Source: Luteimonas padinae
GTDB taxonomy: Bacteria; Pseudomonadota; Gammaproteobacteria; Xanthomonadales; Xanthomonadaceae
DNA length: 64,000 nucleotides
Assembly (NCBI RefSeq): GCF_014652935.1
Contig: NZ_BMZT01000008.1
Location: 1-64,000, forward strand
Direction of reading: 5' to 3'
Under the pieces are notes generated by a model. It worked only from the letters and a program-made list of their open reading frames with translations. It made no database searches and was not told where the DNA came from. The position numbers and the translations under genes were made by a program. Of this stretch, positions 1-64,000 are shown piece after piece; position 1 is the stretch's first letter, and every line of letters begins with the position of its first letter.

Positions 1-57
1 ATCCGCAACCCCGCCCCCTACGATGGTGCCAAGCTCTTCGCCACCCTGCAGGCTTGA
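1..57 (+). CDS. C-terminal end of an unidentified plus-strand gene (partial)
   Basis: Frame 1 is open from the first base and ends at TGA 55-57, giving an 18-residue tail that begins IRNPAPYDGAK. Third codon positions are strongly G/C, as in real genes here. The fragment is too short to assign a family. It converges on the M3 peptidase gene that ends at 143 on the other strand. It could still be chance open frame. Confidence 0.4.
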   Translation: MRNPAPYDGAKLFATLQA

Positions 58-115
58 CCGAGAACAGAGTGTCTACAGGGAGGGGAAGAAGGGGGGAGAG
101 GGCGAGAAAGAGAAG

Positions 116-131
116 GCCCCCGGTGGGGGGC
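116..131 (-). terminator. Probable intrinsic terminator of the M3 peptidase gene
   Basis: A six-pair all-GC stem (116-121 with 126-131) has a four-base loop. On the minus strand it is followed by a pyrimidine tract that reads cttctctttctcg, and it lies 12 bases beyond the stop codon at 143. The T-tract is interrupted, so termination is inferred. Confidence 0.4.
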
Positions 132-142
132 GTTCTGGTGGC

Positions 143-2296
143 TCAGTCGAGCCCGCGGTGCTGCAGCAGTGGTTCGACGCTTGGTTCCTTGCCGCGGAAC
201 TCGCGGTGGGCCTTCGCCAGGTCCTGCGAATGCCCGATCGAGAGGATCTTCTCGCGGAACACTTGGCCGTTCTCCCGCGTCAGGCCGCCGTTCTCGCGGA
301 ACCACTGGAAGGCGTCGTGGTCCAGCACTTCCGCGCCGAAGTAGGCGTAGTAGCCGGCCGCATAGCCGCCGCCCCAGATGTGGCTGAAGTAGCTGGTGCG
401 GTAGCGCGGCGGCACCGCGGCCAGGTCGACCCCGTACTTCGCCAGCGCCTGCTTTTCGAACGCGTCGACGTCCTTCTTCGCGTCGTCGGCCGGCAGCGTG
501 TGCCAGGCCATGTCCAGCAGCGCCGCCGACAGGTACTCGGTGGTCGCATAGCCCTGGTTGAAGGTGCGGGCGCGCACGATCTTCTCCACCAGTTCCTGCG
601 GCATCGGCTCGCCGGTCCGGTAGTGCTTCGCGTAGTTCGCGAACACCTTCGGGTCGAGCGCCCAGTGCTCGTTGAACTGCGAGGGGAACTCGACGAAGTC
701 GCGCGGCACGTTGGTGCCGGCCAGGCTCGGATACGTCGTCTTCGAGAAGATGCCGTGCAGCGCGTGGCCGAACTCGTGGAACAGCGTGGTGGTGTCGTCG
801 AAGCTCAGCAGCGCCGGCTGGCCTTCCGCGGGCTTCGTGTAGTTCTCGACGTTGTAGATCACCGGGATGTCGCCGGTCAGGCCGTTCTGCTCGACGAAGT
901 TGCCCATCCAGGCGCCGCCCTGCTTGCTCTCGCGCTGGAACGGGTCGAGGTAGAACAGGGCGAGCTGGGTGCCGTCGGCGTCGAAGATGTCGAACACGCG
1001 CACGTCGGGGTGGTAGACCGGCAGGTCGGTGCGTTCCTTCGCGGTGATGCCGTACAGCTGTCCGGCGGCGAAGAACACGCCGTCCTTCAGCACCCGGTCG
1101 AGCTCGAAGTAGGGCTTGATGGCCTCCGCGTCGAGGTCGAACTCGGCCTTGCGCACCTGCTCGGCGTAGAAGTCCCAGTCGGCGGCGCCGGCGCTGAAGC
1201 CGCCGCCCTGGGCATCGACCACGGACTGGATCTTCGCCAGCTCCGCCTTCGCGCGCGCGGTGGCGGCGGGCACGGTGTCGGTCAGCAGCTTCAGCGCGAC
1301 CTCGGGCGTGCCGGCCATCTGGTCGGCGATGCCGTAGGCGGCGTAGCTCGGATAGCCCAGCAGCTCGGCCTTGCGCGCGCGCAGCTCGGCCAGGCGCTGG
1401 ATGGTGGCGCGGGTGTCGTTGCCGTCGCCCTGTTCGGCGCGCGCCATCGACGCGGCCAGCACCTGCTCGCGCAGCCCGCGGTCCTTCAGCGAGGCCAGCA
1501 CCGGCTGCTGGGTGGTGTTCTGCAGCACCAGCATCCACTGGCCGTCGTGGCCGGCGTCTTTCGCGGCGGTCGCGGCGGCGGCGATCGTGGCCTCGTCCAG
1601 GCCGTCGAGCCTGGCGACGTCGTCCACCAGCACGCCGCCGGCCTTGGTCGCGGCCAGCAGCTTGTTGGAGAACGAGGTGGTGAGCGAGGACTCCTCGCTG
1701 TTGAGCTTGCGCAGCTCGGCCTGCTTCTCCGCGTCCAGCTCGGCGCCGGCGCGGACGAAGTTGTCGTAGGTCCGCTCGACCAGGACCACCTGCTCGGGCG
1801 TCAGGCCCAGGTCCGCGCGCTGCGCGTACAGCGCCTTCACGCGCGCGAACAGCTTCGGATCCAGATGGATGGCGTCGGCGTGTTCGGCCAGCTTCGGCGC
1901 CAGCGCCTGTTCGGCGGCCTGCAGCGCCTCGTTGGTGTGCGCCGATGTCATGGCGAAGAACACCGACGCCGCGCGGGTCAGCAGCGCGCCGCTGCGCTCC
2001 AGCGCCTCGATGGTGTTGGCGAAGGTCGGCGGCTCGGCGCTGTCGGCGATGGTCCGCACCTCGGCCAGGTGCTGGCGCATGCCTTCCTCGATCGCCGGCT
2101 GGTAGTGCGCGTCCTGGATCAGGTCGAAGCGCGGCGCCTGGAAGGCGAGGGTGCTGGCGACCAGCAGCGGATTTTCGGACTGTGCGGGTGCGGCGGGCGC
2201 GGCGGCGGTGTTCGGCATCGGGGACTCGGTGGCGCTGCGATCGCAGGCGCCCAGGGCGAGCGCGATCGCGGCGGACAGCAGGAGGGGACGCAGCAT
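143..2296 (-). CDS. M3 family metallopeptidase (peptidyl-dipeptidase Dcp-like lipoprotein)
   Basis: This 717-residue protein is a zinc peptidase of the thimet oligopeptidase/Dcp family, which trims short peptides. The zinc motif HEFGH is at residues 507-511, and a glutamate in the following DFVEFPSQFNEHW segment is the likely third ligand. Family length is about 680-720 residues. The N-terminus is a lipoprotein signal ending LALGAC, so the enzyme should be anchored in the envelope, probably facing the periplasm, unlike cytosolic E. coli Dcp. The start at 2296 is the ATG directly preceding that signal; longer open frames upstream have no signal. It stands alone, with a terminator-like hairpin downstream. 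The family call is firm; the substrate is inferred. Confidence 0.93.
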   Translation of the reverse strand: MLRPLLLSAAIALALGACDRSATESPMPNTAAAPAAPAQSENPLLVASTLAFQAPRFDLIQDAHYQPAIEEGMRQHLAEVRTIADSAEPPTFANTIEALERSGALLTRAASVFFAMTSAHTNEALQAAEQALAPKLAEHADAIHLDPKLFARVKALYAQRADLGLTPEQVVLVERTYDNFVRAGAELDAEKQAELRKLNSEESSLTTSFSNKLLAATKAGGVLVDDVARLDGLDEATIAAAATAAKDAGHDGQWMLVLQNTTQQPVLASLKDRGLREQVLAASMARAEQGDGNDTRATIQRLAELRARKAELLGYPSYAAYGIADQMAGTPEVALKLLTDTVPAATARAKAELAKIQSVVDAQGGGFSAGAADWDFYAEQVRKAEFDLDAEAIKPYFELDRVLKDGVFFAAGQLYGITAKERTDLPVYHPDVRVFDIFDADGTQLALFYLDPFQRESKQGGAWMGNFVEQNGLTGDIPVIYNVENYTKPAEGQPALLSFDDTTTLFHEFGHALHGIFSKTTYPSLAGTNVPRDFVEFPSQFNEHWALDPKVFANYAKHYRTGEPMPQELVEKIVRARTFNQGYATTEYLSAALLDMAWHTLPADDAKKDVDAFEKQALAKYGVDLAAVPPRYRTSYFSHIWGGGYAAGYYAYFGAEVLDHDAFQWFRENGGLTRENGQVFREKILSIGHSQDLAKAHREFRGKEPSVEPLLQHRGLD

Positions 2297-2391
2297 GGAA
2301 TGGGGCTCCGGAAGGGCAAGGGCAAGGCTGACAGTTCAGGATGCATCCGATCACGGGGCCGCAAACGTGCCGTTCGGCACTCCGGCCGGGT

Positions 2392-3207
2392 TCAGCGATA
2401 GGGCCCGGGACCGGTCCAGACCGGCTGGCCGCGGCGGTAGACCTGGTACATGGCGATCACCTCGCGGGCATCGCCGATGCCGGCCAGCTCCGGATCGTCC
2501 GGCTCGACCAGGCGGCAGGGCCCGGAGTCGCGGCGCAGCGCGGTTTCGAGGGGGCAGACCATGAGCTGGCGCACGCCCGGCAGCGGCAGGAAGACCTCGG
2601 TCATGCCTGCGTCGCGCCAGCCGCGCAGCCGGGTCTCGGCCATGAGGTCGTAGACCACCTGGAAGCCGCCGGCCTCCAGCGCGGCGCCGCTGGCCGTGCC
2701 CCGGGGGCGGGAACCTCGGCTGATCGACGGGCTGGGGGCGGAGCCGGCGTCCACCACCGCGAGCTGCGCCGGCTGCGTGCCCGGCGGCTGACCCCAGGTG
2801 CGCTGGCTGGGATGCGGGCGCTGCGGCACGGGCGGCGTCGGCGCGGCCGCGGCCTCGGGGCGGGGTTGGGGCGGTTGCGGCAGCGGCGCGTCGCCCCGCT
2901 CGACCTCGACCACCTGCAGGCGCGAGGGGTCGGGGCGTTCTGCGGGGTCGGGCTCGACCGGCCTGCGCGCGCTGCGCGGGGCGGATGGCGGCGGCGGCGG
3001 CGAGGGAATGTCCTGCGGCTTGTCGATGAAGGTGACGTCGAGCCTGCCCCCGGCGGCGGCGCCCGCCGGGTCCGAGGACGGCTGCAAGGGCTCGGCGGTC
3101 AGCGCCAGCAGCACGAGCAGCACATGCAACAGCAGGGTGGCCGCGGCCGCGCCGATGCGCTGCAGGCGCTCGCCGCGCGAGCGATCGGCGCGCGATGCGG
3201 CGGGCAT
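2392..3207 (-). CDS. TonB-like proline-rich inner-membrane protein of unknown function
   Basis: It has 271 residues from the ATG at 3207. A short basic N-terminus precedes a single hydrophobic helix at about residues 20-36 (GAAAATLLLHVLLVLLALTA). A long Pro/Ala/Arg-rich periplasmic spacer follows, then a C-terminal globular part with two Cys (VCPLE and GPCRLVEPDDPELAG). The layout resembles energy-transducer or cell-envelope proteins of the TonB/TolA type, but I see no recognisable TonB C-terminal domain. An in-frame start at 3252 is possible, but it lies inside a strong hairpin (3249-3272), which favours 3207. The function is unknown. Confidence 0.7.
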   Translation of the reverse strand: MPAASRADRSRGERLQRIGAAAATLLLHVLLVLLALTAEPLQPSSDPAGAAAGGRLDVTFIDKPQDIPSPPPPPSAPRSARRPVEPDPAERPDPSRLQVVEVERGDAPLPQPPQPRPEAAAAPTPPVPQRPHPSQRTWGQPPGTQPAQLAVVDAGSAPSPSISRGSRPRGTASGAALEAGGFQVVYDLMAETRLRGWRDAGMTEVFLPLPGVRQLMVCPLETALRRDSGPCRLVEPDDPELAGIGDAREVIAMYQVYRRGQPVWTGPGPYR

Positions 3208-3248
3208 CGCGCCGGCCTCGTGCGCGCTCACGGGGCTCGCAGACGCAA

Positions 3249-3272
3249 GCACCCCGGCCGTGGCCGGGGTGC
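3249..3272 (-). terminator. Strong GC hairpin between DUF3597 gene and the downstream gene
   Basis: An 11-base perfect inverted repeat (GCACCCCGGCC and its complement) is separated by two bases. It sits 52 bases past the DUF3597 stop. No clear T-run follows, so it may be an intrinsic terminator or a processing/REP-type stem. Confidence 0.45.
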
Positions 3273-3324
3273 GGGGGGCGCGGGGTGGCGCAGGCGGCTC
3301 GCCACGGATGATCCGCGCGGTCCG

Positions 3325-3777
3325 TCAGTCCTTCAGGTCGTCGGGCACCTTGCCGCCGTTCTCGGCCAGCTTGCGCATCACCGCCTTGTGCAGGGCGATG
3401 TTCTGCTCGGCGCTGCCGTGCGCACCGGCGTTGACGCCGAGTTCGGCGGCCAGCTCCTTGCGCGCGTCGAGGCTGGAGTCGAGGTCGAGCAGCTTCAGCA
3501 GGTCGACGATCGAGCGGCGCCAGTCGCTCTGGCCGCCCTTCTCCGCGGCCATGGCGGCTAGCACGGCTTCGACGTCGACGGGTTCGGGCGCAGCCGCCGG
3601 CGCGGCGGCCACGGGCGGGGCGGGATGCAGCGCGGGCGGCGCGACCTTCGGGTCGTCCTTGCCGCCGTCGAAGATGACGGGCGCGGGCTTGGCGCCCTGC
3701 GTGGTCGCGGCGGGTGACGCCGCGGATTCGGTCTTGCGACCCAGGATGCGGTCGCGGATCTTCGAAAACAGGCCCAT
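3325..3777 (-). CDS. DUF3597 domain-containing protein
   Basis: This 150-residue protein matches the DUF3597 family: a short N-terminal MGLFSKIRDRILGR segment, an Ala/Pro-rich linker (about residues 18-65), then the conserved helical C-terminal domain with DWRRSIVDLLKLLDLDSS, ARKELAAELG and KLAENGGKVPDDL. Members are usually about 130-150 residues and have a LysM-independent helical fold of unknown role. No signal peptide is seen. It lies in a minus-strand series of small stress-type genes with hairpins on both sides, so it is probably monocistronic. The family call is confident; the function is not known. Confidence 0.9.
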   Translation of the reverse strand: MGLFSKIRDRILGRKTESAASPAATTQGAKPAPVIFDGGKDDPKVAPPALHPAPPVAAAPAAAPEPVDVEAVLAAMAAEKGGQSDWRRSIVDLLKLLDLDSSLDARKELAAELGVNAGAHGSAEQNIALHKAVMRKLAENGGKVPDDLKD

Positions 3778-3840
3778 GGGAAAACTCCTTGAGGAAAGCT
3801 GCGATTCTGCAGCGGTGGGGATGGAATTGCTTGACCGGAT

Positions 3841-3874
3841 GCGACAGACCCCGGCGTGGACCGGGGCCTGTCGC
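3841..3874 (-). terminator. Long hairpin downstream of the DUF2383 gene
   Basis: A near-perfect stem pairs GCGACAG-CCCCGG with CCGGGG-CTGTCGC around a six-base loop, with one mismatch. It lies between the DUF2383 stop (3917) and the DUF3597 start (3777). No T-run is evident on either strand. Confidence 0.45.
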
Positions 3875-3916
3875 GGATGAGGCCCGCGGAGCCGTTCGTG
3901 CGCTCCGCTGCGGAAA

Positions 3917-4369
3917 TCAGCCCGCGTTCTTCATCGCGATCTTGCGGTTGCGCATGATGTCGTGGCACTCGGTGACGCGCGGCAGGTACTTCTGCGCCGC
4001 GGCACGCGCGGCGGCCGGGGTGTCGCTGTCCTCGAGGGTGTCCTTGAAGGCGTCGAGCAGGCGGTCCTCGAGCTCTTCGAGCTCGGCCACGTACGCGTAG
4101 TTCGTGTCACCCAGCGCGGCGCGCGCCTTGGCGTAGGTCTGGCGCACCGAGCCGACGATGGTGCCGTGGTCGGCAGGATCGCCACCGGTGGCGGCCACGT
4201 CCGCGCTCAGGCCGGTCACGATCTCGCGCTTGTGCTCGCCCATGCGGCGGAACAGCGTGGCGAGTTCGGCGCTCTCCACCTTGCCGGCGGCCTCGGCGTA
4301 GAACTCGCTGCCGTCGCGGGCGATCTCGATCAGGTCGTTGAGGCTGTGCTGGATCTTCTTGTCGGTCAT
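3917..4369 (-). CDS. PA2169-family four-helix-bundle protein (DUF2383)
   Basis: It has 150 residues from the ATG at 4369. The sequence is a ferritin-like four-helix bundle of the DUF2383/PA2169 family: an N-terminal helix SLNDLIEIARDGSEFYAEAA, a second helix with LATLFRRMGEHKREIV, a third with TYAKARAALGDTNYAYVAELEELEDRLLDAF and a last with YLPRVTECHDIMRNRK. E/H residues occur at positions typical of diiron bundles, though metal binding is not demonstrated for the family. The longer open frame to 4498 adds an arginine-rich, unconserved N-terminus, so 4369 is preferred. Relatives are often stress-induced; that is family knowledge, not seen here. Confidence 0.85.
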   Translation of the reverse strand: MTDKKIQHSLNDLIEIARDGSEFYAEAAGKVESAELATLFRRMGEHKREIVTGLSADVAATGGDPADHGTIVGSVRQTYAKARAALGDTNYAYVAELEELEDRLLDAFKDTLEDSDTPAAARAAAQKYLPRVTECHDIMRNRKIAMKNAG

Positions 4370-4517
4370 GGAGGATTGTCCTGGGGGAAGGGGCGTCCAC
4401 TCTGACCGCGCGGCCATGAAGTCCACGTGGAACGCGGGTCCGCAGCTGCGCCGCGGACACCGCGCATTGGCGTTTGTCGACGCGGCGTCGTTCTCCACGA
4501 CGCCCGCGTCGTCGCCT

Positions 4518-6440
4518 TCAGCCGGCCAGCAGCCGGTTCACGCGCTGCAGGAACGCCGCCGGATCCGGCAGCGGCGCACCGGCTGCAAGCTCGGCCTGCT
4601 CCAGCAGCAGGTGGGCGAGATCGGTGGCGCGGGCGTCGTCGGCCTCGCCCTGCAGGCGGCGCAGGAGTGCGTGCTGCGGGTTGATCTCGAGCGTGGGATT
4701 CTGCTCCGGCACGTCCTGGCCGGCATCGCGCAGCAGCTTCGCCAGGTGCGGCGCCATCTCCCACTCCGACATCGCCAGGCACGAGGGCGAGTCGGTCAGG
4801 CGCGCGGACACGCGCACGTCCTCCACGCGATCGCCGAGCAGGCGCTTGATGCGCTCCAGCAGCGGGGCCGCGGCGCCTGCGGCGTCGGCCAGCTTCTGCT
4901 TCTCCGCCTCGTCCAGCGGCAGTTCGCCCTTGGCGACGTGCCTCATCGGCTTGCCGGCGTATTCGCGCAGGTGGCCGAGCATCCACTCGTCGATGCGGTC
5001 GGACATCAGCAGCACTTCGATGCCGCGGGCCTTGAAGGCTTCCAGCTGCGGGCTGCCGGCCGCGGCGCGATGGCCGTCGGCGGTGACGTACCAGATCGCG
5101 TCCTGGCCGTCCTGCATGCGGCCGATGTAATCGTCGAGCGACACGTCGCGCGCCTCGCCTTCGCCCTTCGTCGAGCTGAAGCGCAGCAGCTTCGCGATCC
5201 GCTCGCGGTTGCCGGCATCCTCGACGATGCCTTCCTTGAGCGTATTGCCGAAGGCCTTGAGGAAGGCGGCGAACTTCTCCGGCTCGTCACGCGAGAGCTT
5301 TTCGATCAGGTCGAGCACGCGCTTCACGCAGGCGCCCTTGATGCGCTCGAGCTGGCGGTTGTGCTGCAGGATCTCGCGGCTGACGTTGAGCGGGAGGTCG
5401 TCGGCGTCCACCACGCCGCGCACGAAGCGCAGGTAGTTCGGCAGCAGCTCTTCGGCCGCGTCCATGATGAAGACGCGCTTGATGTAGAGCTTCAGGCCCT
5501 TGCGCTCGTCGCGGCCGCCCATCATCAGGTCGAACGGCGGCTGCGACGGCAGGTACAGCAGGGTGGTGAAACTCTGGCTGCCCTCGACGCGGTTGTGGGT
5601 CCAGGCGGCGGCGTCGTTGAAGTCGTGGCCGAGCGCCTTGTAGAAGTTCTGGTACTCCTCGTCGCCGATCTCCGCCTTCGGGCGGGTCCACAGCGCGGAG
5701 GCGTCGTTGACCGTCTCCCACGCGGGCGCCGCCGCCTGGGCGCCGGCTTCGCCATCGGTGCCGGCGTCCGCGTCCGCGCCTGCATCGCCGTCCCCCGCGT
5801 CCTTCGGCATCCGGATCGGGAAGGCGACGTGGTCGGAGTACTTCGTGATCAGCGAGCGCAGCGTCCACGGCTCGAGGAACTCGTCCTCGCCTTCCTTCAG
5901 GTGCAGGATGACAGTGGTGCCGCGCTCGGGCAGGTCCACGGCCTCCAGCGTGTACTCGCCGCGGCCGTCGCTTTCCCACTTCACGCCCTCGCCGGCGGGC
6001 GCGTCGGCGCGGCGGGTGAGCACGGTGACGCGGTCGGCGACCACGAAGGCGGAATAGAAGCCGACGCCGAACTGCCCGATCAGGCGCGCATCGGCCTTCT
6101 GCTCGCTGCCCATGGCCTCGAGGAAGCGGCGGGTGCCGGAGCTGGCGATGCTGCCGATGTTCTCCACCACCTCGTCGCGCGACATGCCGATGCCGGTGTC
6201 GCGGATGGTGACGGTGCGCGCCTCGCGGTCGGCGCTGACGTCGATGTGCAGCTCGCCGGCGCCTGCCAGCAGGTCGGGCTGGGCGATCGCCTCGAAGCGC
6301 AGCTTGTCGCAGGCGTCGGAGGCGTTGGAGACCAGCTCGCGCAGGAAGATCTCCTTGTGCGAGTACAGCGAGTGGGTGACCAGGTGCAGCACCTGGGCGA
6401 CTTCGGCTTCGAACTTGCGCGTTTCGGGCGTCGTGGTCAT
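4518..6440 (-). CDS. htpG: Molecular chaperone HtpG (Hsp90)
   Basis: This 640-residue protein shows all Hsp90 landmarks: the N-terminal GHKL ATPase domain (ELVSNASDACDKLR, DTGIGMSRDEVVENIG, QFGVGFYSAFVVAD), a middle domain, and a C-terminal dimerisation domain. It acts in the cytosol as an ATP-dependent chaperone. An acidic, low-complexity insert rich in Asp/Ala/Gly (about residues 212-235) lies between the N and middle domains, at the place where eukaryotic Hsp90s carry a charged linker; most bacterial HtpGs have little there. The ATG at 6440 opens on MTTTPETRKFEAEV, the usual start. No heat-shock promoter was recognised upstream. The call is certain. Confidence 0.98.
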   Translation of the reverse strand: MTTTPETRKFEAEVAQVLHLVTHSLYSHKEIFLRELVSNASDACDKLRFEAIAQPDLLAGAGELHIDVSADREARTVTIRDTGIGMSRDEVVENIGSIASSGTRRFLEAMGSEQKADARLIGQFGVGFYSAFVVADRVTVLTRRADAPAGEGVKWESDGRGEYTLEAVDLPERGTTVILHLKEGEDEFLEPWTLRSLITKYSDHVAFPIRMPKDAGDGDAGADADAGTDGEAGAQAAAPAWETVNDASALWTRPKAEIGDEEYQNFYKALGHDFNDAAAWTHNRVEGSQSFTTLLYLPSQPPFDLMMGGRDERKGLKLYIKRVFIMDAAEELLPNYLRFVRGVVDADDLPLNVSREILQHNRQLERIKGACVKRVLDLIEKLSRDEPEKFAAFLKAFGNTLKEGIVEDAGNRERIAKLLRFSSTKGEGEARDVSLDDYIGRMQDGQDAIWYVTADGHRAAAGSPQLEAFKARGIEVLLMSDRIDEWMLGHLREYAGKPMRHVAKGELPLDEAEKQKLADAAGAAAPLLERIKRLLGDRVEDVRVSARLTDSPSCLAMSEWEMAPHLAKLLRDAGQDVPEQNPTLEINPQHALLRRLQGEADDARATDLAHLLLEQAELAAGAPLPDPAAFLQRVNRLLAG

Positions 6441-6689
6441 GGAGGGATCCGGACATGGCCAGGGGGGTCGGCCCACGGATATGCGCGCGCCGCCGCGGTT
6501 TTCAAGCCGGCAGGCCCGCGAAGCCCGTCGACGCCGCGCTGTCGCGGCCGGTCCAGGAAGCGCCGGCAGATGTGCCGGTCGAGGCGGCCCCTTCGCCCTG
6601 GGCGGCCTGGCCGACCGGGACTTCTGTCCCGCGCGAAGGGGGTGAGGGCGCGACTATGGTCGACGGTTTGCACCTCCGGAACCCGCCGC

Positions 6690-9600
6690 ATGACCCGAAC
6701 CACGCTCGCCCTTGCCCTGGCTGCTGCGCTCGCCTCCGCGCCCGCGCTTGCCCAGGACCCGCCGCGCCCCGCGCCGTCGCCTGCGCCGCAGCCGGCGCCG
6801 CCGGTGCGGCAGGATCCGGACCGCCGCGACAACGTCGAACTCGAGCAGGAAGCGCTCGACCGATCCGGCCAGGACCCGGCCCGGGCGCCGCTCGAAAGCG
6901 CGCGCGGCCTGCGCCAGGACGCCAACGGGACGGAAGGCGAGGCGAAGTGGAACGTCGAATCCGTGCAGGGCCAGGCGAAGACGGTGCGCTTCGAGACCAG
7001 CGAAGGCACGTGGATGGACGTGGACGTGTCGCCCGACGGCCGCGAGGTGGTGTTCTCGCTGCTTGGCGACCTCTACCGCATGCCGGTCACCGGCGGCGCC
7101 GCCACCCGCATCACCTCCGGCCGCGCCTGGGACGTGCAGCCGCGCTGGTCGCCGGACGGCCGCCGCATCGCGTTCACTTCCGACCGCAACGGCGCCAACA
7201 ACGTCTGGACCGTGGCCGCCGACGGTGGCGACGCGCGCCAGGTGACCGACGAGGACTTCCGCCTGCTCAACAACCCGACCTGGACGCCGGACGGGCAGTA
7301 CCTCGTGGCGCGCAAGCATTTCACCTCGACGCGCTCGCTGGGCGCTGGCGAGCTCTGGCTGTACCACGCCGCCGGCACCACCGCCGGCATCCAGCTGGTG
7401 GAAAAGCCGAACGAGCAGCAGGACCTGGGCGAACCCAGCGTGTCGCCGGACGGGCGCCACGTGTACTTCTCGCAGGACGTCAGCCAGGGGCCCAGCTTCG
7501 AGTACAACCGCGACCCGCACGGCGTGATCTATGCGATCAAGCGCTTCGACCGCCAGACCGGCAGGACCGAGACCGTGGTCGCCACGCCCGGCGGCGCGGT
7601 GCGGCCGCAGGTGTCGCCCGACGGGAAGACGCTGGCCTTCGTCAAGCGCGTGCGCGACGCCAGCGTGCTGCACCGTATGGACATCGCCAGCGGCGAGGTG
7701 CGCCCGGTGTGGGACGGCCTGAGCCACGACCAGCAGGAGGCGTGGGCGATCTTCGGGCCGTACAGCGGCTTCGGCTGGACGCCGGATTCGAAGTCGGTGG
7801 TGGCGTGGGCGCAGGGCGGCCTGTGGCGCGTGGACATGGCCAGCGGCGCGGCGGCGAAGATCCCGTTCACCGCGCAGGTCGAGCAGGTGGTCTCGCAGCC
7901 GCTGCGCTTCGAACGGCCGTTGCCGGAGGGGCACTTCAATCCGCGCATGATCCGCGACGTGGCCACGTCGGCCGATGGCGGCACCCTGGTGTTCCACGCG
8001 CTCGGCCAGCTGTGGCGCAAGTCGCTGCCCGGCGGCGCGCCGTCGCGCCTGACCGCGAACCGCGACGTATACGAATACCAGCCGAGCTTCAGCGCCGACG
8101 GCCGCCAGCTGCTCTACACGACCTGGTCCGACGAGGGCCTGGGCGCGATCCACGTGCGCGGCGCCGGCGGCACCGCCGAGGGCCGCAGGCTCACCCAGGA
8201 GCCCGGCTTCTACTACCACCCGCGCTTCTCGCCCGACGGGAAGCAGGTGGTCTACAGCCGCAGCAGCGGCGGCGGCCTCACCGGCAGCCTGTGGTCGGGC
8301 GAGCGCGGCATCTACGTGGTGCCGGTGGCCGGCGGCACGCCCGTTCGCGTGGCCGAGACCGGCCAGTCACCGCAGTTCAGCCATGACGGCACGCGCGTGC
8401 TGTACCTGGCCGGCGGCGGCATGGAGAAGAAGCTGATGTCGGTGGGCCTGCACGGCGAGGAGCCGCGGGCGGTGTTCGACCTGAAGTACGTGGATTCGGT
8501 GCAGATCAGCCCCGACGGCAGGTGGGTGGCCTTCACCGAGCTGTTCAACGCCTACGTGGCGCCGATGCCGGAGACCGGCCGCACCATCACCCTCGACCGC
8601 AAGACGAAGGCGGTGCCGGTGAGCGCGGTCAGCGCCGACGTCGGCAGCTACCTGCACTGGGCGGCGGACTCGAAGTCGCTGCACTGGATGGTGGGCGACC
8701 GCTACCACTCGCGCCGGCTCGACCAGACCTTCGCCTTCCTGCCGGGTGCGCCGGCGGAGATCGCCGCGCCCGCCCCGGGCGGCGGCATCGCCGTGGGCCT
8801 GGACGCGGAGGTCTATGCGCCGCGCGACGTCGTGGCCTTCACCAACGCGCGCATCGTCACCATGCGCGACGCCGAGAACGCGCAGGACGTGATCGAGGGC
8901 GGCACGATCGTGGTCGACGGCAACACCATCGCCGCCATCGGCGCGGGCGGCTCGGTGCAGGTGCCTTCGGGCGCACGCGTCATCGACGTCGCCGGCAAGA
9001 CCATCATCCCCGGCATCATCGACGTGCACGCGCATGCGTCGAACTTCGGCCAGGGCGTGGTGCCGCAGCAGAACTGGGCCTACTACGCCAACCTCGCCTT
9101 CGGCATCACCACGCTGCATGACCCCTCGGCCACCACCGAGTTCGTGTTCTCGCAGTCCGAGCTGCTGCAGGCCGGGCGCATGGTCGGCCCGCGCATGTTC
9201 TCCACCGGCACGATCCTCTACGGCGCCGACGGCGGCTTCAAGGCCGAGATCGACTCGCTCGACGACGCCCGCAGCCACCTGCGCCGGATGCAGGCGCACG
9301 GCGCGTTCTCGGTGAAGAGCTACAACCAGCCGCGGCGCGCGCAGCGCCAGCAGGTCGACCAGGCCGCGCGCGAGCTCGGCATGCTGGTGGTGGAGGAGGG
9401 CGGCTCCACCTTCCACCACAACATGACCATGATCCTGGACGGCGTCACCGGCATCGAGCACAACCTGCCGGTCGCGCCGCTGTACGCCGACGTGGTCAAC
9501 CTGTGGAAGGAAACCGACGTGCGCAACACGCCGACGCTTGTCGTGAGCTACGGCGGCCTGTCGGGCGAGTACTGGTGGTACGCGCGTGACAACGTCTGGG

Positions 9601-10136
9601 AGGACGTCAAGCTCAACCGCTTCTTCCCCCGCGAGACGCTGGACGCGCGCTCGATCCGCCGCGAGGTCGCGCCGGACTGGGACTACCACCACATCGACGT
9701 GGCGAAGTCGCTGAAGGTGCTGCGCGACGCCGGGGTCAAGGTGCAGGTCGGCGGCCACGGCCAGCTGCAGGGCATGGCCACGCACTGGGAGACCTGGATG
9801 CTGACCCAGGGCGGCTTCACGAACTTCGAGGCGCTGCGCGCGGCGACCATCGACGGCGCCGACTATCTCGGCCTCGCCGGCCAGCTCGGCTCGCTCGAGG
9901 TCGGCAAGCGCGCCGACCTCGTGGTGCTGGACGGCAATCCGCTGGAGAACATCCGCCACACTGCCGACACGCGCTATGTGATGGTGGACGGGCGCCTGTT
10001 CGACGTTGACGCCGACATGGCGGAAGTCGGCAACCAGGCGGTGCCGGCGCCCACGTTCTACTGGCAGCACCACGGCCATGGGCAGGCGTTTGGCGAATCG
10101 TTCGGGCCGACGTCCGTGTGCCACGGGGTGCATTGA
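6690..10136 (+). CDS. Secreted TolB-propeller / amidohydrolase fusion protein
   Basis: It has 1148 residues. A signal peptide (LALAAALASAPALA) is followed by a Pro-rich stretch, then a long region of WD40-like PD40 (TolB) beta-propeller repeats with recurring VSPDG and SPDGR motifs (about 90-650). A C-terminal amidohydrolase domain follows. Metal-site residues are visible: HxH at H780/H782 (DVHAHAS), a lysine at 876 in SVKSYNQPRR, H924 in IEHNLP and H1023 in GGHGQ. The family resembles periplasmic imidazolonepropionase-like hydrolases; the substrate is unknown. The open frame runs back to 4338, but the ATG at 6690 directly precedes the signal peptide. It is monocistronic, followed by dispersed palindromic repeats. 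Confidence 0.92.
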   Translation: MTRTTLALALAAALASAPALAQDPPRPAPSPAPQPAPPVRQDPDRRDNVELEQEALDRSGQDPARAPLESARGLRQDANGTEGEAKWNVESVQGQAKTVRFETSEGTWMDVDVSPDGREVVFSLLGDLYRMPVTGGAATRITSGRAWDVQPRWSPDGRRIAFTSDRNGANNVWTVAADGGDARQVTDEDFRLLNNPTWTPDGQYLVARKHFTSTRSLGAGELWLYHAAGTTAGIQLVEKPNEQQDLGEPSVSPDGRHVYFSQDVSQGPSFEYNRDPHGVIYAIKRFDRQTGRTETVVATPGGAVRPQVSPDGKTLAFVKRVRDASVLHRMDIASGEVRPVWDGLSHDQQEAWAIFGPYSGFGWTPDSKSVVAWAQGGLWRVDMASGAAAKIPFTAQVEQVVSQPLRFERPLPEGHFNPRMIRDVATSADGGTLVFHALGQLWRKSLPGGAPSRLTANRDVYEYQPSFSADGRQLLYTTWSDEGLGAIHVRGAGGTAEGRRLTQEPGFYYHPRFSPDGKQVVYSRSSGGGLTGSLWSGERGIYVVPVAGGTPVRVAETGQSPQFSHDGTRVLYLAGGGMEKKLMSVGLHGEEPRAVFDLKYVDSVQISPDGRWVAFTELFNAYVAPMPETGRTITLDRKTKAVPVSAVSADVGSYLHWAADSKSLHWMVGDRYHSRRLDQTFAFLPGAPAEIAAPAPGGGIAVGLDAEVYAPRDVVAFTNARIVTMRDAENAQDVIEGGTIVVDGNTIAAIGAGGSVQVPSGARVIDVAGKTIIPGIIDVHAHASNFGQGVVPQQNWAYYANLAFGITTLHDPSATTEFVFSQSELLQAGRMVGPRMFSTGTILYGADGGFKAEIDSLDDARSHLRRMQAHGAFSVKSYNQPRRAQRQQVDQAARELGMLVVEEGGSTFHHNMTMILDGVTGIEHNLPVAPLYADVVNLWKETDVRNTPTLVVSYGGLSGEYWWYARDNVWEDVKLNRFFPRETLDARSIRREVAPDWDYHHIDVAKSLKVLRDAGVKVQVGGHGQLQGMATHWETWMLTQGGFTNFEALRAATIDGADYLGLAGQLGSLEVGKRADLVVLDGNPLENIRHTADTRYVMVDGRLFDVDADMAEVGNQAVPAPTFYWQHHGHGQAFGESFGPTSVCHGVH

Positions 10137-10189
10137 CGTCGGATTTCCGCCCCGGATCCACGCGGATGCCGCTGCCCGGGTGGTGGGCC

Positions 10190-10287
10190 TGCAGGAGCGG
10201 CTACAGCCGCGACCAGCCTCGCGGCGATCCCGGTCGCGGCTGTAGCCGCTCCCACACAGGCCGGGTCGCGGCTGTAGCCGCTCCTAC
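10190..10287. repeat. Cluster of three TAG-GAGCGGCTACAGCCGCGA palindromic repeats
   Basis: Three copies of a roughly 24-base unit occur here: one forward at 10190-10214 (GCAGGAGCGGCTACAGCCG) and two inverted at 10233-10256 and 10263-10287 (CGGCTGTAGCCGCTCC). Related units recur at 18014, 46472, 46517, 50021 and 50070. The internal CGGCT..AGCCG palindrome can fold into a hairpin, as in REP elements common in Xanthomonadaceae. They fill the gap between convergent genes and may stabilise or terminate transcripts. Confidence 0.8.
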
Positions 10288-10355
10288 AGGTGTGAGGTAA
10301 AGGCGGGGCTGGGCGAGGCGGGCCGGGTATGGGCCCGCCTCGTTGCATCAGGCGC

Positions 10356-12260
10356 TCAGCCGGCCTTCTTCGACGCGATCCAGCGGTCCACGCGCTGCTC
10401 CAGCAGGTCCAGCGGCATCGCGCCGCCGCCGAGGATGGCGTCGTGGAAGCCGCGGATGTCGAAGGCGTCGCCCAGCTCGGCCTCGGCCTTCCGGCGCAAC
10501 TCCTGCATGCGGATCATGCCGATCTTGTACGCGGTGGCCTGGCCCGGGAACACGAGGTAGCGCTGGATCTCCGAGCGGATCGCGGCGTCGGGCACCGAGC
10601 TGTTCTCGCGGAAGTAGGCCACCGCCTGCTCCTCGGTCCAGCCCTTGGCGTGCATGCCGGTGTCGACCACCAGGCGGATCGCGCGCCACATCTCCGACAT
10701 CAGCCGGCCGTATTCCGAATACGGATCCTGGTAGGTGTCGGGCATCTCCTTGGCCAGCCACTCCGAATACAGGCCCCAGCCCTCGTTGTAGGCGGTGTCG
10801 AAGGTCTGCGTGCGGAAGGTCGGCACGCCGGTGAGCTCCTGCGCGATCGAGATCTGCATGTGGTGGCCCGGCAGGCCCTCGTGGTACGCGATCACCTCCA
10901 GCTCGGTCTTCGGCATGGCGTTCATGTCGGAGAGGTGCGCGTAGTACACGCCCGGGCGCGAGCCGTCGGGCGAAGCCGGGTTGTAGTGCTGGGCGGCGCC
11001 GTCCTGCTCGCGGAAGGCCTCGACGCGCTTCACCACCAGGTCGGCCTTGGGCAGCAGGCCGAAGTACTGCGGCAGGTGCTTCTTGATGTTGTCGATCGCC
11101 TTCGTGGCGTCGTCGATGTAGGCCTGGCGGCCGGCGTCGGTGTTCGGATACAGCCGCTTGGGATCGGCCTGGACATGCTTGAAGAACGCCTGCAGGTTGC
11201 CCTCGAAGCCGATCTGTTCCTGCACCGCCTCCAGCTCGCCGCGCAGGCGCGCGACCTCGGACAGGCCGAGCTCGTGGATCTGGTCGGCGGTCATGTCGGT
11301 CGAAGTGTTCTCGCGCAGCTGGTAGGCGTAGTACGCGGCGCCGTTGGGGTGCGTCTGGCCCACGCCCGTCGGATTCGCGGCGGACTTGGGCAGCTCCTCG
11401 GCGGCCAGCGCGAGGATGCGTTCGTAGGCGGGCTTCACCTCGTCGACCAGGGCCTTGCGAGCCTCTTCCTTCAGCTCGGCCGCGCGTTCGGCGGTGATCT
11501 TGCCGGCGGTGGCCAGGGCGTCCGCCTTGGCCTGGGCGTCGGCCCAGAGCGCGCTGTCGGCGCCGTCGTCGAAGGGCGCACCGGTGATGATCTTCCGCGA
11601 CTGGTCGGCCACGCCTTCCCAGGCGAACTTCGGCGGCCGTATGCCCTGCGCCGCGGACGCGCGCGCGCGCTCGATCAGGATGTCGAACGTGGCCGGCAGC
11701 TTGCGCAGGCGCGACACGTAGGCCTGGTAGTCCGACTCCTCGTCGACCTTGTGGAAATTGATCATGAAGGTCGGGGCCATCGTGTGCATGCCGTTCATCT
11801 GGTCGAACGGATAGCCGTCGAGCAGGAAGGGCATGCCGTCGCGCGCGCTTTCGTACTGCTTCTTCCACAGGTCCCAGGACAGCTGCGCTTCGGGCTGCAG
11901 GCGGTCGTAGTCGAACTCGGCCTCCATCTCCTTTACCGAAGCCTCCATCCACGCCAGCTGCTTGCGGATGCCGGCTTCGGAGGCGTCGTCGATCTGGTCG
12001 TAGAGCTCCTTGCGGCCGAGGAAGGTCAGGCGGATCGGGCTGAACTGCAGCTGCTCCTCGTACTTCGCTTCGAACCAGGCGTTCAGGCGCGCGGTTTCGG
12101 CCTCGAGTTCGGCGGGCGTGGCCTCCGCGGCCGCGGCGCCGGCGGGTGCGGACTGGCCTGCGGGCGCATCGCCGGGCGTGCGGTCGCAGGCGGCAAGGCC
12201 GAGGGGCAGGGCCAGCGCGAGGGCGATGGCCAGGGGCGAGCGTGCGGAAGCGGTGCGCAT
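10356..12260 (-). CDS. DUF885 family lipoprotein (putative metallohydrolase)
   Basis: This 634-residue protein of the DUF885 family has a lipoprotein signal (LALPLGLAAC) and a Gly/Ala-rich linker before the conserved domain. The family hallmark is H460-E-G-L-P-G-H466-H467, resembling a zinc-binding HExxPGHH signature; other conserved pieces are YNEGWGLYSEWLA and AVAYFRENS. Family members are proposed carboxypeptidase-like enzymes, but the substrate is not established. The start at 12260 has a good GGAGAG ribosome site seven bases upstream, and the longer open frame to 12404 encodes no signal. It is divergent from folE, with a shared 173-base promoter region. Confidence 0.9.
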   Translation of the reverse strand: MRTASARSPLAIALALALPLGLAACDRTPGDAPAGQSAPAGAAAAEATPAELEAETARLNAWFEAKYEEQLQFSPIRLTFLGRKELYDQIDDASEAGIRKQLAWMEASVKEMEAEFDYDRLQPEAQLSWDLWKKQYESARDGMPFLLDGYPFDQMNGMHTMAPTFMINFHKVDEESDYQAYVSRLRKLPATFDILIERARASAAQGIRPPKFAWEGVADQSRKIITGAPFDDGADSALWADAQAKADALATAGKITAERAAELKEEARKALVDEVKPAYERILALAAEELPKSAANPTGVGQTHPNGAAYYAYQLRENTSTDMTADQIHELGLSEVARLRGELEAVQEQIGFEGNLQAFFKHVQADPKRLYPNTDAGRQAYIDDATKAIDNIKKHLPQYFGLLPKADLVVKRVEAFREQDGAAQHYNPASPDGSRPGVYYAHLSDMNAMPKTELEVIAYHEGLPGHHMQISIAQELTGVPTFRTQTFDTAYNEGWGLYSEWLAKEMPDTYQDPYSEYGRLMSEMWRAIRLVVDTGMHAKGWTEEQAVAYFRENSSVPDAAIRSEIQRYLVFPGQATAYKIGMIRMQELRRKAEAELGDAFDIRGFHDAILGGGAMPLDLLEQRVDRWIASKKAG

Positions 12261-12433
12261 CGGGGAACTCTCCGGACAGGATGGTGGACGGTCGGGGCAG
12301 GCGCGGACGCCGGACGGCGCCGACTGTCCCACGAATCGGCACCGCCGATGTGGCCCATTCGTCCTGCCCGTGCGCCTGACCGCCTCCACCGCGCGCGGTA
12401 CCATGGCGTTTTTCGGCGACAGGACGCAGGGCC

Positions 12434-13033
12434 ATGGCCAATCCGGACGAACAGCGCAACGGCGTGGCCCGCGACGAGGCCGAGGCCGCCGTGCGCACCC
12501 TGCTGCGCTGGGCCGGCGAGGACCCCTCGCGCGAAGGCCTGCTCGACACCCCCAAGCGCGTGGTCGACGCCTATGGCGACTGGTTCAGCGGCTACGGCGA
12601 CGACCCGCGCGAGTACCTGGAGCGCACCTTCGAAGAGGTCGCCGGCTACGACGAGATGATCGTGCTGCGCGACATCCAGTTCGAAAGCCACTGCGAGCAC
12701 CACATGGCGCCGATCATCGGCCGCGCCCACGTCGGCTACCTGCCCGACGGCAAGGTGGTGGGCATCAGCAAGCTCGCGCGCGTGGTCGAGGCCTATGCCC
12801 GCCGCTTCCAGGTGCAGGAGAAGATGACCGCGCAGATCGCGGCCGTGATCGAGGACGTGCTGAAGCCCCGCGGCGTGGGCGTGGTGGTCGAGGCCAGCCA
12901 CGAGTGCATGACCACCCGCGGCGTGCACAAGCGCGGGGTGAGCATGGTGACCTCGAAGATGCTCGGCGGCTTCCGCGACGACGCCCGCACCCGCCAGGAA
13001 TTCCTGCGCTTCATCGGCGACCCGCGCGGCTGA
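12434..13033 (+). CDS. folE: GTP cyclohydrolase I
   Basis: This 199-residue enzyme converts GTP to 7,8-dihydroneopterin triphosphate, the first step of tetrahydrofolate biosynthesis, in the cytosol. Zinc ligands C87, H90 and C158 are present (SHCEHH and ECMTTRG), marking the zinc-dependent type IA enzyme. [19 protein letters not shown] and SMVTSKMLG are family blocks. The length agrees with bacterial FolE (about 185-220). The ATG at 12434 follows GGACGCAGGGCC. It is a single gene, divergent from the DUF885 lipoprotein gene. No folate riboswitch is seen upstream. Confidence 0.98.
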
Positions 13034-13119
13034 ACGCGGGCCCCTCGGGTCCGCCCCGGGTAGTCCCCCGCGGCACGCTGTCCTAGCGTCGGGCCGGTAC
13101 AGGTCAGGGAGGCCCGGTC

Positions 13120-13914
13120 ATGAGCGATGGTGCAGGCGGCGTAGGCGGCAGCGACGGTGGTTCGGGCGGCAGCAGCGGCGCGGACAGCGCCGGCACCAGC
13201 GCCGCGGCCGACAGCCTGGGCAGTGTCGCGGAATCGGTCTCGGAGTCCGTGGCCGAGGCCGTAGGTTCGGCGCTGGGCGCGATGGCCGACGCGGTCGGAC
13301 TGGACGAGGCGCTCGGCTCGGTCGCCGATGCGCTGGGCGTCGACGCGCAGGACCTGCAGGGGCTCGTGGGCGCGGCGCTGATGGGCGCGATCACCGGCGG
13401 GCTGCCGGGCGCGGTGGCCGCGGTGGCGAACGCGGTGATCGGCGGCACGGTCGCTTCGGCGGCCCACGATGCGGTGGATTCGATGCCGGCGCCGATGCAG
13501 TCCCTGGCCCACCAGGCGGTCGACGCGCTGCTCGGCAGCGTGCCCGGCGGGTTCGCGTCGGCCAGTCCGCAGGGCGTGCTGGGTTCGCTCGCCAGCGGTG
13601 CGCTGACCAACGGCGTCGGGCCGTCGATCGGCGACCTCGGCGAAGTGGCCCGGTCGATGACCGGGCTGGCCGATGCCGCGCGCGACGTCTTCGGCGGCGT
13701 GGCCGCAGGCAACTACGCCGATGCGGTCGAAGCGGCCTCTGCCTTCGAGGGTGTGCTTGGTGCACAGCTCGCACAGGGCCGCGGGATCGCCGCCCAGGTG
13801 TCGGATGCGTTCGGCGCCGGCCATGACCTCCACGCCGACGGGGGCCTGGGCGCGGTCGGCGACGCGATGGAGCAGCTCGCGGTGTCCGCGGCCCGCCTGA
13901 TGGCGTCGCGCTGA
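13120..13914 (+). CDS. Hypothetical Gly/Ala/Ser-rich helical protein
   Basis: This 264-residue protein has no family I recognise. The first 35 residues are Gly/Ser-rich (GGSDGGSGGSSGADSAG). The remainder is a series of amphipathic or mildly hydrophobic helices with recurring A-D-A-V/L-G pattern (SVAESVSESVAEAVGSALGA, ADAVGLDEALGSVADALG) and a hydrophobic hairpin-like segment around residues 88-105. No Sec signal is present. The helical V-x-D-x-V-G repeat style is like the C-terminal tails of the two lipases at 29697 and 33949, which may be convergent. The ATG at 13120 follows CAGGGAGG. The function is unknown; export by a dedicated system or a role as scaffold are both possible. Confidence 0.75.
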   Translation: MSDGAGGVGGSDGGSGGSSGADSAGTSAAADSLGSVAESVSESVAEAVGSALGAMADAVGLDEALGSVADALGVDAQDLQGLVGAALMGAITGGLPGAVAAVANAVIGGTVASAAHDAVDSMPAPMQSLAHQAVDALLGSVPGGFASASPQGVLGSLASGALTNGVGPSIGDLGEVARSMTGLADAARDVFGGVAAGNYADAVEAASAFEGVLGAQLAQGRGIAAQVSDAFGAGHDLHADGGLGAVGDAMEQLAVSAARLMASR

Positions 13915-13976
13915 GCGGATTGATCACTTCGCCGGGACCGGCCAAGCTTCCGGTTCACCGGAACCGGATGCCGCCC

Positions 13977-14210
13977 ATGCGCCTGCCAGTGACCGCCTGT
14001 GTCTTCTCCGCCCTGCTGCTCGCTGGATGTGCCGGGACCAGCGACTATCGCGACACCAATGCCGCCGTGGACGCGAATCCGCTGTGCGCTTCCCGCCCGG
14101 ATCGCCCCGGCGAGCCGGTGGCGCGCGACTGCGAGCGCCGCAGCGAGGGCAGTTTCAGCACGCAGCGCGAGAGCCGTCCGGTCGATTTCCGCAAGGGTCG
14201 CGACGACTGA
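13977..14210 (+). CDS. Small lipoprotein of unknown function
   Basis: It is 77 residues from the ATG at 13977 (another ATG lies three codons upstream). The lipobox ALLLAGC gives a mature protein of about 60 residues, rich in Arg/Asp with two more Cys (LCASRP, DCERRSEG) that could form a disulfide. The mature part is hydrophilic and probably disordered. It follows the 13120 gene after 62 bases, so it may share its transcript. No family is recognised. Confidence 0.65.
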   Translation: MRLPVTACVFSALLLAGCAGTSDYRDTNAAVDANPLCASRPDRPGEPVARDCERRSEGSFSTQRESRPVDFRKGRDD

Positions 14211-14235
14211 CCCGCGCAGGGCCGCGGCGCCGTGA

Positions 14236-14595
14236 CTACGGCGTCGGCGGCACCGGATCGGCGTCGTCTTCCAGCGCCGGATCCACCGGCGGCGGGCGCG
14301 TGGCCTCGTCGATGGGCGGCACCGGATCCAGCGACGGGGGCACTTCCGGGTCCATGGGGTCCACCGGGTCCGTCGGTAGCGGCGCGGGATCCATGGGGTC
14401 GACGCGGTCCACGGGATCCGCGGTGGCGTCGTCGTCGATCGGGGTGGTGGGCGGCGGCGTCGTGGCGGGCGGTGCGGCGTCGGGCGGAGTCGCCGAGGGC
14501 AGCTGGTCCACCGGCGTGTAGGCCTCCGACGGATCGCTGCAGGCGGTGAGGGCGAGCGCGAGCGTCGCGGCGGCGGGCACAAGGAGTCTGTTCAT
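14236..14595 (-). CDS. Proline/aspartate-rich lipoprotein
   Basis: This 119-residue protein has a clear lipobox (LALALTAC) followed by a low-complexity tail built on degenerate DPVDPMDP and PPTTP units. There is no globular domain. Such tails in envelope lipoproteins act as spacers or surface-exposed stalks, but no function can be read from the sequence. The ATG at 14595 follows AGACTCC-type weak ribosome pairing (AAGGAG is on the opposite strand), and the signal peptide supports it. It converges with the small lipoprotein gene ending at 14210. Confidence 0.7.
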   Translation of the reverse strand: MNRLLVPAAATLALALTACSDPSEAYTPVDQLPSATPPDAAPPATTPPPTTPIDDDATADPVDRVDPMDPAPLPTDPVDPMDPEVPPSLDPVPPIDEATRPPPVDPALEDDADPVPPTP

Positions 14596-14684
14596 CGCAA
14601 GGGTCCCACGGAATGGGCGTGGCCCGAGTATCCCCGTGCGCCCGTCGTGGTCACGTCGGCGTGGCGTGAACGCGGCTGTCGCGC

Positions 14685-15107
14685 TCAGGCGTCCGGCGAC
14701 GCCAGCGGCAGGACCGCCCAGAACGGCACGCCTTGGCCGGCATGCGCGCGCGCGGCCTCGTCGAGGATCTCGAGCAGGGTGGCGAAGTCCGCGGGCGCGG
14801 CCTCGCGGAGGTCGGCGCAGTGGTCGAGCAGCAGCAGGTAGCCCGGCGCGGACAGCCAAGACAGGTCGCCCAGGCTGTCGGCCAGCGCGTCCCAGTTGGC
14901 GCCGAAGCCGCCCGGGAATTCCAGCGCGGCGGCGATCTCCCGCAGCAGCGCCGCCTTGTCGCCGGCGTTCTCGAGGTTGGCGGCGGCGACGTGGAAGTCC
15001 AGCGCGTTCGCGGCCTCGACCAGCGCGGCGCGGTCGCGCGCGTCGACGAAATAGGCGGCCGCCTGGCTGGCGTCGGCGAGCAGCGCGCCGAGTTCGACGT
15101 CGATCAT
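14685..15107 (-). CDS. Barstar-family ribonuclease inhibitor
   Basis: This 140-residue protein of the barstar family has ALDFHVAAANLENAGDKAALLREIAAAL and FPGGFGANWDALADSLGDLSWL, including the GxNWDALxDxLxD signature that binds the barnase active site. It should be a cytosolic immunity protein that blocks the partner ribonuclease. Its start codon overlaps the stop of the ribonuclease gene (ATGA, 15104-15107), which couples translation of toxin and inhibitor. The pairing is clear from both sequence and arrangement. Confidence 0.92.
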   Translation of the reverse strand: MIDVELGALLADASQAAAYFVDARDRAALVEAANALDFHVAAANLENAGDKAALLREIAAALEFPGGFGANWDALADSLGDLSWLSAPGYLLLLDHCADLREAAPADFATLLEILDEAARAHAGQGVPFWAVLPLASPDA

Positions 15108-15589
15108 CGGGCCTGGCTCCGTTCAAAGCGCCGGAAGCTGCGGTAGTGGTCGGCGGTGTAGTACCACTCGGCGGGCGGGTCGCCGCCGGTGACGATGCGC
15201 CGCGCGCCGCGATGGTCCAGCCCGGGCGTGTCGACGGTGTACTCGCGGTAGTGTCCGCGCGGCTGCCGCGGCAGCAGGCGCTCGCGGTTCTGGAACACGC
15301 TGCCGTCCTGGCGGTGCGGGAACGGGCCGCCGCGGTCGATCAGGGCGAGGGTGGCGTGCGCCTCGGCCGGCAGGAAGGCCAGCGCGGGGTCCTGCGGGGC
15401 GCCGCCTCCGCCCGTGCGCGGAGGCGATTGCGGCGCGGCATCGGGTACGCGGTGGGTGTCGGCCACCGGCGGCAGGCTCGTGCCGGCCTGGCGCTCGAGT
15501 AGCTGCCACATGCCGAGCAGGCACAGCGCGGCAACCAGCCAGATCCAGCTGCGCGGCGAGCCCGGCTTCCCCCTGTTTCCCCGTGCCAT
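15104..15589 (-). CDS. Barnase-family guanyl-specific ribonuclease, exported or membrane-anchored
   Basis: This 161-residue protein has an N-terminal signal/anchor helix at about 15-30 (WIWLVAALCLLGMWQLL), a Pro/Gly-rich linker, then a microbial RNase N1/T1/barnase domain (about 70-161). Catalytic candidates are the Glu in GHYREYTV, the Arg in ARRIVTGG and the His in TADHYRSF. Family enzymes cleave RNA after guanosine. The barstar gene follows with a four-base overlap, as expected for a self-protecting secreted RNase. The helix lacks an obvious cleavage site, so it may stay tethered. Its role could be nutrient scavenging or competition; the sequence does not decide. Confidence 0.9.
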   Translation of the reverse strand: MARGNRGKPGSPRSWIWLVAALCLLGMWQLLERQAGTSLPPVADTHRVPDAAPQSPPRTGGGGAPQDPALAFLPAEAHATLALIDRGGPFPHRQDGSVFQNRERLLPRQPRGHYREYTVDTPGLDHRGARRIVTGGDPPAEWYYTADHYRSFRRFERSQAR

Positions 15590-15593
15590 GGCG

Positions 15594-15938
15594 TCAGCCG
15601 CAGCTGGCCTTGACGATGCGGCCGGCGTCGTCGAGCTCGAGGTTCAGGCGCCCGGCGCGGTAGTCCATGGTCACCGCTATGCCGGGCCGGATGATGCGCA
15701 CGCCGCGCGCGCCTGCGGCGGCCTTGGCCTGCTCGGCCACCTGTTCGCTGATCGCCTGGCCGACGTAGGCGCTGGCGGCCTTGGCGTCGCAGGTGCCGCC
15801 GAGGTTGCCGTCGGTGATCACCGGCGCTGGGGTCCCGCCGCCGCCACCGGGCGTGGTCGAGGAGCAGGCCGCCGCCATGCAGACGAGCGGTGCGGCCAGC
15901 AGGGCGGCGGCGGTACGGGCAGTGGGAAGGGTGGGCAT
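15594..15938 (-). CDS. I78 family peptidase-inhibitor lipoprotein
   Basis: This 114-residue lipoprotein (lipobox CMAAAC) has a Gly/Pro linker and a C-terminal I78 inhibitor domain: CDAKAASAYVGQ, GARGVRIIRPG, AVTMDYRAGRLN and a final Cys at KASCG that pairs with the first. I78 proteins inhibit serine peptidases of the S1/S8 type. An envelope location suggests protection against secreted proteases, its own or foreign. The ATG at 15938 is chosen for the signal peptide, since the open frame extends to 16562 without support. It lies four bases upstream of the RNase gene, so the three genes may be one operon. Confidence 0.9.
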   Translation of the reverse strand: MPTLPTARTAAALLAAPLVCMAAACSSTTPGGGGGTPAPVITDGNLGGTCDAKAASAYVGQAISEQVAEQAKAAAGARGVRIIRPGIAVTMDYRAGRLNLELDDAGRIVKASCG

Positions 15939-15997
15939 GGCGATTCCTTGGCGGTCGTGGGAGGGATGATGCCGCAGCGGCGGCGCGGCGGCCGTGC

Positions 15998-16483
15998 TCA
16001 GCGCGGGTTGCGGGGCGAGTCCTGGGTGCCCATGCGCCGCTCCAGGCGCCGGAACACCGCCAGCACGACGACGCACAGCAGCGAGGCGCCGAGTGCGAGC
16101 AGGTAGTGGCCGAGGCCGGCGGCGATGCCGATGGCCGCGGCCATCAGCAGCGAGCTGGCGGTGGTCAGGCCCGAGACCTGCTGTTCGCCGCGCGCGCGCA
16201 GGATGGCGCCGGCACCGACGAAGCCGACCGCCGCCACCACGGCCTCGATCAGGCGGCCGGGATCGATGCGCAGCAGGTCGCGGTACTGCTCCTGGGTGAA
16301 GTGCTGCGCGACGACGTCGCCCAGGCCCACGATCAGCGCGGCGGCGCCGGCGATCAGCATGTGGGTGCGCAATCCGGCAGCGTGGCGCCCGAGCTCGCGC
16401 TCGATGCCGAGCACGCCGCCGAGCGCCATCGCGGCGGCGACGCGCGCCAGGATCCAGAGCTCGCCGTTCTGCAGTGCGTCCAT
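15998..16483 (-). CDS. MgtC/SapB family membrane protein
   Basis: This 161-residue protein has four to five hydrophobic helices and the MgtC signature GGVLGIERELGRHAAGLRTH near the N-terminus, plus VGFVGAGAILR and VSGLTTASSLLMAAAIGIAAG. It is an inner-membrane protein of the family linked to low-Mg2+ and acid adaptation. It lacks the extended C-terminal ACT-like domain of virulence MgtC (about 230 residues), so it matches the shorter SapB-type. It has a single promoter region shared with the divergent mltB-like gene. Confidence 0.93.
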   Translation of the reverse strand: MDALQNGELWILARVAAAMALGGVLGIERELGRHAAGLRTHMLIAGAAALIVGLGDVVAQHFTQEQYRDLLRIDPGRLIEAVVAAVGFVGAGAILRARGEQQVSGLTTASSLLMAAAIGIAAGLGHYLLALGASLLCVVVLAVFRRLERRMGTQDSPRNPR

Positions 16484-16575
16484 CGCGTGTCTTCCGGTGG
16501 TGGACGGCCGATGACAGCGCAGTCAGGGTCTGGCGGCCGTGAAATCGTGACGCCTCGTGCATGCAGGGGCGTGCC

Positions 16576-16581
16576 TACAAT
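16576..16581 (+). promoter_or_regulatory. Possible -10 element for the lytic transglycosylase gene
   Basis: TACAAT lies 26 bases upstream of the ATG at 16608. No good -35 hexamer is seen at normal spacing, so this is a weak prediction. The same hexamer precedes the TPR gene at 43708. Confidence 0.3.
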
Positions 16582-16607
16582 CCGGGCGAACCGATCCGGA
16601 GCCTGCG

Positions 16608-18017
16608 ATGCGCCTGCCGACCATGTCCCTCCTGCTGCTGGCCCTGCCGCTGGGCGTGGCGTGTGCGCAACAACCATCCCCGGCCGCGCGGCAGCCTGTA
16701 GCAGCGCCGGCCGCGACGCCGGCCCCCGCGCCGGCTCCGGCCTCGTCGCCGGTCGCGCCGCCGCCCGTCACCGCGGCGGCGCCGCCACCCGCGCCCAGCG
16801 ACGGCGAACTGGCGACCTACCGCCAATGCATGGCGCGGCTGCGTGGCGCGGCGACCGGCAAGGGCGTCGACGGTCCCGCCTTCGACCGCCTGACGGCGGG
16901 GCTCGCGCCGGACATGACGGTGCTGCCGCTGCTCGACCAGCAGCCGGAGTTCACCACGCCGATCTGGGACTACCTCGCCGCGCTGGTCGACCGGCAGCGC
17001 GTGGACGACGGCCTGGCCATGCTGCGCGAACACGCCGCGACGCTGCAGCGCGTGCAGGTGGACTACGGCGTGGACCCCGCGACGGTGGTGGCGGTATGGG
17101 GCGTGGAGAGCGACTACGGGCGCAGCTTCGGCAAGCGGCCGCTGCTCACGTCGCTGTCGACGCTGTCGTGCTTCGGGCGGCGGCAGCCGTTCTTCCAGGG
17201 CGAGTTGATCGCCACGCTGCAGCTGCTGGCGCGCGGCGACCTGCGCGATGCCGGCATCACCGGGTCGTGGGCGGGCGCGTTCGGGCATACGCAGTTCATG
17301 CCGACGACGTACCAGCGGATCGCGGTGGATGTCGACGGTGACGGGCGGCGCGACCTGGTCGGCAGCATTCCGGATGCGCTGGGGTCGACGGCGAACTATC
17401 TGGAAAAGTCGGGCTGGCGCAGCGGCGAGCCCTGGGGGTACGAGGTGAAGCTGCCGGCGGGGTTCAATGCGTCGCAGGCGGGACGGACGAACCGGAAGCC
17501 GCTGTCGGAGTGGGTGGCGCAGGGCGTGCGGCGGGTGGATGGCACGGCGTTCGATGGCGTGGCGGCGGATGCGCGCGCCGCGGTGGTGCTGCCGGCGGGA
17601 GCGTCGGGGCCGGCGTTCGTTGTGTTCAAGAACTACGATGCGATCTATTCGTACAACGCGGCGGAAAGCTATGCGTTCGCGATCGCGCATCTGGCGGACC
17701 GGCTGCGCGGTGGCGGGGCGTTCGCGACGCCGTGGCCGACGGATGATCCGGGCATCGGGCGGGCGGAGCGGCGGGAGCTGCAGGCACTGCTGCTGGCGCG
17801 GGGACATGCGATCGGGGAGGCGGACGGGATGGTGGGGACGCTGACGCGGCGGGCGATCGCGGTGGAGCAGGGGCGGTTGGGGATTTCGCCGGCGGACGGG
17901 CGTGCGGGGTTGCGGATCCTCGAGGCGTTGCGGGCGGAGGCGGCCAGTACGCTGCCGCCCACACCCGCCTCGTCGCCCGCCTCCACTCCCGCCTCGTCGC
18001 CTGCCTCCACGCTGTAG
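16608..18017 (+). CDS. Lytic murein transglycosylase (MltB family) with peptidoglycan-binding domain
   Basis: This 469-residue protein has a signal peptide (LLLALPLGVACA), a Pro/Ala linker, an SLT_2/MltB catalytic domain with the catalytic glutamate E167 in GVESDYGRSFGKRPLL and the GHTQFMPTTY block, then a C-terminal peptidoglycan-binding motif (ALLLARGHAIGEADGMVGTLTRRAI). It cleaves the glycan strand non-hydrolytically to 1,6-anhydroMurNAc products in the periplasm. The last 18 residues are Ser/Pro/Ala/Thr repeats. The stop codon lies inside a dispersed palindromic repeat (18014-18038), so the repeat probably created the present C-terminus. Confidence 0.93.
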   Translation: MRLPTMSLLLLALPLGVACAQQPSPAARQPVAAPAATPAPAPAPASSPVAPPPVTAAAPPPAPSDGELATYRQCMARLRGAATGKGVDGPAFDRLTAGLAPDMTVLPLLDQQPEFTTPIWDYLAALVDRQRVDDGLAMLREHAATLQRVQVDYGVDPATVVAVWGVESDYGRSFGKRPLLTSLSTLSCFGRRQPFFQGELIATLQLLARGDLRDAGITGSWAGAFGHTQFMPTTYQRIAVDVDGDGRRDLVGSIPDALGSTANYLEKSGWRSGEPWGYEVKLPAGFNASQAGRTNRKPLSEWVAQGVRRVDGTAFDGVAADARAAVVLPAGASGPAFVVFKNYDAIYSYNAAESYAFAIAHLADRLRGGGAFATPWPTDDPGIGRAERRELQALLLARGHAIGEADGMVGTLTRRAIAVEQGRLGISPADGRAGLRILEALRAEAASTLPPTPASSPASTPASSPASTL

Positions 18018-18038
18018 GAGCGGCTACAGCCGCGACCA
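18014..18038. repeat. Dispersed palindromic repeat overlapping the mltB-like stop codon
   Basis: This is a full copy of the TGTAGGAGCGGCTACAGCCG family followed by CGACC. Its first bases supply the TAG stop of the transglycosylase gene. It is the same family as at 10190-10287. Confidence 0.8.
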
Positions 18039-18090
18039 ACGGTCTGTGGATGGTCGTCGGATGGAGACCACGCCGGACGCGTATGAGGTC

Positions 18091-18168
18091 GCAGCGGCGG
18101 CGCGCGGCCTCCGCGACAAGTCGCTCCACGTGATTCGCTTGGTTGTCGCGGAGGCCACGCGCCGCTGC
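18091..18168. repeat. Imperfect long inverted repeat
   Basis: The arm at 18091-18119 (ending CGCGGCCTCCGCGACAA) pairs with 18143-18168 (starting TTGTCGCGGAGGCC), with a few mismatches and bulges and a 23-base spacer. It lies in the 427-base gap 18018-18444, which contains no supportable gene. Confidence 0.7.
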
Positions 18169-18231
18169 GGATCACCTCGGGGGCGGGAGGGAAGGTCAAG
18201 GACTCGCGGGCCGTGGGCTGCGGCTGGGCTC

Positions 18232-18287
18232 GCCGGGCGCGACGTGCCCATTCGCAGCCTGTGCTCGGTGGGCACGTCGCGCCCGGC
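18232..18287. repeat. Perfect 19-base inverted repeat
   Basis: GCCGGGCGCGACGTGCCCA at 18232-18250 is exactly complementary to 18269-18287, with an 18-base spacer. It is a different family from the TAG-GAGC units. The remainder of the gap, 18288-18444, shows nothing beyond G-rich sequence upstream of the M28 gene. Confidence 0.8.
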
Positions 18288-18444
18288 AAGCCTGCGAGGC
18301 GCTCTGGCGGGGGGATGGATTGGAGCGGGGCTGCGTGGGGCTGGTTGGTGGGGTGGATGGGGTGGTGGGGTCAGGGGAGGCGTGGATGCGGCGGTGTGTG
18401 TCCGTGGGGGCACAATCGTGGCTCTTTGTACGGGGGTGATGCTC

Positions 18445-19875
18445 ATGGCGCGCGCGGCGGGTCGGGTGGTGGGGTTGTTGGCGGTGGCGTCGGTGCTGTC
18501 GCTTCTTGTGGTGGGCTGCAGTGCCCGGTCCGCGGTGGGGCAGGGGGTGCAGGGGGCGGGTTCGGCGGTGGATGCGATCAGTGGCGACAGGCTGGCGGAG
18601 CATCTGCGCGTGCTTGCTTCGGACGGGTTCGAGGGGCGGGCGCCGGCGACGGTGGGGGAGGAGAAGACGGTTGCGTACATCAGCGGGCAGTTCGCGGAGG
18701 CGGGGTTGCGGCCGGCGGGTGATGCCGGGGGCTGGACGCAGGCGGTGACGCTGGCGCGGACGGAGATCGCGGGGCCGGTGGCGGCGTCGTTCACGGTCGG
18801 GGACGGCGGGGCCTGGTCGCTGGTGAACGGGGAGGACATCGCGCTGGAGACGCTGCATCCGGAGGGCGACGTGTCGCTGCGCGGGGTGCCGGTGGTGTTC
18901 GCGGGCTTCGGGATCACGGCGGCGGCGACGTACCACCTGCCGGTGCGCGGATGGATGCAGCGGGCGACGGCCGAGCGCCTGTTCGCGGAGGCGGGGCTGT
19001 CGTTCGAGGCGGCAAGGCGGGAGGCGCAGCAGGCGGGCTTCCGGGGGCGCGCGCTGGAGGGCGTGGCGTTCTCGGCGGGGTTCGCGGTGAAGCGCAGCCG
19101 GATCACCAGCCACAACGTGCTGGGGCTGCTGCCGGGTGCCGGGCGCGCGGACGAGACGGTGATCGTGTCGGGGCACTGGGACAGCTTCGGCATCGGCGAG
19201 CCGGATGAAACCGGCGACGCGATCATCAACGGCGCGGTCGACAACGCCACCGCCATTGCGTCGATGCTCGAGATCGCGCGGGTGATGGCGGCGGGGCCGG
19301 CGCCGGCGCGCAGCGTGCTGTTCATCGCGCTGACGGCGGAGGAAAGCGGGCTGCTCGGGGCCACGCACTACGCCGCGCATCCGCTGCGCCCGCTGGCGAC
19401 CACCGCGGCGGCGATCAACATGGAGATGTGGAGCCCGGACGGGCCGACGCGCGACATCTCCAGCTGGGGGCTGGGCAAGGTCTCGCTGGAGCGCGCGCTG
19501 GAGGCGGCGGCGCGGGCGGAAGGGCGCACGTACTCGCCGGATCCGGAACTCGAGGCCGGCTTCTTCTACCGCGCGGATCACTTCGCGTTTGCGCAGGCGG
19601 GCGTGCCGGCGATCACCGTCGGCCCGGGCATGGACCAGCTCGACGGCGGCGTCGAGGGTGGCCGGGCGGCGCGGGCGGACTATTTCGCCAGGCGCTACCA
19701 CCAGCCCGGGGACGAGTTCGACGAGGGCTGGGACATGCGCGGCCCCACCGCCGATACCGCGGTGGTGCTGCGGCTGGTGCGCGACGTCGCCGGCTCGGCG
19801 GCGTGGCCGGAATGGGACGCAGGCAGCGAGTTCCGCGCGATGCGCGAGTCGACGGCGGACATGCGTGCGCGCTGA
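18445..19875 (+). CDS. M28 family zinc peptidase, lipoprotein
   Basis: This 476-residue protein has a lipobox (LSLLVVGC) and an M28 aminopeptidase domain. The first metal ligands are H244 and D246 in SGHWDSFG; further conserved blocks are NGAVDNATAIASMLEIAR (bridging Asp), LTAEESGLLGATHY (catalytic Glu pair) and RADHFAFAQAGVPAI (His ligand). It probably removes N-terminal residues from peptides in the envelope. The ATG at 18445 has a G-rich ribosome site eight bases upstream; an ATG at 18439 is too close to it. The long open frame upstream to 17902 passes through repeats and is not coding. Downstream lies an MFS remnant. Confidence 0.92.
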   Translation: MARAAGRVVGLLAVASVLSLLVVGCSARSAVGQGVQGAGSAVDAISGDRLAEHLRVLASDGFEGRAPATVGEEKTVAYISGQFAEAGLRPAGDAGGWTQAVTLARTEIAGPVAASFTVGDGGAWSLVNGEDIALETLHPEGDVSLRGVPVVFAGFGITAAATYHLPVRGWMQRATAERLFAEAGLSFEAARREAQQAGFRGRALEGVAFSAGFAVKRSRITSHNVLGLLPGAGRADETVIVSGHWDSFGIGEPDETGDAIINGAVDNATAIASMLEIARVMAAGPAPARSVLFIALTAEESGLLGATHYAAHPLRPLATTAAAINMEMWSPDGPTRDISSWGLGKVSLERALEAAARAEGRTYSPDPELEAGFFYRADHFAFAQAGVPAITVGPGMDQLDGGVEGGRAARADYFARRYHQPGDEFDEGWDMRGPTADTAVVLRLVRDVAGSAAWPEWDAGSEFRAMRESTADMRAR

Positions 19876-19876
19876 C

Positions 19877-20212
19877 CGGACGGCGCGCGGCGGGCGGGCG
19901 CTGGCGGGCGCGTCGATCGAAGGGCAGGCGCAGGCCACGCGCGCGGCCTTCCTGGTGCCGGCGCTGGCGCTGGGCGCGGTGCTGCTCGCCTTCGGCGCCG
20001 GCATGGGCGCGATGGACTGCACGATGAACATCCAGGCGGTGCTGGTGGAGCGCGATGTGGGGCGTCCGCTGATGTCGGGCTTCCACGCCTTCTACAGCGT
20101 CGGCAGCCTGGCCGGCGCCGTGGGCGCGGCGGGGCTGCTCACCGCCGGCCTGCCGGTGCTGGCGCTGGCGGCGGCGGTGGGCGCAGCGGCCTGCGCGCCC
20201 CGGCCACGCTAG
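19877..20212 (+). pseudogene. Internal fragment of an MFS transporter gene
   Basis: The frame reads AAFLVPALALGAVLLAFGAG, then MGAMDCTMNIQAVLVERDVG and RPLMSGFHAFYSVGSLAGAVG. This is the conserved region around transmembrane helices 3-4 of YbjJ-type major facilitator proteins. There is no initiation region, since the frame is open into the preceding peptidase gene, and it stops at 20212 after about 110 residues where about 380-400 are normal. Both ends are therefore missing. Codon third positions remain GC-rich, so the decay may be recent. The segment up to 20305 shows nothing else. Confidence 0.7.
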
Positions 20213-20305
20213 CTCCCGCGTCGGCTCCTGCGTCGCGTCCGGCTGCGCGCGCAGGTCGCGCAGGTCGCGCTGGCGCCGGCGGCCGGCTTGCGGCACGGTG
20301 GCGCG

Positions 20306-20926
20306 ATGGATCCTGTACCCGCCAGACCCCACGCGCCGGCCTGCGCCCGCAATCGCGACCCCATCCTTGCCGTGCTGAGTACGCGCTTCGCCGGCCGCCG
20401 CCACGTGCTTGAGATCGGCAGCGGCACCGGCCAGCACGCGGTGCATTTCGCGGCGGCGATGCCGTGGCTCGAATGGCAGTGCTCCGACGTTGCAGGGAAC
20501 CTCCCGGGCATCCGCATGTGGCTCGACGGGGCCGCGCTGCCGAACACGCCGGCGCCGCTGGAGCTCGACGTGGCCCGCGGCCCATGGCCTGCGCGCGGCA
20601 GCATCGATGCGGTCTTCACCGCCAACACCCTGCACATCATGGGCTGGCCGGAGGTGGAGGCGTTCTTCGCAGGCGTCGGCGGGCTGCTGCGCGACGCGCC
20701 GGGCGGCATGCTGGTCGCGTACGGGCCGTTCAACTACGGCGGCGACTACAGCAGCGACAGCAACCGCGACTTCGACGCCTGGCTGAAGGCGCGCGACCCG
20801 CGCTCGGGCATCCGCGATTTCGAAGCGGTGGAGGCGCTGGGCGCGGATGCCGGGCTGTCCCTGGATGACGATGTCGCGATGCCGGCCAACAACCGCTGCC
20901 TGGTGTTTTCGCGCGCGGCTGGCTGA
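20306..20926 (+). CDS. DUF938 SAM-dependent methyltransferase-like protein
   Basis: This 206-residue protein of the DUF938 family has class I methyltransferase motif I as VLEIGSGTGQHAVHFA, motif II-like WQCSDVAGN and the family block FTANTLHIMGWPEVEAFFAGV. YGPFNYGGDYSSDSNRDFDAWLKARDPRSGIRDFE is the strongly conserved DUF938 segment. The substrate is unknown. The ATG at 20306 is preferred over 20288 because the family begins near PHAPACARNRDPIL. It is followed by a perfect 16-bp hairpin. Confidence 0.9.
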   Translation: MDPVPARPHAPACARNRDPILAVLSTRFAGRRHVLEIGSGTGQHAVHFAAAMPWLEWQCSDVAGNLPGIRMWLDGAALPNTPAPLELDVARGPWPARGSIDAVFTANTLHIMGWPEVEAFFAGVGGLLRDAPGGMLVAYGPFNYGGDYSSDSNRDFDAWLKARDPRSGIRDFEAVEALGADAGLSLDDDVAMPANNRCLVFSRAAG

Positions 20927-20951
20927 GCGCTCCGCACCACCGGGATTGCGC

Positions 20952-20985
20952 GTCTGGCCGGCCCGGGCCCCCGGGCCGGCCAGAC
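20952..20985 (+). terminator. Perfect 16-bp GC hairpin after the DUF938 gene
   Basis: GTCTGGCCGGCCCGGG is followed by two bases and then its exact complement. It lies 26 bases past the stop. There is no T-tract, so it may be a terminator or a structural repeat. Confidence 0.5.
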
Positions 20986-21044
20986 GGAAGGCGAACGCCG
21001 CGCCGTGGTAGAACGTCGGCGCACCCGCCAGCGAGGACGTCCGC

Positions 21045-21992
21045 ATGATCACCCGCCGCGAATACCTGAAGCTGTCCGCCGCCGCCGGCGTGGCCCTGGC
21101 GATCAGCCCGAAGCGGCTGCTCGCCGACGACAGTCCGCGCGCGCTGGTCACCCGCGCCATCCCCGGCACCAGCGAACAGCTGCCCGTGGTCGGCCTGGGC
21201 AGTTCGGCCTCGTTCGCGCGCGTGGCCGGCGAGGGCGACGCCGCGCGCATCCGCGACATCCTGCAGACGCTGGTGCGCGAAGGTGGCCGTGTGTTCGACA
21301 CCGCGCCCGGCTATGGCGCCTCCGAAGAGGTCGCCGGCCGGGTCGCGCAGGAGGCCGGGATCGCCGACCGGCTGTTCTGGGCGACCAAGCTCAACGTCGC
21401 CGGCCGCGGTGGCGGCCAGGCCGATCCCGCGGCCGCGCGCGCCCAGCTGGACGCGTCCTTCGCGCGCATCGGCAAATCGCCCATCGACCTGGTGCAGGTC
21501 CACAACCTGGGCGACGTCGCCACCCAGCTCGCCATCCTGCGCGAGGCCAGGGCCGCCGGCCGCGTCCGCTACATCGGCCTGACCACCACCTTCGAGCAGC
21601 AGTACGCGGAGCTCGAACGGCACATGCGCGAAGAGGACATCGACTTCATCGGCGTCGACTACGCGGTCGACAACCGGACGATGGAGGAGCGCATCTTCCC
21701 GCTGGCGCAGGAGCGCGGCATCGGCGTGCTGGCCTATGCCCCGTTCGGGCGCCGGCGCCTGTGGGAACTGGTCGAAGGCAGGACGCTGCCGGACTGGGCG
21801 GCCGAGCACGACATCGCCACCTGGGGCCAGTTCTTCCTCAAGTTCGTGGCCTCGCACCCGGCGGTGACCGTGGCCACGCCGTCCACCAGCCAGCCGCGCA
21901 ACCTGGTCGACAACCTGGGTGCGGCCACCGGCCGGATGCCCGACGCGGCGGTGCGCAGGCGGATGGTCGAATACATCGAAGCGCTGGGCTGA
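21045..21992 (+). CDS. Tat-exported aldo/keto reductase
   Basis: This 315-residue protein opens with a twin-arginine signal (TRREYLKLSAAAGVALA), so it is likely folded with cofactor in the cytosol and exported. The reductase domain shows the catalytic tetrad context: Asp and Tyr in FDTAPGYGASEE, Lys in WATKLN and His in VQVHNLGD. It probably uses NAD(P)H. Periplasmic AKRs with Tat signals occur in proteobacteria, but the substrate cannot be inferred. It is a single gene, followed by a small Cys-rich protein gene. Confidence 0.9.
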   Translation: MITRREYLKLSAAAGVALAISPKRLLADDSPRALVTRAIPGTSEQLPVVGLGSSASFARVAGEGDAARIRDILQTLVREGGRVFDTAPGYGASEEVAGRVAQEAGIADRLFWATKLNVAGRGGGQADPAAARAQLDASFARIGKSPIDLVQVHNLGDVATQLAILREARAAGRVRYIGLTTTFEQQYAELERHMREEDIDFIGVDYAVDNRTMEERIFPLAQERGIGVLAYAPFGRRRLWELVEGRTLPDWAAEHDIATWGQFFLKFVASHPAVTVATPSTSQPRNLVDNLGAATGRMPDAAVRRRMVEYIEALG

Positions 21993-22095
21993 GCGCATTG
22001 GCCGGCCCGGGCTTGACCTGGGTCAGCGCGCCGCGGCGGGCGCGGCGCCAGCATGGGCCATGGGCGCCCGCGGGCGCTGCAGGCAGGAGACGGTG

Positions 22096-22332
22096 ATGGA
22101 ATTCCACGTGCGCGCGTCGCAGCCGCTGCCGCCGCTGGCGATCATCGAGGACGCGCTGCTGGCCTTCGATCCGGCGTCGGTGGTCGACCTGGACCTGGTG
22201 CAGGGCCTGCGCGTGAACGCGGCGATCGACGCCGCGGCGCTGGTGGAGCTGCTGAACGGCGCCGGCGCGCGGGTGCTGCCCGGCGAGGTCGAGCAGCAGC
22301 CTTCGGTGTGCTGCGGGGGGTGCAGCGGGTGA
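22096..22332 (+). CDS. Small protein with a CCGGC C-terminal motif
   Basis: This 78-residue protein has a strong AGGAGA ribosome site upstream of the ATG at 22096. A compact alpha/beta sequence (LAIIEDALLAFDPASVVDLD, GLRVNAAIDAAALVELLNGAG) ends in CCGGCSG. The cysteine cluster could bind a metal or Fe-S cofactor, and the fold pattern resembles small HMA-like domains without the CxxC loop. No family is recognised with certainty. It lies convergent to the large oxidoreductase. Confidence 0.7.
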   Translation: MEFHVRASQPLPPLAIIEDALLAFDPASVVDLDLVQGLRVNAAIDAAALVELLNGAGARVLPGEVEQQPSVCCGGCSG

Positions 22333-22394
22333 GGGTGAGGGTGCGGTTGCGGTGACGAGGGCGATCGCCGCCAAACCGCGGCGCAGCCCGCCCC

Positions 22395-25300
22395 TCAGGC
22401 CGCCTGCACGATCCGCAGCGGATTGCTCCATTCCCTGAGCAGATCCGCCTCGCGCGCCTTCGCTTTCTCCAGGTGCGCGTGCTTGACGTGGCCATAGCCG
22501 CGGATGTGCTCGGGAATCGAGGCGATCTCGGCCGCGAGGTCGACGTTGCCGCCGTCCAGCGTGTCCAGCAGGCCGCCGACGGTGCGTTCGTAGTCGGCGA
22601 TCAGCCGGCGCTCCATGCGCCGCTCCTCCGTGTATCCGAACACGTCCAGCGGGCCGCCGCGCAGGCCCTTGAGCTTCGCCAGCACCTTGAACGCGCTGAA
22701 CACCCACGGCCCGAAGGCCTTCTTCCGCAGCCGGCCCTCGGCGTCGCGCCTGGCCAGCAGCGGCGGCGCGAGGTGGAACTCCAGCCTGAAGTCGCCCTCG
22801 AACTGCTGCTTCAGCCGGCGCTCGAACTCGCCGCTGGTGTACAGGCGCGCGACCTCGTACTCGTCCTTGTAGGCCATGAGCTTGAAGAAGTAGCGCGACA
22901 CGGCCTCGGTAAGGTCGGTGCTGCCCGGCGCGCGGGTGGCTTCGGCGCTGCGCACGCGGGCGACGAAGTCGGCGTAGCGCCTGGCGTACTTCGCATCCTG
23001 GTAGTCGGTGAGGAAGGCGGTGCGGCGGGCGATCAGCTCGTCCAGGCTGCGCGACAGGCGTGCGTCGTCCAGCGGCAGGAAGGCGATGTTGTCGCCGTCG
23101 GCCGTGCCATCGCTGCCCGCGCCGGCCGCGGCGCCGGTGGCGGACGCCGGCAGGTGGCGCAGCTCGTCCTCGCGGCGCTGCGGCTTGGGCGCGCTGGTCG
23201 CGCCCCATTCGTTGCCTTCCCAGTCGCCAGGCGGCAGCGGGTCGAGCAGCGAGGGCGTGGCCTCGGCCAGGGTGCGCGGGTTGCGCACGATGCCGGCGGC
23301 GTCGTACACCGCCTCGATATCGACCGCGGCCAGGCGGCCCCAGGCGAACGCGGTCTTGTTCATCTCGATCGCGGCGCCGTTGAGTTCGACCGCGCGCATC
23401 AGCGCGTCCAGCGACAGCGGCACCAGGCCGCGCTGCCAGGCGTAGCCGAGCATGAACAGGTTGGCGGCGATGGCGTCGCCGAGCAGCGCGGTGGCCAGCT
23501 GGGTGGCGTCGACCACGTTCAGGACGCGCGCGGCGGCGGCTTCGGCGCTCATCGCCGCCTCGTCGCCGCCGCCCAGCGCGTTCCGCACCGCGCTGATGAT
23601 GTCGGTGGCCGGGAACTGCATGTCCGGCCGCGTGGTGAAGGTGCCGGGCATCGCCTCGTAGCTGTTGAGCACCACCTGCGAACGGCCGGCGCGCAGCTTC
23701 GACAGCGTCCAGTAGTCGTTGACCACCACCATGTCGCAGCCCAGCACCAGGTCGGCTTCGCCGGCGGCGATGCGCACGGCGTGGATGTCGGCCGGCTTCG
23801 GCGCGATGCGGATGTGCGTGGTGACCGCGCCGCCCTTCTGCGCCAGCCCGGTCTGGTCGAGCACGGTCGCGCCGCGGCCTTCCAGGTGCCCGGCCATGCC
23901 CATCAGCGCGCCGATGGTGACCACGCCGGTGCCGCCGACGCCGGTGACCAGGATGTTCCAGGGCCGCGTGCCGTCGCTGGCGAACACCGGCTCGGGCAGG
24001 TTGGCGAGCTTCGACAGCCCCGTGGCCGGCTTGCCCTTGCGCGGCTTGCCGCCGTGCACGGTGACGAAGCTCGGGCAGAAGCCCTCGACGCAGCTGAAGT
24101 CCTTGTTGCAGGCCGACTGGTCGATCTCGCGCTTGCGCCCGAACTCGGTCTCCTTCGGCAGCACCGAGACGCAGAACGACTTCACGCCGCAGTCGCCGCA
24201 GCCTTCGCAGACCAGCGAGTTGATCGCCACGCGCTTGTCGGGATCCGGCAGCTTGCCGCGCTTGCGCCGGCGCCGCTTCTCGGTGGCGCAGGTCTGGTCG
24301 TAGATCAGGACGCTGGTGCCCTTCACTTCGCGCAGGCGCTTCTGCACGTCGTCGAGCTCGCGGCGGTCGTGGAAGGTGACGCCGGCGGGGAAGATGGAAG
24401 GATCGCTCCACTTCTCGATCTCGTCGGACAGCAGCGCGATCACCTCGACGCCTTCGCTGCGCACCTGGTGCGCGATCTGCGGCACCGACAGCGTGCCGTC
24501 CACCGGCTGGCCGCCGGTCATCGCCACCGCGTCGTTGTAGAGGATCTTGTAGGTGATGTTGACGCCGGTCGCGACCGACTGGCGGATGGCCAGCGTGCCG
24601 GAGTGGAAATAGGTGCCGTCGCCGAGGTTCTGGAACACGTGCGGCGTCTCGGTGAACGGCGCCTGCCCGGACCAGGTGACGCCTTCGCCGCCCATGTGGG
24701 TGAAGGTGTCGGTGCTGCGGTCCATCCACGTGACCATGTAGTGGCAGCCGATGCCGGCCATGGCGCGGGAACCTTCCGGCACCTTCGTCGAAGTGTTGTG
24801 CGGGCAGCCGGAGCAGTAGTGCGGCACGCGCGGGAACTGCGCGCGCGGCAGCGCCAGGGCGCCTTCCTTCTCTTCCATCCAGCGCAGCACGTCGCGGATG
24901 TGTTCCGAGTCGTGGAACCGCTGGATCCGGCGCGCGATCACGCCGGCGATGGTGGCCGGGGTCAGCTCGCCGGTGGACGGCAGGATCCACTCGCCGGCCT
25001 CGTCGTGTTTGCCGACGATCGACGGCCGGCGGCCGCCGTCGAGGCCGAAGTCGAAGTTGTAGAACAGTTCCTTCATCTGGCTCTCGATGAAGGACAGCTT
25101 CTCCTCCACCACCAGGATGTCCTCGAGCCCGCGCGCGAACGCCCGGATGCCGACCGGCTCCAGCGGCCAGGTCATGCCGATCTTGTAGACGCGGATGCCG
25201 AGCTCCGCGCAGGCGCGTGCGTCCAGGCCGAGGTATTCCAGCGCCTGCAGCACGTCCAGGTAGCTCTTGCCGGTGGTGGCGATGCCCAGGCGCGCGTTCG

Positions 25301-26180
25301 GCGAGTCGATCACCACGCGGTCGATGCGGTTGGCGCGCGCGAAGGCCTGCGCCGCCTTGACCGCATAGCGGTGCAGGCGCATCTCCTGTTCCATCGGCGG
25401 GTCCGGCCAGCGGATGCCGAGGCCGCCGGGCGGCATCTCGAAGTCGTCGGGCGTCACGATCTGCACGGCGAACGGATCGACGTCCACCGACGCCGACGAT
25501 TCCACGGTCTCCGCGATCGTCTTGAAGCCGATCCAGCGCCCGGTGTAGCGGCTCATCGCCCAGCCCACCAGGCCCATGTCGAGGATGTCCTGCACGCCCG
25601 CCGGATTGAGGATCGGCATCAGCGCGCTGGTGAACTCGCCTTCCGAACCGTGCGGCAGGGTGGACGAGCGGCAGGCGTGGTCGTCGGCGGCCAGCGCCAG
25701 CACGCCGCCGTGCTTCGAGGTGCCGGCGGCGTTGGCGTGCTTGAACACGTCGCCTGAGCGGTCCACGCCCGGGCCCTTGCCGTACCACATGCCGAACACG
25801 CCATCGACCTTCGCGCCCGGGAACAGGTTGGTCTGCTGGGTGCCCCAGACCATGGTCGCGCCGAGGTCCTCGTTGAGGCCGGGCTTGAAGTGCACGTTGG
25901 CGGCGTCGAGGTGCTTGCGGGCGCGCCACAGCTCGAGGTCGAACCCGCCCAGCGGCGAGCCGCGGTAGCCCGAGACGAATCCGCCCGTATTCAGGCCCGC
26001 AGCCTGGTCGCGCAGCCGCTGCATCATCGGCAGCCGCACCAGCGCCTGCACGCCGGACAGGTAGATGCGGCCCTGCGTGCGAGCGTACTTGTCGTCCAGC
26101 GTGTAGTCGGGATCGGTGACGCCGCGGGTGAGCGCCGTGCTGGCGGAGGCGGGCGAGGAGAGTTCGGCGGTGCTGGTCAT
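22395..26180 (-). CDS. Indolepyruvate ferredoxin oxidoreductase, fused alpha/beta/gamma
   Basis: This 1261-residue protein oxidatively decarboxylates arylpyruvates (or branched 2-oxo acids) to acyl-CoA with ferredoxin, using thiamine diphosphate. The N-terminal region carries the pyrimidine-binding TPP domain (GGFVSGYRGSPLGGFD), the middle the TPP/Mg domain (HYCSGCPHNTSTKVPEGS), and near residue 655 a 4Fe-4S motif CEGCGDCGVKSFC with further Cys in SACNKDFSCVEGFC. The C-terminal gamma domain has VTGVGGTGVVTIGALMGMAG. The proteobacterial form is a single chain of about 1150-1200 residues, so this is full length. The ATG at 26180 (MTSTAELSS) is taken, since upstream sequence to 26297 is arginine-rich. 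Confidence 0.95.
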   Translation of the reverse strand: MTSTAELSSPASASTALTRGVTDPDYTLDDKYARTQGRIYLSGVQALVRLPMMQRLRDQAAGLNTGGFVSGYRGSPLGGFDLELWRARKHLDAANVHFKPGLNEDLGATMVWGTQQTNLFPGAKVDGVFGMWYGKGPGVDRSGDVFKHANAAGTSKHGGVLALAADDHACRSSTLPHGSEGEFTSALMPILNPAGVQDILDMGLVGWAMSRYTGRWIGFKTIAETVESSASVDVDPFAVQIVTPDDFEMPPGGLGIRWPDPPMEQEMRLHRYAVKAAQAFARANRIDRVVIDSPNARLGIATTGKSYLDVLQALEYLGLDARACAELGIRVYKIGMTWPLEPVGIRAFARGLEDILVVEEKLSFIESQMKELFYNFDFGLDGGRRPSIVGKHDEAGEWILPSTGELTPATIAGVIARRIQRFHDSEHIRDVLRWMEEKEGALALPRAQFPRVPHYCSGCPHNTSTKVPEGSRAMAGIGCHYMVTWMDRSTDTFTHMGGEGVTWSGQAPFTETPHVFQNLGDGTYFHSGTLAIRQSVATGVNITYKILYNDAVAMTGGQPVDGTLSVPQIAHQVRSEGVEVIALLSDEIEKWSDPSIFPAGVTFHDRRELDDVQKRLREVKGTSVLIYDQTCATEKRRRRKRGKLPDPDKRVAINSLVCEGCGDCGVKSFCVSVLPKETEFGRKREIDQSACNKDFSCVEGFCPSFVTVHGGKPRKGKPATGLSKLANLPEPVFASDGTRPWNILVTGVGGTGVVTIGALMGMAGHLEGRGATVLDQTGLAQKGGAVTTHIRIAPKPADIHAVRIAAGEADLVLGCDMVVVNDYWTLSKLRAGRSQVVLNSYEAMPGTFTTRPDMQFPATDIISAVRNALGGGDEAAMSAEAAAARVLNVVDATQLATALLGDAIAANLFMLGYAWQRGLVPLSLDALMRAVELNGAAIEMNKTAFAWGRLAAVDIEAVYDAAGIVRNPRTLAEATPSLLDPLPPGDWEGNEWGATSAPKPQRREDELRHLPASATGAAAGAGSDGTADGDNIAFLPLDDARLSRSLDELIARRTAFLTDYQDAKYARRYADFVARVRSAEATRAPGSTDLTEAVSRYFFKLMAYKDEYEVARLYTSGEFERRLKQQFEGDFRLEFHLAPPLLARRDAEGRLRKKAFGPWVFSAFKVLAKLKGLRGGPLDVFGYTEERRMERRLIADYERTVGGLLDTLDGGNVDLAAEIASIPEHIRGYGHVKHAHLEKAKAREADLLREWSNPLRIVQAA

Positions 26181-26364
26181 GCGGGACCCCGTGCGGGCAA
26201 GGCGCTGGCTGAGGGCGCGGCCCGGCGGCCGGCGCGGGGCGCGGGGCGGATGGGGACGCGGAAGCGGCGCGGATTCTATCAGCGACGCCGTTTCCATGAC
26301 TTTTTCTTAACTCCTGCGGGCGCTACATGGGCCGCGGGGCCGGTGGGGGAAGGAGGTGGCCGCC

Positions 26365-28203
26365 ATGCAGGAGCGTTGCGCGGAAGCGCCGTCGGCGGAC
26401 GGCGGCAGCAGCGCACGCAGGCACAACCAGGCGCTGGTCGCGCTGGCGCGGCAGTGCTGGACCGGGCGGCAGAGCCTGGAATGGGCGCTGGCCCGCATCT
26501 GCGAGACGTCGGCCGAGGTGCTCGAGGTCGACCGGGTCAACGTCTGGCGCCTGCATCCCGCGCATGGCGTGCTGCGCTGCATCCACGCCTACGACCGCCG
26601 CAGCGGCGAACACAACTGTCCGGGCTACGACGAGGCCCTGGACGCCGACTCCGAGTACGGCCGCCGACTGGACCAGGTGCGGGTGATCGATGCCGCCGAC
26701 GTGCATCGGGATCCCGGGCTGTCGACGCTGCGGGCCTACTTCGGCCGCCACCAGGTCGCGTCCCTGCTCGACGCGCCGGTCCGCGGCGAGGGCGCGCTGG
26801 TGGGCGTGGTCTGCCACGAGCAGATCGGCCACCCGCGCGCCTGGAGCGAGGCCGAGCAGGCCTTCGCCGCCAGCATCGGCGACTACGTGGCGATGGTGAC
26901 CGAGATCCATCGCCGCCACGACGCCGAGCGCCGCCTGCGCTACCTCGAACTGCACGACGCCCAGACCAACCTGCCCAATCGCGACCATCTGCTCGAGGTC
27001 GCCCACAGCGCGCTGCGCCCGGCCGGCGGCAGCGAGCCGGCGGTCACGGCCATCCACCTGCAGGTCGACCTCGGGGATGACGATCGCGGCAGCGCGCTGG
27101 TGGCCGTGGCCGCGGCGCTGCGCGGAGGCATGGGCGAGGAGGCGACGCTGGCGCGGGTGCGCGACGACGCCTTCGCCCTCGTGCCCCACCGCAGCCTGCG
27201 CGAGGCCGACGCCCTGGCCCTGGCCGGCCGCTGCGTCGAGCTGGTCGAGCGTGCGGGCGACGGCCGCGGCGGACTGCGCGCCGTGGCCGGGATCGCGTTC
27301 TCGCACGACCTCGCGGCGCCATCGGCGGACATGCTGCTGCGCAACGCCGAGCTCGCCAGCCACCGCGCGCGCAGCCTCGGCCGCCTGGACCGCTGCGAGG
27401 TCTTCGATGCCGGCCGCCACCGCGCGCTGGTGGAGCGCATGCACCTGGAGCGCGCGCTGCGCGAGGCGCACCAGGAAGGGCGGCTGCACGTGCACTACCA
27501 GCCGCTGGCGCGGCTCGCGGACGGGCGGATCCTGGGGGCCGAAGCCCTGCTGCGCTGGCGCGACGACGCCAACCAGTGGCGACCGACCGGCGAGGTCATC
27601 GACGTCGCCGAGGCCTCCGGCCTGATCGTGCCGCTGGGCCGCTGGCTGCTGGGCGTGGCCTGCCGTGCCGCCGCGGCCTGGCCACCGTCCGCATCCGGGC
27701 CGCTGACGCTGGCGGTCAACATCTCCGCCCGCCAGCTCGAACAGCCGGGCCTGGTGGCCGACGTCGCCGCGGCCCTCGAGGCCAGCGGGCTGGCACCCGG
27801 CCGGCTGTGGCTCGAACTCACCGAGACCGCCCTGCTGGCGGACGCGCCGTTCGCGATCGCCACCCTGGAGCGCCTGCGCGAACTCGGCGTCCAGGTCGCG
27901 CTGGACGACTTCGGCACCGGGCAATCGTCGCTGGCCCGGCTCAGGCACCTCCCGATCGACGGCCTCAAGGTGGACCGCGGCTTCGTCGCCGACCTGCCCG
28001 GGGATCCGCTGGACATGGCGATCCTGGCCGCGATCGCGACGGTGGCGGCCAAGGCCGGGCTGAAGGTGGTCGCGGAGGGCATCGAGCGCGCGGAGCAGGT
28101 GCAGGCGGTCATGGACTGCGGCATCGCCCTGGGCCAGGGCTATCACTTCGGGCGCCCGGTCCCGGAGGCGGAGCTGCGTGCCATCTTCAGCCGCCAGGGC
28201 TGA
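26365..28203 (+). CDS. GAF - degenerate GGDEF - EAL c-di-GMP phosphodiesterase
   Basis: This 612-residue cytosolic signalling protein has a GAF sensor domain (about 30-190), a GGDEF-like domain whose signature is replaced by RVRDDAFAL (about 195-355; it should not make c-di-GMP) and an intact EAL domain from about 365. E393-A-L starts the EAL motif; NISARQLEQ, LELTETALL, DDFGTGQSS, LKVDRGFV, VVAEGIE and QGYHFGRP complete the metal and substrate site. It should hydrolyse c-di-GMP under GAF control. The ATG at 26365 has a perfect AGGAGG eight bases upstream, so the in-frame GTG at 26356 overlapping that site is rejected. Confidence 0.93.
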   Translation: MQERCAEAPSADGGSSARRHNQALVALARQCWTGRQSLEWALARICETSAEVLEVDRVNVWRLHPAHGVLRCIHAYDRRSGEHNCPGYDEALDADSEYGRRLDQVRVIDAADVHRDPGLSTLRAYFGRHQVASLLDAPVRGEGALVGVVCHEQIGHPRAWSEAEQAFAASIGDYVAMVTEIHRRHDAERRLRYLELHDAQTNLPNRDHLLEVAHSALRPAGGSEPAVTAIHLQVDLGDDDRGSALVAVAAALRGGMGEEATLARVRDDAFALVPHRSLREADALALAGRCVELVERAGDGRGGLRAVAGIAFSHDLAAPSADMLLRNAELASHRARSLGRLDRCEVFDAGRHRALVERMHLERALREAHQEGRLHVHYQPLARLADGRILGAEALLRWRDDANQWRPTGEVIDVAEASGLIVPLGRWLLGVACRAAAAWPPSASGPLTLAVNISARQLEQPGLVADVAAALEASGLAPGRLWLELTETALLADAPFAIATLERLRELGVQVALDDFGTGQSSLARLRHLPIDGLKVDRGFVADLPGDPLDMAILAAIATVAAKAGLKVVAEGIERAEQVQAVMDCGIALGQGYHFGRPVPEAELRAIFSRQG

Positions 28204-28268
28204 AATGCCGGGGTGGTGCCGCTACCATGGCGGCGGGGTACAGGGGCCCCGCTACCCGTATCGACGCA

Positions 28269-28904
28269 ATGAACCATGCTTTCGCACGCCGGCTCGCCGC
28301 CCTCGTGCTTGCTTCGCTGTCCTTCGGCCTGTGCGCGCAGGACCTGCCCTGGCCCAAGGAGTTCTACTTCGAACCCGACACCGACGTCGCCCGCCCGCTG
28401 GAGCTCTATCCGGGCAGCGACGACGCGACGGTGGAGCGCCTGCTGCAGGCGCGCCGGGGCGGGCGCCGCAATGCCAACCTCGCGACCGCCCAGCTGGCAC
28501 ACCTGTCCTATGTGGCCGGCCGCACCGACACCGGCGCCGCGCTCTACCAGGAGGCCAAGCAGCGCCCGGACACTGCGCGCCAGCGTGACGCGCTGCACTG
28601 GAACCACGGCTGGGACCTGTACCGCAGCGGCGACGTCGCCGGCGCGCTGGAGCAGTGGCGGATCGCCGGCGCCGAGCGCCTGAGGGGACCGGCCTGGCTG
28701 CCGCCGACGCTCGCCCTGGGGCTGTGGCAGCTGGACCGCCGCGACGACGCCATCCGCTGGTACGCGGCCGCCGTGCGCACCGAGCCGACGCTGTGGACCT
28801 CGCCCGACCTGGTGCGCCTGCTGCCGGACTGGACCGACGAGGACCGCGCCGTGCTGGCGCGCGTGGCCGAAGCCTGGAAGCTCGCGCCGCCGCCCTGGCC
28901 CTGA
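28269..28904 (+). CDS. Exported TPR-like protein
   Basis: This 211-residue protein has a signal peptide ending FGLCAQ. The mature part is helical with TPR-type pairs (NLATAQLAHLSYVAGRTDTG, HWNHGWDLYRSGDVAGALEQW, LALGLWQLDRRDDAIRWYAAA). It is probably a periplasmic scaffold; no enzymatic motif is seen. It follows the EAL gene after 65 bases in the same direction and may be cotranscribed. No specific family is recognised. Confidence 0.8.
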   Translation: MNHAFARRLAALVLASLSFGLCAQDLPWPKEFYFEPDTDVARPLELYPGSDDATVERLLQARRGGRRNANLATAQLAHLSYVAGRTDTGAALYQEAKQRPDTARQRDALHWNHGWDLYRSGDVAGALEQWRIAGAERLRGPAWLPPTLALGLWQLDRRDDAIRWYAAAVRTEPTLWTSPDLVRLLPDWTDEDRAVLARVAEAWKLAPPPWP

Positions 28905-28946
28905 GCCGGGCGTCGCGTGCCGCCCGTGGCGGGCGGTGCGCCGCGT

Positions 28947-29669
28947 TCAGCCGCCGCTGCCGGCTTCGAGCGGCACGTCGTGCGCGCGCAGCCAGGCGCG
29001 CACCGCCTCGCGTTCGTCGCGCGCCCGCGCGTTGAGCAGGGCCTCGCGCATCTGGAAGTAGTAGGGCTGGAAGGTCTCGCCGGCCGAATTGGTGGCGTGC
29101 GCCGGGGCGCCGGCCTCGAGCAGCTCCAGCACGATGCCGCCGGCATTGATCGACCCGGCCGCGTGCAGCGGCGTGGTGCCGTTGTGGTCGGCCGCGCCGG
29201 GGTCGGCGCCTGCGGCCAGCAGCATGCGCACCTGTTCGCGGCCGCCGCCGAGGATGGCGCGCACCAGCGGGGTCTCGCCGGTCACGCGGTTGGGCTGGTC
29301 GGGGTTGGCGCCGCGGTCGAGCAGCAGCTTCAGCAGCGCCGGGTCGTCGCCGAAGGCGGCCACGTGCACCGCGCTGCCGCCGCCCGGGGCCTGGCGATCG
29401 GGATCGGCGCCGGCATCGAGCAGCACCTCGACCACGTCGGCGCGCCCCGCGGCCACGGCCAGCTGCAGCAGGCTGCTGCCGTCGCTGCCCGGGGTGTCGG
29501 GGTGGACGCCGCCGGCCAGGCCGGCGCGCAGGGCGTCGGCATCGCCGCGCGCGACGGCGTCGGCGAGTGGGGCAAGCTGCGGATCAGTGAAGGGATGGTC
29601 CAAGGTGGGGGCTCGGCTGCACGCGGCCGCGCTCGCCGCCAGGAGGAGGATCAGGACACCGCTGCGCAT
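28947..29669 (-). CDS. Ankyrin-repeat lipoprotein, candidate immunity protein for the adjacent lipase
   Basis: It has 240 residues from the ATG at 29669, which has GGAG six bases upstream; the ATG at 29687 lacks a site. The lipobox (LAASAAAC) gives a periplasm-facing lipoprotein. About five ankyrin repeats follow (DGSSLLQLAVAAGRADVVEV, GGGSAVHVAAFGDDPALLKL, NGTTPLHAAGS). The C-terminus TFQPYYFQMREALLNA...VRAWLRAHDV is shared in pattern with the paralogue at 33103. It lies 27 bases after the lipase stop in one operon. Envelope-anchored binding protein directly downstream of a lipase is the layout of effector/immunity pairs; this role is inference. Confidence 0.85.
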   Translation of the reverse strand: MRSGVLILLLAASAAACSRAPTLDHPFTDPQLAPLADAVARGDADALRAGLAGGVHPDTPGSDGSSLLQLAVAAGRADVVEVLLDAGADPDRQAPGGGSAVHVAAFGDDPALLKLLLDRGANPDQPNRVTGETPLVRAILGGGREQVRMLLAAGADPGAADHNGTTPLHAAGSINAGGIVLELLEAGAPAHATNSAGETFQPYYFQMREALLNARARDEREAVRAWLRAHDVPLEAGSGG

Positions 29670-29696
29670 GGCTCCCGATGGTGCCACAGGCGCGTG

Positions 29697-31244
29697 TTAT
29701 CGACGGAACAGGCTGCCGACCAGGTCGAAGCCCGTCTCCAGCACGTTGCCGCCGAAGTCGGCCACGCCCTCGACCAGGCGGCCGCCGCCGGAGACCAGGC
29801 CCGCGGCGACGTCGCCGACCGGACCGCCCACGCTGTTGTCGATGCGCTCGGCCAGCGCGTCGGTGCCGGTGCGCACGGTGTCGCCGGTGGAGTTGAACAC
29901 GCCCTCGACCACGTCGCCGGCGATGCGGATCCCGCCCTCGACCACGTTGCCGCTGGCGATGTTGGTCTCCCACTCGCCGGCGATGTCGTCTACCAGGTCA
30001 TGCGTGTTGCGCGCGAAGTCGTCCTGCAGCACGTCCGGCACCGCATCGATCAGGCTGCCGGCCGTGCCTTGCGGCGGATTCTGGTAGCCGGGCTGCCAGG
30101 GCTGCTGCTGGATCATGGCCTCGGTCAGCAGCTCGGGACTGTGGCTGACCGCGCCGCGCACCAGGCCGGCGACGCCGCCCAGCACCGGCACGTTCAGCCG
30201 GTCCGCCGCCTCGAGCCCGACGCCCAGGACCCAGGCCACGGGCGTCGACAGGCCTGTTTCGGCGTCGAGTCCGCGCGGCACCAGGGTCAGGTCCTGCACG
30301 CCTTCGGGATCGACCACGATCTGCGTGCCCAGCGCGTCCGGCGCGGCCAGCGCGAACGGGCTGTTCTCCTGGAAGTTGGTCAGCAGGTCGTCGCCCATCG
30401 AGTAGCGGCGGATCAGGCCGCCTTCGGCCAGGTCGCGCGCGGCCTGCGGGTCGATGCCGAGGCGGTCGAAGGTGTTGGGATGGATGCCTGAGGCGTCGAA
30501 GGTGACCGCCGGCACGCCGGAGGCCAGCGAGGCCACCGAGGCCAGGCCGCCGCCCTGCGAGTGCCCGGTGATGGCGAGGTTGGTGGCGTTGCCGTCGGCG
30601 TCGGGCGTGCCGAAGCGGCGCTCGAACTCGACCGCGGTGCGCGTGGCCAGGCCGCTGAACTTGTCGATCTCGTCGCTGGTGGTGAAGCCCGCGCCCTGGC
30701 GGAAGTTGTTCATCCAGTCGGTGCCGCTGCCGTCGGTGCCGCGGTAGGCGAGGACGAAGTTGCCGTTGCAGTCCTGGTAGATCTCGGCCTTGAAGTGCTG
30801 GGCGGTGAGCTGGTCGCCGCCGTCGAGGTACTGGGCGCGCCAGGCGGCGGGATCGTCGATGCCGCGCGCGGCCAGGTCGGCGTCGGTGACTTCGGTCCAG
30901 CCGGCCGGCGGCGCGCCACGGGTGCCGTAAACAGCGGTGGCGAGTTGCGACAGCACGACGTCGAATTCCTGCGCCTGCTGGCCGCTGGCCAGCGCCGAGA
31001 GCTCGCCGGGGCCGACGCCGCCGGGGGCGCACTGCGGCGACTGCGACTGCGACTGCGGCCCCTGGGGCGCGGCGGGCGACAGCGCGCCCAGCTGCGGGTG
31101 GTAGCCGGGCTCGTGGCGGCCCTGCAGCGGCTGCAGCGCGGGGGCGTTGGCGGCTTCCGGCGGCGCGGGCGGCGGAGGCGACGGCTGCAGGCCGCGCAGA
31201 TGGAGGGCGGAGGTCGAGTCGTTGTCCAGGCGCGCGTGCAACAT
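29697..31244 (-). CDS. Class 3-like lipase with repetitive C-terminal tail, candidate antibacterial effector
   Basis: It has 515 residues from the ATG at 31244. A Pro/Gln-rich N-terminus (about 18-75) without Sec signal precedes an alpha/beta hydrolase domain: ATAVYG, FVLAYRGTDGSGTDW (oxyanion region) and nucleophile S229 in ITGHSQGGGLASVASL. From about residue 385 the tail is a string of amphipathic helices in a V-x-G-x-x-x-GD pattern (GDVVEGVFNSTGDTVRTG, GPVGDVAAGLVSGGGRLVEG). It is paralogous to 33949-35610 over the catalytic core. The ankyrin lipoprotein follows immediately. No XVIPCD or T6SS marker is recognised, so the secretion route is unknown. It is divergent from the gamma-glutamyltransferase gene. 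Confidence 0.85.
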   Translation of the reverse strand: MLHARLDNDSTSALHLRGLQPSPPPPAPPEAANAPALQPLQGRHEPGYHPQLGALSPAAPQGPQSQSQSPQCAPGGVGPGELSALASGQQAQEFDVVLSQLATAVYGTRGAPPAGWTEVTDADLAARGIDDPAAWRAQYLDGGDQLTAQHFKAEIYQDCNGNFVLAYRGTDGSGTDWMNNFRQGAGFTTSDEIDKFSGLATRTAVEFERRFGTPDADGNATNLAITGHSQGGGLASVASLASGVPAVTFDASGIHPNTFDRLGIDPQAARDLAEGGLIRRYSMGDDLLTNFQENSPFALAAPDALGTQIVVDPEGVQDLTLVPRGLDAETGLSTPVAWVLGVGLEAADRLNVPVLGGVAGLVRGAVSHSPELLTEAMIQQQPWQPGYQNPPQGTAGSLIDAVPDVLQDDFARNTHDLVDDIAGEWETNIASGNVVEGGIRIAGDVVEGVFNSTGDTVRTGTDALAERIDNSVGGPVGDVAAGLVSGGGRLVEGVADFGGNVLETGFDLVGSLFRR

Positions 31245-31365
31245 GGGAGCGGTTCCGCAGGAGTCTGCGGCCAGTGGACCGCTCCCGCCGCCGCGGTTCA
31301 ATCGGGGGCGCACCCTAGGTGGGCTTGCCAAGGTCGCGCTTCCGCCATCCCCGGTCCGCTTGCGA

Positions 31366-33093
31366 ATGTCCCTGCAGCCACGCCTCCTCCTCGCCGCCCT
31401 GCTGTTGGCCACGGTGCCGGCCACCCATGCCGCCGACCGCATCACCGGCCAGCCCTTCGCCACCCGCAGCGAGGTGCATGCCCCGCACGCGATGGCCGCG
31501 ACCTCCCACCCGCTGGCGACCCAGGTCGCGCTGGACGTGATGAAGGCCGGCGGCTCCGCCGTGGACGCGGCGATCGCCGCCAATGCCGCGTTGGGCCTGA
31601 TGGAGCCGACCGGCAACGGCATCGGCGGCGACCTGTTCGCCATCGTCTGGGACCCGGAGACGCGCCGGCTGCACGGTTACAACGGCTCGGGCCGCTCGCC
31701 GCGCTCGCTCACCGCGGCCGAGTTCAAGCGCCGCGGGCTGACCGACATCCCCGCGCACGGCCCGCTGCCGGTGACGGTGCCGGGCACGGTCGACGGCTGG
31801 TTCGCGCTGCACGAACGCTTCGGGCGGCGCACGATGGCCGAAAACCTGGCGCCGGCGATCCGCTACGCGCGCGACGGCCATCCGGTGCACGAGACCATCG
31901 CCTACTACTGGGCGCGATCGGTGCCGCGGCTGTCGATGTGGCCGGGCTTCAGCGAGCAGTTCACCGTGGCCGATGCCGACGGCAGCCGCCGCGCCCCGCG
32001 CAGCGGCGAGACCTGGAAGAACCCGAACCTTGCCGACACCCTGCAGAAGATCGCCGATGGCGGTCGCGACGCCTTCTACACCGGCGACATCGCGCGCGTG
32101 ATCGGCGACTACTTCGCGGCCAACGATGGCTTCCTCGCCTACGACGACCTGGCCGCGCACCGGGGCGAGTGGGTCGAGCCGGTGTCGACGAACTACCGCG
32201 GCCATGACGTGTGGGAGCTCCCGCCCAACGGCCAGGGCATTGCCGCGCTGCAGATCCTCAACCTGCTCGAACCGTACGACCTTGCGTCCTACGGCTTCGG
32301 CAGCCCCGAGCATGTGCACCTGTTCGTCGAGGCCAAGAAGCTGGCCTTCGCCGACCGCGCGCGCTGGTACGCCGACCCCTCCTTCCATCCGGCGCCGGTG
32401 GCGAAGCTGGTATCGAAGGACTACGCCCGCGAACGCGGCAGGCTGATGTCGCCCGACCGCGTGCTGCGCGAGGTGCAGCCGGCCACGCCGCGCGAGCTGG
32501 AAGAGGGCGACACCATCTACCTGACCACCGCCGACGCCGACGGCATGATGGTCTCGCTGATCCAGTCCAACTACCGCGGCATGGGCAGCGGCATGGCGCC
32601 GCCCGGGCTGGGCTTCATCCTGCAGGACCGCGGCGAGCAGTTCGTGCTTGGCGACGCCTCGCACCCCAACGCCTATGCCCCCGGCAAGCGGCCCTTCCAC
32701 ACCATCATCCCGGCCTTCGTGACCAAGGACGGCAAGCCCTGGCTGGCCTACGGGGTGATGGGCGGTGCGATGCAGCCGCAGGGCCACGTGCAGATCCTGC
32801 TCAACATGATCGATTTCGGCATGAACCTGCAGGAGGCCGGCGATGCGCCGCGCATCCACCACGATGGCTCCACCGAGCCGGTCGGGCGGGCCACGGTGAT
32901 GTCCGATGGCGGATGGATCGAACTCGAGTCCGGCTTCCCGCAGGCGACGCTGCGCGCGCTGATGGATCGCGGGCACTCGGTGCGCTCGGCGCTCGGGCCC
33001 TTCGGCGGCTACCAGGCGATCATCGCCAACCCGCACGGCGGCTGGACCGGCGCCAGCGAATCCCGCAAGGACGGCCAGGCCGCCGGCTACTGA
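31366..33093 (+). CDS. ggt: Gamma-glutamyltransferase
   Basis: This 575-residue secreted enzyme has a signal peptide ending ATHAA. It hydrolyses or transfers the gamma-glutamyl group of glutathione and related peptides in the periplasm. Family blocks include GGSAVDAAIAANAALGLMEPTGNGIGGDLF, TVPGTVDGW, ELPPNGQGIAALQILNLLE and the autoprocessing Thr region EEGDTIYLTTADADGMMVSLIQS, after which a small subunit of about 190 residues would be released. MGGAMQPQGHVQ is also conserved. The ATG at 31366 directly precedes the signal peptide. It sits between two lipase/ankyrin operons, oriented oppositely to both. Confidence 0.95.
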   Translation: MSLQPRLLLAALLLATVPATHAADRITGQPFATRSEVHAPHAMAATSHPLATQVALDVMKAGGSAVDAAIAANAALGLMEPTGNGIGGDLFAIVWDPETRRLHGYNGSGRSPRSLTAAEFKRRGLTDIPAHGPLPVTVPGTVDGWFALHERFGRRTMAENLAPAIRYARDGHPVHETIAYYWARSVPRLSMWPGFSEQFTVADADGSRRAPRSGETWKNPNLADTLQKIADGGRDAFYTGDIARVIGDYFAANDGFLAYDDLAAHRGEWVEPVSTNYRGHDVWELPPNGQGIAALQILNLLEPYDLASYGFGSPEHVHLFVEAKKLAFADRARWYADPSFHPAPVAKLVSKDYARERGRLMSPDRVLREVQPATPRELEEGDTIYLTTADADGMMVSLIQSNYRGMGSGMAPPGLGFILQDRGEQFVLGDASHPNAYAPGKRPFHTIIPAFVTKDGKPWLAYGVMGGAMQPQGHVQILLNMIDFGMNLQEAGDAPRIHHDGSTEPVGRATVMSDGGWIELESGFPQATLRALMDRGHSVRSALGPFGGYQAIIANPHGGWTGASESRKDGQAAGY

Positions 33094-33102
33094 GGCCGCG
33101 CC

Positions 33103-33891
33103 TCAGCCCCGCGGCTGCACCGCGACGCCGTTGGCCTCCAGCCAGGCGTCGATCTTCCCGAGGTCGCGGCGCGTGCCTGCGTTGAGCAGCTTCGGGTCGC
33201 CCTTGAACAGGTAGTCCTGGAAGGTCGCGCCGGTGCGGTCGGTGGCGCGCGGATCGGCGCCGGCCTCGAGGAAGCGCAGCACCGCGCCGGTGTCCTTCAC
33301 CATCGCCGCGTGATGCAGCAGGGTGGTGCCGTTGCGGTCGGCCACGTCCACGCGCGCGCCGGCGCGCAGCAGCACGCCCACGTTCTCGTCGCTGTCGGCG
33401 CGCAGCGCGTCGTACAGCGGCGTGGCGCCGGTGACGGTATTGGGCGTGTCGGGCGACATGCCGTGCTCGAGCAGGGCCTCCAGCCAGTCGCGCGACTTGC
33501 CCATCGCCGCCAGGTGCAGGGCGGTGCGGCCGTCGCGGTTGCCGCGCGCGGGGTCGGCGCCCAGCGCCAGCAGCAGGCGGAAGGCGCCGCGGTCGCCGCG
33601 CTTCATCGCCCACTGCAGCAGGGGCTGGCCGCGGTCGTCCTCGGCGTTGGGATTGGCGCCGGCGGCGATCAGTTCGCGCGCCAGCGCATCGTCGCCCGCC
33701 AGCACGGCGTCGGCGAGCTGGGCGCTGCCCGGGTTTGCAAAGGCCTGGCCTTGGGTCACGTCTGTCCCTTGCCGGGCGCAGCCGGCGGTGGAGGCGAGCA
33801 TCAGCGACGCGGCCACCAGCAGGCGCACGCGACGCGGCGCCGTCCCGAGGGAGGGCGCCGCGACGGGCTGCGGTCTGGGGGCGTCGGACAT
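33103..33891 (-). CDS. Ankyrin-repeat lipoprotein paralogue, candidate immunity protein
   Basis: It has 262 residues from the ATG at 33891 (a TTG start at 33900 is possible). An N-terminal basic stretch and lipobox-like LASTAGC precede five ankyrin repeats (DDRGQPLLQWAMKRGDRGAF, DGRTALHLAAMGKSRDWLEA, NTVTGATPLYDALRAD, NGTTLLHHAAMVKDTGAVLR). The tail ATFQDYLFKGDPKLLNA...IDAWLEANGV parallels that of the 28947 protein, so the two are duplicated. The signal is unusually long (about 40 residues to the Cys), but a lipobox is visible. It lies 57 bases after the lipase stop, in the same order as the first pair. Confidence 0.85.
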   Translation of the reverse strand: MSDAPRPQPVAAPSLGTAPRRVRLLVAASLMLASTAGCARQGTDVTQGQAFANPGSAQLADAVLAGDDALARELIAAGANPNAEDDRGQPLLQWAMKRGDRGAFRLLLALGADPARGNRDGRTALHLAAMGKSRDWLEALLEHGMSPDTPNTVTGATPLYDALRADSDENVGVLLRAGARVDVADRNGTTLLHHAAMVKDTGAVLRFLEAGADPRATDRTGATFQDYLFKGDPKLLNAGTRRDLGKIDAWLEANGVAVQPRG

Positions 33892-33948
33892 GCGGGCCAA
33901 CTTACTACGTCAGGGCCGCGCCTTGCGTGACCGGCGCGGCGGCTGCGG

Positions 33949-35610
33949 TCAGAACCAGTTCACCGGGTTGAGCTTCTCGCCCAGCCAGGTCGCGCCGTCG
34001 CTCACCGCCTGGCCGACGTCGCCGACAACGTCCGCGACGATCTCCACGCCGTCGCCGACCACGTCAGCCACGGTCTCGACCGCATCACCCACGGTGTCGG
34101 CCACGTCGCTCACGACCTGGCCGGTGCCCTCGACGAAGCCGGCCACGGCATCGAGCGGAGCCTCGAGCCCGGTGGCGTCGCCGATGTCACGCAGGAAGCC
34201 GCCGCCTGCGTTGGCCAGATTCTGCGTGGTGTCCCCGACCAGGCCGATGGCGCCGTCGGCCAGGCTGCCGACGGTGTCGATGGCGAAGTCGGCGACGTCG
34301 CCCACCGCCTGCGCGGCGGCGTCGACCACGTCACCCTGCAGGAATTCCTGTCCCGCCTGCGACAGGCCATCGATCATCTCGGAGCCGTTGCCGGCGACGT
34401 CACCGACGATCTCCTGGCCCTGGCGGATGATGCTGCCCAGCTGGTTGAGGTTGTACTCGCCGGCGCGCTCCAGGCCGTCGATGGCGATGTTGCCGGCGGT
34501 GCTGATGCCGGCGTCGAGGACGTCGCCGCCCACGTCGAGCAGCCCGTCGACCGCCCAGCCCAGCCCGGGCTTGCCGCCGGCGGTCAGCACGCCGTTGGCG
34601 AGGTCGCCCAGGCGGTCGAGGCCGGTGTTGACCGCGCCGCCGGCCTGCTCGGACACGGTGGGCCGGGTCGCGGGATCGTAGGCGGTGTTCTGGCGCAGGG
34701 CGTCGACGTAGGAGGCCCCGTCGCCGCCGCCGCCGTGCAGCGCGGCCAGGTCGCCCAGCCCGCCCATGCCGGCGGGCGGGTCGATGCGCAGCTCGTGGCC
34801 GACCGCGTTCGGCGGCGACATGTTGAGGATCGGGATCAGCGGCACGTCCTGTTGTGCGGCGTTGAGCGGGTCGCCATTCACGATGTAGCGGCGCAGCTGG
34901 CCGCTGTCGGCGGCGTCCTCACGCACGGCGTTGGGATTGAAGCCCAGCGATTCCAGGGTCTGGTCGCTGAGGCCCGAGGCGTTGAAGGTCACGCCCGGCA
35001 CGCCGGTGGCCAGCGAGGCGGCCGAAGCCAGGCCGCCGCCCAGCGAGTGGCCGGTGAAGGCCACGTTGCCCTCGCCGAACGCCTGCTGCGCGGCCTCGGC
35101 CAGCGCCACCGCGTCGCGGTACTGCCCGCTTTCGAAGCCCAGGCCCTGCAGGGCGTTGTCGTCGGCATCGCCCGAAGGCGCCAGGCCCCAGTCGTCGGTG
35201 CCGCGGTAGGCGACCACGTACTGGCCCTGCTCGTTCTGGTAGATGGCAGCGTCGAAGCCCTCGGTGGTGCTGAGCAGGGCGGGATCGATCGGGATCTCGT
35301 TGCCTTGGGCGTCGACCAGCGCGGTGCCGTCGGCGCTGGGCTCGAGCCGCTGCCAGCCGGCGTCCTGCAGCGCCTGCTCGGTCTCCGGGTTGTCGGCGGC
35401 GTAGACGTCGTTGGCCATCATCGCCAACTGCAGGTCCAGGTCGGGCTGCGGCTGGGTGCCGGCCACCTGGCTGGCGAAACTGCCGTCGCCCTGCGGATAC
35501 GCATTGGCCACCTGTTGCAGCGACGGGGGCGGCTGCAGCGCCTGCGTGAAGCGGTCGTCGATCCGCATCTGCTGGGCCATGGACAGCTGGCTGGCAATCG
35601 GGAGGCTCAT
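33949..35610 (-). CDS. Class 3-like lipase paralogue with long repetitive helical tail
   Basis: This 553-residue protein has no signal peptide. Its core matches the 29697 lipase: VVAYRGTDDWG, nucleophile S189 in FTGHSLGGGLASAASLATG and VTFNASGL. From about residue 320 a very long tail is built on degenerate V-G-D/V-A-D units (ADTVGDAVETVADVVGDGVE, VADVVGDVGQAVSD). The tail is about 230 residues and could form an extended helical rod or a membrane-active segment. The ATG at 35610 has GGAG upstream. The ankyrin lipoprotein gene is downstream, as in the first pair. Effector function is inferred from context; phospholipase versus lipase activity cannot be told. Confidence 0.85.
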   Translation of the reverse strand: MSLPIASQLSMAQQMRIDDRFTQALQPPPSLQQVANAYPQGDGSFASQVAGTQPQPDLDLQLAMMANDVYAADNPETEQALQDAGWQRLEPSADGTALVDAQGNEIPIDPALLSTTEGFDAAIYQNEQGQYVVAYRGTDDWGLAPSGDADDNALQGLGFESGQYRDAVALAEAAQQAFGEGNVAFTGHSLGGGLASAASLATGVPGVTFNASGLSDQTLESLGFNPNAVREDAADSGQLRRYIVNGDPLNAAQQDVPLIPILNMSPPNAVGHELRIDPPAGMGGLGDLAALHGGGGDGASYVDALRQNTAYDPATRPTVSEQAGGAVNTGLDRLGDLANGVLTAGGKPGLGWAVDGLLDVGGDVLDAGISTAGNIAIDGLERAGEYNLNQLGSIIRQGQEIVGDVAGNGSEMIDGLSQAGQEFLQGDVVDAAAQAVGDVADFAIDTVGSLADGAIGLVGDTTQNLANAGGGFLRDIGDATGLEAPLDAVAGFVEGTGQVVSDVADTVGDAVETVADVVGDGVEIVADVVGDVGQAVSDGATWLGEKLNPVNWF

Positions 35611-35710
35611 GGCCGGACTCCGGGACAGGATGCCGCCAGCCTTGGCGAAACAGGGGCCGGTCGCCAGCTGGGACCGACCCTAGGCGCCGCACCGCGCGGC
35701 TGCGAAAGAG

Positions 35711-35727
35711 CGGCTGTGTGACAGCCG
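35711..35727 (-). terminator. Hairpin downstream of the AAA ATPase gene
   Basis: CGGCTGT-GTG-ACAGCCG folds into a seven-pair stem. On the minus strand it is followed by gctctttcgc. It lies 112 bases after the ATPase stop (35839) and before the lipase start (35610). Confidence 0.4.
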
Positions 35728-35810
35728 TTTCACCGGTCGCTTCGCCGGCCGTGTAGTCAGCCGTTTCGCCGGCCGTGTCGCCGGAGGTGTCGTCGGTTTT
35801 TCGCCGGTCG
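35722..35810. repeat. Two to three degenerate 36-base direct repeats
   Basis: CAGCCGTTT-ACCGG at 35722 recurs as CAGCCGTTTCGCCGG at 35758, a 36-base period, and a weaker GGTTTTTCGCCGG follows near 35794. They occupy the gap 35611-35838, which otherwise holds no gene. Confidence 0.5.
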
Positions 35811-35838
35811 GTCCGCTGGCCGGCCCTGTGGGAACGGC

Positions 35839-37326
<1,488 letters not shown>

Positions 37327-37430
37327 CGGTCGCATGCAAGGTTCGGGAGAGCGGGCATTCTATGTGCGCCAGGGCAGCCGGGGCGGTGTACCCTCGACTG
37401 CGATCGCGGGCGGACGTGACCGGAGAGCGG

Positions 37431-38066
37431 ATGAAGACGGTGCTGGTGGCCAGTTCCAAGGGCGGCGCGGGCAAGACCACGATCGCCACCCACCTCGCCG
37501 CGCACGCGGCCCTGGAGGGCCGGCGCACGGCCCTGGTCGATGCCGATCCGCAGCAGTCGTCCACGCGCTGGGCGGAACGCCGCGCCGGGCACGACAGCGC
37601 GGTGCTGCCGATCCCGGGAAGCCGGCGCGCGAAGACGGCGTGGAAGTCGCTGCCCGACGATACCCAGCGCGTGGTGGTCGACGCCCCGGCGGGCGCGATG
37701 GCCGAAGACCTGGAGACCTGGCTCGAGCACGCCGACGCGGTCGTGGTGCCGGTGCAGCCCTCGGCGCTCGACCTCGACGCCACCGTGCATTTCCTCAACA
37801 CGCTCGCGCAGCACCCGCGGGTGCGCCGCGGCGAACTGCGCGTCGGCCTGGTGGCCAACCGCATGAAGCCCTGGACCAATGCTTCGCAGGCCACGCTCGA
37901 CCTGCTCGGCCAGTGGCCGTATCCGGTGGTGGCCACGCTGCGCGACAGCCAGGCCTACGTGCTGCTGGTCGGCCTGGGGCGCAGCCTGTTCGACTACCGT
38001 TCGGCCCAGGTCCGCGACCATCAGGCGGACTGGGCCCCGCTGCTGAAATGGCTGGGCAGGCCCTGA
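37431..38066 (+). CDS. ParA-family ATPase (orphan)
   Basis: This 211-residue MinD/ParA-type ATPase has the deviant Walker A K10GGAGKT16 and the switch DADPQQSSTRWAERR; VVVDAPAG serves as Walker B. No parB-like gene is adjacent, so a role in chromosome segregation is unlikely. Small orphan ParAs position protein complexes or plasmid-like cargo. It begins a run of same-direction genes (ParA, SixA, YceI, PLD). The ATG at 37431 follows GGAGAGCGG. Confidence 0.88.
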   Translation: MKTVLVASSKGGAGKTTIATHLAAHAALEGRRTALVDADPQQSSTRWAERRAGHDSAVLPIPGSRRAKTAWKSLPDDTQRVVVDAPAGAMAEDLETWLEHADAVVVPVQPSALDLDATVHFLNTLAQHPRVRRGELRVGLVANRMKPWTNASQATLDLLGQWPYPVVATLRDSQAYVLLVGLGRSLFDYRSAQVRDHQADWAPLLKWLGRP

Positions 38067-38092
38067 CCGCGCCCGGCAAGGAGAAGGACACG

Positions 38093-38581
38093 ATGGCGAT
38101 CGACACCCGGGACATCCTGCTTTTGCGCCACGCCCACGCCGAAGCCGCCGGGCCCGGGCAGGCCGACCTCGACCGTCCGCTGTCGCCCGAGGGCCAGGCC
38201 GAAGCCGAGGCCGCCGGGCGCTGGCTGCTCGAACACCGGCTGTTGCCGGACCTGGTGCTGTGTTCGCCGGCACGGCGCACGCGCGAGACGCTCGAGGCCG
38301 TGCTCGCGGTGATCGGCTATGTCGACCAGCGCCTTGAACCAGCGATCTACGACGCCACGCCCGGGACCCTGGCGGCCCTGGCCGACGGCCATCGCGATCT
38401 CGGCCGGCTGATGCTGGTCGGCCACAACCCCGGCCTGGAGCGGCTTGCCGCGCTGCTGCACAGCGGCCAGTCCGGCGACTACCGCGGGATGCCACCCGGT
38501 GCGATCGCGCACCTGCGCTTGCCCGTGGGCGCCGAGGTCGAGCCGGGTGCCGCGAGCCTTGCCGACTTCTGGTGGCCGTGA
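38093..38581 (+). CDS. sixA: Phosphohistidine phosphatase SixA-like
   Basis: This 162-residue histidine-phosphatase superfamily protein has the catalytic RHAHAEA near residue 12, LCSPARRTRETLE and the second-His block LMLVGHNPGLERLA. SixA dephosphorylates phosphohistidine in HPt domains or the nitrogen PTS. The ATG at 38093 follows AAGGAGAAGG. It is 26 bases downstream of the parA-like stop, and its stop overlaps the next start (GTGA). Confidence 0.92.
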   Translation: MAIDTRDILLLRHAHAEAAGPGQADLDRPLSPEGQAEAEAAGRWLLEHRLLPDLVLCSPARRTRETLEAVLAVIGYVDQRLEPAIYDATPGTLAALADGHRDLGRLMLVGHNPGLERLAALLHSGQSGDYRGMPPGAIAHLRLPVGAEVEPGAASLADFWWP

Positions 38582-39144
38582 GGCGTGCAAGCGTCATTGC
38601 ATGGCTGTCCCTTGTCGCGGCCGCGCAGGTCGCGCTCCCGGTGCGTGCGACCGGGATCGACGCCGCCGCATCGCGGGTCGGCTTCCAGCTGGTCACCCGC
38701 TGGGGCGAGACGATCGATGGCCGCTTCCCGGTCTTCGACGGCGAGGTGACGCGGCTGCCCGACGGGCGGCAGCAGGTCCGGCTGTCGCTGTCGGCGGCCG
38801 ACGTGGAGATCCTGGACAGCGCGCGCCGCTCGCAGATGACCCGCGGCGCCGGCTTCTTCGACGCCAGGCGCTTTCCCTGGATCACCTTCCTGTCCGACCC
38901 CTTCGATCCGGCCTTGCTCGAACTGGGCGGGCAGCTGCACGGCGTGCTGAGCATCCGCGACGTGCAGCGGCGCGAGGCCTTCACCGTGCTGGCATCGGCC
39001 TGTTCTAGCCCGGCGCTCGACTGCCCGGTGCTGGCTGCCGGCGTGGTCGACCGCACCGCCTACGGCATGAACCGCTGGCCGGTCGTGGTGGAGCGCAAGG
39101 TCCGCTTCGAGCTGCGCATCCGCATGGAGGGCGGCGGGGAGTGA
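38578..39144 (+). CDS. YceI-family periplasmic protein
   Basis: It has 188 residues from a GTG at 38578 that overlaps the sixA stop by four bases; a GTG two codons earlier is also possible. A signal peptide ending LPVRA is followed by a YceI-like lipocalin fold: IDAAASRVGFQLVTRWGETIDGRFPVFDGEV, GAGFFDARRFPWITFLSDPF and AYGMNRWPVVVERKVRFELRIRM. YceI proteins bind isoprenoid lipids. Two Cys (ACSSPALDC) may form a disulfide, which is unusual for the family. Translational coupling on both sides ties it to SixA and phospholipase D. Confidence 0.85.
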   Translation: MRRASVIAWLSLVAAAQVALPVRATGIDAAASRVGFQLVTRWGETIDGRFPVFDGEVTRLPDGRQQVRLSLSAADVEILDSARRSQMTRGAGFFDARRFPWITFLSDPFDPALLELGGQLHGVLSIRDVQRREAFTVLASACSSPALDCPVLAAGVVDRTAYGMNRWPVVVERKVRFELRIRMEGGGE

Positions 39145-41036
39145 AGCCGCTGCTGAAACTCCTGCTGCTGGCCTGGGTGCTGGCGACCGGCGCCTGCGCC
39201 ACGCTGTCCGATGAACAGGCCGCTGCCGCGGCGCGCATCGCGGCCCAGGCGCGGCCGGTGCTGGTGGACTGCGCGCGCGACGACGCCTGCGCTTCGCCCT
39301 CGCCGCTGCGCGCGCTGGGCCGGGAGGCGATGTCGGCGAGCACGCCCGAAGCCCCCCGCCATCGCGCGCTGATCCTCGATTACGGCCAGGACGCGCTGCT
39401 GGCGCGGCTGAGCCTGATCCGCTCCGCGCAGCACTCGGTGGACCTGCAGACCTACATCTTCGACGAGGACGATGCCGGCCACCTGTTCCTCGACGAGCTG
39501 CTGGCCGCGGCGCGCCGCGGGGTGAAGGTGCGGGTGCTGGTGGACCAGCTGTCGGCCCTGCGCGAGGTGGAGACGCTGGCGGCGCTGGCCGGCGCGCATG
39601 CCAACTTCGAGATGCGGATCTACAACCCGCTGCTCGGGCGCGCGCGCATCAGCTATCCGCAGTACGTGCTGGCCGCGGCCTGCTGCTGGCGGCGGCTCAA
39701 CCAGCGCATGCACAACAAGCTGCTGCTGGTCGACGGCCTGGTCGGCATCACCGGCGGGCGCAACTACCAGAACAGCTATTACGACTGGGACCCGGAGTAC
39801 AACTTCCGCGATCGCGACCTGTTCGTCGCCGGCCCCGCGGTGGCCGGCATGGCCGCGAGCTTCGACGAGTACTGGGACGCGCGCCTGACCCGCACGCTGC
39901 CGGAGCTTGCCGACGTCGGCCGCCTGCTGCTGCGGGAGGGCGTGCCGAAGGTGCCGCACGCGCCGTTCGAACTGCCGGAGCGCGTGGAGCGGATCTCGCG
40001 CGACGCCGACGATCCGCTGCTGGTCGATGCGCTGGCCGCGGCGTCGATGCCGGTGGGTGCGGTCGACTTCATTTCCGATCCGCCCGAGAAGCATCGCTCG
40101 GGCTACGAGGGCGTGGCGCCCTCCACGCGCGGCCTGCTGGAGCTGATCGAAGGCGCGCGCGAGGAAGTGATCCTGCAGACGCCCTACCTGGTGCTGTCGC
40201 CCGGCGCACAGGACCTGTTCACCCGCCTGCACCGGCGCGACGACCCGCCGCGCGTGCTGGTGTCGACCAACAGCCTGGCGGCCACCGACGCCTTCATCAC
40301 CTACGCGCTGTCGTACAAGTACAAGCGCCGCCACCTGCGCGAGTTCGGCTTCGAGATCCACGAGTTCAAGCCCTTCCCGCAGGACGCGCCCATCGACGTC
40401 GAGGCCACCGGCACCGTGGACCTGGGCGATGGCCGCGCGCAGGCGCCGCCGGCATCGGCCGACGGATCGCGCACGCCGCGCACACGGCCGCTGGAGCGGG
40501 AGTATTCCGCGCTGCGCTGGTCGGGCTTCTCCGCGCACGAGCGCGTGCCACTGCATCGCGGCGGCGTGCGCTTCGGCCTGCATTCGAAGTCGCTGGTGGT
40601 GGACGAGCGCATCGGCGTGGTTGGCACCCACAACTTCGATCCGCGCGGCGACGACTACAACACCGAGTCCGCGGTGGTGATCGAGGACGAGGGCTTCGCG
40701 CGCGCACTCGCCGACAGCATCCGTCGCGACATGGCGCCGGCGAACGCCTGGGTGGTCGCGCCGCGCGACCGGCCGGTGGTGTTCTCCGGCCTCGACTATT
40801 CGCTGGGCAAGGTCTCGGAGTCGCTGCCGGTGTTCGACCTCTGGCCGACGCGCTATGCCACCGCCTACGAGTTCCGTCATGGGCCGGACTGCCCCATGCC
40901 CTTGCCGCCCGGCGATCCGCGCTTCCGCGACTGCCACGAGCCGGTGGGCGACTTCCCCGAGGTGCGCATCGGGCTGAAGGCGATCCTGACCCGCATCTTC
41001 ACCGCCTTCGGCGCGGGCCTGGCGCCGATTCTCTGA
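39141..41036 (+). CDS. Phospholipase D family protein (cardiolipin synthase-like)
   Basis: This 631-residue protein starts at a GTG overlapping the YceI stop (GTGA). A lipobox-like LATGAC marks an envelope lipoprotein. Two HKD motifs are present: H191NKLLLVDG and H481SKSLVVDE, each followed by GGRNYQNSYYDW or GTHNFDPRGDDYNTES. This is the ClsC/YmdC-like arrangement: phosphatidyltransferase or phospholipase activity on cardiolipin or phosphatidylglycerol. The upstream YceI lipid-binding gene fits a lipid context. The exact reaction is not decidable. Confidence 0.9.
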   Translation: MKPLLKLLLLAWVLATGACATLSDEQAAAAARIAAQARPVLVDCARDDACASPSPLRALGREAMSASTPEAPRHRALILDYGQDALLARLSLIRSAQHSVDLQTYIFDEDDAGHLFLDELLAAARRGVKVRVLVDQLSALREVETLAALAGAHANFEMRIYNPLLGRARISYPQYVLAAACCWRRLNQRMHNKLLLVDGLVGITGGRNYQNSYYDWDPEYNFRDRDLFVAGPAVAGMAASFDEYWDARLTRTLPELADVGRLLLREGVPKVPHAPFELPERVERISRDADDPLLVDALAAASMPVGAVDFISDPPEKHRSGYEGVAPSTRGLLELIEGAREEVILQTPYLVLSPGAQDLFTRLHRRDDPPRVLVSTNSLAATDAFITYALSYKYKRRHLREFGFEIHEFKPFPQDAPIDVEATGTVDLGDGRAQAPPASADGSRTPRTRPLEREYSALRWSGFSAHERVPLHRGGVRFGLHSKSLVVDERIGVVGTHNFDPRGDDYNTESAVVIEDEGFARALADSIRRDMAPANAWVVAPRDRPVVFSGLDYSLGKVSESLPVFDLWPTRYATAYEFRHGPDCPMPLPPGDPRFRDCHEPVGDFPEVRIGLKAILTRIFTAFGAGLAPIL

Positions 41037-41093
41037 GCATCCCCGGATCGACCGTTCGTCGGCGCGCAGGCCCGGCACGGGCGGGCGTGACCT

Positions 41094-41129
41094 TTGACAT
41101 ATTGCAGTAGGTGGGTGGTGTGGTAGTTT
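41094..41129 (+). promoter_or_regulatory. Possible promoter of the small Tyr/Arg-rich gene
   Basis: A perfect -35 TTGACA is at 41094-41099. The best -10 is TAGTTT at 41124 preceded by TG one base earlier (extended -10), but the spacing of 24 bases to TTGACA is too long, so only one of these may act. The area is locally AT-rich. Confidence 0.3.
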
Positions 41130-41167
41130 ACCAGCACACCAAGTCACAACCCCCGCAGGAGATCGCC

Positions 41168-41350
41168 ATGTACCGCACCGACACCCACGCCGCCTCCACC
41201 CGGACGACCCCCGCCGCCCGTCTTCCGGTCCCCGCCCCCCGCTACCGCTCCCGTGACTTCGGCACCGGCTACGGCAGCAGCAGCGGCTACGCGGCCAGCC
41301 GCCGCTACACCCCGGGCAGCCAGCCTGCGGCGCGCTTCCGCCTCGCCTGA
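41168..41350 (+). CDS. Small basic Tyr/Arg/Ser-rich protein
   Basis: It has 60 residues from the ATG at 41168, with AGGAG seven bases upstream (CAGGAGATCGCC). The sequence is low complexity: PAARLPVPAPRYRSRDFG, then TGYGSSSGYAASRRYTPG. There is no membrane or signal segment. The good ribosome site and own upstream region suggest it is expressed. No family is recognised; it resembles small RNA-binding-like RGG/YGS tails but is too short to classify. Confidence 0.55.
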   Translation: MYRTDTHAASTRTTPAARLPVPAPRYRSRDFGTGYGSSSGYAASRRYTPGSQPAARFRLA

Positions 41351-41426
41351 CGGCCTGATTGACCCGGGGGGGACCCGGTCCTAGGCTGGCGCGCCCCGGC
41401 GCCAGCCCGGGACACCGGAGCCCAGC

Positions 41427-41861
41427 ATGACCCCCCAGCCTTCGATCTTCCGCCGCGGCCTCGACCTGGCCGCCCTCAACGCCCTGTCGAAGGGCACGGC
41501 GATCGAGGCCCTGGGCATTGAATTCGTGGACATCGGCGACGACCGCCTGGTCGCGACCATGCCGGTGGATCCGCGCACCGTGCAGCCCTACGGCCTGCTC
41601 CATGGCGGCGCTTCGGTGCTGCTGGCCGAAACCCTGGGCAGCAGTGCGGGCAACATGTGCGTCGCCGAAGGCGAGGTCTGCGTCGGCCTCGAGATCAACG
41701 CCAACCACGTGCGTGCCGTGCGCGAGGGCCGCGTCACCGGCACCGCCAGGCCGCTGCACATCGGTCGCAGCACCCACGTCTGGGAGATCCGCATCGAGGA
41801 TGCGCGCGGGCGGCTGGCCTGCGTCTCGCGGCTCACGCTCGCGGTCGTCCCGGCGGGCTGA
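41427..41861 (+). CDS. Hotdog-fold acyl-CoA thioesterase (PaaI/MenI type)
   Basis: This 144-residue single hotdog domain has the catalytic signature YGLLHGGASVLLAETLGSSAG, with the HGG loop and the Glu of the central helix. It matches EntH/MenI-type 4-hydroxybenzoyl- or 1,4-dihydroxy-2-naphthoyl-CoA thioesterases in length and motif. Cytosolic. No menaquinone genes are nearby, so the substrate is open. It is followed by an acyltransferase gene in the same direction, suggesting a lipid context. Confidence 0.92.
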   Translation: MTPQPSIFRRGLDLAALNALSKGTAIEALGIEFVDIGDDRLVATMPVDPRTVQPYGLLHGGASVLLAETLGSSAGNMCVAEGEVCVGLEINANHVRAVREGRVTGTARPLHIGRSTHVWEIRIEDARGRLACVSRLTLAVVPAG

Positions 41862-41909
41862 GCGGCCGCGCCGCTACCGGCGCGCGACCCCATCCGGTAT
41901 CTTGCCGCC

Positions 41910-42710
41910 ATGCGTTCGACCACTGTTCCCAGCGTGCGCGCCGGAGGCCGCCTGGCGCGCGCGGGCCGCTATGTCCTGCGCGTGCCGATGCTGCTCTGGC
42001 ATGCGCTCGTCCACCTGCCGCCGGTGATGCTGGGCCTCATGCTGCCGGGCGACCTCCGTGACCGTGGCGGCAAGGGATGGCATGCCGGGCTCGTGCGCCT
42101 CTGGCAAGGCGGGCTGATGCGCGTGTTCGGGATGCGCATGCGGCGCGTGGGAGAGCCGCTGCCCGGCGCAACCCTGTTCGTGGCCAACCATGTCAGCTGG
42201 ATGGACATCTCGGCGCTGCACAGCCAGCGCATGATGGGCTTCGTGGCCAAGCAGGAAATCGACGGCTGGCCGGTGGTCGGGCGCATGGCGCGCCGCGGCG
42301 GGACCATCTTCCACCGGCGCGGAAGCCAGGAATCGCTGGGCGGCGTGCTCGACGCGATGATCGCGCGGCTGCGCGAGGGGCGGTCGGTGGGCGTGTTCCC
42401 CGAAGGCCGCACCCGTGACGGCGTCGAGGTCGGGCCCTTCCATGCCCGCATCTTCATGGCCGCCGTCGAGGCCGGGGTGCCGGTGCAGCCGGTGGCGCTG
42501 CGCTACGGCACCGGCGGCGAAGGCCAGCGCGCGGTGGCGTTCCAGCCGCGCGAGAACTTCCTGCAGAACTTCCTGCGCCTGCTCGGCGAGCCGGCGCGCC
42601 CGGTCGAGGTGGTGTTCCTCGAACCGGTGATGCCGGGCGAGGCCGACGGCCGCGCGGCGATCGCCAGGATCGCGCGCGAACGCATCGTCGAGGCGCTGCG
42701 CGCGCCGTGA
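41910..42710 (+). CDS. 1-acyl-sn-glycerol-3-phosphate acyltransferase-like (PlsC family)
   Basis: This 266-residue membrane-associated acyltransferase has the catalytic NH94VSWMD99 motif, the second motif with GTIFHRRGSQE and the glycerophosphate-binding FPEGRTRDG. An N-terminal hydrophobic segment (about 25-45) anchors it. It transfers an acyl chain to lysophosphatidic acid or a similar acceptor. Its stop overlaps the next start by four bases (GTGA). Confidence 0.9.
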   Translation: MRSTTVPSVRAGGRLARAGRYVLRVPMLLWHALVHLPPVMLGLMLPGDLRDRGGKGWHAGLVRLWQGGLMRVFGMRMRRVGEPLPGATLFVANHVSWMDISALHSQRMMGFVAKQEIDGWPVVGRMARRGGTIFHRRGSQESLGGVLDAMIARLREGRSVGVFPEGRTRDGVEVGPFHARIFMAAVEAGVPVQPVALRYGTGGEGQRAVAFQPRENFLQNFLRLLGEPARPVEVVFLEPVMPGEADGRAAIARIARERIVEALRAP

Positions 42711-43699
42711 GCCAGGCCGCGCCCAGCGACTACCGGCCGCCGCGCTGGCTGCGCAACGCCCATCTGCAGTCGGTGCTGGCGGGCAGCCCGCTGCGTCGTC
42801 GCCGCGCCCTGTCCGCGCTGGCAGCGGCCGACGCGGAGACCCGCCAGGTGATCGTGGACGGCGGCGACGGCGTGCGCCTGCTGGGCCTGCATACGGCACG
42901 ACCCGGCGTGGAGCCGCAGGGCATGGCGCTGCTGCTGCACGGCTGGGAGGGCAGCGCGGAGTCGGCCTATGTCTGCCTGGCCACGGCCGGCTTCCTGGCG
43001 CGCGGCTGGGACGTGTTCCGGCTCAACTTCCGCGACCACGGCGGCAGCCACCACCTCAATCCGGACATTTTCCACTCCGCGCGCATCGACGAGGTGGTGC
43101 ACGCGGCGGTCGATGTCGCACGGCGCATGCCACGGCCGCGCCTGGTGGTGGCGGGCCACTCGCTGGGCGGCAACTTCGCGCTGCGCCTGGCGCTGCGCGC
43201 GCCCGCGGCCGGGCTGCCGCTGGACGCCGTGGCCGCGGTCTGCCCGGTGCTGGACCCCGCGCGCACGATGGCGTCGATGGAGCAGGGCCCGCCGCTGTAC
43301 CTGCGCCACTTCGAGCGCAGCTGGCGGCGCTCGCTGGTGCGCAAGCGAGCGCTGTTCCCCGGGCACGTGGACGTCGACGACCGCGTGCTGCGCCTGCGCA
43401 TGCGCGCGCTCACCGAATGGCTGGTGCTGCGGCACACCGACTTCGGCAGCCTCGAGGCCTATTTCGACCGCTATTCGATCGCCGGCGACCGCCTCGCCGG
43501 GCTCGCGGTGCCGGCCTCGATCCTGACCAGCGCCGACGACCCGATGATTCCGGTCGACGACTTCGAGCGGCTGGTGCTGCCCGCCGGAACCCTGCTCGAG
43601 ATCGCCCGCTGGGGCGGCCACTGCGGGTTCCTGGAGGGCCGCGGCCTGGACGGCTATGCCGAACGCTGGGTGGTGGAGCGGCTGACGGGCGGCGCCTAG
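42707..43699 (+). CDS. YheT-family alpha/beta hydrolase
   Basis: It has 330 residues from a GTG at 42707 that overlaps plsC. Characteristic of YheT esterases is the N-terminal YRPPRWLRNAHLQSVLAG block. The nucleophile is S152 in AGHSLGGNFALRLAL; LLLHGWEGSAES forms the oxyanion hole, and the acid and His are in SADDPMIPVDDF and GGHCGF. It is a cytosolic short-chain esterase. Translational coupling with plsC suggests a joint role in acyl metabolism. Confidence 0.9.
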   Translation: MSQAAPSDYRPPRWLRNAHLQSVLAGSPLRRRRALSALAAADAETRQVIVDGGDGVRLLGLHTARPGVEPQGMALLLHGWEGSAESAYVCLATAGFLARGWDVFRLNFRDHGGSHHLNPDIFHSARIDEVVHAAVDVARRMPRPRLVVAGHSLGGNFALRLALRAPAAGLPLDAVAAVCPVLDPARTMASMEQGPPLYLRHFERSWRRSLVRKRALFPGHVDVDDRVLRLRMRALTEWLVLRHTDFGSLEAYFDRYSIAGDRLAGLAVPASILTSADDPMIPVDDFERLVLPAGTLLEIARWGGHCGFLEGRGLDGYAERWVVERLTGGA

Positions 43700-43707
43700 G
43701 CGCAGGC

Positions 43708-43713
43708 TACAAT
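43708..43713 (+). promoter_or_regulatory. Possible -10 element for the TPR gene
   Basis: TACAAT lies 38 bases upstream of the ATG at 43752. The nearest -35-like hexamer CTGACG (43682) is 20 bases away. Weak prediction. Confidence 0.3.
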
Positions 43714-43751
43714 CGGCGTTTTGGGCGCCATCGCGCCCGGCAGGACGCATC

Positions 43752-45824
43752 ATGCAGGAACAGATTCTCCAGACCTTGTACAGCGGCAACATCGAGAAGG
43801 GGCTGGAGCTGGCCCGCGAGTTCGTCGCGCGGTCGGCCCACGATCCCGTGGCCCAGCGCATGCTCGCGCTCGCCCTGCGCGCCAACGGTGACGAGGCGGG
43901 TTCGCGCGCGGCGCTCAAGCGCGCCATCACCCTTGCGCCCGAAGATGCGCGGATGCACCTGGAGCTTGCCGGCCTGCTGCTCGACGAGCACGACCTCGAA
44001 GGCGCCCAGCGCTCGCTCGACGCCTCGGCGGACGCCGATCCCAACAGCGTGCCGGCGTATGTGATGCGTTCGCACCTGGCGATCGCCCGCGGCGACCTGG
44101 TCGAGGCCGGACGCCAGGCGGTGCTGGCCGAACGTGCCGGTCCCGGGCTGCCTGCGGTGCTGGCGCTCCGCGGCATGCTCAGGCTTCACGAAGGCAACCT
44201 GGCCGAAGCCGTGCGCCTGCTGTCGGACGCGGTGCGGCTGGCGCCCAACGACGCGGTCGCGCTGCACGGCCTGGGCATGGCGTACGCCGCACAGGGCCAT
44301 CTGGCGTTCGCCGAGCAGACGTTCCGGAAGTTGATGGGCGTTGCCAGCAACGCCGCCGCGGTGCGGCTTGCCATCGCGCAGGTGCAGCATGCGCAGGGCC
44401 GCTCGGCCGAGGCCGCGGACGAACTCGCGCCCGCGCTGGCCGATCCCGCGCTGGCGACGCCACAGATGCGGCGCTTCGTCGGCGAGCTCGAGCTCGCCGC
44501 CGGCCGCCACGCGCAGGCGATCGAACACTTGCGCCAGGCGATGGCCGAGCAGTCGTCGGACCGCAAGACCGTCGCGTCGCTGGCCGAGGCCTGGCGCCGG
44601 AGCGGCCAGCTCGAGGATGCGCGACGCACGCTGGACAGCGCGCTGGCCTCGACTCCCGACGACGACGAGCTCTGGCGCGTCCGGCTGGGCTTCGAGCCGG
44701 CTGGCGAAGGCGCGGCACGGCTGGTGCAGCAGTGGCGGACCCGGCTGCCGGAGTCGACCTCGGCGATCGAGGCGGCGATGGTGCTGCATGCGAGCGAGGG
44801 GCGCCCCGCGGAGGCCGAGGCTGCGGCGCGCGAACTGCTGGCGCTCGCGCCCGGACATGCACGCGCCGAAATGCAGATCATCGACGCGCTGCTCGTCCGC
44901 GATCCCGCGGAGGCCGCGAAGCGGCTCGAGGCGCGCATCAGTGGGACGTCGAACATCGGCGAAGCGCTGTCGCTCGAAGCCTGGCGCGACCTGGCCCGCC
45001 ATCGGGCCGGTGATTTCAGCGGTGCCCGGAAGGGCTGGAGCGACCGCCACGCCGCCCTCGCGCGGGGACGCCTGGCGCTTCCGGCCGGAAGTGCCGCGCC
45101 CCCGCAGTGGCCGGAGGCCGTGTCCGCGCCGGCCGGGTCGGCGCGGGCCATCTTCCTCGTCGGCCTGCCGGGTTCGGCGGTGGAACGCGCGGCGAACATG
45201 CTGGCGACGGTGTTCCCGGGCTTCCGGGCCGACCGCTACAGCCCGCAACCCCCGGTCGACGCCTTCCAGGACATCCAGGCCTGGGCGCGGATCGCGGCCG
45301 CCGACCCCGGCACCCTGGCCGAAGCGGCGCGCACCTGGCGGGCCGCCCTGCCGGGTCGCCGGGTTGGCGGCGACTTCATCGACTGGCTGCCGTGGTGGGA
45401 CAACAGCTATGCCTCGATCATGCGCGCCGGGATCCCGGAGGCGCGGCTGGTGGTGATGCTGCGCGACCCGCGGGACATGTTCATGGACTGGATGGCGTTC
45501 GGCTCACGCACGCCGTTCGCGGTGTCCTCGCCAGGCGAAGCGGCCGACTGGCTGGCGGCAGCGCTGGAGCAGCTGGCCGAAGTGCACGAGCAGGAGCTCG
45601 TGCCGCACGCCCTGGTCCGGGTCGACGACACCGCGGAGGATCCGCGCGCGATGGCCGCCCAGCTCGGCGCGGCACTCGGAATCGAGCTGCCCGAACCCCC
45701 GGCGGGTTACTTCGGTGCGCCGCGGCTCGCGCCCGGCAGCTGGCGCGAGCACGCCGCCGCGTTCGCCGGCCCGCTCGCCGCCCTGGAGCCGGTGGCGCGC
45801 CGCTTCGGCTACCCGGCCGCCTGA
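43752..45824 (+). CDS. TPR protein with C-terminal sulfotransferase-like domain
   Basis: This 690-residue protein has about 440 residues of tetratricopeptide repeats (GNIEKGLELAREFVARSAHD, DLEGAQRSLDASADADP, NLAEAVRLLSDAVRLAPND) and then a sulfotransferase-like domain from about 460. The PAPS 5'-phosphate loop is poor (AIFLVGLPGSAVERAANML instead of a PRSGTT loop), while the 3'-phosphate region LVVMLRDPRDMFMDWM is preserved. It may be a non-catalytic or altered transferase. No signal peptide. It is followed by a PEBP gene after 17 bases, probably cotranscribed. Confidence 0.85.
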   Translation: MQEQILQTLYSGNIEKGLELAREFVARSAHDPVAQRMLALALRANGDEAGSRAALKRAITLAPEDARMHLELAGLLLDEHDLEGAQRSLDASADADPNSVPAYVMRSHLAIARGDLVEAGRQAVLAERAGPGLPAVLALRGMLRLHEGNLAEAVRLLSDAVRLAPNDAVALHGLGMAYAAQGHLAFAEQTFRKLMGVASNAAAVRLAIAQVQHAQGRSAEAADELAPALADPALATPQMRRFVGELELAAGRHAQAIEHLRQAMAEQSSDRKTVASLAEAWRRSGQLEDARRTLDSALASTPDDDELWRVRLGFEPAGEGAARLVQQWRTRLPESTSAIEAAMVLHASEGRPAEAEAAARELLALAPGHARAEMQIIDALLVRDPAEAAKRLEARISGTSNIGEALSLEAWRDLARHRAGDFSGARKGWSDRHAALARGRLALPAGSAAPPQWPEAVSAPAGSARAIFLVGLPGSAVERAANMLATVFPGFRADRYSPQPPVDAFQDIQAWARIAAADPGTLAEAARTWRAALPGRRVGGDFIDWLPWWDNSYASIMRAGIPEARLVVMLRDPRDMFMDWMAFGSRTPFAVSSPGEAADWLAAALEQLAEVHEQELVPHALVRVDDTAEDPRAMAAQLGAALGIELPEPPAGYFGAPRLAPGSWREHAAAFAGPLAALEPVARRFGYPAA

Positions 45825-45841
45825 CCTCAAGGAGCACGACG

Positions 45842-46456
45842 ATGCACATCGCCAGCGAAAGCTTCGGCCACGGCCAGCCCATCCCCGCGGAGTTCGCCCT
45901 CGGCGCGCCCGGCGGCGGCTTCGGCGGCAATCGCAATCCGCAGCTGTCCTGGGGCGATGCGCCCACGGGCACGCGGTCGTTCGCGCTGCTGTGCATCGAT
46001 ACCGACGCGCCGACCGATCCGGCACTGGTCGCCAACGACCAGGCCGGGATTCCGGTCGAGCATCCGCGCGGGGACTTCGCGCACTGGGCCATGGTCGACA
46101 TCCCGGCCACGGTGACGGCCATCGCCGCGGGAAGCTGCAGCGACGGCGTCAGCAAGGGCGGCAAGCGCGCGCCGTCCGGACCCGAAGGCGCTCGCCAGGG
46201 GCTGAACGACTACACGGGCTGGTTCGCCGGCGACGCGGAGATGGGCGGGGACTGGCTGGGCTACGACGGCCCGTATCCGCCGCCGCACGACCTGCGCGAG
46301 CACCGCTACTTCTTCCGCGTCTTCGCCCTCGACGTGGAGCGCCTGGCGGTGCCGGAGCGCTTCACCGCCGGCGACGTGCTGCGCGCGATCCAGGGCCACG
46401 TGCTGGCGGAAGCGGCCACCTGGGGCAGCTACACGCTGTCGCCCGGCGCCGCCTGA
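45842..46456 (+). CDS. YbhB/YbcL-family phosphatidylethanolamine-binding-like protein
   Basis: This 204-residue PEBP-fold protein has the anion-binding block LCIDTDAPTDP and FAHWAMVDIPATV, PSGPEGARQGLNDYTGWF and GYDGPYPPPHDLREHRYFFRVFALD. It corresponds to bacterial Raf-kinase-inhibitor-like proteins, cytosolic, ligand unknown. The ATG at 45842 follows AAGGAGCACG. The open frame extends upstream through the TPR gene in another frame, which is not real. It is followed by dispersed repeats. Confidence 0.92.
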   Translation: MHIASESFGHGQPIPAEFALGAPGGGFGGNRNPQLSWGDAPTGTRSFALLCIDTDAPTDPALVANDQAGIPVEHPRGDFAHWAMVDIPATVTAIAAGSCSDGVSKGGKRAPSGPEGARQGLNDYTGWFAGDAEMGGDWLGYDGPYPPPHDLREHRYFFRVFALDVERLAVPERFTAGDVLRAIQGHVLAEAATWGSYTLSPGAA

Positions 46457-46471
46457 CTCCGCAGAGCAGCG

Positions 46472-46543
46472 ATGTAGGAGCAGCTACAGCTGCGACCCGC
46501 GCCGCATCACAACCCGGTGGTCGCAGCTGTTGCTGCTCCTACA
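46472..46543. repeat. Inverted pair of TGTAGGAGCAGCTACAGCTGCGA repeats
   Basis: A forward unit at 46472-46497 (TGTAGGAGCAGCTACAGCTG) faces an inverted one at 46517-46543 (CAGCTGTTGCTGCTCCTACA). It is the CAGCT variant of the family at 10190. It lies between convergent genes and could form a long stem. Confidence 0.8.
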
Positions 46544-46568
46544 GGAGGAGCGGAAGGGTGCGGAGGTC

Positions 46569-47444
46569 TCAGTTGCCCGCAGCGGCCGGGCCGGTCTCCA
46601 CCACCATGTCGAGCACGTAGGCCACCGACGAGGCGTCGGCCGGCACGTCCTGACGCCGGTAGCGGTCCAGGCGCAGCACGCTGCGGGTGCCGGGCTTGTG
46701 TTCGAAGCCCTCGATTTCCTCGTACAGCGGGCCCCATTCGCCGGTGCCCTGCTTCAGGCCGCGGTCGTCGTAGCGCACTTCGCGCACCCGCAGGCAGCGG
46801 TGGTCGGGCATCAGCGGGTGCCGGCACTCGATGCGCTCGGCGGCGACTTCAAGGAACACCCGTTCGGGCGCGCTGCCGTGACGCGTCTGCGCGGTGGGCG
46901 CGCCGCTGAACACCAGGGTGTCGCCCAGCGCGTTGACCAGGCGCAGCCGCGGGGGCTCGCCCGGCTCCAGCTGGACCTGGTGGCGGCCCGCCAGGCGCGT
47001 GTGGGCCTCGCGTTCCATGGCCATCAGCGGCTCCGCGCAGGCCATCTGCGTGCTGATCATCGGCCCCAGGCCAAGCTCGCCCGCATCGAGCGTGAAGTCC
47101 GCGCCCATGGCGTTGCAGGCGTTGCTCACCGACACCCGCCCGTCGCGGAAGTCGAGCTGCAGCGGCGCGTCAGGGTTGCCGGACAGCGCGTCGATGCGGC
47201 CGCCGTCGGCAGCGCTGGCCGACTCCAGGCGCCAGTGGTGGCCGGCGAGCGTCGCGGACAGGTCCGGGGCGGGCGCGCGGCCGGGAGGCGAGGGGGCCGC
47301 GTCCGGCTGGTTCGCCGCGTGGCCACGGGCCTCGGCGGACAGGCTGGCGTCGGCGGCGGGTGCGGGCGCGTCCGGCGTGTCGCGCGGCGAGCAGGCAGCC
47401 AGGGCCAGGGCCACGGGGAGCGCGAGCGGGACCAGGTGCTTCAT
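46569..47444 (-). CDS. META / DUF4377 domain lipoprotein (HslJ-like)
   Basis: This 291-residue lipoprotein (ALALAAC) has a disordered Ala/Pro linker to about residue 65. A META domain (LAGHHWRLESASAADG, VSVSNACNAMGADFTL, GPMISTQMACAEPLMAMER) like heat-shock protein HslJ comes next, followed by a DUF4377 domain (VFLEVAAERIECRHPLMPDHRCLRVREV...YEEIEGFEHKPGTRSVLRLDRY). This two-domain form is common in Xanthomonadales. It is proposed to aid stress resistance of the envelope; the reaction is unknown. The ATG at 47444 begins the signal peptide. Confidence 0.9.
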   Translation of the reverse strand: MKHLVPLALPVALALAACSPRDTPDAPAPAADASLSAEARGHAANQPDAAPSPPGRAPAPDLSATLAGHHWRLESASAADGGRIDALSGNPDAPLQLDFRDGRVSVSNACNAMGADFTLDAGELGLGPMISTQMACAEPLMAMEREAHTRLAGRHQVQLEPGEPPRLRLVNALGDTLVFSGAPTAQTRHGSAPERVFLEVAAERIECRHPLMPDHRCLRVREVRYDDRGLKQGTGEWGPLYEEIEGFEHKPGTRSVLRLDRYRRQDVPADASSVAYVLDMVVETGPAAAGN

Positions 47445-47511
47445 GGGGACCTCCGGGGGCAGGGCGGGGACCCGGATCAACGCGCGAGCGCCCTGGACGG
47501 GGTCGCGGGAC

Positions 47512-48309
47512 TCACTCGCCGATCGGGATCCAGAGCAGCAGGGCGGCGCCCAGCAGGATGCGGTAGATGGCGAAGCCGGTGAACCGGTGGTGTTCGATAT
47601 ACCCCAGCAGCCATTTGACGACCATGAAGCCGGTGATCGTGGCCGCCGCGAAGGCGATGCCGACGTCGGCCCAGGTCTCGCCGCCCAGTCCGCCGTCCAT
47701 GGCCAGTTCGAGGAAGGTGTAAGCGCTGGCGGCGAACATGGTCGGGATGCCGACCAGGAACACGAACTCGGCGGCCGCTGTGCGCCGCGTGAGGCCGGCG
47801 AGCATGGCGATGAAGATCGCCGCGGCCGAGCGCGAGGTGCCGGGGAAGATGCCGGCCACCACCTGCGCCAGGCCCACCAGCACCGCGATCGTCCAGGTGA
47901 CCTCGGCGCCGTCGGGGCTGCGGCGCTCGGCCACGCGCTCGGCCACGATCATCCAGGCGCCACCGATGATCAGCGCCCAGGCGATGGGGGTCACGGTCTC
48001 GGGCAGCTCCCAGCCGAGCAGGCGCACCGGCAGGCCGACCAGTGCGGTGACCAGGAACGCCACGGCGAGCTTCATCGCGTAGTCGCGGTTGCGGGCCTCG
48101 CCCAGGCCGGTGGCCAGCGCCGTGATGCGCTCGCGGAACACCAGGGTGATGGCGAGGATCGCGCCGGCCTGGATGACGATGTTGAAGAAGTCGGAGCGCG
48201 CGCCGAGCCAGCGCTGCGCGATGAGCAGGTGGCCGGTGCTGGAGATCGGCAGGAATTCGGTGAGGCCTTCGAGGATGCCCAGCAGGAGGGCGGCCAGGGG
48301 GTCGGTCAT
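47512..48309 (-). CDS. uppP: Undecaprenyl-diphosphate phosphatase
   Basis: This 265-residue polytopic membrane protein (about 7-8 helices) has the UppP signatures [14 protein letters not shown] near the N-terminus and [12 protein letters not shown]. It regenerates undecaprenyl phosphate from its diphosphate for peptidoglycan and O-antigen assembly and gives bacitracin tolerance. The ATG at 48309 is used; a TTG two codons earlier is less likely. It is divergent from glnA, whose enhancer region begins about 100 bases beyond. Confidence 0.96.
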
Positions 48310-48411
48310 CGGCAAGGTTCCGGAGCGGGGTCGTCGGCCGTGGCCACGCGGCCGTCAGGCGGTCGCGTGGCGCTGGGCGGGGCAGCGCGGCAGCATAGCC
48401 GATGACGCGAC

Positions 48412-48428
48412 TGCACCGTCGTGGTGCC
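48412..48428 (+). promoter_or_regulatory. NtrC binding site 1 upstream of glnA
   Basis: TGCACC-N5-GGTGCC matches the NtrC dyad consensus TGCACC-N5-GGTGCA at 11 of 12 positions. Its centre is 31 bp from site 2, about three helical turns, as in classical glnA enhancers. Confidence 0.85.
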
Positions 48429-48442
48429 TTGTGCCAAAGAAT

Positions 48443-48459
48443 CGCACCATAACGGTGCA
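48443..48459 (+). promoter_or_regulatory. NtrC binding site 2 upstream of glnA
   Basis: CGCACC-N5-GGTGCA matches the NtrC dyad with a single mismatch. The site lies on the same helical face as site 1, and its centre is about 73 bp upstream of the -12 GC of the sigma-54 promoter. Confidence 0.88.
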
Positions 48460-48485
48460 TCGTCGCTCTGCGTTTTGCACTGACA

Positions 48486-48501
48486 CCATTGAATTCAATG
48501 G
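48486..48501. promoter_or_regulatory. Perfect 16-bp palindrome between enhancer and promoter of glnA
   Basis: CCATTGAATTCAATGG is self-complementary and lies between the NtrC sites and the sigma-54 promoter. It may be an operator for another regulator; no known consensus is assigned. Confidence 0.45.
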
Positions 48502-48510
48502 TTTGCGAGA

Positions 48511-48525
48511 TGGCACGGCGCTTGC
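48511..48525 (+). promoter_or_regulatory. Sigma-54 (-24/-12) promoter of glnA
   Basis: TGGCACGGCGCTTGC has GG at 48512-48513 and GC at 48524-48525, separated by exactly ten bases, as RpoN promoters require. The transcription start should be about 12 bases later, giving a leader of about 50 bases to the ATG at 48590. Confidence 0.92.
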
Positions 48526-48589
48526 GAAATCGCACTGCGATCCCCGGCATCCGCCCGGGCCCGAATCCCACTGCAATCCGGAGCCACCC

Positions 48590-49999
48590 ATGTCTGTCGA
48601 GAACGTCGAAAAGCTGATCACCGACCACCGCGTCGAATTCATCGACCTGCGCTTCGCCGACATGCGCGGCGTGCAGCACCACGTCACCTATCCGAAGTCG
48701 ATCATCGAGCCCGGCCTGTTCGAGGACGGCAAGATGTTCGACGGCTCCTCGATCGGCGGCTGGCGCGGCATCCAGAACTCGGACATGGTCCTGCTGCCCG
48801 ACCCGTCCACCGCCTTCCTCGACCCGTTCACCGCCGACCCGACCCTGGTCCTGACCTGCGACGTGCTCGACCCGGCGACGATGCAGGCCTACAACCGCGA
48901 CCCGCGCGGCATCGCGCGTCGCGCCGAGGCCTACCTCAAGGCCAGCGGCATCGCCGAGCAGGCCTTCTTCGGCCCCGAGCCCGAGTTCTTCATCTTCGAC
49001 TCGGTGCGCTACGCCAACGAGATGGGCCACACCTTCTTTCACGTCGACTCGGAAGAAGCCGCGTGGAACTCCGGCCGCGAGTACGCCGGCGGCAATACCG
49101 GCTACCGCCCGGGCGTGAAGGGCGGCTACTTCCCGGTGGCGCCGCTGGATTCGCTGCACGACATCCGCGCCGACATGTGCAAGACGCTCGAAGCCGTCGG
49201 CATCGAGGTGGAAGTGCACCACCACGAGGTCGCGAACGCCGGCCAGTGCGAGATCGGCACGAAGTTCAGCTCGCTGGTGCAGAAGGCCGACGACCTGCTG
49301 ACCATGAAGTACGTCATCAAGAACGTCGCCCACCGCAACGGCAAGACCGCCACCTTCATGCCCAAGCCGCTGGTGGGTGACAACGGCAGCGGCATGCACG
49401 TGCACCAGTCGCTGGCCAAGGGCGGCGTGAACCTGTTCTCCGGCGACGGCTATGGCGGGCTCAGCCAGACCGCGCTGTGGTACATCGGCGGCGTGTTCAA
49501 GCACGCGCGCGCGATCAACGCCTTCGCCAACTCCAGCACCAACAGCTACAAGCGCCTGGTGCCGGGCTTCGAGGCGCCGGTGATGCTGGCGTATTCGGCG
49601 TCGAACCGCTCGGCCTCGTGCCGCATCCCGTACGTGTCGAACCCGAAGGCGCGCCGCGTCGAGTTCCGCTTCCCGGATCCGATGAACTCGGGCTACCTGA
49701 TCTTCACCGCGCTGATGATGGCGGGCCTGGACGGCATCCGGAACCAGATCGACCCGGGTGGCCCCAGCGACAAGGACCTCTACGACCTGCCGCCGGAAGA
49801 GGCCAAGGGCATCCCGACCGTCTGCCACTCGCTTGACCAGGCACTGGAAGCGCTCGACGCCGACCGCGAGTTCCTCAAGGCCGGCGGCGTGATGAGCGAC
49901 GACTTCATCGACGCCTACATCGCGCTGAAGATGAAGGAAGTCACCGCCTTCCGCGGCGCGGTGCATCCGCTGGAGTACCAGCTGTACTACGCGATCTGA
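48590..49999 (+). CDS. glnA: Glutamine synthetase type I
   Basis: This 469-residue enzyme forms glutamine from glutamate, ammonia and ATP, as a dodecamer in the cytosol. Signatures: [18 protein letters not shown], the metal and substrate blocks [11 protein letters not shown] and [28 protein letters not shown], and NRSASCRIP. Tyr398 in DLYDLPPEE is the adenylylation site of GSI-beta enzymes, so GlnE control is expected. Two NtrC enhancers and a sigma-54 promoter lie upstream (48412-48525), indicating induction under nitrogen limitation. No amtB/glnK gene follows within the window. The ATG at 48590 (MSVENVEKL) matches the family. Confidence 0.98.
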
Positions 50000-50020
50000 G
50001 CCAATCCGCGCCACGCCCCC

Positions 50021-50090
50021 TGTAGGAGCAGCTACAGCTGCGAGCGGAGTTCCGGCGAGACCGGGTCGCCGCTCTAGCTGCTCCTGCAGG
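50021..50090. repeat. Inverted pair of TGTAGGAGCAGCTACAGCTGCGA repeats after glnA
   Basis: A forward unit at 50021-50044 (TGTAGGAGCAGCTACAGCTG) faces a diverged inverted unit at 50070-50090 (CTCTAGCTGCTCCTGCAGG). It lies 21 bases after the glnA stop. It can fold into a stem and may act as terminator or mRNA stabiliser. Confidence 0.75.
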
Positions 50091-50148
50091 TTGTTGGCGG
50101 TGGCGCGGTGGCGACGGGCGCTTGCATTGCCCGCGCACGCAGGCTGCA

Positions 50149-50913
50149 ATGCGCTTCATGAAGAAGCTCGTCGCCGCGGCCCTCTGCGCCGCCCTGTTGT
50201 CCGCCTGCGCCCACCAGGCGCCGCGCAACCCGATCGCGGAATGGGTGCCGTCGCCCAACTTCGACGAACGCCGCCCGGTCGTCATCGTCCTGCACTACAC
50301 CGAGCAGGAGTCCGTCGAACAGAGTCTGCACACGCTGAGCACCGCCAACAGCGGCGGGCCGGTGAGCTCGCATTATCTGGTCGGCGACGACGGCGCGATC
50401 TACCAGCTGGTCGCCGACGCGCATCGCGCCTGGCACGCCGGTGGCGGCCGCTGGGGCACGATCACCGATCTCAATTCGGCGTCGATCGGCATCGAGATCG
50501 ACAACGACGGCCGCGAACCCTTCAGCGAGCCCCAGATGCAGGCTCTGCTGCGCCTGCTGGACGACCTTGCCACGCGGCTGCGCATCCCGCGCACGCAGGT
50601 GATCGGCCACTCCGACCTCGCGCCCGCGCGCAAGATCGATCCCGGCGCGCTGTTCCCGTGGCGGCGCCTGGCCGAAGCGGGCTTCGGCATCTGGCCGGCG
50701 GACGACGCGCCGCTGGCGCCCGCGGGCTTCGACGCGATGCGCGCGCTGGAGCAGGTCGGCTACGACACCTCGCACGGCGACGCCACCATCCGCGCCTTCC
50801 GCCTGCGCTTCCGCGGTGACGCCGGCACCGTGCTGGACGACGAGGACCTGCGGATCCTGCATGCGCTCACCCTGCCCGGCGGGGCGGGGCTGCTGGAGCC
50901 TGTGCCCCGGTAA
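50149..50913 (+). CDS. N-acetylmuramoyl-L-alanine amidase (AmiD-like lipoprotein)
   Basis: This 254-residue lipoprotein (lipobox AALLSAC) has an amidase_2 domain: zinc ligand His in VIVLHYTEQES, SSHYLVGDDGAIYQLV, IGIEIDNDG and the C-terminal His/Lys region VIGHSDLAPARKIDPG. A C-terminal peptidoglycan-binding-like helical part follows (about 190-250). It cleaves the MurNAc-L-Ala amide of (anhydro)muropeptides in the periplasm, as E. coli AmiD does. The start at 50149 or 50158; the first has AGG upstream. Confidence 0.93.
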   Translation: MRFMKKLVAAALCAALLSACAHQAPRNPIAEWVPSPNFDERRPVVIVLHYTEQESVEQSLHTLSTANSGGPVSSHYLVGDDGAIYQLVADAHRAWHAGGGRWGTITDLNSASIGIEIDNDGREPFSEPQMQALLRLLDDLATRLRIPRTQVIGHSDLAPARKIDPGALFPWRRLAEAGFGIWPADDAPLAPAGFDAMRALEQVGYDTSHGDATIRAFRLRFRGDAGTVLDDEDLRILHALTLPGGAGLLEPVPR

Positions 50914-50956
50914 CACTCCCTGCCCGGCAGCGGGCGCTCCCGCCGCGACGGCGGCG

Positions 50957-51295
50957 ATGACCAGTGCGAACGGCTTCGTGCCCGTGGAGATGCCCGGCGG
51001 CACGCCGCGCAACGCGGTGCTGGTGCTGGCGCCGCGCAACTGCCCCTCGGACCAGGCGCAGCGCACCGAAGCCCTGGTCGCTGCGCTCGGCCGCGCCGGC
51101 ATCCCGGTCGTCCGCGGCGACGGGTTCTCCTTCGACGTGGCCAATCCCACGCGCGAGCAGATGCAGGCGATGGAGCGCACCGTCGAGGTCTTCAAGCGCG
51201 GCGCGCCCGCCGTCTACGTCAATGGCATGGGCATGTCGAACCCGAGCGCGGCGCAGGCGATCGCGGAATACCGGGCGCTGAGGACGCGTCGATAG
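50957..51295 (+). CDS. Hypothetical protein, possibly N-terminally truncated
   Basis: It has 112 residues from the ATG at 50957 (VPVEMPGGTPRNAVLVLAPRN, GIPVVRGDGFSFDVANPT, AVYVNGMGMSNPSAAQAIAEY). The alpha/beta character and high-GC codon use look genuine. The open frame continues upstream into the amidase gene with an Ala/Pro-rich piece, and there is no clear ribosome site at 50957, so the original N-terminus (perhaps a signal peptide) may be lost. It is the last backbone gene before the island. No family is recognised. Confidence 0.6.
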   Translation: MTSANGFVPVEMPGGTPRNAVLVLAPRNCPSDQAQRTEALVAALGRAGIPVVRGDGFSFDVANPTREQMQAMERTVEVFKRGAPAVYVNGMGMSNPSAAQAIAEYRALRTRR

Positions 51296-51563
51296 GCGCG
51301 GTCGGGGCGACATTGGGCACACTGCCCGAGTTCGTCAAACGGGGAGATAGAAGTCGGTGAGCTGACGTCCAGTAGCCCTACAGACTACCCCCTAGAAAAT
51401 CCCGAGTAATCTGGCATTTCCTTAAAGATCAGTAGCTTGCCCATCTCCTTACCTGCGCTCTTCTTCAGGGAAGTTTGTCAGCGAGGGTGGTTCGAAGGTC
51501 AGTCCGAGGCTGAAGCGCACTCGCCCTGCGAAACAATGCAGGTGGGCCTGAGAAGTGCCCCTT
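51296..51563. other. Boundary zone between backbone and island, no gene seen
   Basis: Base composition falls from backbone level to clearly more AT-rich sequence within about 80 bases after 51300. No convincing gene, repeat array or transposon end (terminal TGT/ACA with clustered short direct repeats) was recognised by eye. Small open frames here have no ribosome sites. Confidence 0.5.
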
Positions 51564-52517
51564 CTATTCCGGGGATCCCCAGATCGACACCTTCTCAACA
51601 TCGGGGAGTGGGCGACCAGAAAGTGGGCGAGGGGCGATCAAGCTCGAGCGTGAACGTCGGCGCGTGGACGGTGTAGTTGCATCTACCGCGTTGTCACCCA
51701 GCTGCTCCAGGCGTCGCAGGGGTGACATGACATTGAATCGGGACATGATGAAAGTAGCGCGGTCCAAGTCTTCGGTGGTCACCGCGAAGACGATATCCCG
51801 TAAGAGTTCCTCGGCGATCAAGAAGGGGATCTCAGCTGCCGAGGGGCTCGAGTAGGCCATGAGCTTGAACACCTCTGTCACGGTGATCGCGTGATCGGCG
51901 ATCAGGACCCAGGTGCCCTTCTTGTAACGGATTCTCCGACCCTTGGCTTGAAGCCCACGAACAAAGGCATGCCCGCACAGGTACCACAGCTGCTCAGATG
52001 CGGAGCGACGGTACGGGCAAGCAGCAAGGGTGAGTAGAGCCTTTGCCAACTCGCCTGCAGATGTGAGCGCGGCCTCTGAAAGCCCACCGTCAATCGCAGC
52101 GCGAAGTGCAAGGACTCTGGCAGAGACCTCATCCAGTCCTGATCCCAATGATGGCGGCCGGTCATCATAAAATCGCAGCAACAACTCGCTGACGGAGCAT
52201 GAAGACCTGCTGATCCCAAGCTCTTCATGGAGACGCCCTGAAGTACTGAGAGGCGAGCGGTCCAGTTCGAGAAATTCCCAAACGTCAGACCGCCACACCT
52301 TGGCAGCCTCCGGGAACTCGCTGGTCAACTCATCAAGCAGACCGCGACCAATACGGCCTTCGCCTGAAAGATAGCGTGCGCGTCGGTCGGCGCGGATCCC
52401 GAGCCAAGGATTGGCCACCTCTCGTTGCCGCGTGGATCGCCCACGCGCCAGTTCACTAGCGGCCTCGACGGCCCCAAAGAATCCGATACGACGTGCTCGA
52501 AGAAGCGCGTTTTTCAC
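51564..52517 (-). CDS. Unknown protein at the edge of the Tn7-like island
   Basis: It has 317 residues from a GTG at 52517. It is mostly helical and soluble, with no signal peptide. Notable pieces: LARGRSTRQREVANPWLGIR, RIGRGLLDELTSEFPEAAKVWRSDVWEFLELD, an Arg-rich patch AKGRRIRYKKGTW and a basic disordered tail (TPSTRRRSRSSLIAPRP). Codon use is less GC-biased than in the backbone, as in the tns genes. It lies divergent from the transposase gene, separated by 420 bases. I recognise no family; a nucleic-acid-binding cargo protein is possible. Confidence 0.7.
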   Translation of the reverse strand: MKNALLRARRIGFFGAVEAASELARGRSTRQREVANPWLGIRADRRARYLSGEGRIGRGLLDELTSEFPEAAKVWRSDVWEFLELDRSPLSTSGRLHEELGISRSSCSVSELLLRFYDDRPPSLGSGLDEVSARVLALRAAIDGGLSEAALTSAGELAKALLTLAACPYRRSASEQLWYLCGHAFVRGLQAKGRRIRYKKGTWVLIADHAITVTEVFKLMAYSSPSAAEIPFLIAEELLRDIVFAVTTEDLDRATFIMSRFNVMSPLRRLEQLGDNAVDATTPSTRRRSRSSLIAPRPLSGRPLPDVEKVSIWGSPE

Positions 52518-52937
52518 CTGGGAGCGCCAAAAGTCGCCAATTGCACCTTGTTGCGCATCGCCCTAAGCAGATCATCAACTTAGAGGGAACTGAATGCCGA
52601 AAAACACGGTAGCCGCCACGTGGACAGGCAAATAGGATTGATGGCCTATCAAGATGCAGAAGGAGCGCCCCCAAAGAGCCGCCAGCCATCCCACGCGTTG
52701 AAACCGTCTTAAGAGAGGAAAAGCAGAAAGCCCAAGGGTTGCACCCCCTGGGCCTTCAAAGCGCTGACTTGCATCGCCACGCGTAGCTTATCCCCTCCTT
52801 GACCCCTTTTGTCAATGGCCCGGCGACGGGGTGGGGAAGTACTGCCCACCGTCCTTCCGGGGCATGGAACGTGGAGCAACCAACATGAGCACGCAGCTAA
52901 GCAAGTGCCTGGGTCACAGTGTGTGTGGAAGGAAGGC
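52518..52937. other. 420-base non-coding region upstream of tnsAB
   Basis: This AT-richer intergenic region separates the divergent unknown gene from tnsAB. It contains a hairpin at 52730-52753. In Tn7-like elements the right end, with several transposase-binding repeats, usually lies just upstream of tnsA, so the end could be here. By eye I see no unequivocal 20-22 base repeats or terminal TGT. An open frame to 52809 in the tnsAB frame lacks a ribosome site. Confidence 0.5.
52730..52753 (-). terminator. Terminator-like hairpin upstream of tnsAB, minus strand
   Basis: The outer stem GCCCA/TGGGC plus three inner G:C pairs, with a TTGCAC-type loop. On the minus strand it is followed by a T-rich run (tttctgctttt), the layout of an intrinsic terminator. 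No minus-strand gene ends here, so it may serve an unrecognised small RNA or be the remnant of a disrupted locus. Confidence 0.5.
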
Positions 52938-55388
52938 ATGACCGGGATCCCTCCTTCAGTCGATCCGGCCGTCTTCCTCGAAGCCGAAACTGAGGAACTG
53001 CTTACTTCGGCGTTACGCGCGAGTGTCTATGAACGGCTAGGACTCGCACAGTCTCAGCGCGACGAGCTGGAAGCGATGATCGAGGAGTCCCCCGCTCGGA
53101 AAGTGGCGCAGGCTGCGCTGAAGAACATCCGGGCGGCAGTCTGGTCAAAGAAGAATGGGGCAGTACGTATCGTCGAAAGCCATACCTGTGAGCTCGCCTT
53201 CCTATACAAACTAGAGCTGGACCCCGATGTGATTGGGTATTACACCCAAGTGTGCTGCAGTGGGATTGTCCGAGAACGCAATGGAAAACCACATGTCGGC
53301 GCTGCCACACTGGACTTCTTGGTCTTCAGAACCAACTCAATCGAACTGGTTGAGTGCAAGTACCAAGACTGGCTCAACGAAGAATGCGAGAACACGAAAT
53401 CGGACTACAAAAGGTCCGATTTAGGCTGGACTCATGCTCCATATTCAGAGCGAGCAGAGGCACTTGGGGTCCGCCTCAACATCTGGGCTCAGCGAACCCC
53501 GATGGGCATGTACCTGCAGAATCTGGAGGCGTGTTACGCGCTTCTAGGAGAGACGATCACGCGAGAAGAGCTTGCACTCTCCAAGCGCGTTAGTCGACTA
53601 CTCAAGCACTACCCATACTCCATTGAGACTCTCAATGCAGTCTATCCAAACTTCAACGAGCGGACGGTTCTGTGGATGCTGGCGAACCGCCATGCATTCG
53701 GTCTGATGCGTAGCTCTACCCCGATCGAACGGGATCGTTTCTTTCTTTTTAAGAACGAGTCGCATGCTTTGGCCGCCGATGCTGCATGCTACTCAACGCT
53801 TCGGGACGAGTTTGATCAACCACAGATTACCGATCCCGTCTTGACAGCAAGTGCCACCGATCTTGCTCATGCGGAACGGAGACTCAATCGACTCGAAGAA
53901 ATAGCGAAGCGGCCAGAACTCGCGACGGTGAGGATGGCGCAGCTCGCAAAAGCGGTGGCAGAAAAGGTGGCCGGCGGAATGTCGCCACTCGCTGCATGTC
54001 TTACGCAGTACCACAACTGTGGAAGCTCCACGCCGTCGCCGCTAACCAGTAAGCAGCGCCAAGGCATCCGCTATGTAATCAGCGATATCTGGAACAAGGG
54101 AAAAAGAAACTCAATTACCGAACTTCGTCGCGACCTGAAGGATTGGTGCGATGCCGAGGGCGAGCGCACGCCCTGCGCTACAACATTGGCCAATTACGTT
54201 GCCCGTGAGGATCCTCGAGTTCGCGCACTTTCGCGAGGTGGCTTCCGGAGCTACCACGCCGTTCGCCCACGAGCAGGCAGTGATAAGCGATCTCTTCCTC
54301 CCTTGGGATATGGCTATCTTCTGATCATTGACTCCTCAGGCTTCGACGCCCGCTGTGCACCAAACATACTCACACAGTTTCCCGCCGAGAAGCCCCGGTT
54401 CTACCTCGGAATTGACGGAGCCACCGGCGATGGGATGGCTCACTCGTTCATCTTTGGTGCGGCGAGAACTGATGGTATGGCCATACTGTTGCGCGAGTAT
54501 GTTCAGCGCCACGGCTTTCTTCCGAGGGCCATACAGGTGGATCGCGGGCCTGAGAACACATCAGATTGGCTCAAGCGCTTTTGTCGAGTTAAGGGAATTA
54601 CCCTGCGCCACACGCCAACGGGCGGTAGCCAATTCAATGGCGCGGCTGAGAACGCAATTAAGCAAGTCAATACACAGATTGCTCATCGGATCGCGGGAAG
54701 CTCTGAGCCAGACATGGCAGGACGAAAAGTAGACGGACGATTCAAGAGCCGCAAGACGGCACGTCATACCTTCGAGTGGATCCATACCGAATTTCTCGCA
54801 TATGTCTATGGGGATATTCCAAAGACGCCAGACGCAGAGGGCGTCACCCCAGAGGAGAAGAGAGAGGAAGTTCTAGCGACCGTAGGCTGCTTCGGTACGA
54901 CGTGTGAATTCGATGACGCGTTCCTGGTACACACCTCGATCACGTTTGATAAGAAGGCGAACGCTTCAGAGCGTTCCGGAGTGCGAACTGGAAGCGGCTA
55001 CTTCACGAGTGATGCCATGCAGCGTGCGCTGCGAGATGATCCCGTAGAAGAAGTTCGGTCTGATTGTGTTAACCCCTCCGTCCTGTGGGTAAAGGTAGGA
55101 CAGCGTTGGTGGAAAGCATTCCATCGCACTAGCCAGGCCTTGGCAGTACGTAGTCCGGTCTCACGTCTATTCGAGCTGCTGTTCAAACCCTATGCCCGTA
55201 AGAAGTGGCGTGAGGAACGCGAGGATGTCGCGTACGCACGCCACACGCGCCAGAAGAACGCGCTCGAAGCCGCCGCAGCGACGTCTCATCTTGGGCCCGA
55301 TAGCACCTCAAGCCCGGAGAGCCAGCCGGAGCCTGTGCGCACGGGGCGTCGAAAGGCGGTCGATTTCAGTTCCGCGCCCAAGTACTAG
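52938..55388 (+). CDS. TnsA-TnsB fusion transposase of a Tn7-like element
   Basis: This 816-residue protein has two parts. Residues about 50-240 are a TnsA-type endonuclease with catalytic candidates E85 (TCELAF), D126 (ATLDFLVF) and E139/K141 (LVECKY). Residues about 400-740 are a TnsB-type integrase with the DDE triad D465 (IIDSSGFD), D535 (QVDRGPEN) and E571 (FNGAAEN), the last two 35 residues apart. In Tn7, TnsB joins 3' ends and TnsA nicks 5' ends, giving cut-and-paste; a fusion would couple both. The ATG at 52938 follows GGAAGGAAGG. It is ten bases upstream of the TnsC-like gene. Codon use is unlike the backbone. Fused TnsAB occurs in some Tn7-like and I-B CAST elements; no cas genes are here. 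Confidence 0.9.
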   Translation: MTGIPPSVDPAVFLEAETEELLTSALRASVYERLGLAQSQRDELEAMIEESPARKVAQAALKNIRAAVWSKKNGAVRIVESHTCELAFLYKLELDPDVIGYYTQVCCSGIVRERNGKPHVGAATLDFLVFRTNSIELVECKYQDWLNEECENTKSDYKRSDLGWTHAPYSERAEALGVRLNIWAQRTPMGMYLQNLEACYALLGETITREELALSKRVSRLLKHYPYSIETLNAVYPNFNERTVLWMLANRHAFGLMRSSTPIERDRFFLFKNESHALAADAACYSTLRDEFDQPQITDPVLTASATDLAHAERRLNRLEEIAKRPELATVRMAQLAKAVAEKVAGGMSPLAACLTQYHNCGSSTPSPLTSKQRQGIRYVISDIWNKGKRNSITELRRDLKDWCDAEGERTPCATTLANYVAREDPRVRALSRGGFRSYHAVRPRAGSDKRSLPPLGYGYLLIIDSSGFDARCAPNILTQFPAEKPRFYLGIDGATGDGMAHSFIFGAARTDGMAILLREYVQRHGFLPRAIQVDRGPENTSDWLKRFCRVKGITLRHTPTGGSQFNGAAENAIKQVNTQIAHRIAGSSEPDMAGRKVDGRFKSRKTARHTFEWIHTEFLAYVYGDIPKTPDAEGVTPEEKREEVLATVGCFGTTCEFDDAFLVHTSITFDKKANASERSGVRTGSGYFTSDAMQRALRDDPVEEVRSDCVNPSVLWVKVGQRWWKAFHRTSQALAVRSPVSRLFELLFKPYARKKWREEREDVAYARHTRQKNALEAAAATSHLGPDSTSSPESQPEPVRTGRRKAVDFSSAPKY

Positions 55389-55398
55389 AGAAGAAGAG

Positions 55399-56400
55399 AT
55401 GCTTGAAATCATTCCGCACCGGAACTTCCTTGCCGCCCAAGCGAGGCTTCGTCGCGCCCTGACTGACCACCGGCCCGGGCGCCTTATAGTGGTGATCGGG
55501 GTAGGTGGAGTCGGGAAAACCACGCTGCGTTGGTCAGTCCTGCGGGAACTCTACGGCAACCCCAGGCACTGGGGGATTGGAAAGATACCCGTCATTGAAG
55601 TAATGGCCATTCTGGGTGCGAAGGCATACTTCAATAGCAAGGCGTTGGCTGAAGAAAGCCTCGACCAGTTGCATATGCCCGATCTCTCGTGGTTGACCAG
55701 AGGAGCCAAGACCACGCCCGAGATTGAGATGATCGAGGAGGCTTTGGCGGCATCGCGTGAATTCTGGAAGGGCGCCTCCAGAAACCTGACCGAAGCGGGG
55801 TCATGGAATGCATTCAAGAAGAATGCACGCGAGCGTGACATGAAGATCTTTAGTCTCGAGCATGCCTCCGCATTGTGCATCAACCATAAGGACACGCGGC
55901 CTGCTCAGCACATCATCAACCTGATGTCGATAATGGAAGCGACCGGGGCGATGGGGGTACTCACGACAATTCAGGATGGGGCCGCTCTTTGGAAGGGGCG
56001 CTCGGAAGTTCGGCGCCGCATGGATGTGATATGGATGGCTCCCTATGATGTCTCGAAGCCCGAAGATCTCAAATGTTACCTCGGGCTTCTAAAGCGTATT
56101 GCAGCACCCTACTCCTTTAACCCTCAGAATCTACTTGAGCGCTTGGCGCCAGAAATCGCGGCCGCAACAGCCGCTGTGTACGCGGAGATGGTGAATCTGT
56201 TCCAGAGAGCAGAGGAGAGCGCGCACGACGCCGGCCGGACAGAGTTAATCGAGGCGGACTTTCATGAGGCCTACTACAGTGCCGATGATCTTGAAACGCT
56301 GTGGAGCGATGTGGCCAGGTTCTGGGAAGTAAAGCGTTCCGACAAAGCGTCTGCAGTCACAGAGCGCGCCGACAAACTGTGGCCAACAGAAGATGAGTGA
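55399..56400 (+). CDS. TnsC-like AAA+ ATPase
   Basis: This 333-residue protein has a Walker A GVGGVGKTT at 34-42 and, where TnsC/TniB proteins have a DEAH-type Walker B, the odd sequence MKIFSLEHASALCINH. Later helices (GVLTTIQDGAALWKGRSEVRRRMDVIWMAPYD) match the sensor-2 part of TniB/TnsC. TnsC forms filaments on target DNA and recruits and activates the transposase. It follows tnsAB by ten bases with a GAAGAAGAG site and precedes tniQ by 48 bases, so the three form an operon. The open frame upstream of 55399 overlaps tnsAB and is not used. Confidence 0.85.
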   Translation: MLEIIPHRNFLAAQARLRRALTDHRPGRLIVVIGVGGVGKTTLRWSVLRELYGNPRHWGIGKIPVIEVMAILGAKAYFNSKALAEESLDQLHMPDLSWLTRGAKTTPEIEMIEEALAASREFWKGASRNLTEAGSWNAFKKNARERDMKIFSLEHASALCINHKDTRPAQHIINLMSIMEATGAMGVLTTIQDGAALWKGRSEVRRRMDVIWMAPYDVSKPEDLKCYLGLLKRIAAPYSFNPQNLLERLAPEIAAATAAVYAEMVNLFQRAEESAHDAGRTELIEADFHEAYYSADDLETLWSDVARFWEVKRSDKASAVTERADKLWPTEDE

Positions 56401-56448
56401 GCGATACAGCGCCGGCAGCGAAGAAATGTCGAACGCTCTTGATCGAGC

Positions 56449-57810
56449 ATGCGTTTGCATACATCTGTTGACAGCACGATGAGTGCCGTAAGCTCGAGCA
56501 TTCCGAACTGGACCGCGCTGCCGCCACTGCGACTGAGGGGGGTGGAGACGGGTCTTGTGGAGTCGCTTGATCACTACGCGCTGCGAATGGCGGATACGTG
56601 CGGTATCACACGGCCCGTGCTGGTGTCTCTCCTAAGAAGAAGCAAGGGGCTTCCTGCTGACGGTCAACATTCCCAGTATTTGTCCAGCTGGACGGGACCG
56701 CGTAGCGACTACCTCAAGCTTTTGGAGCCTCTCGCTGAAAAGAGCGGGCAAAGCGACCTATTTCGCGGAACATTCCACAACGTAGCAGAGGTTCTTGGAA
56801 GAGGCGGCCTTGCTTCGCGTACCGGTCGTGAATCCAGGCGGAGATGGTGTCCGCGCTGCTATTTGGATTGGGACGATGAATACAGCTATGAGCCTCTTGC
56901 GTGGGCGTTCAACATGCTGGCGGCCTGTCCTATCCACAACGTCTTTCTTGAAGGGGCGTGCCGTAACTGCGGACGGGAGCAGTCCTTTAATCGCAACTAT
57001 TCCTCCCGTCGCAGTTGCATGGGCTGCGACCGGCCACTTGGAGGTAAGGGTGAGGTCGCTCCGTTGATAGGGGAGCAATCGTGGATCGACGCACGGCTGG
57101 TAAGGTTCTCCCATTTCGTGGCGCGGTTGGACGAGAGCATCGAGCGTGCAACGTATGACGTGTTCTTGACAGCAATGCTGGAACGCCAGGAAGCTGGCGA
57201 GGTATTTCCGCCCGCTATTCGGCAGTACGTCAACGAGCAGCTAAGAACGCGTAAGTTGCGAGCATCGATTCCCACTATCACTCAGTACCTGAATATATGT
57301 GCGTTCCAGGGCACAGAGATTGAAGATCTGCTACTGGCACCCCGGGAAGCTGCGGCAATGCCATTGTTTGGCTGGGGAGAAGATTTTGGTCGTGTGAGGT
57401 TCGGGCGTCGGATACTGGCGCCTAAACTGCTGGAGATTGGCGCCTGTATGGAGGCACTTCTTGCGGACCCATCGATCCGACTACTGCCCATGGGCTTGTT
57501 AAGCCGCCACTTTGGACTATGGGGCGACGTTGTCCGTGACAACTTTCCAGATACACACCGCATGTACGTTGAAAGGCACGCTGCGCAGATGGGTGAGTTC
57601 ACAAGAGTTTACGAGCGCGCTGCCTTCGAGTGTGCCTTTCATATGCTTGATCACTGTAAGGACAAGGGGATCAGTGCTGCGACGGTGAAGAAGATTTGTG
57701 CCTCGGTTGCGGCGTTAACGAACGTCTCTCCATCGACAGCGGTTGAGTGTGTCAAGGCTGTAGTTCTTCTTCATAAGACGAGAAGGCGCATCAATTTGCG
57801 TGATTCGTGA
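56449..57810 (+). CDS. TniQ-family target-selection protein
   Basis: It is 453 residues from the ATG at 56449, with an alternative ATG at 56479; neither has a good ribosome site. The N-terminal TniQ domain runs LPPLRLRGVETGLVESLDHYALRMADTCGI...VLVSLLRR. A zinc-binding region follows with WCPRCYLDWD, AACPIHNVFLEGACRNCG and CMGCDRPLG, the double CxxC/CPxH pattern of TniQ/TnsD. The C-terminal 200 residues are helical. TniQ/TnsD proteins choose the target, by binding DNA (TnsD) or by joining Cascade. Length is between short CAST TniQ and TnsD (about 500), which favours direct DNA binding. It is the only target selector visible. Confidence 0.88.
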   Translation: MRLHTSVDSTMSAVSSSIPNWTALPPLRLRGVETGLVESLDHYALRMADTCGITRPVLVSLLRRSKGLPADGQHSQYLSSWTGPRSDYLKLLEPLAEKSGQSDLFRGTFHNVAEVLGRGGLASRTGRESRRRWCPRCYLDWDDEYSYEPLAWAFNMLAACPIHNVFLEGACRNCGREQSFNRNYSSRRSCMGCDRPLGGKGEVAPLIGEQSWIDARLVRFSHFVARLDESIERATYDVFLTAMLERQEAGEVFPPAIRQYVNEQLRTRKLRASIPTITQYLNICAFQGTEIEDLLLAPREAAAMPLFGWGEDFGRVRFGRRILAPKLLEIGACMEALLADPSIRLLPMGLLSRHFGLWGDVVRDNFPDTHRMYVERHAAQMGEFTRVYERAAFECAFHMLDHCKDKGISAATVKKICASVAALTNVSPSTAVECVKAVVLLHKTRRRINLRDS

Positions 57811-57887
57811 TCGGGTCTGCCTACGAGCCGGTCGCAAACTGGAGTCATTCGCCTCATTGGGGTCAGAGATGGCGCGGCTCGGTACAC

Positions 57888-59024
57888 CTAGAGGGGCATA
57901 CCTGCGATCTTCTCGACCGATGCGACCACCCGATCTCCCAGACCTAACAGGCTGGGCGATTTGACACCGTCCCGAACGGTTCGGATCTTGTAAGTTCCGG
58001 ACGCCACCATTTGATAGGCCTTTGCCTCATCAGTCACGTGAATTGCGTTCTCTGAGCGGTGCATCTGCGCACCGCGTCGACTGAGCCTGAAGGCGCCATC
58101 GCCATACCGAATCGGGTAGATGTGCTCACCGCGGTATCCGCGAAGCACGAACGTTCTTGCCAGGCGATCTGAAGTGGCTCGCCGCCCTTTGCCTGTTGGG
58201 ACGTCCCTCGGAGGGAAGGAATCAGTATTCGTCTGGACTGCGGGGGGCGACGCAACCTGAGAAACAGTGCCGAGCTTGCGGAGCAGAATCCGCCGCCGTT
58301 CGTCAAGATCATCTGCATTGGTCTTGACCGAGAGTGCGTCCCGAGACTTCTTTCCGAGAAAGTAGGCAATGCGCTCGCTGTTCGTACCCGAGGGGTGCGG
58401 TAGCCCGTCCAGGCAGCGCTCGCGCGGTATCAGTCCAGCGTCTGCCAGCGTCAGCAGGACAGCGCGAGCCTCCTTTCCCAGAGCGATCCACCAAGCATTA
58501 TTGAGCTGCCGCACCTCTTCAACAAGCCAGAGTTCGGACATCTGGCGCAGAAGTGACGTCGACAGGATGGATGGGGCTCCTTGGTAGTCCTTCCCGTCGA
58601 GGAAGACCGGATAGCGCAGCGCTGAGGTGAAATGCACCAGGTCTGTGCGGTCTCCGAACAGTTCGCTGCAGGATGCGATGCCCAGCTTGCCCTGCAGTCC
58701 GATGCTGTCTAGCAGGGCAACCAGGCTAGTGCGCATCTGGCCTGAAAAGCTGGCGGTGGCTTTGGCAATGGCGAGGGCGTTGCTCTCACTATGGCCCGTG
58801 GCCAGGGCATCTCGCAGAGCGTCCAGAGCCTTTCTGGCTTGCTGTGTTCCCGGTGTCATCCCCAGCAGGACGACGCGTGCGTGGGGGTTGATATGGTCGA
58901 ACGGAGCGTAATGGCAGCTGAGGGTGCCCGAGCGCTCGATCAGAAGCGCTGGATCAGTCGGTGCAAGGCTTCGGTTGGACATGATAGTCGTGCGGAAGCG
59001 CCTGAGCAGTGAGGTCGTGGTCAT
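57888..59024 (-). CDS. Two-domain protein with a uracil-DNA-glycosylase-like N-terminal domain
   Basis: This 378-residue protein has UDG-superfamily motifs: VVLLGMTPG at 51-59 (motif A, the GxxPG loop), a central HFTSALRYPVF at 131-141 and LPHPSGTNSERI around H210 (motif B, HPSGxN). The usual catalytic Asp/His set cannot be fully assigned, so activity is uncertain. A separate C-terminal part (about 290-378: FVLRGYRGEHIYPIRYGDG, TYKIRTVRDG) is not recognised. AGGGGGA precedes the ATG at 59024. It lies 30 bases downstream of the HTH-like gene in one operon. The family has orphan members in defence islands; the function here is unknown. Confidence 0.65.
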   Translation of the reverse strand: MTTTSLLRRFRTTIMSNRSLAPTDPALLIERSGTLSCHYAPFDHINPHARVVLLGMTPGTQQARKALDALRDALATGHSESNALAIAKATASFSGQMRTSLVALLDSIGLQGKLGIASCSELFGDRTDLVHFTSALRYPVFLDGKDYQGAPSILSTSLLRQMSELWLVEEVRQLNNAWWIALGKEARAVLLTLADAGLIPRERCLDGLPHPSGTNSERIAYFLGKKSRDALSVKTNADDLDERRRILLRKLGTVSQVASPPAVQTNTDSFPPRDVPTGKGRRATSDRLARTFVLRGYRGEHIYPIRYGDGAFRLSRRGAQMHRSENAIHVTDEAKAYQMVASGTYKIRTVRDGVKSPSLLGLGDRVVASVEKIAGMPL

Positions 59025-59054
59025 GTTGAAGTCCCCCTGTATTCTGATGTTGGC

Positions 59055-59924
59055 CTAGTGGATGCTGTCGAGATCGGCACTGGCACGTGCGTCGGCGTGG
59101 GCAAGTGCGAGCAGTCGGTAGGTCTGTCTGGCGAACTCACCCGGCTGTGGCATGCCAGTGAATTCGGCGAACTGCTTGAGTAATGCTGGCGAAAGCGCCG
59201 TGAATGCAGCCTCGGGCTTGCGCGCCGCAATTGCAGCGAGTGCGTGCGTCACCTCCGCTGGCCACCCGTTCGTGCTGGCAAGAGTGGTGGCGTCGGTACC
59301 TGCGTGCTCTAACCAGCACTTGCAGGTCTGGGCCAGGGTCGCCGTATCGGTGATGAGCGGCTGATCGGGGCCATCGCCCCGAAATCGGGTGGGTTTGAAG
59401 TCCGGCCGGCGCGAGAGCCATGCCAAGGCATCTTCCGCCTTGATCCAGGCGCGATGCTTGCGGTTCTCCACGGGAATGGGGTTGGAAGCGCCTCGACTTG
59501 TGGCCGCACGTATTGTCTTTTCCGCGACGCCTGCAAGTGCGGCGAGCCACTCGATGCTCAACTCCTCATCGTCGTCGAGTGCGTGTCTCGCATGCGCCGC
59601 GTTGATCAGACGTTCCAGCGCCTGCTTCTGGCGGATGTCGATCAGATCGGTGCCATCCGGATGCATGAAGCCGGCCGGGAGCAGCTCGCTGATCGTGCCC
59701 ACTTCATGGAGTGCCGTAGCCAGCTGGCTCTGGCTACCGCGCCATTCGCCCTCCCAGGCGTAGACCGCTAGATCGCCGACGGTAGTAATGAGGTTCGTAA
59801 GGGAGTCCTCAGGGCTCTCGACGAGCACGGGACGCTTGCCGGTGATGACGCCCAGAACCTGAGTCATGGCGGACGCGAGTTCTTGGACGAGGGACTCAGC
59901 TTCGGAGCGGCTAAGGATGGTCAT
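59055..59924 (-). CDS. HTH-containing protein of unknown function
   Basis: It has 289 residues from the ATG at 59924. It begins with a helical region (SEAESLVQELASAMTQVLGV). In the middle a helix-turn-helix-like segment (LSIEWLAALAGVAEKTIRAATS) is followed by a short wing (HRAWIKAEDALAWLSRRPDF), typical of MerR/excisionase-like DNA binding. The C-terminal half is helical (TLAQTCKCWLEHAG; LLKQFAEFTGMPQPGEFARQTYRLLALAHADA). It is the first gene of a minus-strand operon with the UDG-like gene and is divergent from the DUF4258/methylase operon, so it could control that promoter region. No family name is recognised. Confidence 0.65.
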   Translation of the reverse strand: MTILSRSEAESLVQELASAMTQVLGVITGKRPVLVESPEDSLTNLITTVGDLAVYAWEGEWRGSQSQLATALHEVGTISELLPAGFMHPDGTDLIDIRQKQALERLINAAHARHALDDDEELSIEWLAALAGVAEKTIRAATSRGASNPIPVENRKHRAWIKAEDALAWLSRRPDFKPTRFRGDGPDQPLITDTATLAQTCKCWLEHAGTDATTLASTNGWPAEVTHALAAIAARKPEAAFTALSPALLKQFAEFTGMPQPGEFARQTYRLLALAHADARASADLDSIH

Positions 59925-60167
59925 TGAGGATATCCAGAATTGCTGTGTGACCACATTAGGCCCAGCGAGGCGGATGGTCAAGCGGGATATCGATGATGCC
60001 CATTCTCTCGCCAAGGATGGCACCTAGGACGCGCAAATTCATAGACTTACGCCGTGACGGATGGGATGACGTGCGGGCAGGCTAAAAAAGTTCAGGTTAT
60101 AGCACCAAAAGTATTGAACTACTGCACGCGATGAAGGATAGTACCCTCAAGCGAGGAGGGCGATGTG
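59925..60167. promoter_or_regulatory. Divergent promoter region of the two cargo operons
   Basis: 243 bases without genes. An inverted repeat AGTTCA...TGAACT with 20-base spacer lies at about 60090-60121, in an AT-rich patch, and could be an operator for the HTH protein encoded at 59055. No consensus -35/-10 pair is clear. Confidence 0.4.
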
Positions 60168-60422
60168 ATGTTCAAGAAGACCAGGCATATCGAGAAGCGC
60201 ATGTCCCAGCGTGGCATCAGCCAGGCAATGGTGGATCTGGTCCTGCGCTACGGAGAAGAAGGTCGCGCTGGGCGCGTCTTTCTCAATCGCAAATCCGTTT
60301 CCCAGCTGCTTCGGGACTACCGGGAGCTGATGCGGATCCTGGACAAGGGTGGCCTTGAGGTTGTGGTGGAAGGCGAGTCTCTGATCACGGCCTACAACCA
60401 TCACGGCCGGGGGCGCGCCTGA
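60168..60422 (+). CDS. DUF4258-family small protein
   Basis: It has 84 residues from the ATG at 60168, with GAGGAGGG eight bases upstream; a GTG one codon earlier is rejected. The sequence HIEKRMSQRGISQAMVDLVLRYGEE...LITAYNHHGRGRA matches the DUF4258 pattern: a small RelE/BrnT-like alpha/beta protein with an N-terminal H-x-x-x-R-M and C-terminal VITAY strand. Relatives are often linked to toxin or restriction loci. The next gene starts one base after its stop, so translation is probably coupled. Confidence 0.75.
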   Translation: MFKKTRHIEKRMSQRGISQAMVDLVLRYGEEGRAGRVFLNRKSVSQLLRDYRELMRILDKGGLEVVVEGESLITAYNHHGRGRA

Positions 60423-60423
60423 C

Positions 60424-62298
60424 ATGAAGACTGAAAGTGCTGGTCCCGTTCTCCGGCAGGTCCAAGACCCTCTTCGGGAGGCGGGCTTGCCTGTGCCTGC
60501 GAGCAGCATCGTTGCGCTCCAGCTGATCATCTGGTCCTACCTGTCTGAGGTTCAGCCGGCTCGAATTCCGGAAGGAACCCGGCTTCCAGAGGTTCTTCCG
60601 CATGGTCTCGCGGGTATCACCGAGGCTCTGGGCAAGATGGCAGCTGCCGGTGGTCTGCTCGGCCAGGCCTTCAACGAAGCGCCGGCATATGTGCGCATGG
60701 CAAGGGAGTCGCTGGTAACCGCTGCCGGCACGGCGGCTCGCTTGGCCAACAGCGGCATGTTCTCGCGGTTCCCCGCGGAAGAGATTCTGCACGTCGTGCT
60801 GGGGGATTCCCGTGAGTACCCGATGGTTTCATCCGAGCTCGCGACGCTGATGGCGAGCCTCGCCGTCGCCCCAGAGCATCAGACCGTCTATTGCCCTTGG
60901 GAAAGCACCGGACAACTCGTCGGCGAGTTGGCCGGGTACGACGCCCGTCTGCTTGTTGAGGCACCGTGGCAGACGTCGTTGCCGGCACTGATGGCATTGC
61001 TGCGTGTTTCCAGCACATCGGTTGTGCGGACCGACCCGTTGCGCAACCCCACGGCCGTGAAGGAAGGCCGCCTGGAGAAGTTCGACGCATGTCTCTCGTT
61101 CCCGCCAATGGGAATGAAAGTGAACGATGATGTCGCCCAAGACCTCTTCGGTCGGTTCACGGTAAGTAGGGCAACGAGCACGGGGCTCATGATCCAGCAC
61201 ATCGTTGCCCAGACCCATGGTCGAGCTGCGATCGTCGTTCCCAATAGCTTCCTGTTCGGACCAGGAAAAGATCGTGAGCTCCGCGAGCACCTGATCAGCC
61301 AAGGAATGGTTGAAGCAGTGATCGCGCTTCCCGCAGGCATCCATCAGACAACTTTGGTCCCCACGGCGTTGCTGCTGCTGAACACCACGGACAGGTTCGG
61401 ACAGATCCACTTCGTTGACGCTAGCTTGCCCTACTTCCTTGCAGACCCGGTGCGGGGGCGCCCCGTCCTCACTAAAGTCCATGAGATTCGGCGCTACTGC
61501 TTGTCGTCTGAGTCTAGTCCGTCGCCTGGGGTCTCGGAACTCGACGATGATCCGAGCCTTGCAGTCGTGGTCGGGACAAATGAGGTGCTGGCGAACGACG
61601 CCTCCCTCCAGGTGGATCGCTACGTGATGTCTGCAGAGCAACGCGATCTCAAGGCACAGATTGGATCCTTGCCTACGATCCCATTGGACGACATTGCGAC
61701 GTTCGTTCAGCCCGTTTCCAACAAGGACCGGGCGGCGGATAGCCCGACGGCCATTACGGTGTTCGAGGTGGGTGCAGCGGACATTCCAGAAACGGGTTAT
61801 ATCCGCAAGCCCGAGAAGGCTATCAGTATCCAACTATCCCCCCGGCGTGGCGGCGACCCCGAAGACGTGTTCCTGCGTCCTTACGATCTTGTGCTGATCG
61901 TCAAGGGAAGCGTGGGCAAGATCGGCGTGGTTCCCCGCAATGTGCCTCCAGCGGGTCCTGGTGGCTGGGTAGCGGGGCAATCCGCAGTTGTTCTTCGGAG
62001 CAAGTCCGCGACCAGCGACCTGCGCGGCCTTGCACTCTGGTTGCGGTCTCCGATGGGGCGCAAGCTCCTTGACACCATTCGATCCGGTGCGGCGATTCAG
62101 ATGCTGTCGATCAACGAGCTGAGGCGCCTCGGGTTCATCTCGGGGCTCGACTGGTGGAACGACGTGGCCGTTCAAGTGCTTGAGCAGGAAGACGAGCTAC
62201 AGCATCAGATCGAAATCCTCCAGGACAAGCAGACCAGCATCGCGGAAGACCTTTGGGGAAAGCTCAGAACTTCTGCTAAAGAACTCGCGAGCAAGTAG
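60424..62298 (+). CDS. Pseudo-HsdM fused to a specificity-like domain
   Basis: This 624-residue protein follows the layout of type I N6-adenine methylases (N-terminal helical domain, class I fold about 130-400), but its key motifs are altered: the SAM-site DPxxGxGG is C157PWESTGQ and the catalytic NPPF is F226[40 protein letters not shown] is still clearly HsdM-like. From about residue 420 a target-recognition-like domain follows, with [18 protein letters not shown] at 487 and a terminal coiled coil ([16 protein letters not shown]), as in HsdS. It is probably inactive as a methylase but able to bind DNA. It sits between DUF4258 (1 base) and HsdM (47 bases). Confidence 0.8.
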
Positions 62299-62345
62299 TC
62301 GGCACCGCGGCCCGCACGACATCAACTAGAGAACAGAAAGAAGAC

Positions 62346-64000
62346 ATGCCTCTTACCCTGCCTCAGCTCGAACGACACCTCTTCAAGGCCGCTGACATCC
62401 TGCGCGGCAAGATGGACGCCAGTGAGTTCAAGGAATACATCTTCGGCATGCTGTTCCTCAAGCGCTGTTCGGACGTATTCGACCAGCGCCGCGAAGAAGT
62501 CGTCGCGGAACGCATGGCTGCAGGCGAATCCGACCAGCAAGCGCGAGAATCGGCCGAGAACCCCCGATGGTACCGGCGCGCCGGCTCGTTCTGGGTGCCG
62601 CCGCAGTCGCGCTACCCCTACCTGCTCAATGAAGCCCACCAGAACGTCGGTGACTTCCTCAACAAGGCACTGACGGGCATCGAATCCGGCAACGTCAGCC
62701 TGGCCGACGTGCTCGAGCACATCGACTTTACCCGCAAGGTTGGCCAGAGCAAGATTCCCGACCAAAAGCTGCGCCAACTGATCACGCACTTCGGCAAGTA
62801 TCGGTTGCGCAATGAGGACTTCGAGTTTCCCGATCTGCTCGGCGCGGCCTACGAGTATCTGATCGGTGAGTTCGCTGACTCCGCCGGCAAGAAGGGCGGC
62901 GAGTTCTACACTCCGCGCTCGGTGGTGCGGATGATGGTGCGCCTGCTCAAGCCGCAGGTGGAGCACCACATCTATGACCCCTGCGTCGGCTCAGGCGGCA
63001 TGCTGATCCTGGCCAAGGAATACATCGATGAACACGGCCAGGATGGTCGCAAGGCAAACCTGTACGGGCAGGAGTTCAACGGTACAGTCTGGTCTATCGC
63101 CAAGATGAACATGCTGCTGCACGGCATCGAGAACGCATCGCTTGAGAACGACGATACGCTGGAAACTCCGCGTCACGTTGTAAATGGGGAGTTGCAGCGC
63201 TTCGACCGCGTGCTCAGCAATCCACCGTTCTCGATTAACTGGGGCACCACGGACACTGGCGCGGACGGTCAGCCGGTGTGGGCGCCGAGGTTCCCGGAAC
63301 GCTTCCGCCATGGGCAGGTCAAGCTTGGCAGCAAGAAGGCCGACCTGATGTTCCTGCAGCACATGCTGGCGGTCACCCGTGACGGCGGCATGGTCGCCAC
63401 GGTGATGCCGCATGGCGTTCTGTTCCGCGGTGGCGAGGAAGCGGCCATTCGAAGGAGCATCGTTGAAGATGACCTGCTGGAAGCGGTGATTGGCGTAGCG
63501 CCCAACCTGTTCTACGGTACCGGCATCCCGGCCTGTATCCTGGTACTGCGCCAGCAGGTGGCGGAGGGTGCCAACCGGGTCAGCGGCAAGCCCGAAGCGC
63601 GACGGGGCAAGGTGCTTTTCATCAACGCCGACCGCGAGTTTTGCGAGGGGCGCGCGCAGAACTTCCTACTGCCGGAGCACATCGAGAAGGTCGTCAGCAC
63701 CTTCGACCAGTTCGCGGGAGTGCCTGGGTTCTCCGCCATTGTCGACAACACCACGCTGCTGGATAACGGCTGCAACCTCAATATCCGCCGCTATGCCGAC
63801 AACGCACCGGAGCCGGAACCGCACGATGTGCGCGCGCACCTGATCGGCGGAGTGCCGAAGGCGGAAGTGCAGTCCGAGGCCAAGGTAGCGTTGTTTCAGG
63901 CACATGGTCTCGATCCCACCGACATGTTCATCGAAGTCGACGCGAAATACTTTGATTTCCGACCCGAACTACAGAGGCGCGACGACCTCAAGCTCGCCAT
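62346..64000 (+). CDS. hsdM: Type I restriction-modification DNA methyltransferase subunit HsdM (partial)
   Basis: The ATG at 62346 begins [45 protein letters not shown], the standard HsdM N-terminus. The frame stays open to the window end (551 residues seen). [17 protein letters not shown], the SAM-binding D211PCVGSGGM and catalytic N292PPF are intact, so it should methylate adenine N6 with a specificity partner. A typical HsdM is about 500-650 residues plus variable tail. No hsdS precedes it; the fused pseudo-HsdM upstream, or a gene beyond the window, may give specificity. An hsdR would be expected further right. Confidence 0.93.

What the first reader, a model, noticed from the sequence alone, without database searches (positions are those of the whole stretch)
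60168..64000. Type I-like modification locus with a dead HsdM fused to a target-recognition domain
The gene at 60424 keeps the HsdM fold pattern but has lost both the SAM motif (CPWESTGQ) and the catalytic NPPF (FPPM). It gains an HsdS-like recognition half. It lies between a DUF4258 protein and an intact HsdM. A pseudo-methylase/specificity hybrid could pair with the active HsdM as a heterodimer, replacing the usual M2S complex. I do not know a described system of this order.
Basis: partly seen in the sequence, partly recalled or inferred. Interest (0 to 1): 0.75.

Follow-up and report, generated by a model that had tools for sequence, protein, structure and literature searches.

The report
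Dead DNA methylase turned gene regulator
A conserved bacterial DNA-modification protein that has lost its catalytic parts but kept its DNA-reading part travels with a small toxin-like protein and sits beside many different restriction systems, and a shared DNA site in front of the pair suggests that it now works as a regulator.

Summary
The 60424 gene (624 aa, "MS") is a dead HsdM fused to one HsdS half. It is not decay: none of 16 members examined keeps NPP[FYW] or motif I, and two sister loci give dN/dS 0.095. A DUF4258-like gene lies directly upstream in 15 of 20 family loci (13 of the 18 not found through DUF4258). Across nine loci DUF4258 and MS vary together (r 0.46), neither with HsdM/S/R. 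In one sister pair HsdS has different recognition domains while MS is 81% identical. An interrupted palindrome, GTA-N5/6-TAC, lies upstream in 10 of 11 typical loci (12 of 20 overall; 25 of 1,824 background windows). It precedes MS in two plasmids lacking DUF4258 and is missing at 5 of 5 DUF4258 loci lacking MS. Homodimeric M~S methylases are reported to read such sites. Best reading: MS is a catalytically dead, DNA-binding autoregulator, perhaps the antitoxin, of a toxin-antitoxin-like pair that joins unrelated type I R-M systems. DNA binding and toxicity are inferred, not shown.

The parts
60108..60123 (+). Proposed operator: AAAGTATTGAACTACT, containing the interrupted palindrome GTA-N6-TAC (60111-60122)
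   Evidence: Equivalent GTA-N5/6-TAC lies upstream of 10 of 11 typical loci versus 25 of 1,824 background windows; the extended pattern occurs once in the 3.1 Mb genome, and its reversed control pattern also once
60114..60142 (+). Possible promoter: TTGAAC (60114-60119, inside the palindrome), 17-nt spacer, GATAGT (60137-60142)
   Evidence: Read by eye; below the threshold of the promoter scan (0 found). Among the other nine typical loci with the palindrome, TTGA follows it by 0-3 nt in four and not in five
60165..60422 (+). DUF4258-like small protein (85 aa), putative toxin of the RelE/ParE (BECR) superfamily
   Evidence: Pfam DUF4258 24.4 bits, cut-off 25; 7 of 10 relatives exceed the cut-off, 5 of the 8 that sit beside MS; invariant T.H, R..QRG, DKGG..VV and T.YN residues in seven aligned; model pLDDT 88.7, but no BECR fold found by Foldseek
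60424..62298 (+). MS: pseudo-HsdM fused to one HsdS half (624 aa)
   Evidence: AlphaFold2 model pLDDT 78.0; best PDB match 7eew, a type I MTase, E 2e-18
60883..60918 (+). Former SAM motif I of MS ([12 protein letters not shown]; DPxxGSGG lost, YxPWD/E common instead)
   Evidence: Alignment with neighbouring HsdMs
61099..61110 (+). Former catalytic motif IV of MS (FPPM in place of NPPF)
   Evidence: 0 of 14 MS proteins keep NPP[FYW]; 11 of 11 neighbouring HsdMs do
61666..62133 (+). Single target-recognition half of MS (residues about 415-570), the most conserved part of the family
   Evidence: Mean pairwise identity 41.6% versus 34.2% (pseudo-M), 28.2% (C-terminal helix) and 21.5% (N-terminal part), nine loci
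62149..62292 (+). Long C-terminal helix of MS (residues 576-623), like the HsdS dimerisation helix
   Evidence: Secondary structure of the model
62346..64000 (+). Intact hsdM (832 aa; runs on to contig position 64844)
   Evidence: HsdM_N and N6_Mtase; motifs DPCVGSGG and NPPF. hsdS 64837-66117, hsdR 66117-69461 and an SprT-like gene 69458-70156 lie beyond the window on contig C8

Best explanation
MS is a catalytically dead methylase of the one-chain, one-recognition-domain (M~S half) kind. It has been kept as a sequence-specific DNA-binding protein. It forms a two-gene, toxin-antitoxin-like module with the DUF4258 protein encoded just upstream. A dimer of MS, joined through its C-terminal helix, binds the interrupted palindrome GTA-N5/6-TAC at the promoter in front of the pair. 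It thereby controls that operon, which in the window also carries hsdM-hsdS-hsdR, and it probably also neutralises DUF4258. Shown by computation: the conserved loss of the catalytic motifs, the frequent gene pairing, purifying selection in a sister pair, independence from the R-M partner, and a conserved palindrome that tracks MS. Inferred: that MS binds the palindrome (about 0.7), that it represses rather than activates (about 0.6), that DUF4258 is a toxin and MS its antitoxin (about 0.45).
For: Dead in every member examined: 0 of 14 plus 0 of 2 keep NPP[FYW]; motif I is lost in all 16 by alignment; 11 of 11 neighbouring HsdMs keep NPP[FY]. Under selection: two sister loci give dN/dS 0.095 for MS and 0.066 for its dead M part. 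Pairing: DUF4258 within about 200 bp upstream in 15 of 20 family loci; two of these (Synechococcus, Roseomonas) were found by a DUF4258 search, and without them it is 13 of 18. Independent module: DUF4258-MS r=0.46, p=0.03; DUF4258 or MS versus HsdM/S/R r from -0.01 to 0.13, none significant; HsdM/S/R among themselves 0.82-0.97 (nine loci). The recognition half is the most conserved part of MS. In sisters L100/L101 the HsdS recognition blocks are 14-32% alike while MS is 81% identical (its recognition half 86%) and the palindrome GTAGCGTGCTAC is unchanged. Palindrome: 8 of 9 loci within 120 bp, family-wise 0 of 3,000 shuffles; then 2 of 2 complete loci found afterwards by protein profile; background 25 of 1,824 windows. 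It tracks MS: present before MS in two plasmids lacking DUF4258, absent in 5 of 5 DUF4258 loci lacking MS (5 of the 10 such plasmid records). Homodimeric M~S methylases read interrupted palindromes (PMC3874165, passage).
Against: No binding or toxicity data. The window copy has no Pfam Methylase_S hit. The DUF4258 model has no Foldseek match with E <= 0.001 and no RelE/BECR structure among the 50 matches listed. Over all 20 family loci the palindrome is present in 12: it is missing in Sulfuricurvum (GTTA-N5-TAAC instead), Cupriavidus (GTA-N7-TAC), Roseovarius, Roseomonas, Synechococcus, Annamia, Aliivibrio and the fragment locus L102. A promoter-like TTGA just after the site is seen in only four of ten typical loci, plus inside the window's site. 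DUF4258 genes of the same subfamily elsewhere sit before unrelated genes (LRAT-like, MsyB-like), so the downstream gene need not be an antitoxin. The motif was first seen by eye in these loci; window length and one start codon were chosen by me. Site distance to the ORF start differs (-28 to -79), so repression and activation cannot be told apart.
Confidence: 0.55

Rival explanations
1. Guard of restriction (PrrC-like): DUF4258 is a latent RNase held by MS; MS docks on or watches the neighbouring type I enzyme, and phage anti-restriction proteins release the toxin.
For: Type I R-M genes lie beside the pair in 14 of 20 family loci, in Roseomonas with only hsdS annotated. DUF4258 belongs to a list of BECR-fold toxin families, with unknown target (PMC11980606, passages). 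PrrC and PARIS are described as R-M guardians (PMC12707154, passages). MS has an HsdM-like fold.
Against: The pair also occurs without type I genes within 6 kb (Synechococcus). No co-variation with any R-M subunit. DUF4258 toxicity and fold unproven.
Confidence: 0.2
2. One reading: MS pairs with the active HsdM as part of a hybrid modification enzyme with its own specificity.
For: Fold is that of HsdM plus half HsdS; a type I system with two different M subunits exists (PacII M1M2S, PMC9613975, passages).
Against: Complete hsdM-S-R present; MS is uncorrelated with HsdM and lies beside HsdMs as little as 18% alike; PacII M1 has NPPF and M2 has NPPY, MS has neither.
Confidence: 0.1
3. DUF4258, not MS, is the DNA-binding regulator (as the small first-gene repressor RptR is), and MS does something else.
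For: RptR is a 9-kDa first-gene repressor linked to type I systems (PMC12255303, abstract and passages); DUF4258 is small and first here.
Against: The palindrome is absent upstream of 5 of 5 examined DUF4258 genes without MS and present before MS in two of four loci without DUF4258. RptR's site is TAGCTA and RptR is all-helical; the DUF4258 model is alpha/beta.
Confidence: 0.1
4. MS is a dominant-negative or decoy subunit that dampens methylation or restriction.
For: Dead M part and single recognition half could poison M2S assembly (inference; dead motifs).
Against: Same MS family beside unrelated R-M families, no co-variation; its recognition half does not follow HsdS specificity.
Confidence: 0.05

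Closest known systems
Vibrio vulnificus YJ016 intact type I MTase (PDB 7EEW; one M domain plus one half S, dimeric, as recalled)
   Same: Best fold match of MS; sequence alignment covers both the methylase and the recognition part, and its motif IV reads SGVPFG rather than NPPF
   Different: Keeps motif I (VYDPAMGTGG); only 56.7 bits to the MS profile; its gene neighbourhood was not examined here
Homodimeric gamma-MTases (M.DrdI, M.XmnI, M.XcmI) and 'Type 1 1/2' MTases (M.AhdI)
   Same: One catalytic unit per recognition unit; homodimers read interrupted palindromes (PMC3874165, passages and section 35)
   Different: They methylate, and in Type 1 1/2 enzymes M and S are separate chains; MS lacks motif I and motif IV
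Controller (C) proteins and RptR, regulators encoded in R-M loci
   Same: Regulator gene next to R-M genes with palindromic sites at its own promoter (PMC12255303, passages; C proteins recalled)
   Different: Those are small DNA-binding proteins; MS is a 600-residue ex-methylase. RptR's site TAGCTA differs
EcoprrI-PrrC and PARIS guardians of restriction
   Same: Toxin-like gene tied to an R-M locus or to R-M inhibition (PMC3874165 and PMC12707154, passages)
   Different: Toxin candidate and partner are of other families; no guard function shown
DUF4258 toxin-antitoxin genes (e.g. DUF4258-MqsA fusions)
   Same: DUF4258 protein in a tight unit with a partner (PMC11980606, passages)
   Different: Partner is a dead methylase-specificity fusion, not a small antitoxin
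PacII M1M2S non-canonical type I MTase
   Same: Two different M-type subunits in one locus; best sequence match in the PDB
   Different: Both PacII M subunits carry NPP[FY] and form one complex with HsdS (PMC9613975, passages)

Membership tests
Gamma-class N6-adenine methyltransferase (HsdM-like) | SAM-binding motif I and catalytic NPP[FYW] | tested here: not met
   0 of 14 MS proteins and 0 of 2 further ones. Motif I was judged on the alignment; the strict text pattern for it also misses several active-looking HsdMs
Gamma-class N6-adenine methyltransferase (HsdM-like) | Overall fold and family profile | tested here: met
   N6_Mtase 79.4 bits, cut-off 20.4; Foldseek to HsdM structures
Homodimeric M~S (one recognition domain) methylase | Single TRD plus C-terminal dimerisation helix on the M chain | tested here: met
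   Methylase_S above cut-off in five of six relatives; helix 576-623 in the model; dimerisation itself not tested
Homodimeric M~S (one recognition domain) methylase | Methylates an interrupted palindrome | not testable with these tools
   Catalytic residues are lost; a candidate palindrome exists upstream
Type I R-M system | hsdM, hsdS and hsdR together | tested here: met
   Neighbouring genes only; MS is an extra component
R-M controller / autorepressor | Conserved operator-like site at its own promoter | tested here: met
   10 of 11 typical loci versus 25 of 1,824 background windows; 12 of 20 loci overall
R-M controller / autorepressor | Binds the operator and changes transcription | not testable with these tools
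   Needs EMSA and a reporter
Type II toxin-antitoxin with a DUF4258 toxin | Toxin belongs to DUF4258 | tested here: inconclusive
   7 of 10 relatives above the Pfam cut-off; window copy 24.4 versus 25.0; no BECR fold match
Type II toxin-antitoxin with a DUF4258 toxin | Toxicity and neutralisation by the partner | not testable with these tools
   Experiment needed
PrrC-like guard of restriction | PrrC homologue | not tested
   No PrrC profile was run on its own. The PADLOC scan of ten window and operon proteins listed no PrrC hit; its lists for HsdM and HsdS were cut at 25 rows

The most novel reading that the evidence does not exclude
A toxin-antitoxin module whose antitoxin and repressor is a dead restriction methylase: it keeps the methylase's recognition half to read its own operator, holds a RelE-like toxin, and clips onto unrelated type I R-M systems as a portable guard that arms the toxin when restriction is attacked.
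Probability: 0.25. Interest if true: 0.88.

Novelty: new variant of a known kind. Interest (0 to 1): 0.72.

Why it matters
Few regulators of type I R-M systems and few guards of restriction are known to me (recalled; reviews seen in passages only). Here a restriction methylase seems to have been turned into a fixed-specificity DNA-binding protein and carried, with a toxin-like partner, from one R-M family to another across Pseudomonadota, Campylobacterota and Cyanobacteriota. The predicted operator makes this directly testable with one protein and one short DNA. It also warns that "N-6 DNA methylase" and "subunit M/S" annotations in such loci should not be read as active methylases.

Tried and rejected
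Decayed copy: rejected (motifs lost in 16 of 16 members examined, while the rest of the protein is conserved; dN/dS 0.095 in a sister pair). The Cupriavidus copy, by contrast, is broken by frame changes.

Chance palindrome: rejected by the family-wise shuffle test over 64 half-sites and seven spacer classes (0 of 3,000) and by two complete loci found later. The third locus looked at, the fragment L102, does not have it. The binomial values printed treat loci as independent and are not used; L100 and L101 are related to each other.

Phage origin: tblastn in phages gave 12 records, none covering 80%; the viral contig scan gave no relative.

Ends of the Tn7-like element: no convincing inverted-repeat pair (two 13-bp matches at E 0.72); no tRNA in L004.

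BECR fold for DUF4258 by structure: not found; the second aligner was not available.

Rows dropped or corrected: alignment A4 held one Annamia ORF that is not DUF4258; the hit to it is circular and vanishes when that row is removed. Magnetospirillum's predicted hsdM ORF is short (439 aa) and lacks the motif I part. Aromatoleum's 'HsdR' is the DEAD/DEAH helicase gene. The Oscillatoria DUF4258 start was moved to an internal ATG. The text pattern for motif I also missed five active-looking HsdMs besides Magnetospirillum's, so only the alignment is used. One match of 152 bits over the methylase part alone (G879) and those up to 143.5 bits were taken as ordinary HsdMs without follow-up, except three. 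Two distant M-S halves without DUF4258 (L105, L106) and one 1,387-aa fusion with intact NPPW (L107) were looked at and left out of the 20-locus count; L106 holds an NPPW string about 24 residues before the place that I take, by eye, for motif IV. The fetched stretch L006 (second hsdM region of the genome) was not analysed.

Limits of the rarity figures: genome searches scored only the best three or four candidates of each genome as a rule, so members could be missed.

Literature: ten searches of an open-access library (of these 61, 62 and 84 asked about other things) showed, in the listings and the passages named, no description of this pair. Subscription papers were not searched.
Full report
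What is there. The window is positions 1-64000 of a 196-kb contig of a 3.1-Mb genome. Reading past the window end shows that hsdM is 832 aa and is followed with overlaps by hsdS (426 aa), hsdR (1,114 aa) and an SprT-like gene (232 aa). Pfam and PADLOC models confirm the R-M genes. So a complete type I system is there and MS is an extra gene in front of it.

MS is a dead methylase fused to one recognition half. Pfam N6_Mtase fits at 79.4 bits but only over profile positions 110-310. Five of six relatives scanned add a Methylase_S domain above its cut-off. The AlphaFold2 model (pLDDT 78.0, six sequences) best matches, among solved structures, the V. vulnificus type I MTase 7EEW (E 2e-18), then PacII M subunits and other HsdMs. 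In sequence, motif I (DPxxGSGG) has become YxPWD/E in most members and NPPF has become FPPM or similar.

It is a family, not a relic. With the window protein, a plasmid search gave two matches covering at least 80% of the query (Aromatoleum, Oscillatoria) and several partial ones; with the Sapientia protein, three. A genome-contig scan gave six relatives: Silanimonas 48%, Sapientia, an alphaproteobacterial MAG, Paucibacter, Magnetospirillum, Cupriavidus. Profile searches of further genomes gave two full-length members and one fragment. Taking all that score at least 158 bits against the family profile, and counting the broken Cupriavidus copy, the fragment and the two split copies as one locus each, I have 20 loci. 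None of 16 members examined keeps NPP[FYW], and motif I is lost in all 16 by alignment (14; two). All 11 neighbouring HsdMs examined keep NPP[FY]. The two sister loci L100 and L101 give dN/dS 0.095 for MS, 0.066 for its dead M part and 0.135 for DUF4258.

The family is rare. Apart from the genome used as centre, samples drawn from the window's class (369 genomes), phylum (398) and order (299) and from Magnetospirillum's class (308) gave no further match of that level. The order of Sapientia gave one fragment in 300 and the family of Paucibacter two members in 280. As a rule only three or four candidates per genome were scored, so these are lower bounds.

The partner gene. A DUF4258-like gene lies within about 200 bp upstream of MS, same strand, in 15 of 20 loci: window, Silanimonas, Aromatoleum, Sapientia, alphaproteobacterial MAG, Paucibacter, Magnetospirillum, Cupriavidus, Oscillatoria, Sulfuricurvum, Roseovarius, Roseomonas, Synechococcus, L100, L101. 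Roseomonas and Synechococcus were found by searching with DUF4258; without them it is 13 of 18. In L102 it is 1.4 kb upstream of the fragment. It is not found in the Geminocystis, Cyanobacterium Dongsha4, Annamia and Aliivibrio loci. Seven of ten relatives pass the Pfam DUF4258 cut-off (five of the eight beside MS); three and the window copy do not. DUF4258 is listed among BECR-fold toxin families with unknown target (PMC11980606, passages). Against this, the model of the window protein (pLDDT 88.7) found no BECR structure, and the same small protein also precedes quite different genes on Aeromonas and Acinetobacter plasmids.

Two modules, not one. Type I R-M genes sit next to the pair in 14 of the 20 loci, but they are of different kinds. 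Across nine loci (36 pairs) HsdM, HsdS and HsdR similarity rise and fall together (r 0.82-0.97). DUF4258 and MS do so with each other (r 0.46, p 0.03). Between the two groups r runs from -0.01 to 0.13, none significant. Single pairs make the point: window and Oscillatoria HsdM 62% but MS 29%; Silanimonas and Paucibacter HsdM 82% but MS 31%; alphaproteobacterial MAG and Magnetospirillum MS 52% and DUF4258 67% but HsdM 23%.

The recognition half does not follow the R-M specificity. It is the best conserved part of MS (mean 41.6%, against 34.2% for the pseudo-M part and 21.5% for the N-terminal part), whereas whole HsdS averages 20.6% in the same loci; that HsdS figure mixes unrelated R-M families, so the sister pair is the cleaner test. 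In L100 and L101 HsdM is 87% and HsdR 91% identical. HsdS is 35% identical overall: 50-residue blocks of 14-32% in the recognition domains and 75-80% in the conserved helices, which points to exchanged recognition domains. MS there is 81% identical, its recognition half 86%.

A candidate target. Upstream of DUF4258 in 8 of the 9 first loci, within 120 bp, lies GTA-N5/6-TAC. An A-tract often precedes it. A TTGA hexamer start follows within 0-3 nt in four of ten typical loci and lies inside the window's site; the other five have none there. I saw the motif by eye first. A test over all 64 three-base half-sites and seven spacer classes, on 3,000 dinucleotide-preserving shuffles, never reached 8 (largest 7; for this motif mean 0.53, largest 4). 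Two complete loci found later by protein profile alone both carry GTAGCGTGCTAC, while the sequence just upstream of that site has diverged between them; the fragment locus L102 lacks it. Together 10 of 11 typical loci have it, against 25 of 1,824 other 120-bp windows of the same loci; in four loci it is the only such site in the whole 14-22 kb. Aromatoleum and Oscillatoria have two copies. The exception, Sulfuricurvum, has GTTA-N5-TAAC at a similar place. The site goes with MS, not with DUF4258: two cyanobacterial plasmids without DUF4258 have it in front of MS near a TTGACA hexamer, and 5 of 5 examined DUF4258 genes without MS (of 10 such plasmid records) lack it in 400 bp. Cupriavidus, Roseovarius, Roseomonas, Synechococcus, Annamia and Aliivibrio lack it. 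Over all 20 loci it is present in 12. The extended form AAAGTA-N6-TACT occurs once in the window's genome, at 60108, as does its reversed control pattern.

Mechanism. One-chain, one-recognition-domain methylases act as homodimers and read interrupted palindromes (M.DrdI, M.XmnI; PMC3874165, passages and section 35). An engineered HsdM-half-HsdS fusion also dimerises and reads a palindrome (PMC6158711, passages). A protein of that build which has lost catalysis but kept its recognition half under the strongest conservation, with a matching palindrome upstream of its own operon, is most simply an autoregulatory DNA-binding protein. With a toxin-family gene directly upstream, toxin-antitoxin logic is the natural next step, but that step is inferred. 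Why it associates with type I systems is open: shared regulation of one operon (as in the window) or a guard role as for PrrC and PARIS (PMC12707154, passages).

Novelty. PADLOC and NCBIfam gave MS only general type I/II methylase, specificity or MADS matches, the NCBIfam ones far below their cut-offs. Public annotation calls some members 'type I restriction-modification system subunit M/S', so the M-S build is noticed, though not its dead state. Ten literature searches (three of them on other points) listed no paper describing the pair; the library is open-access only. The build is known; its dead, regulatory, toxin-paired use is, as far as I could find, not described.

Noticed in passing
window 52809-57810: Genes of a Tn7-like transposon lie upstream: a long protein with an N-terminal TnsA-like part (by eye) and an rve/IS481-like integrase part (sub-cut-off hits), an AAA ATPase (TnsC-like by position; sub-cut-off hits), and TniQ (Pfam above cut-off). 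Ends were not found, so whether the R-M locus is its cargo is open.
   Followed up: partly
window 57888-60023 (minus strand): Two genes divergent from the DUF4258-MS operon: a protein with a sub-cut-off uracil-DNA-glycosylase match and a possible HTH protein. A relative of the second lies near the DUF4258 gene of L102 (29% over 137 aa).
   Followed up: no
L039:11443-11863 and L043:4169-4589: In both cyanobacterial plasmids the MS N-terminus and body appear to be in different frames, with the change at a run of nine T's in the same place: programmed slippage or phase variation? (by eye)
   Followed up: no
L042:9387-11089 and L086:6238-8132: MS is split into two overlapping ORFs at about the former catalytic loop in Roseovarius and Roseomonas, as if that loop no longer matters.
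   Followed up: partly
L084:5995-8813: Synechococcus elongatus plasmid: DUF4258 - divergent MS - Swt1-type HEPN gene with no annotated type I genes within 6 kb, so the pair can live without R-M next door.
   Followed up: no
L102:6897-11175: DUF4258, then an MS fragment joined in frame to a DEAD helicase: apparently a deletion remnant.
   Followed up: no
PDB 7eew chain A: The solved V. vulnificus M-S-half 'MTase' reads SGVPFG where NPPF should be, while keeping motif I; its own catalytic competence and gene neighbourhood deserve a look.
   Followed up: no
L105:7910-9580, L106:7125-8882: Two more distant proteins of the M-S-half build that seem to lack the catalytic motif and have no DUF4258 nearby, one beside hsdS/hsdR-like genes: dead M-S halves may be a wider class.
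   Followed up: partly
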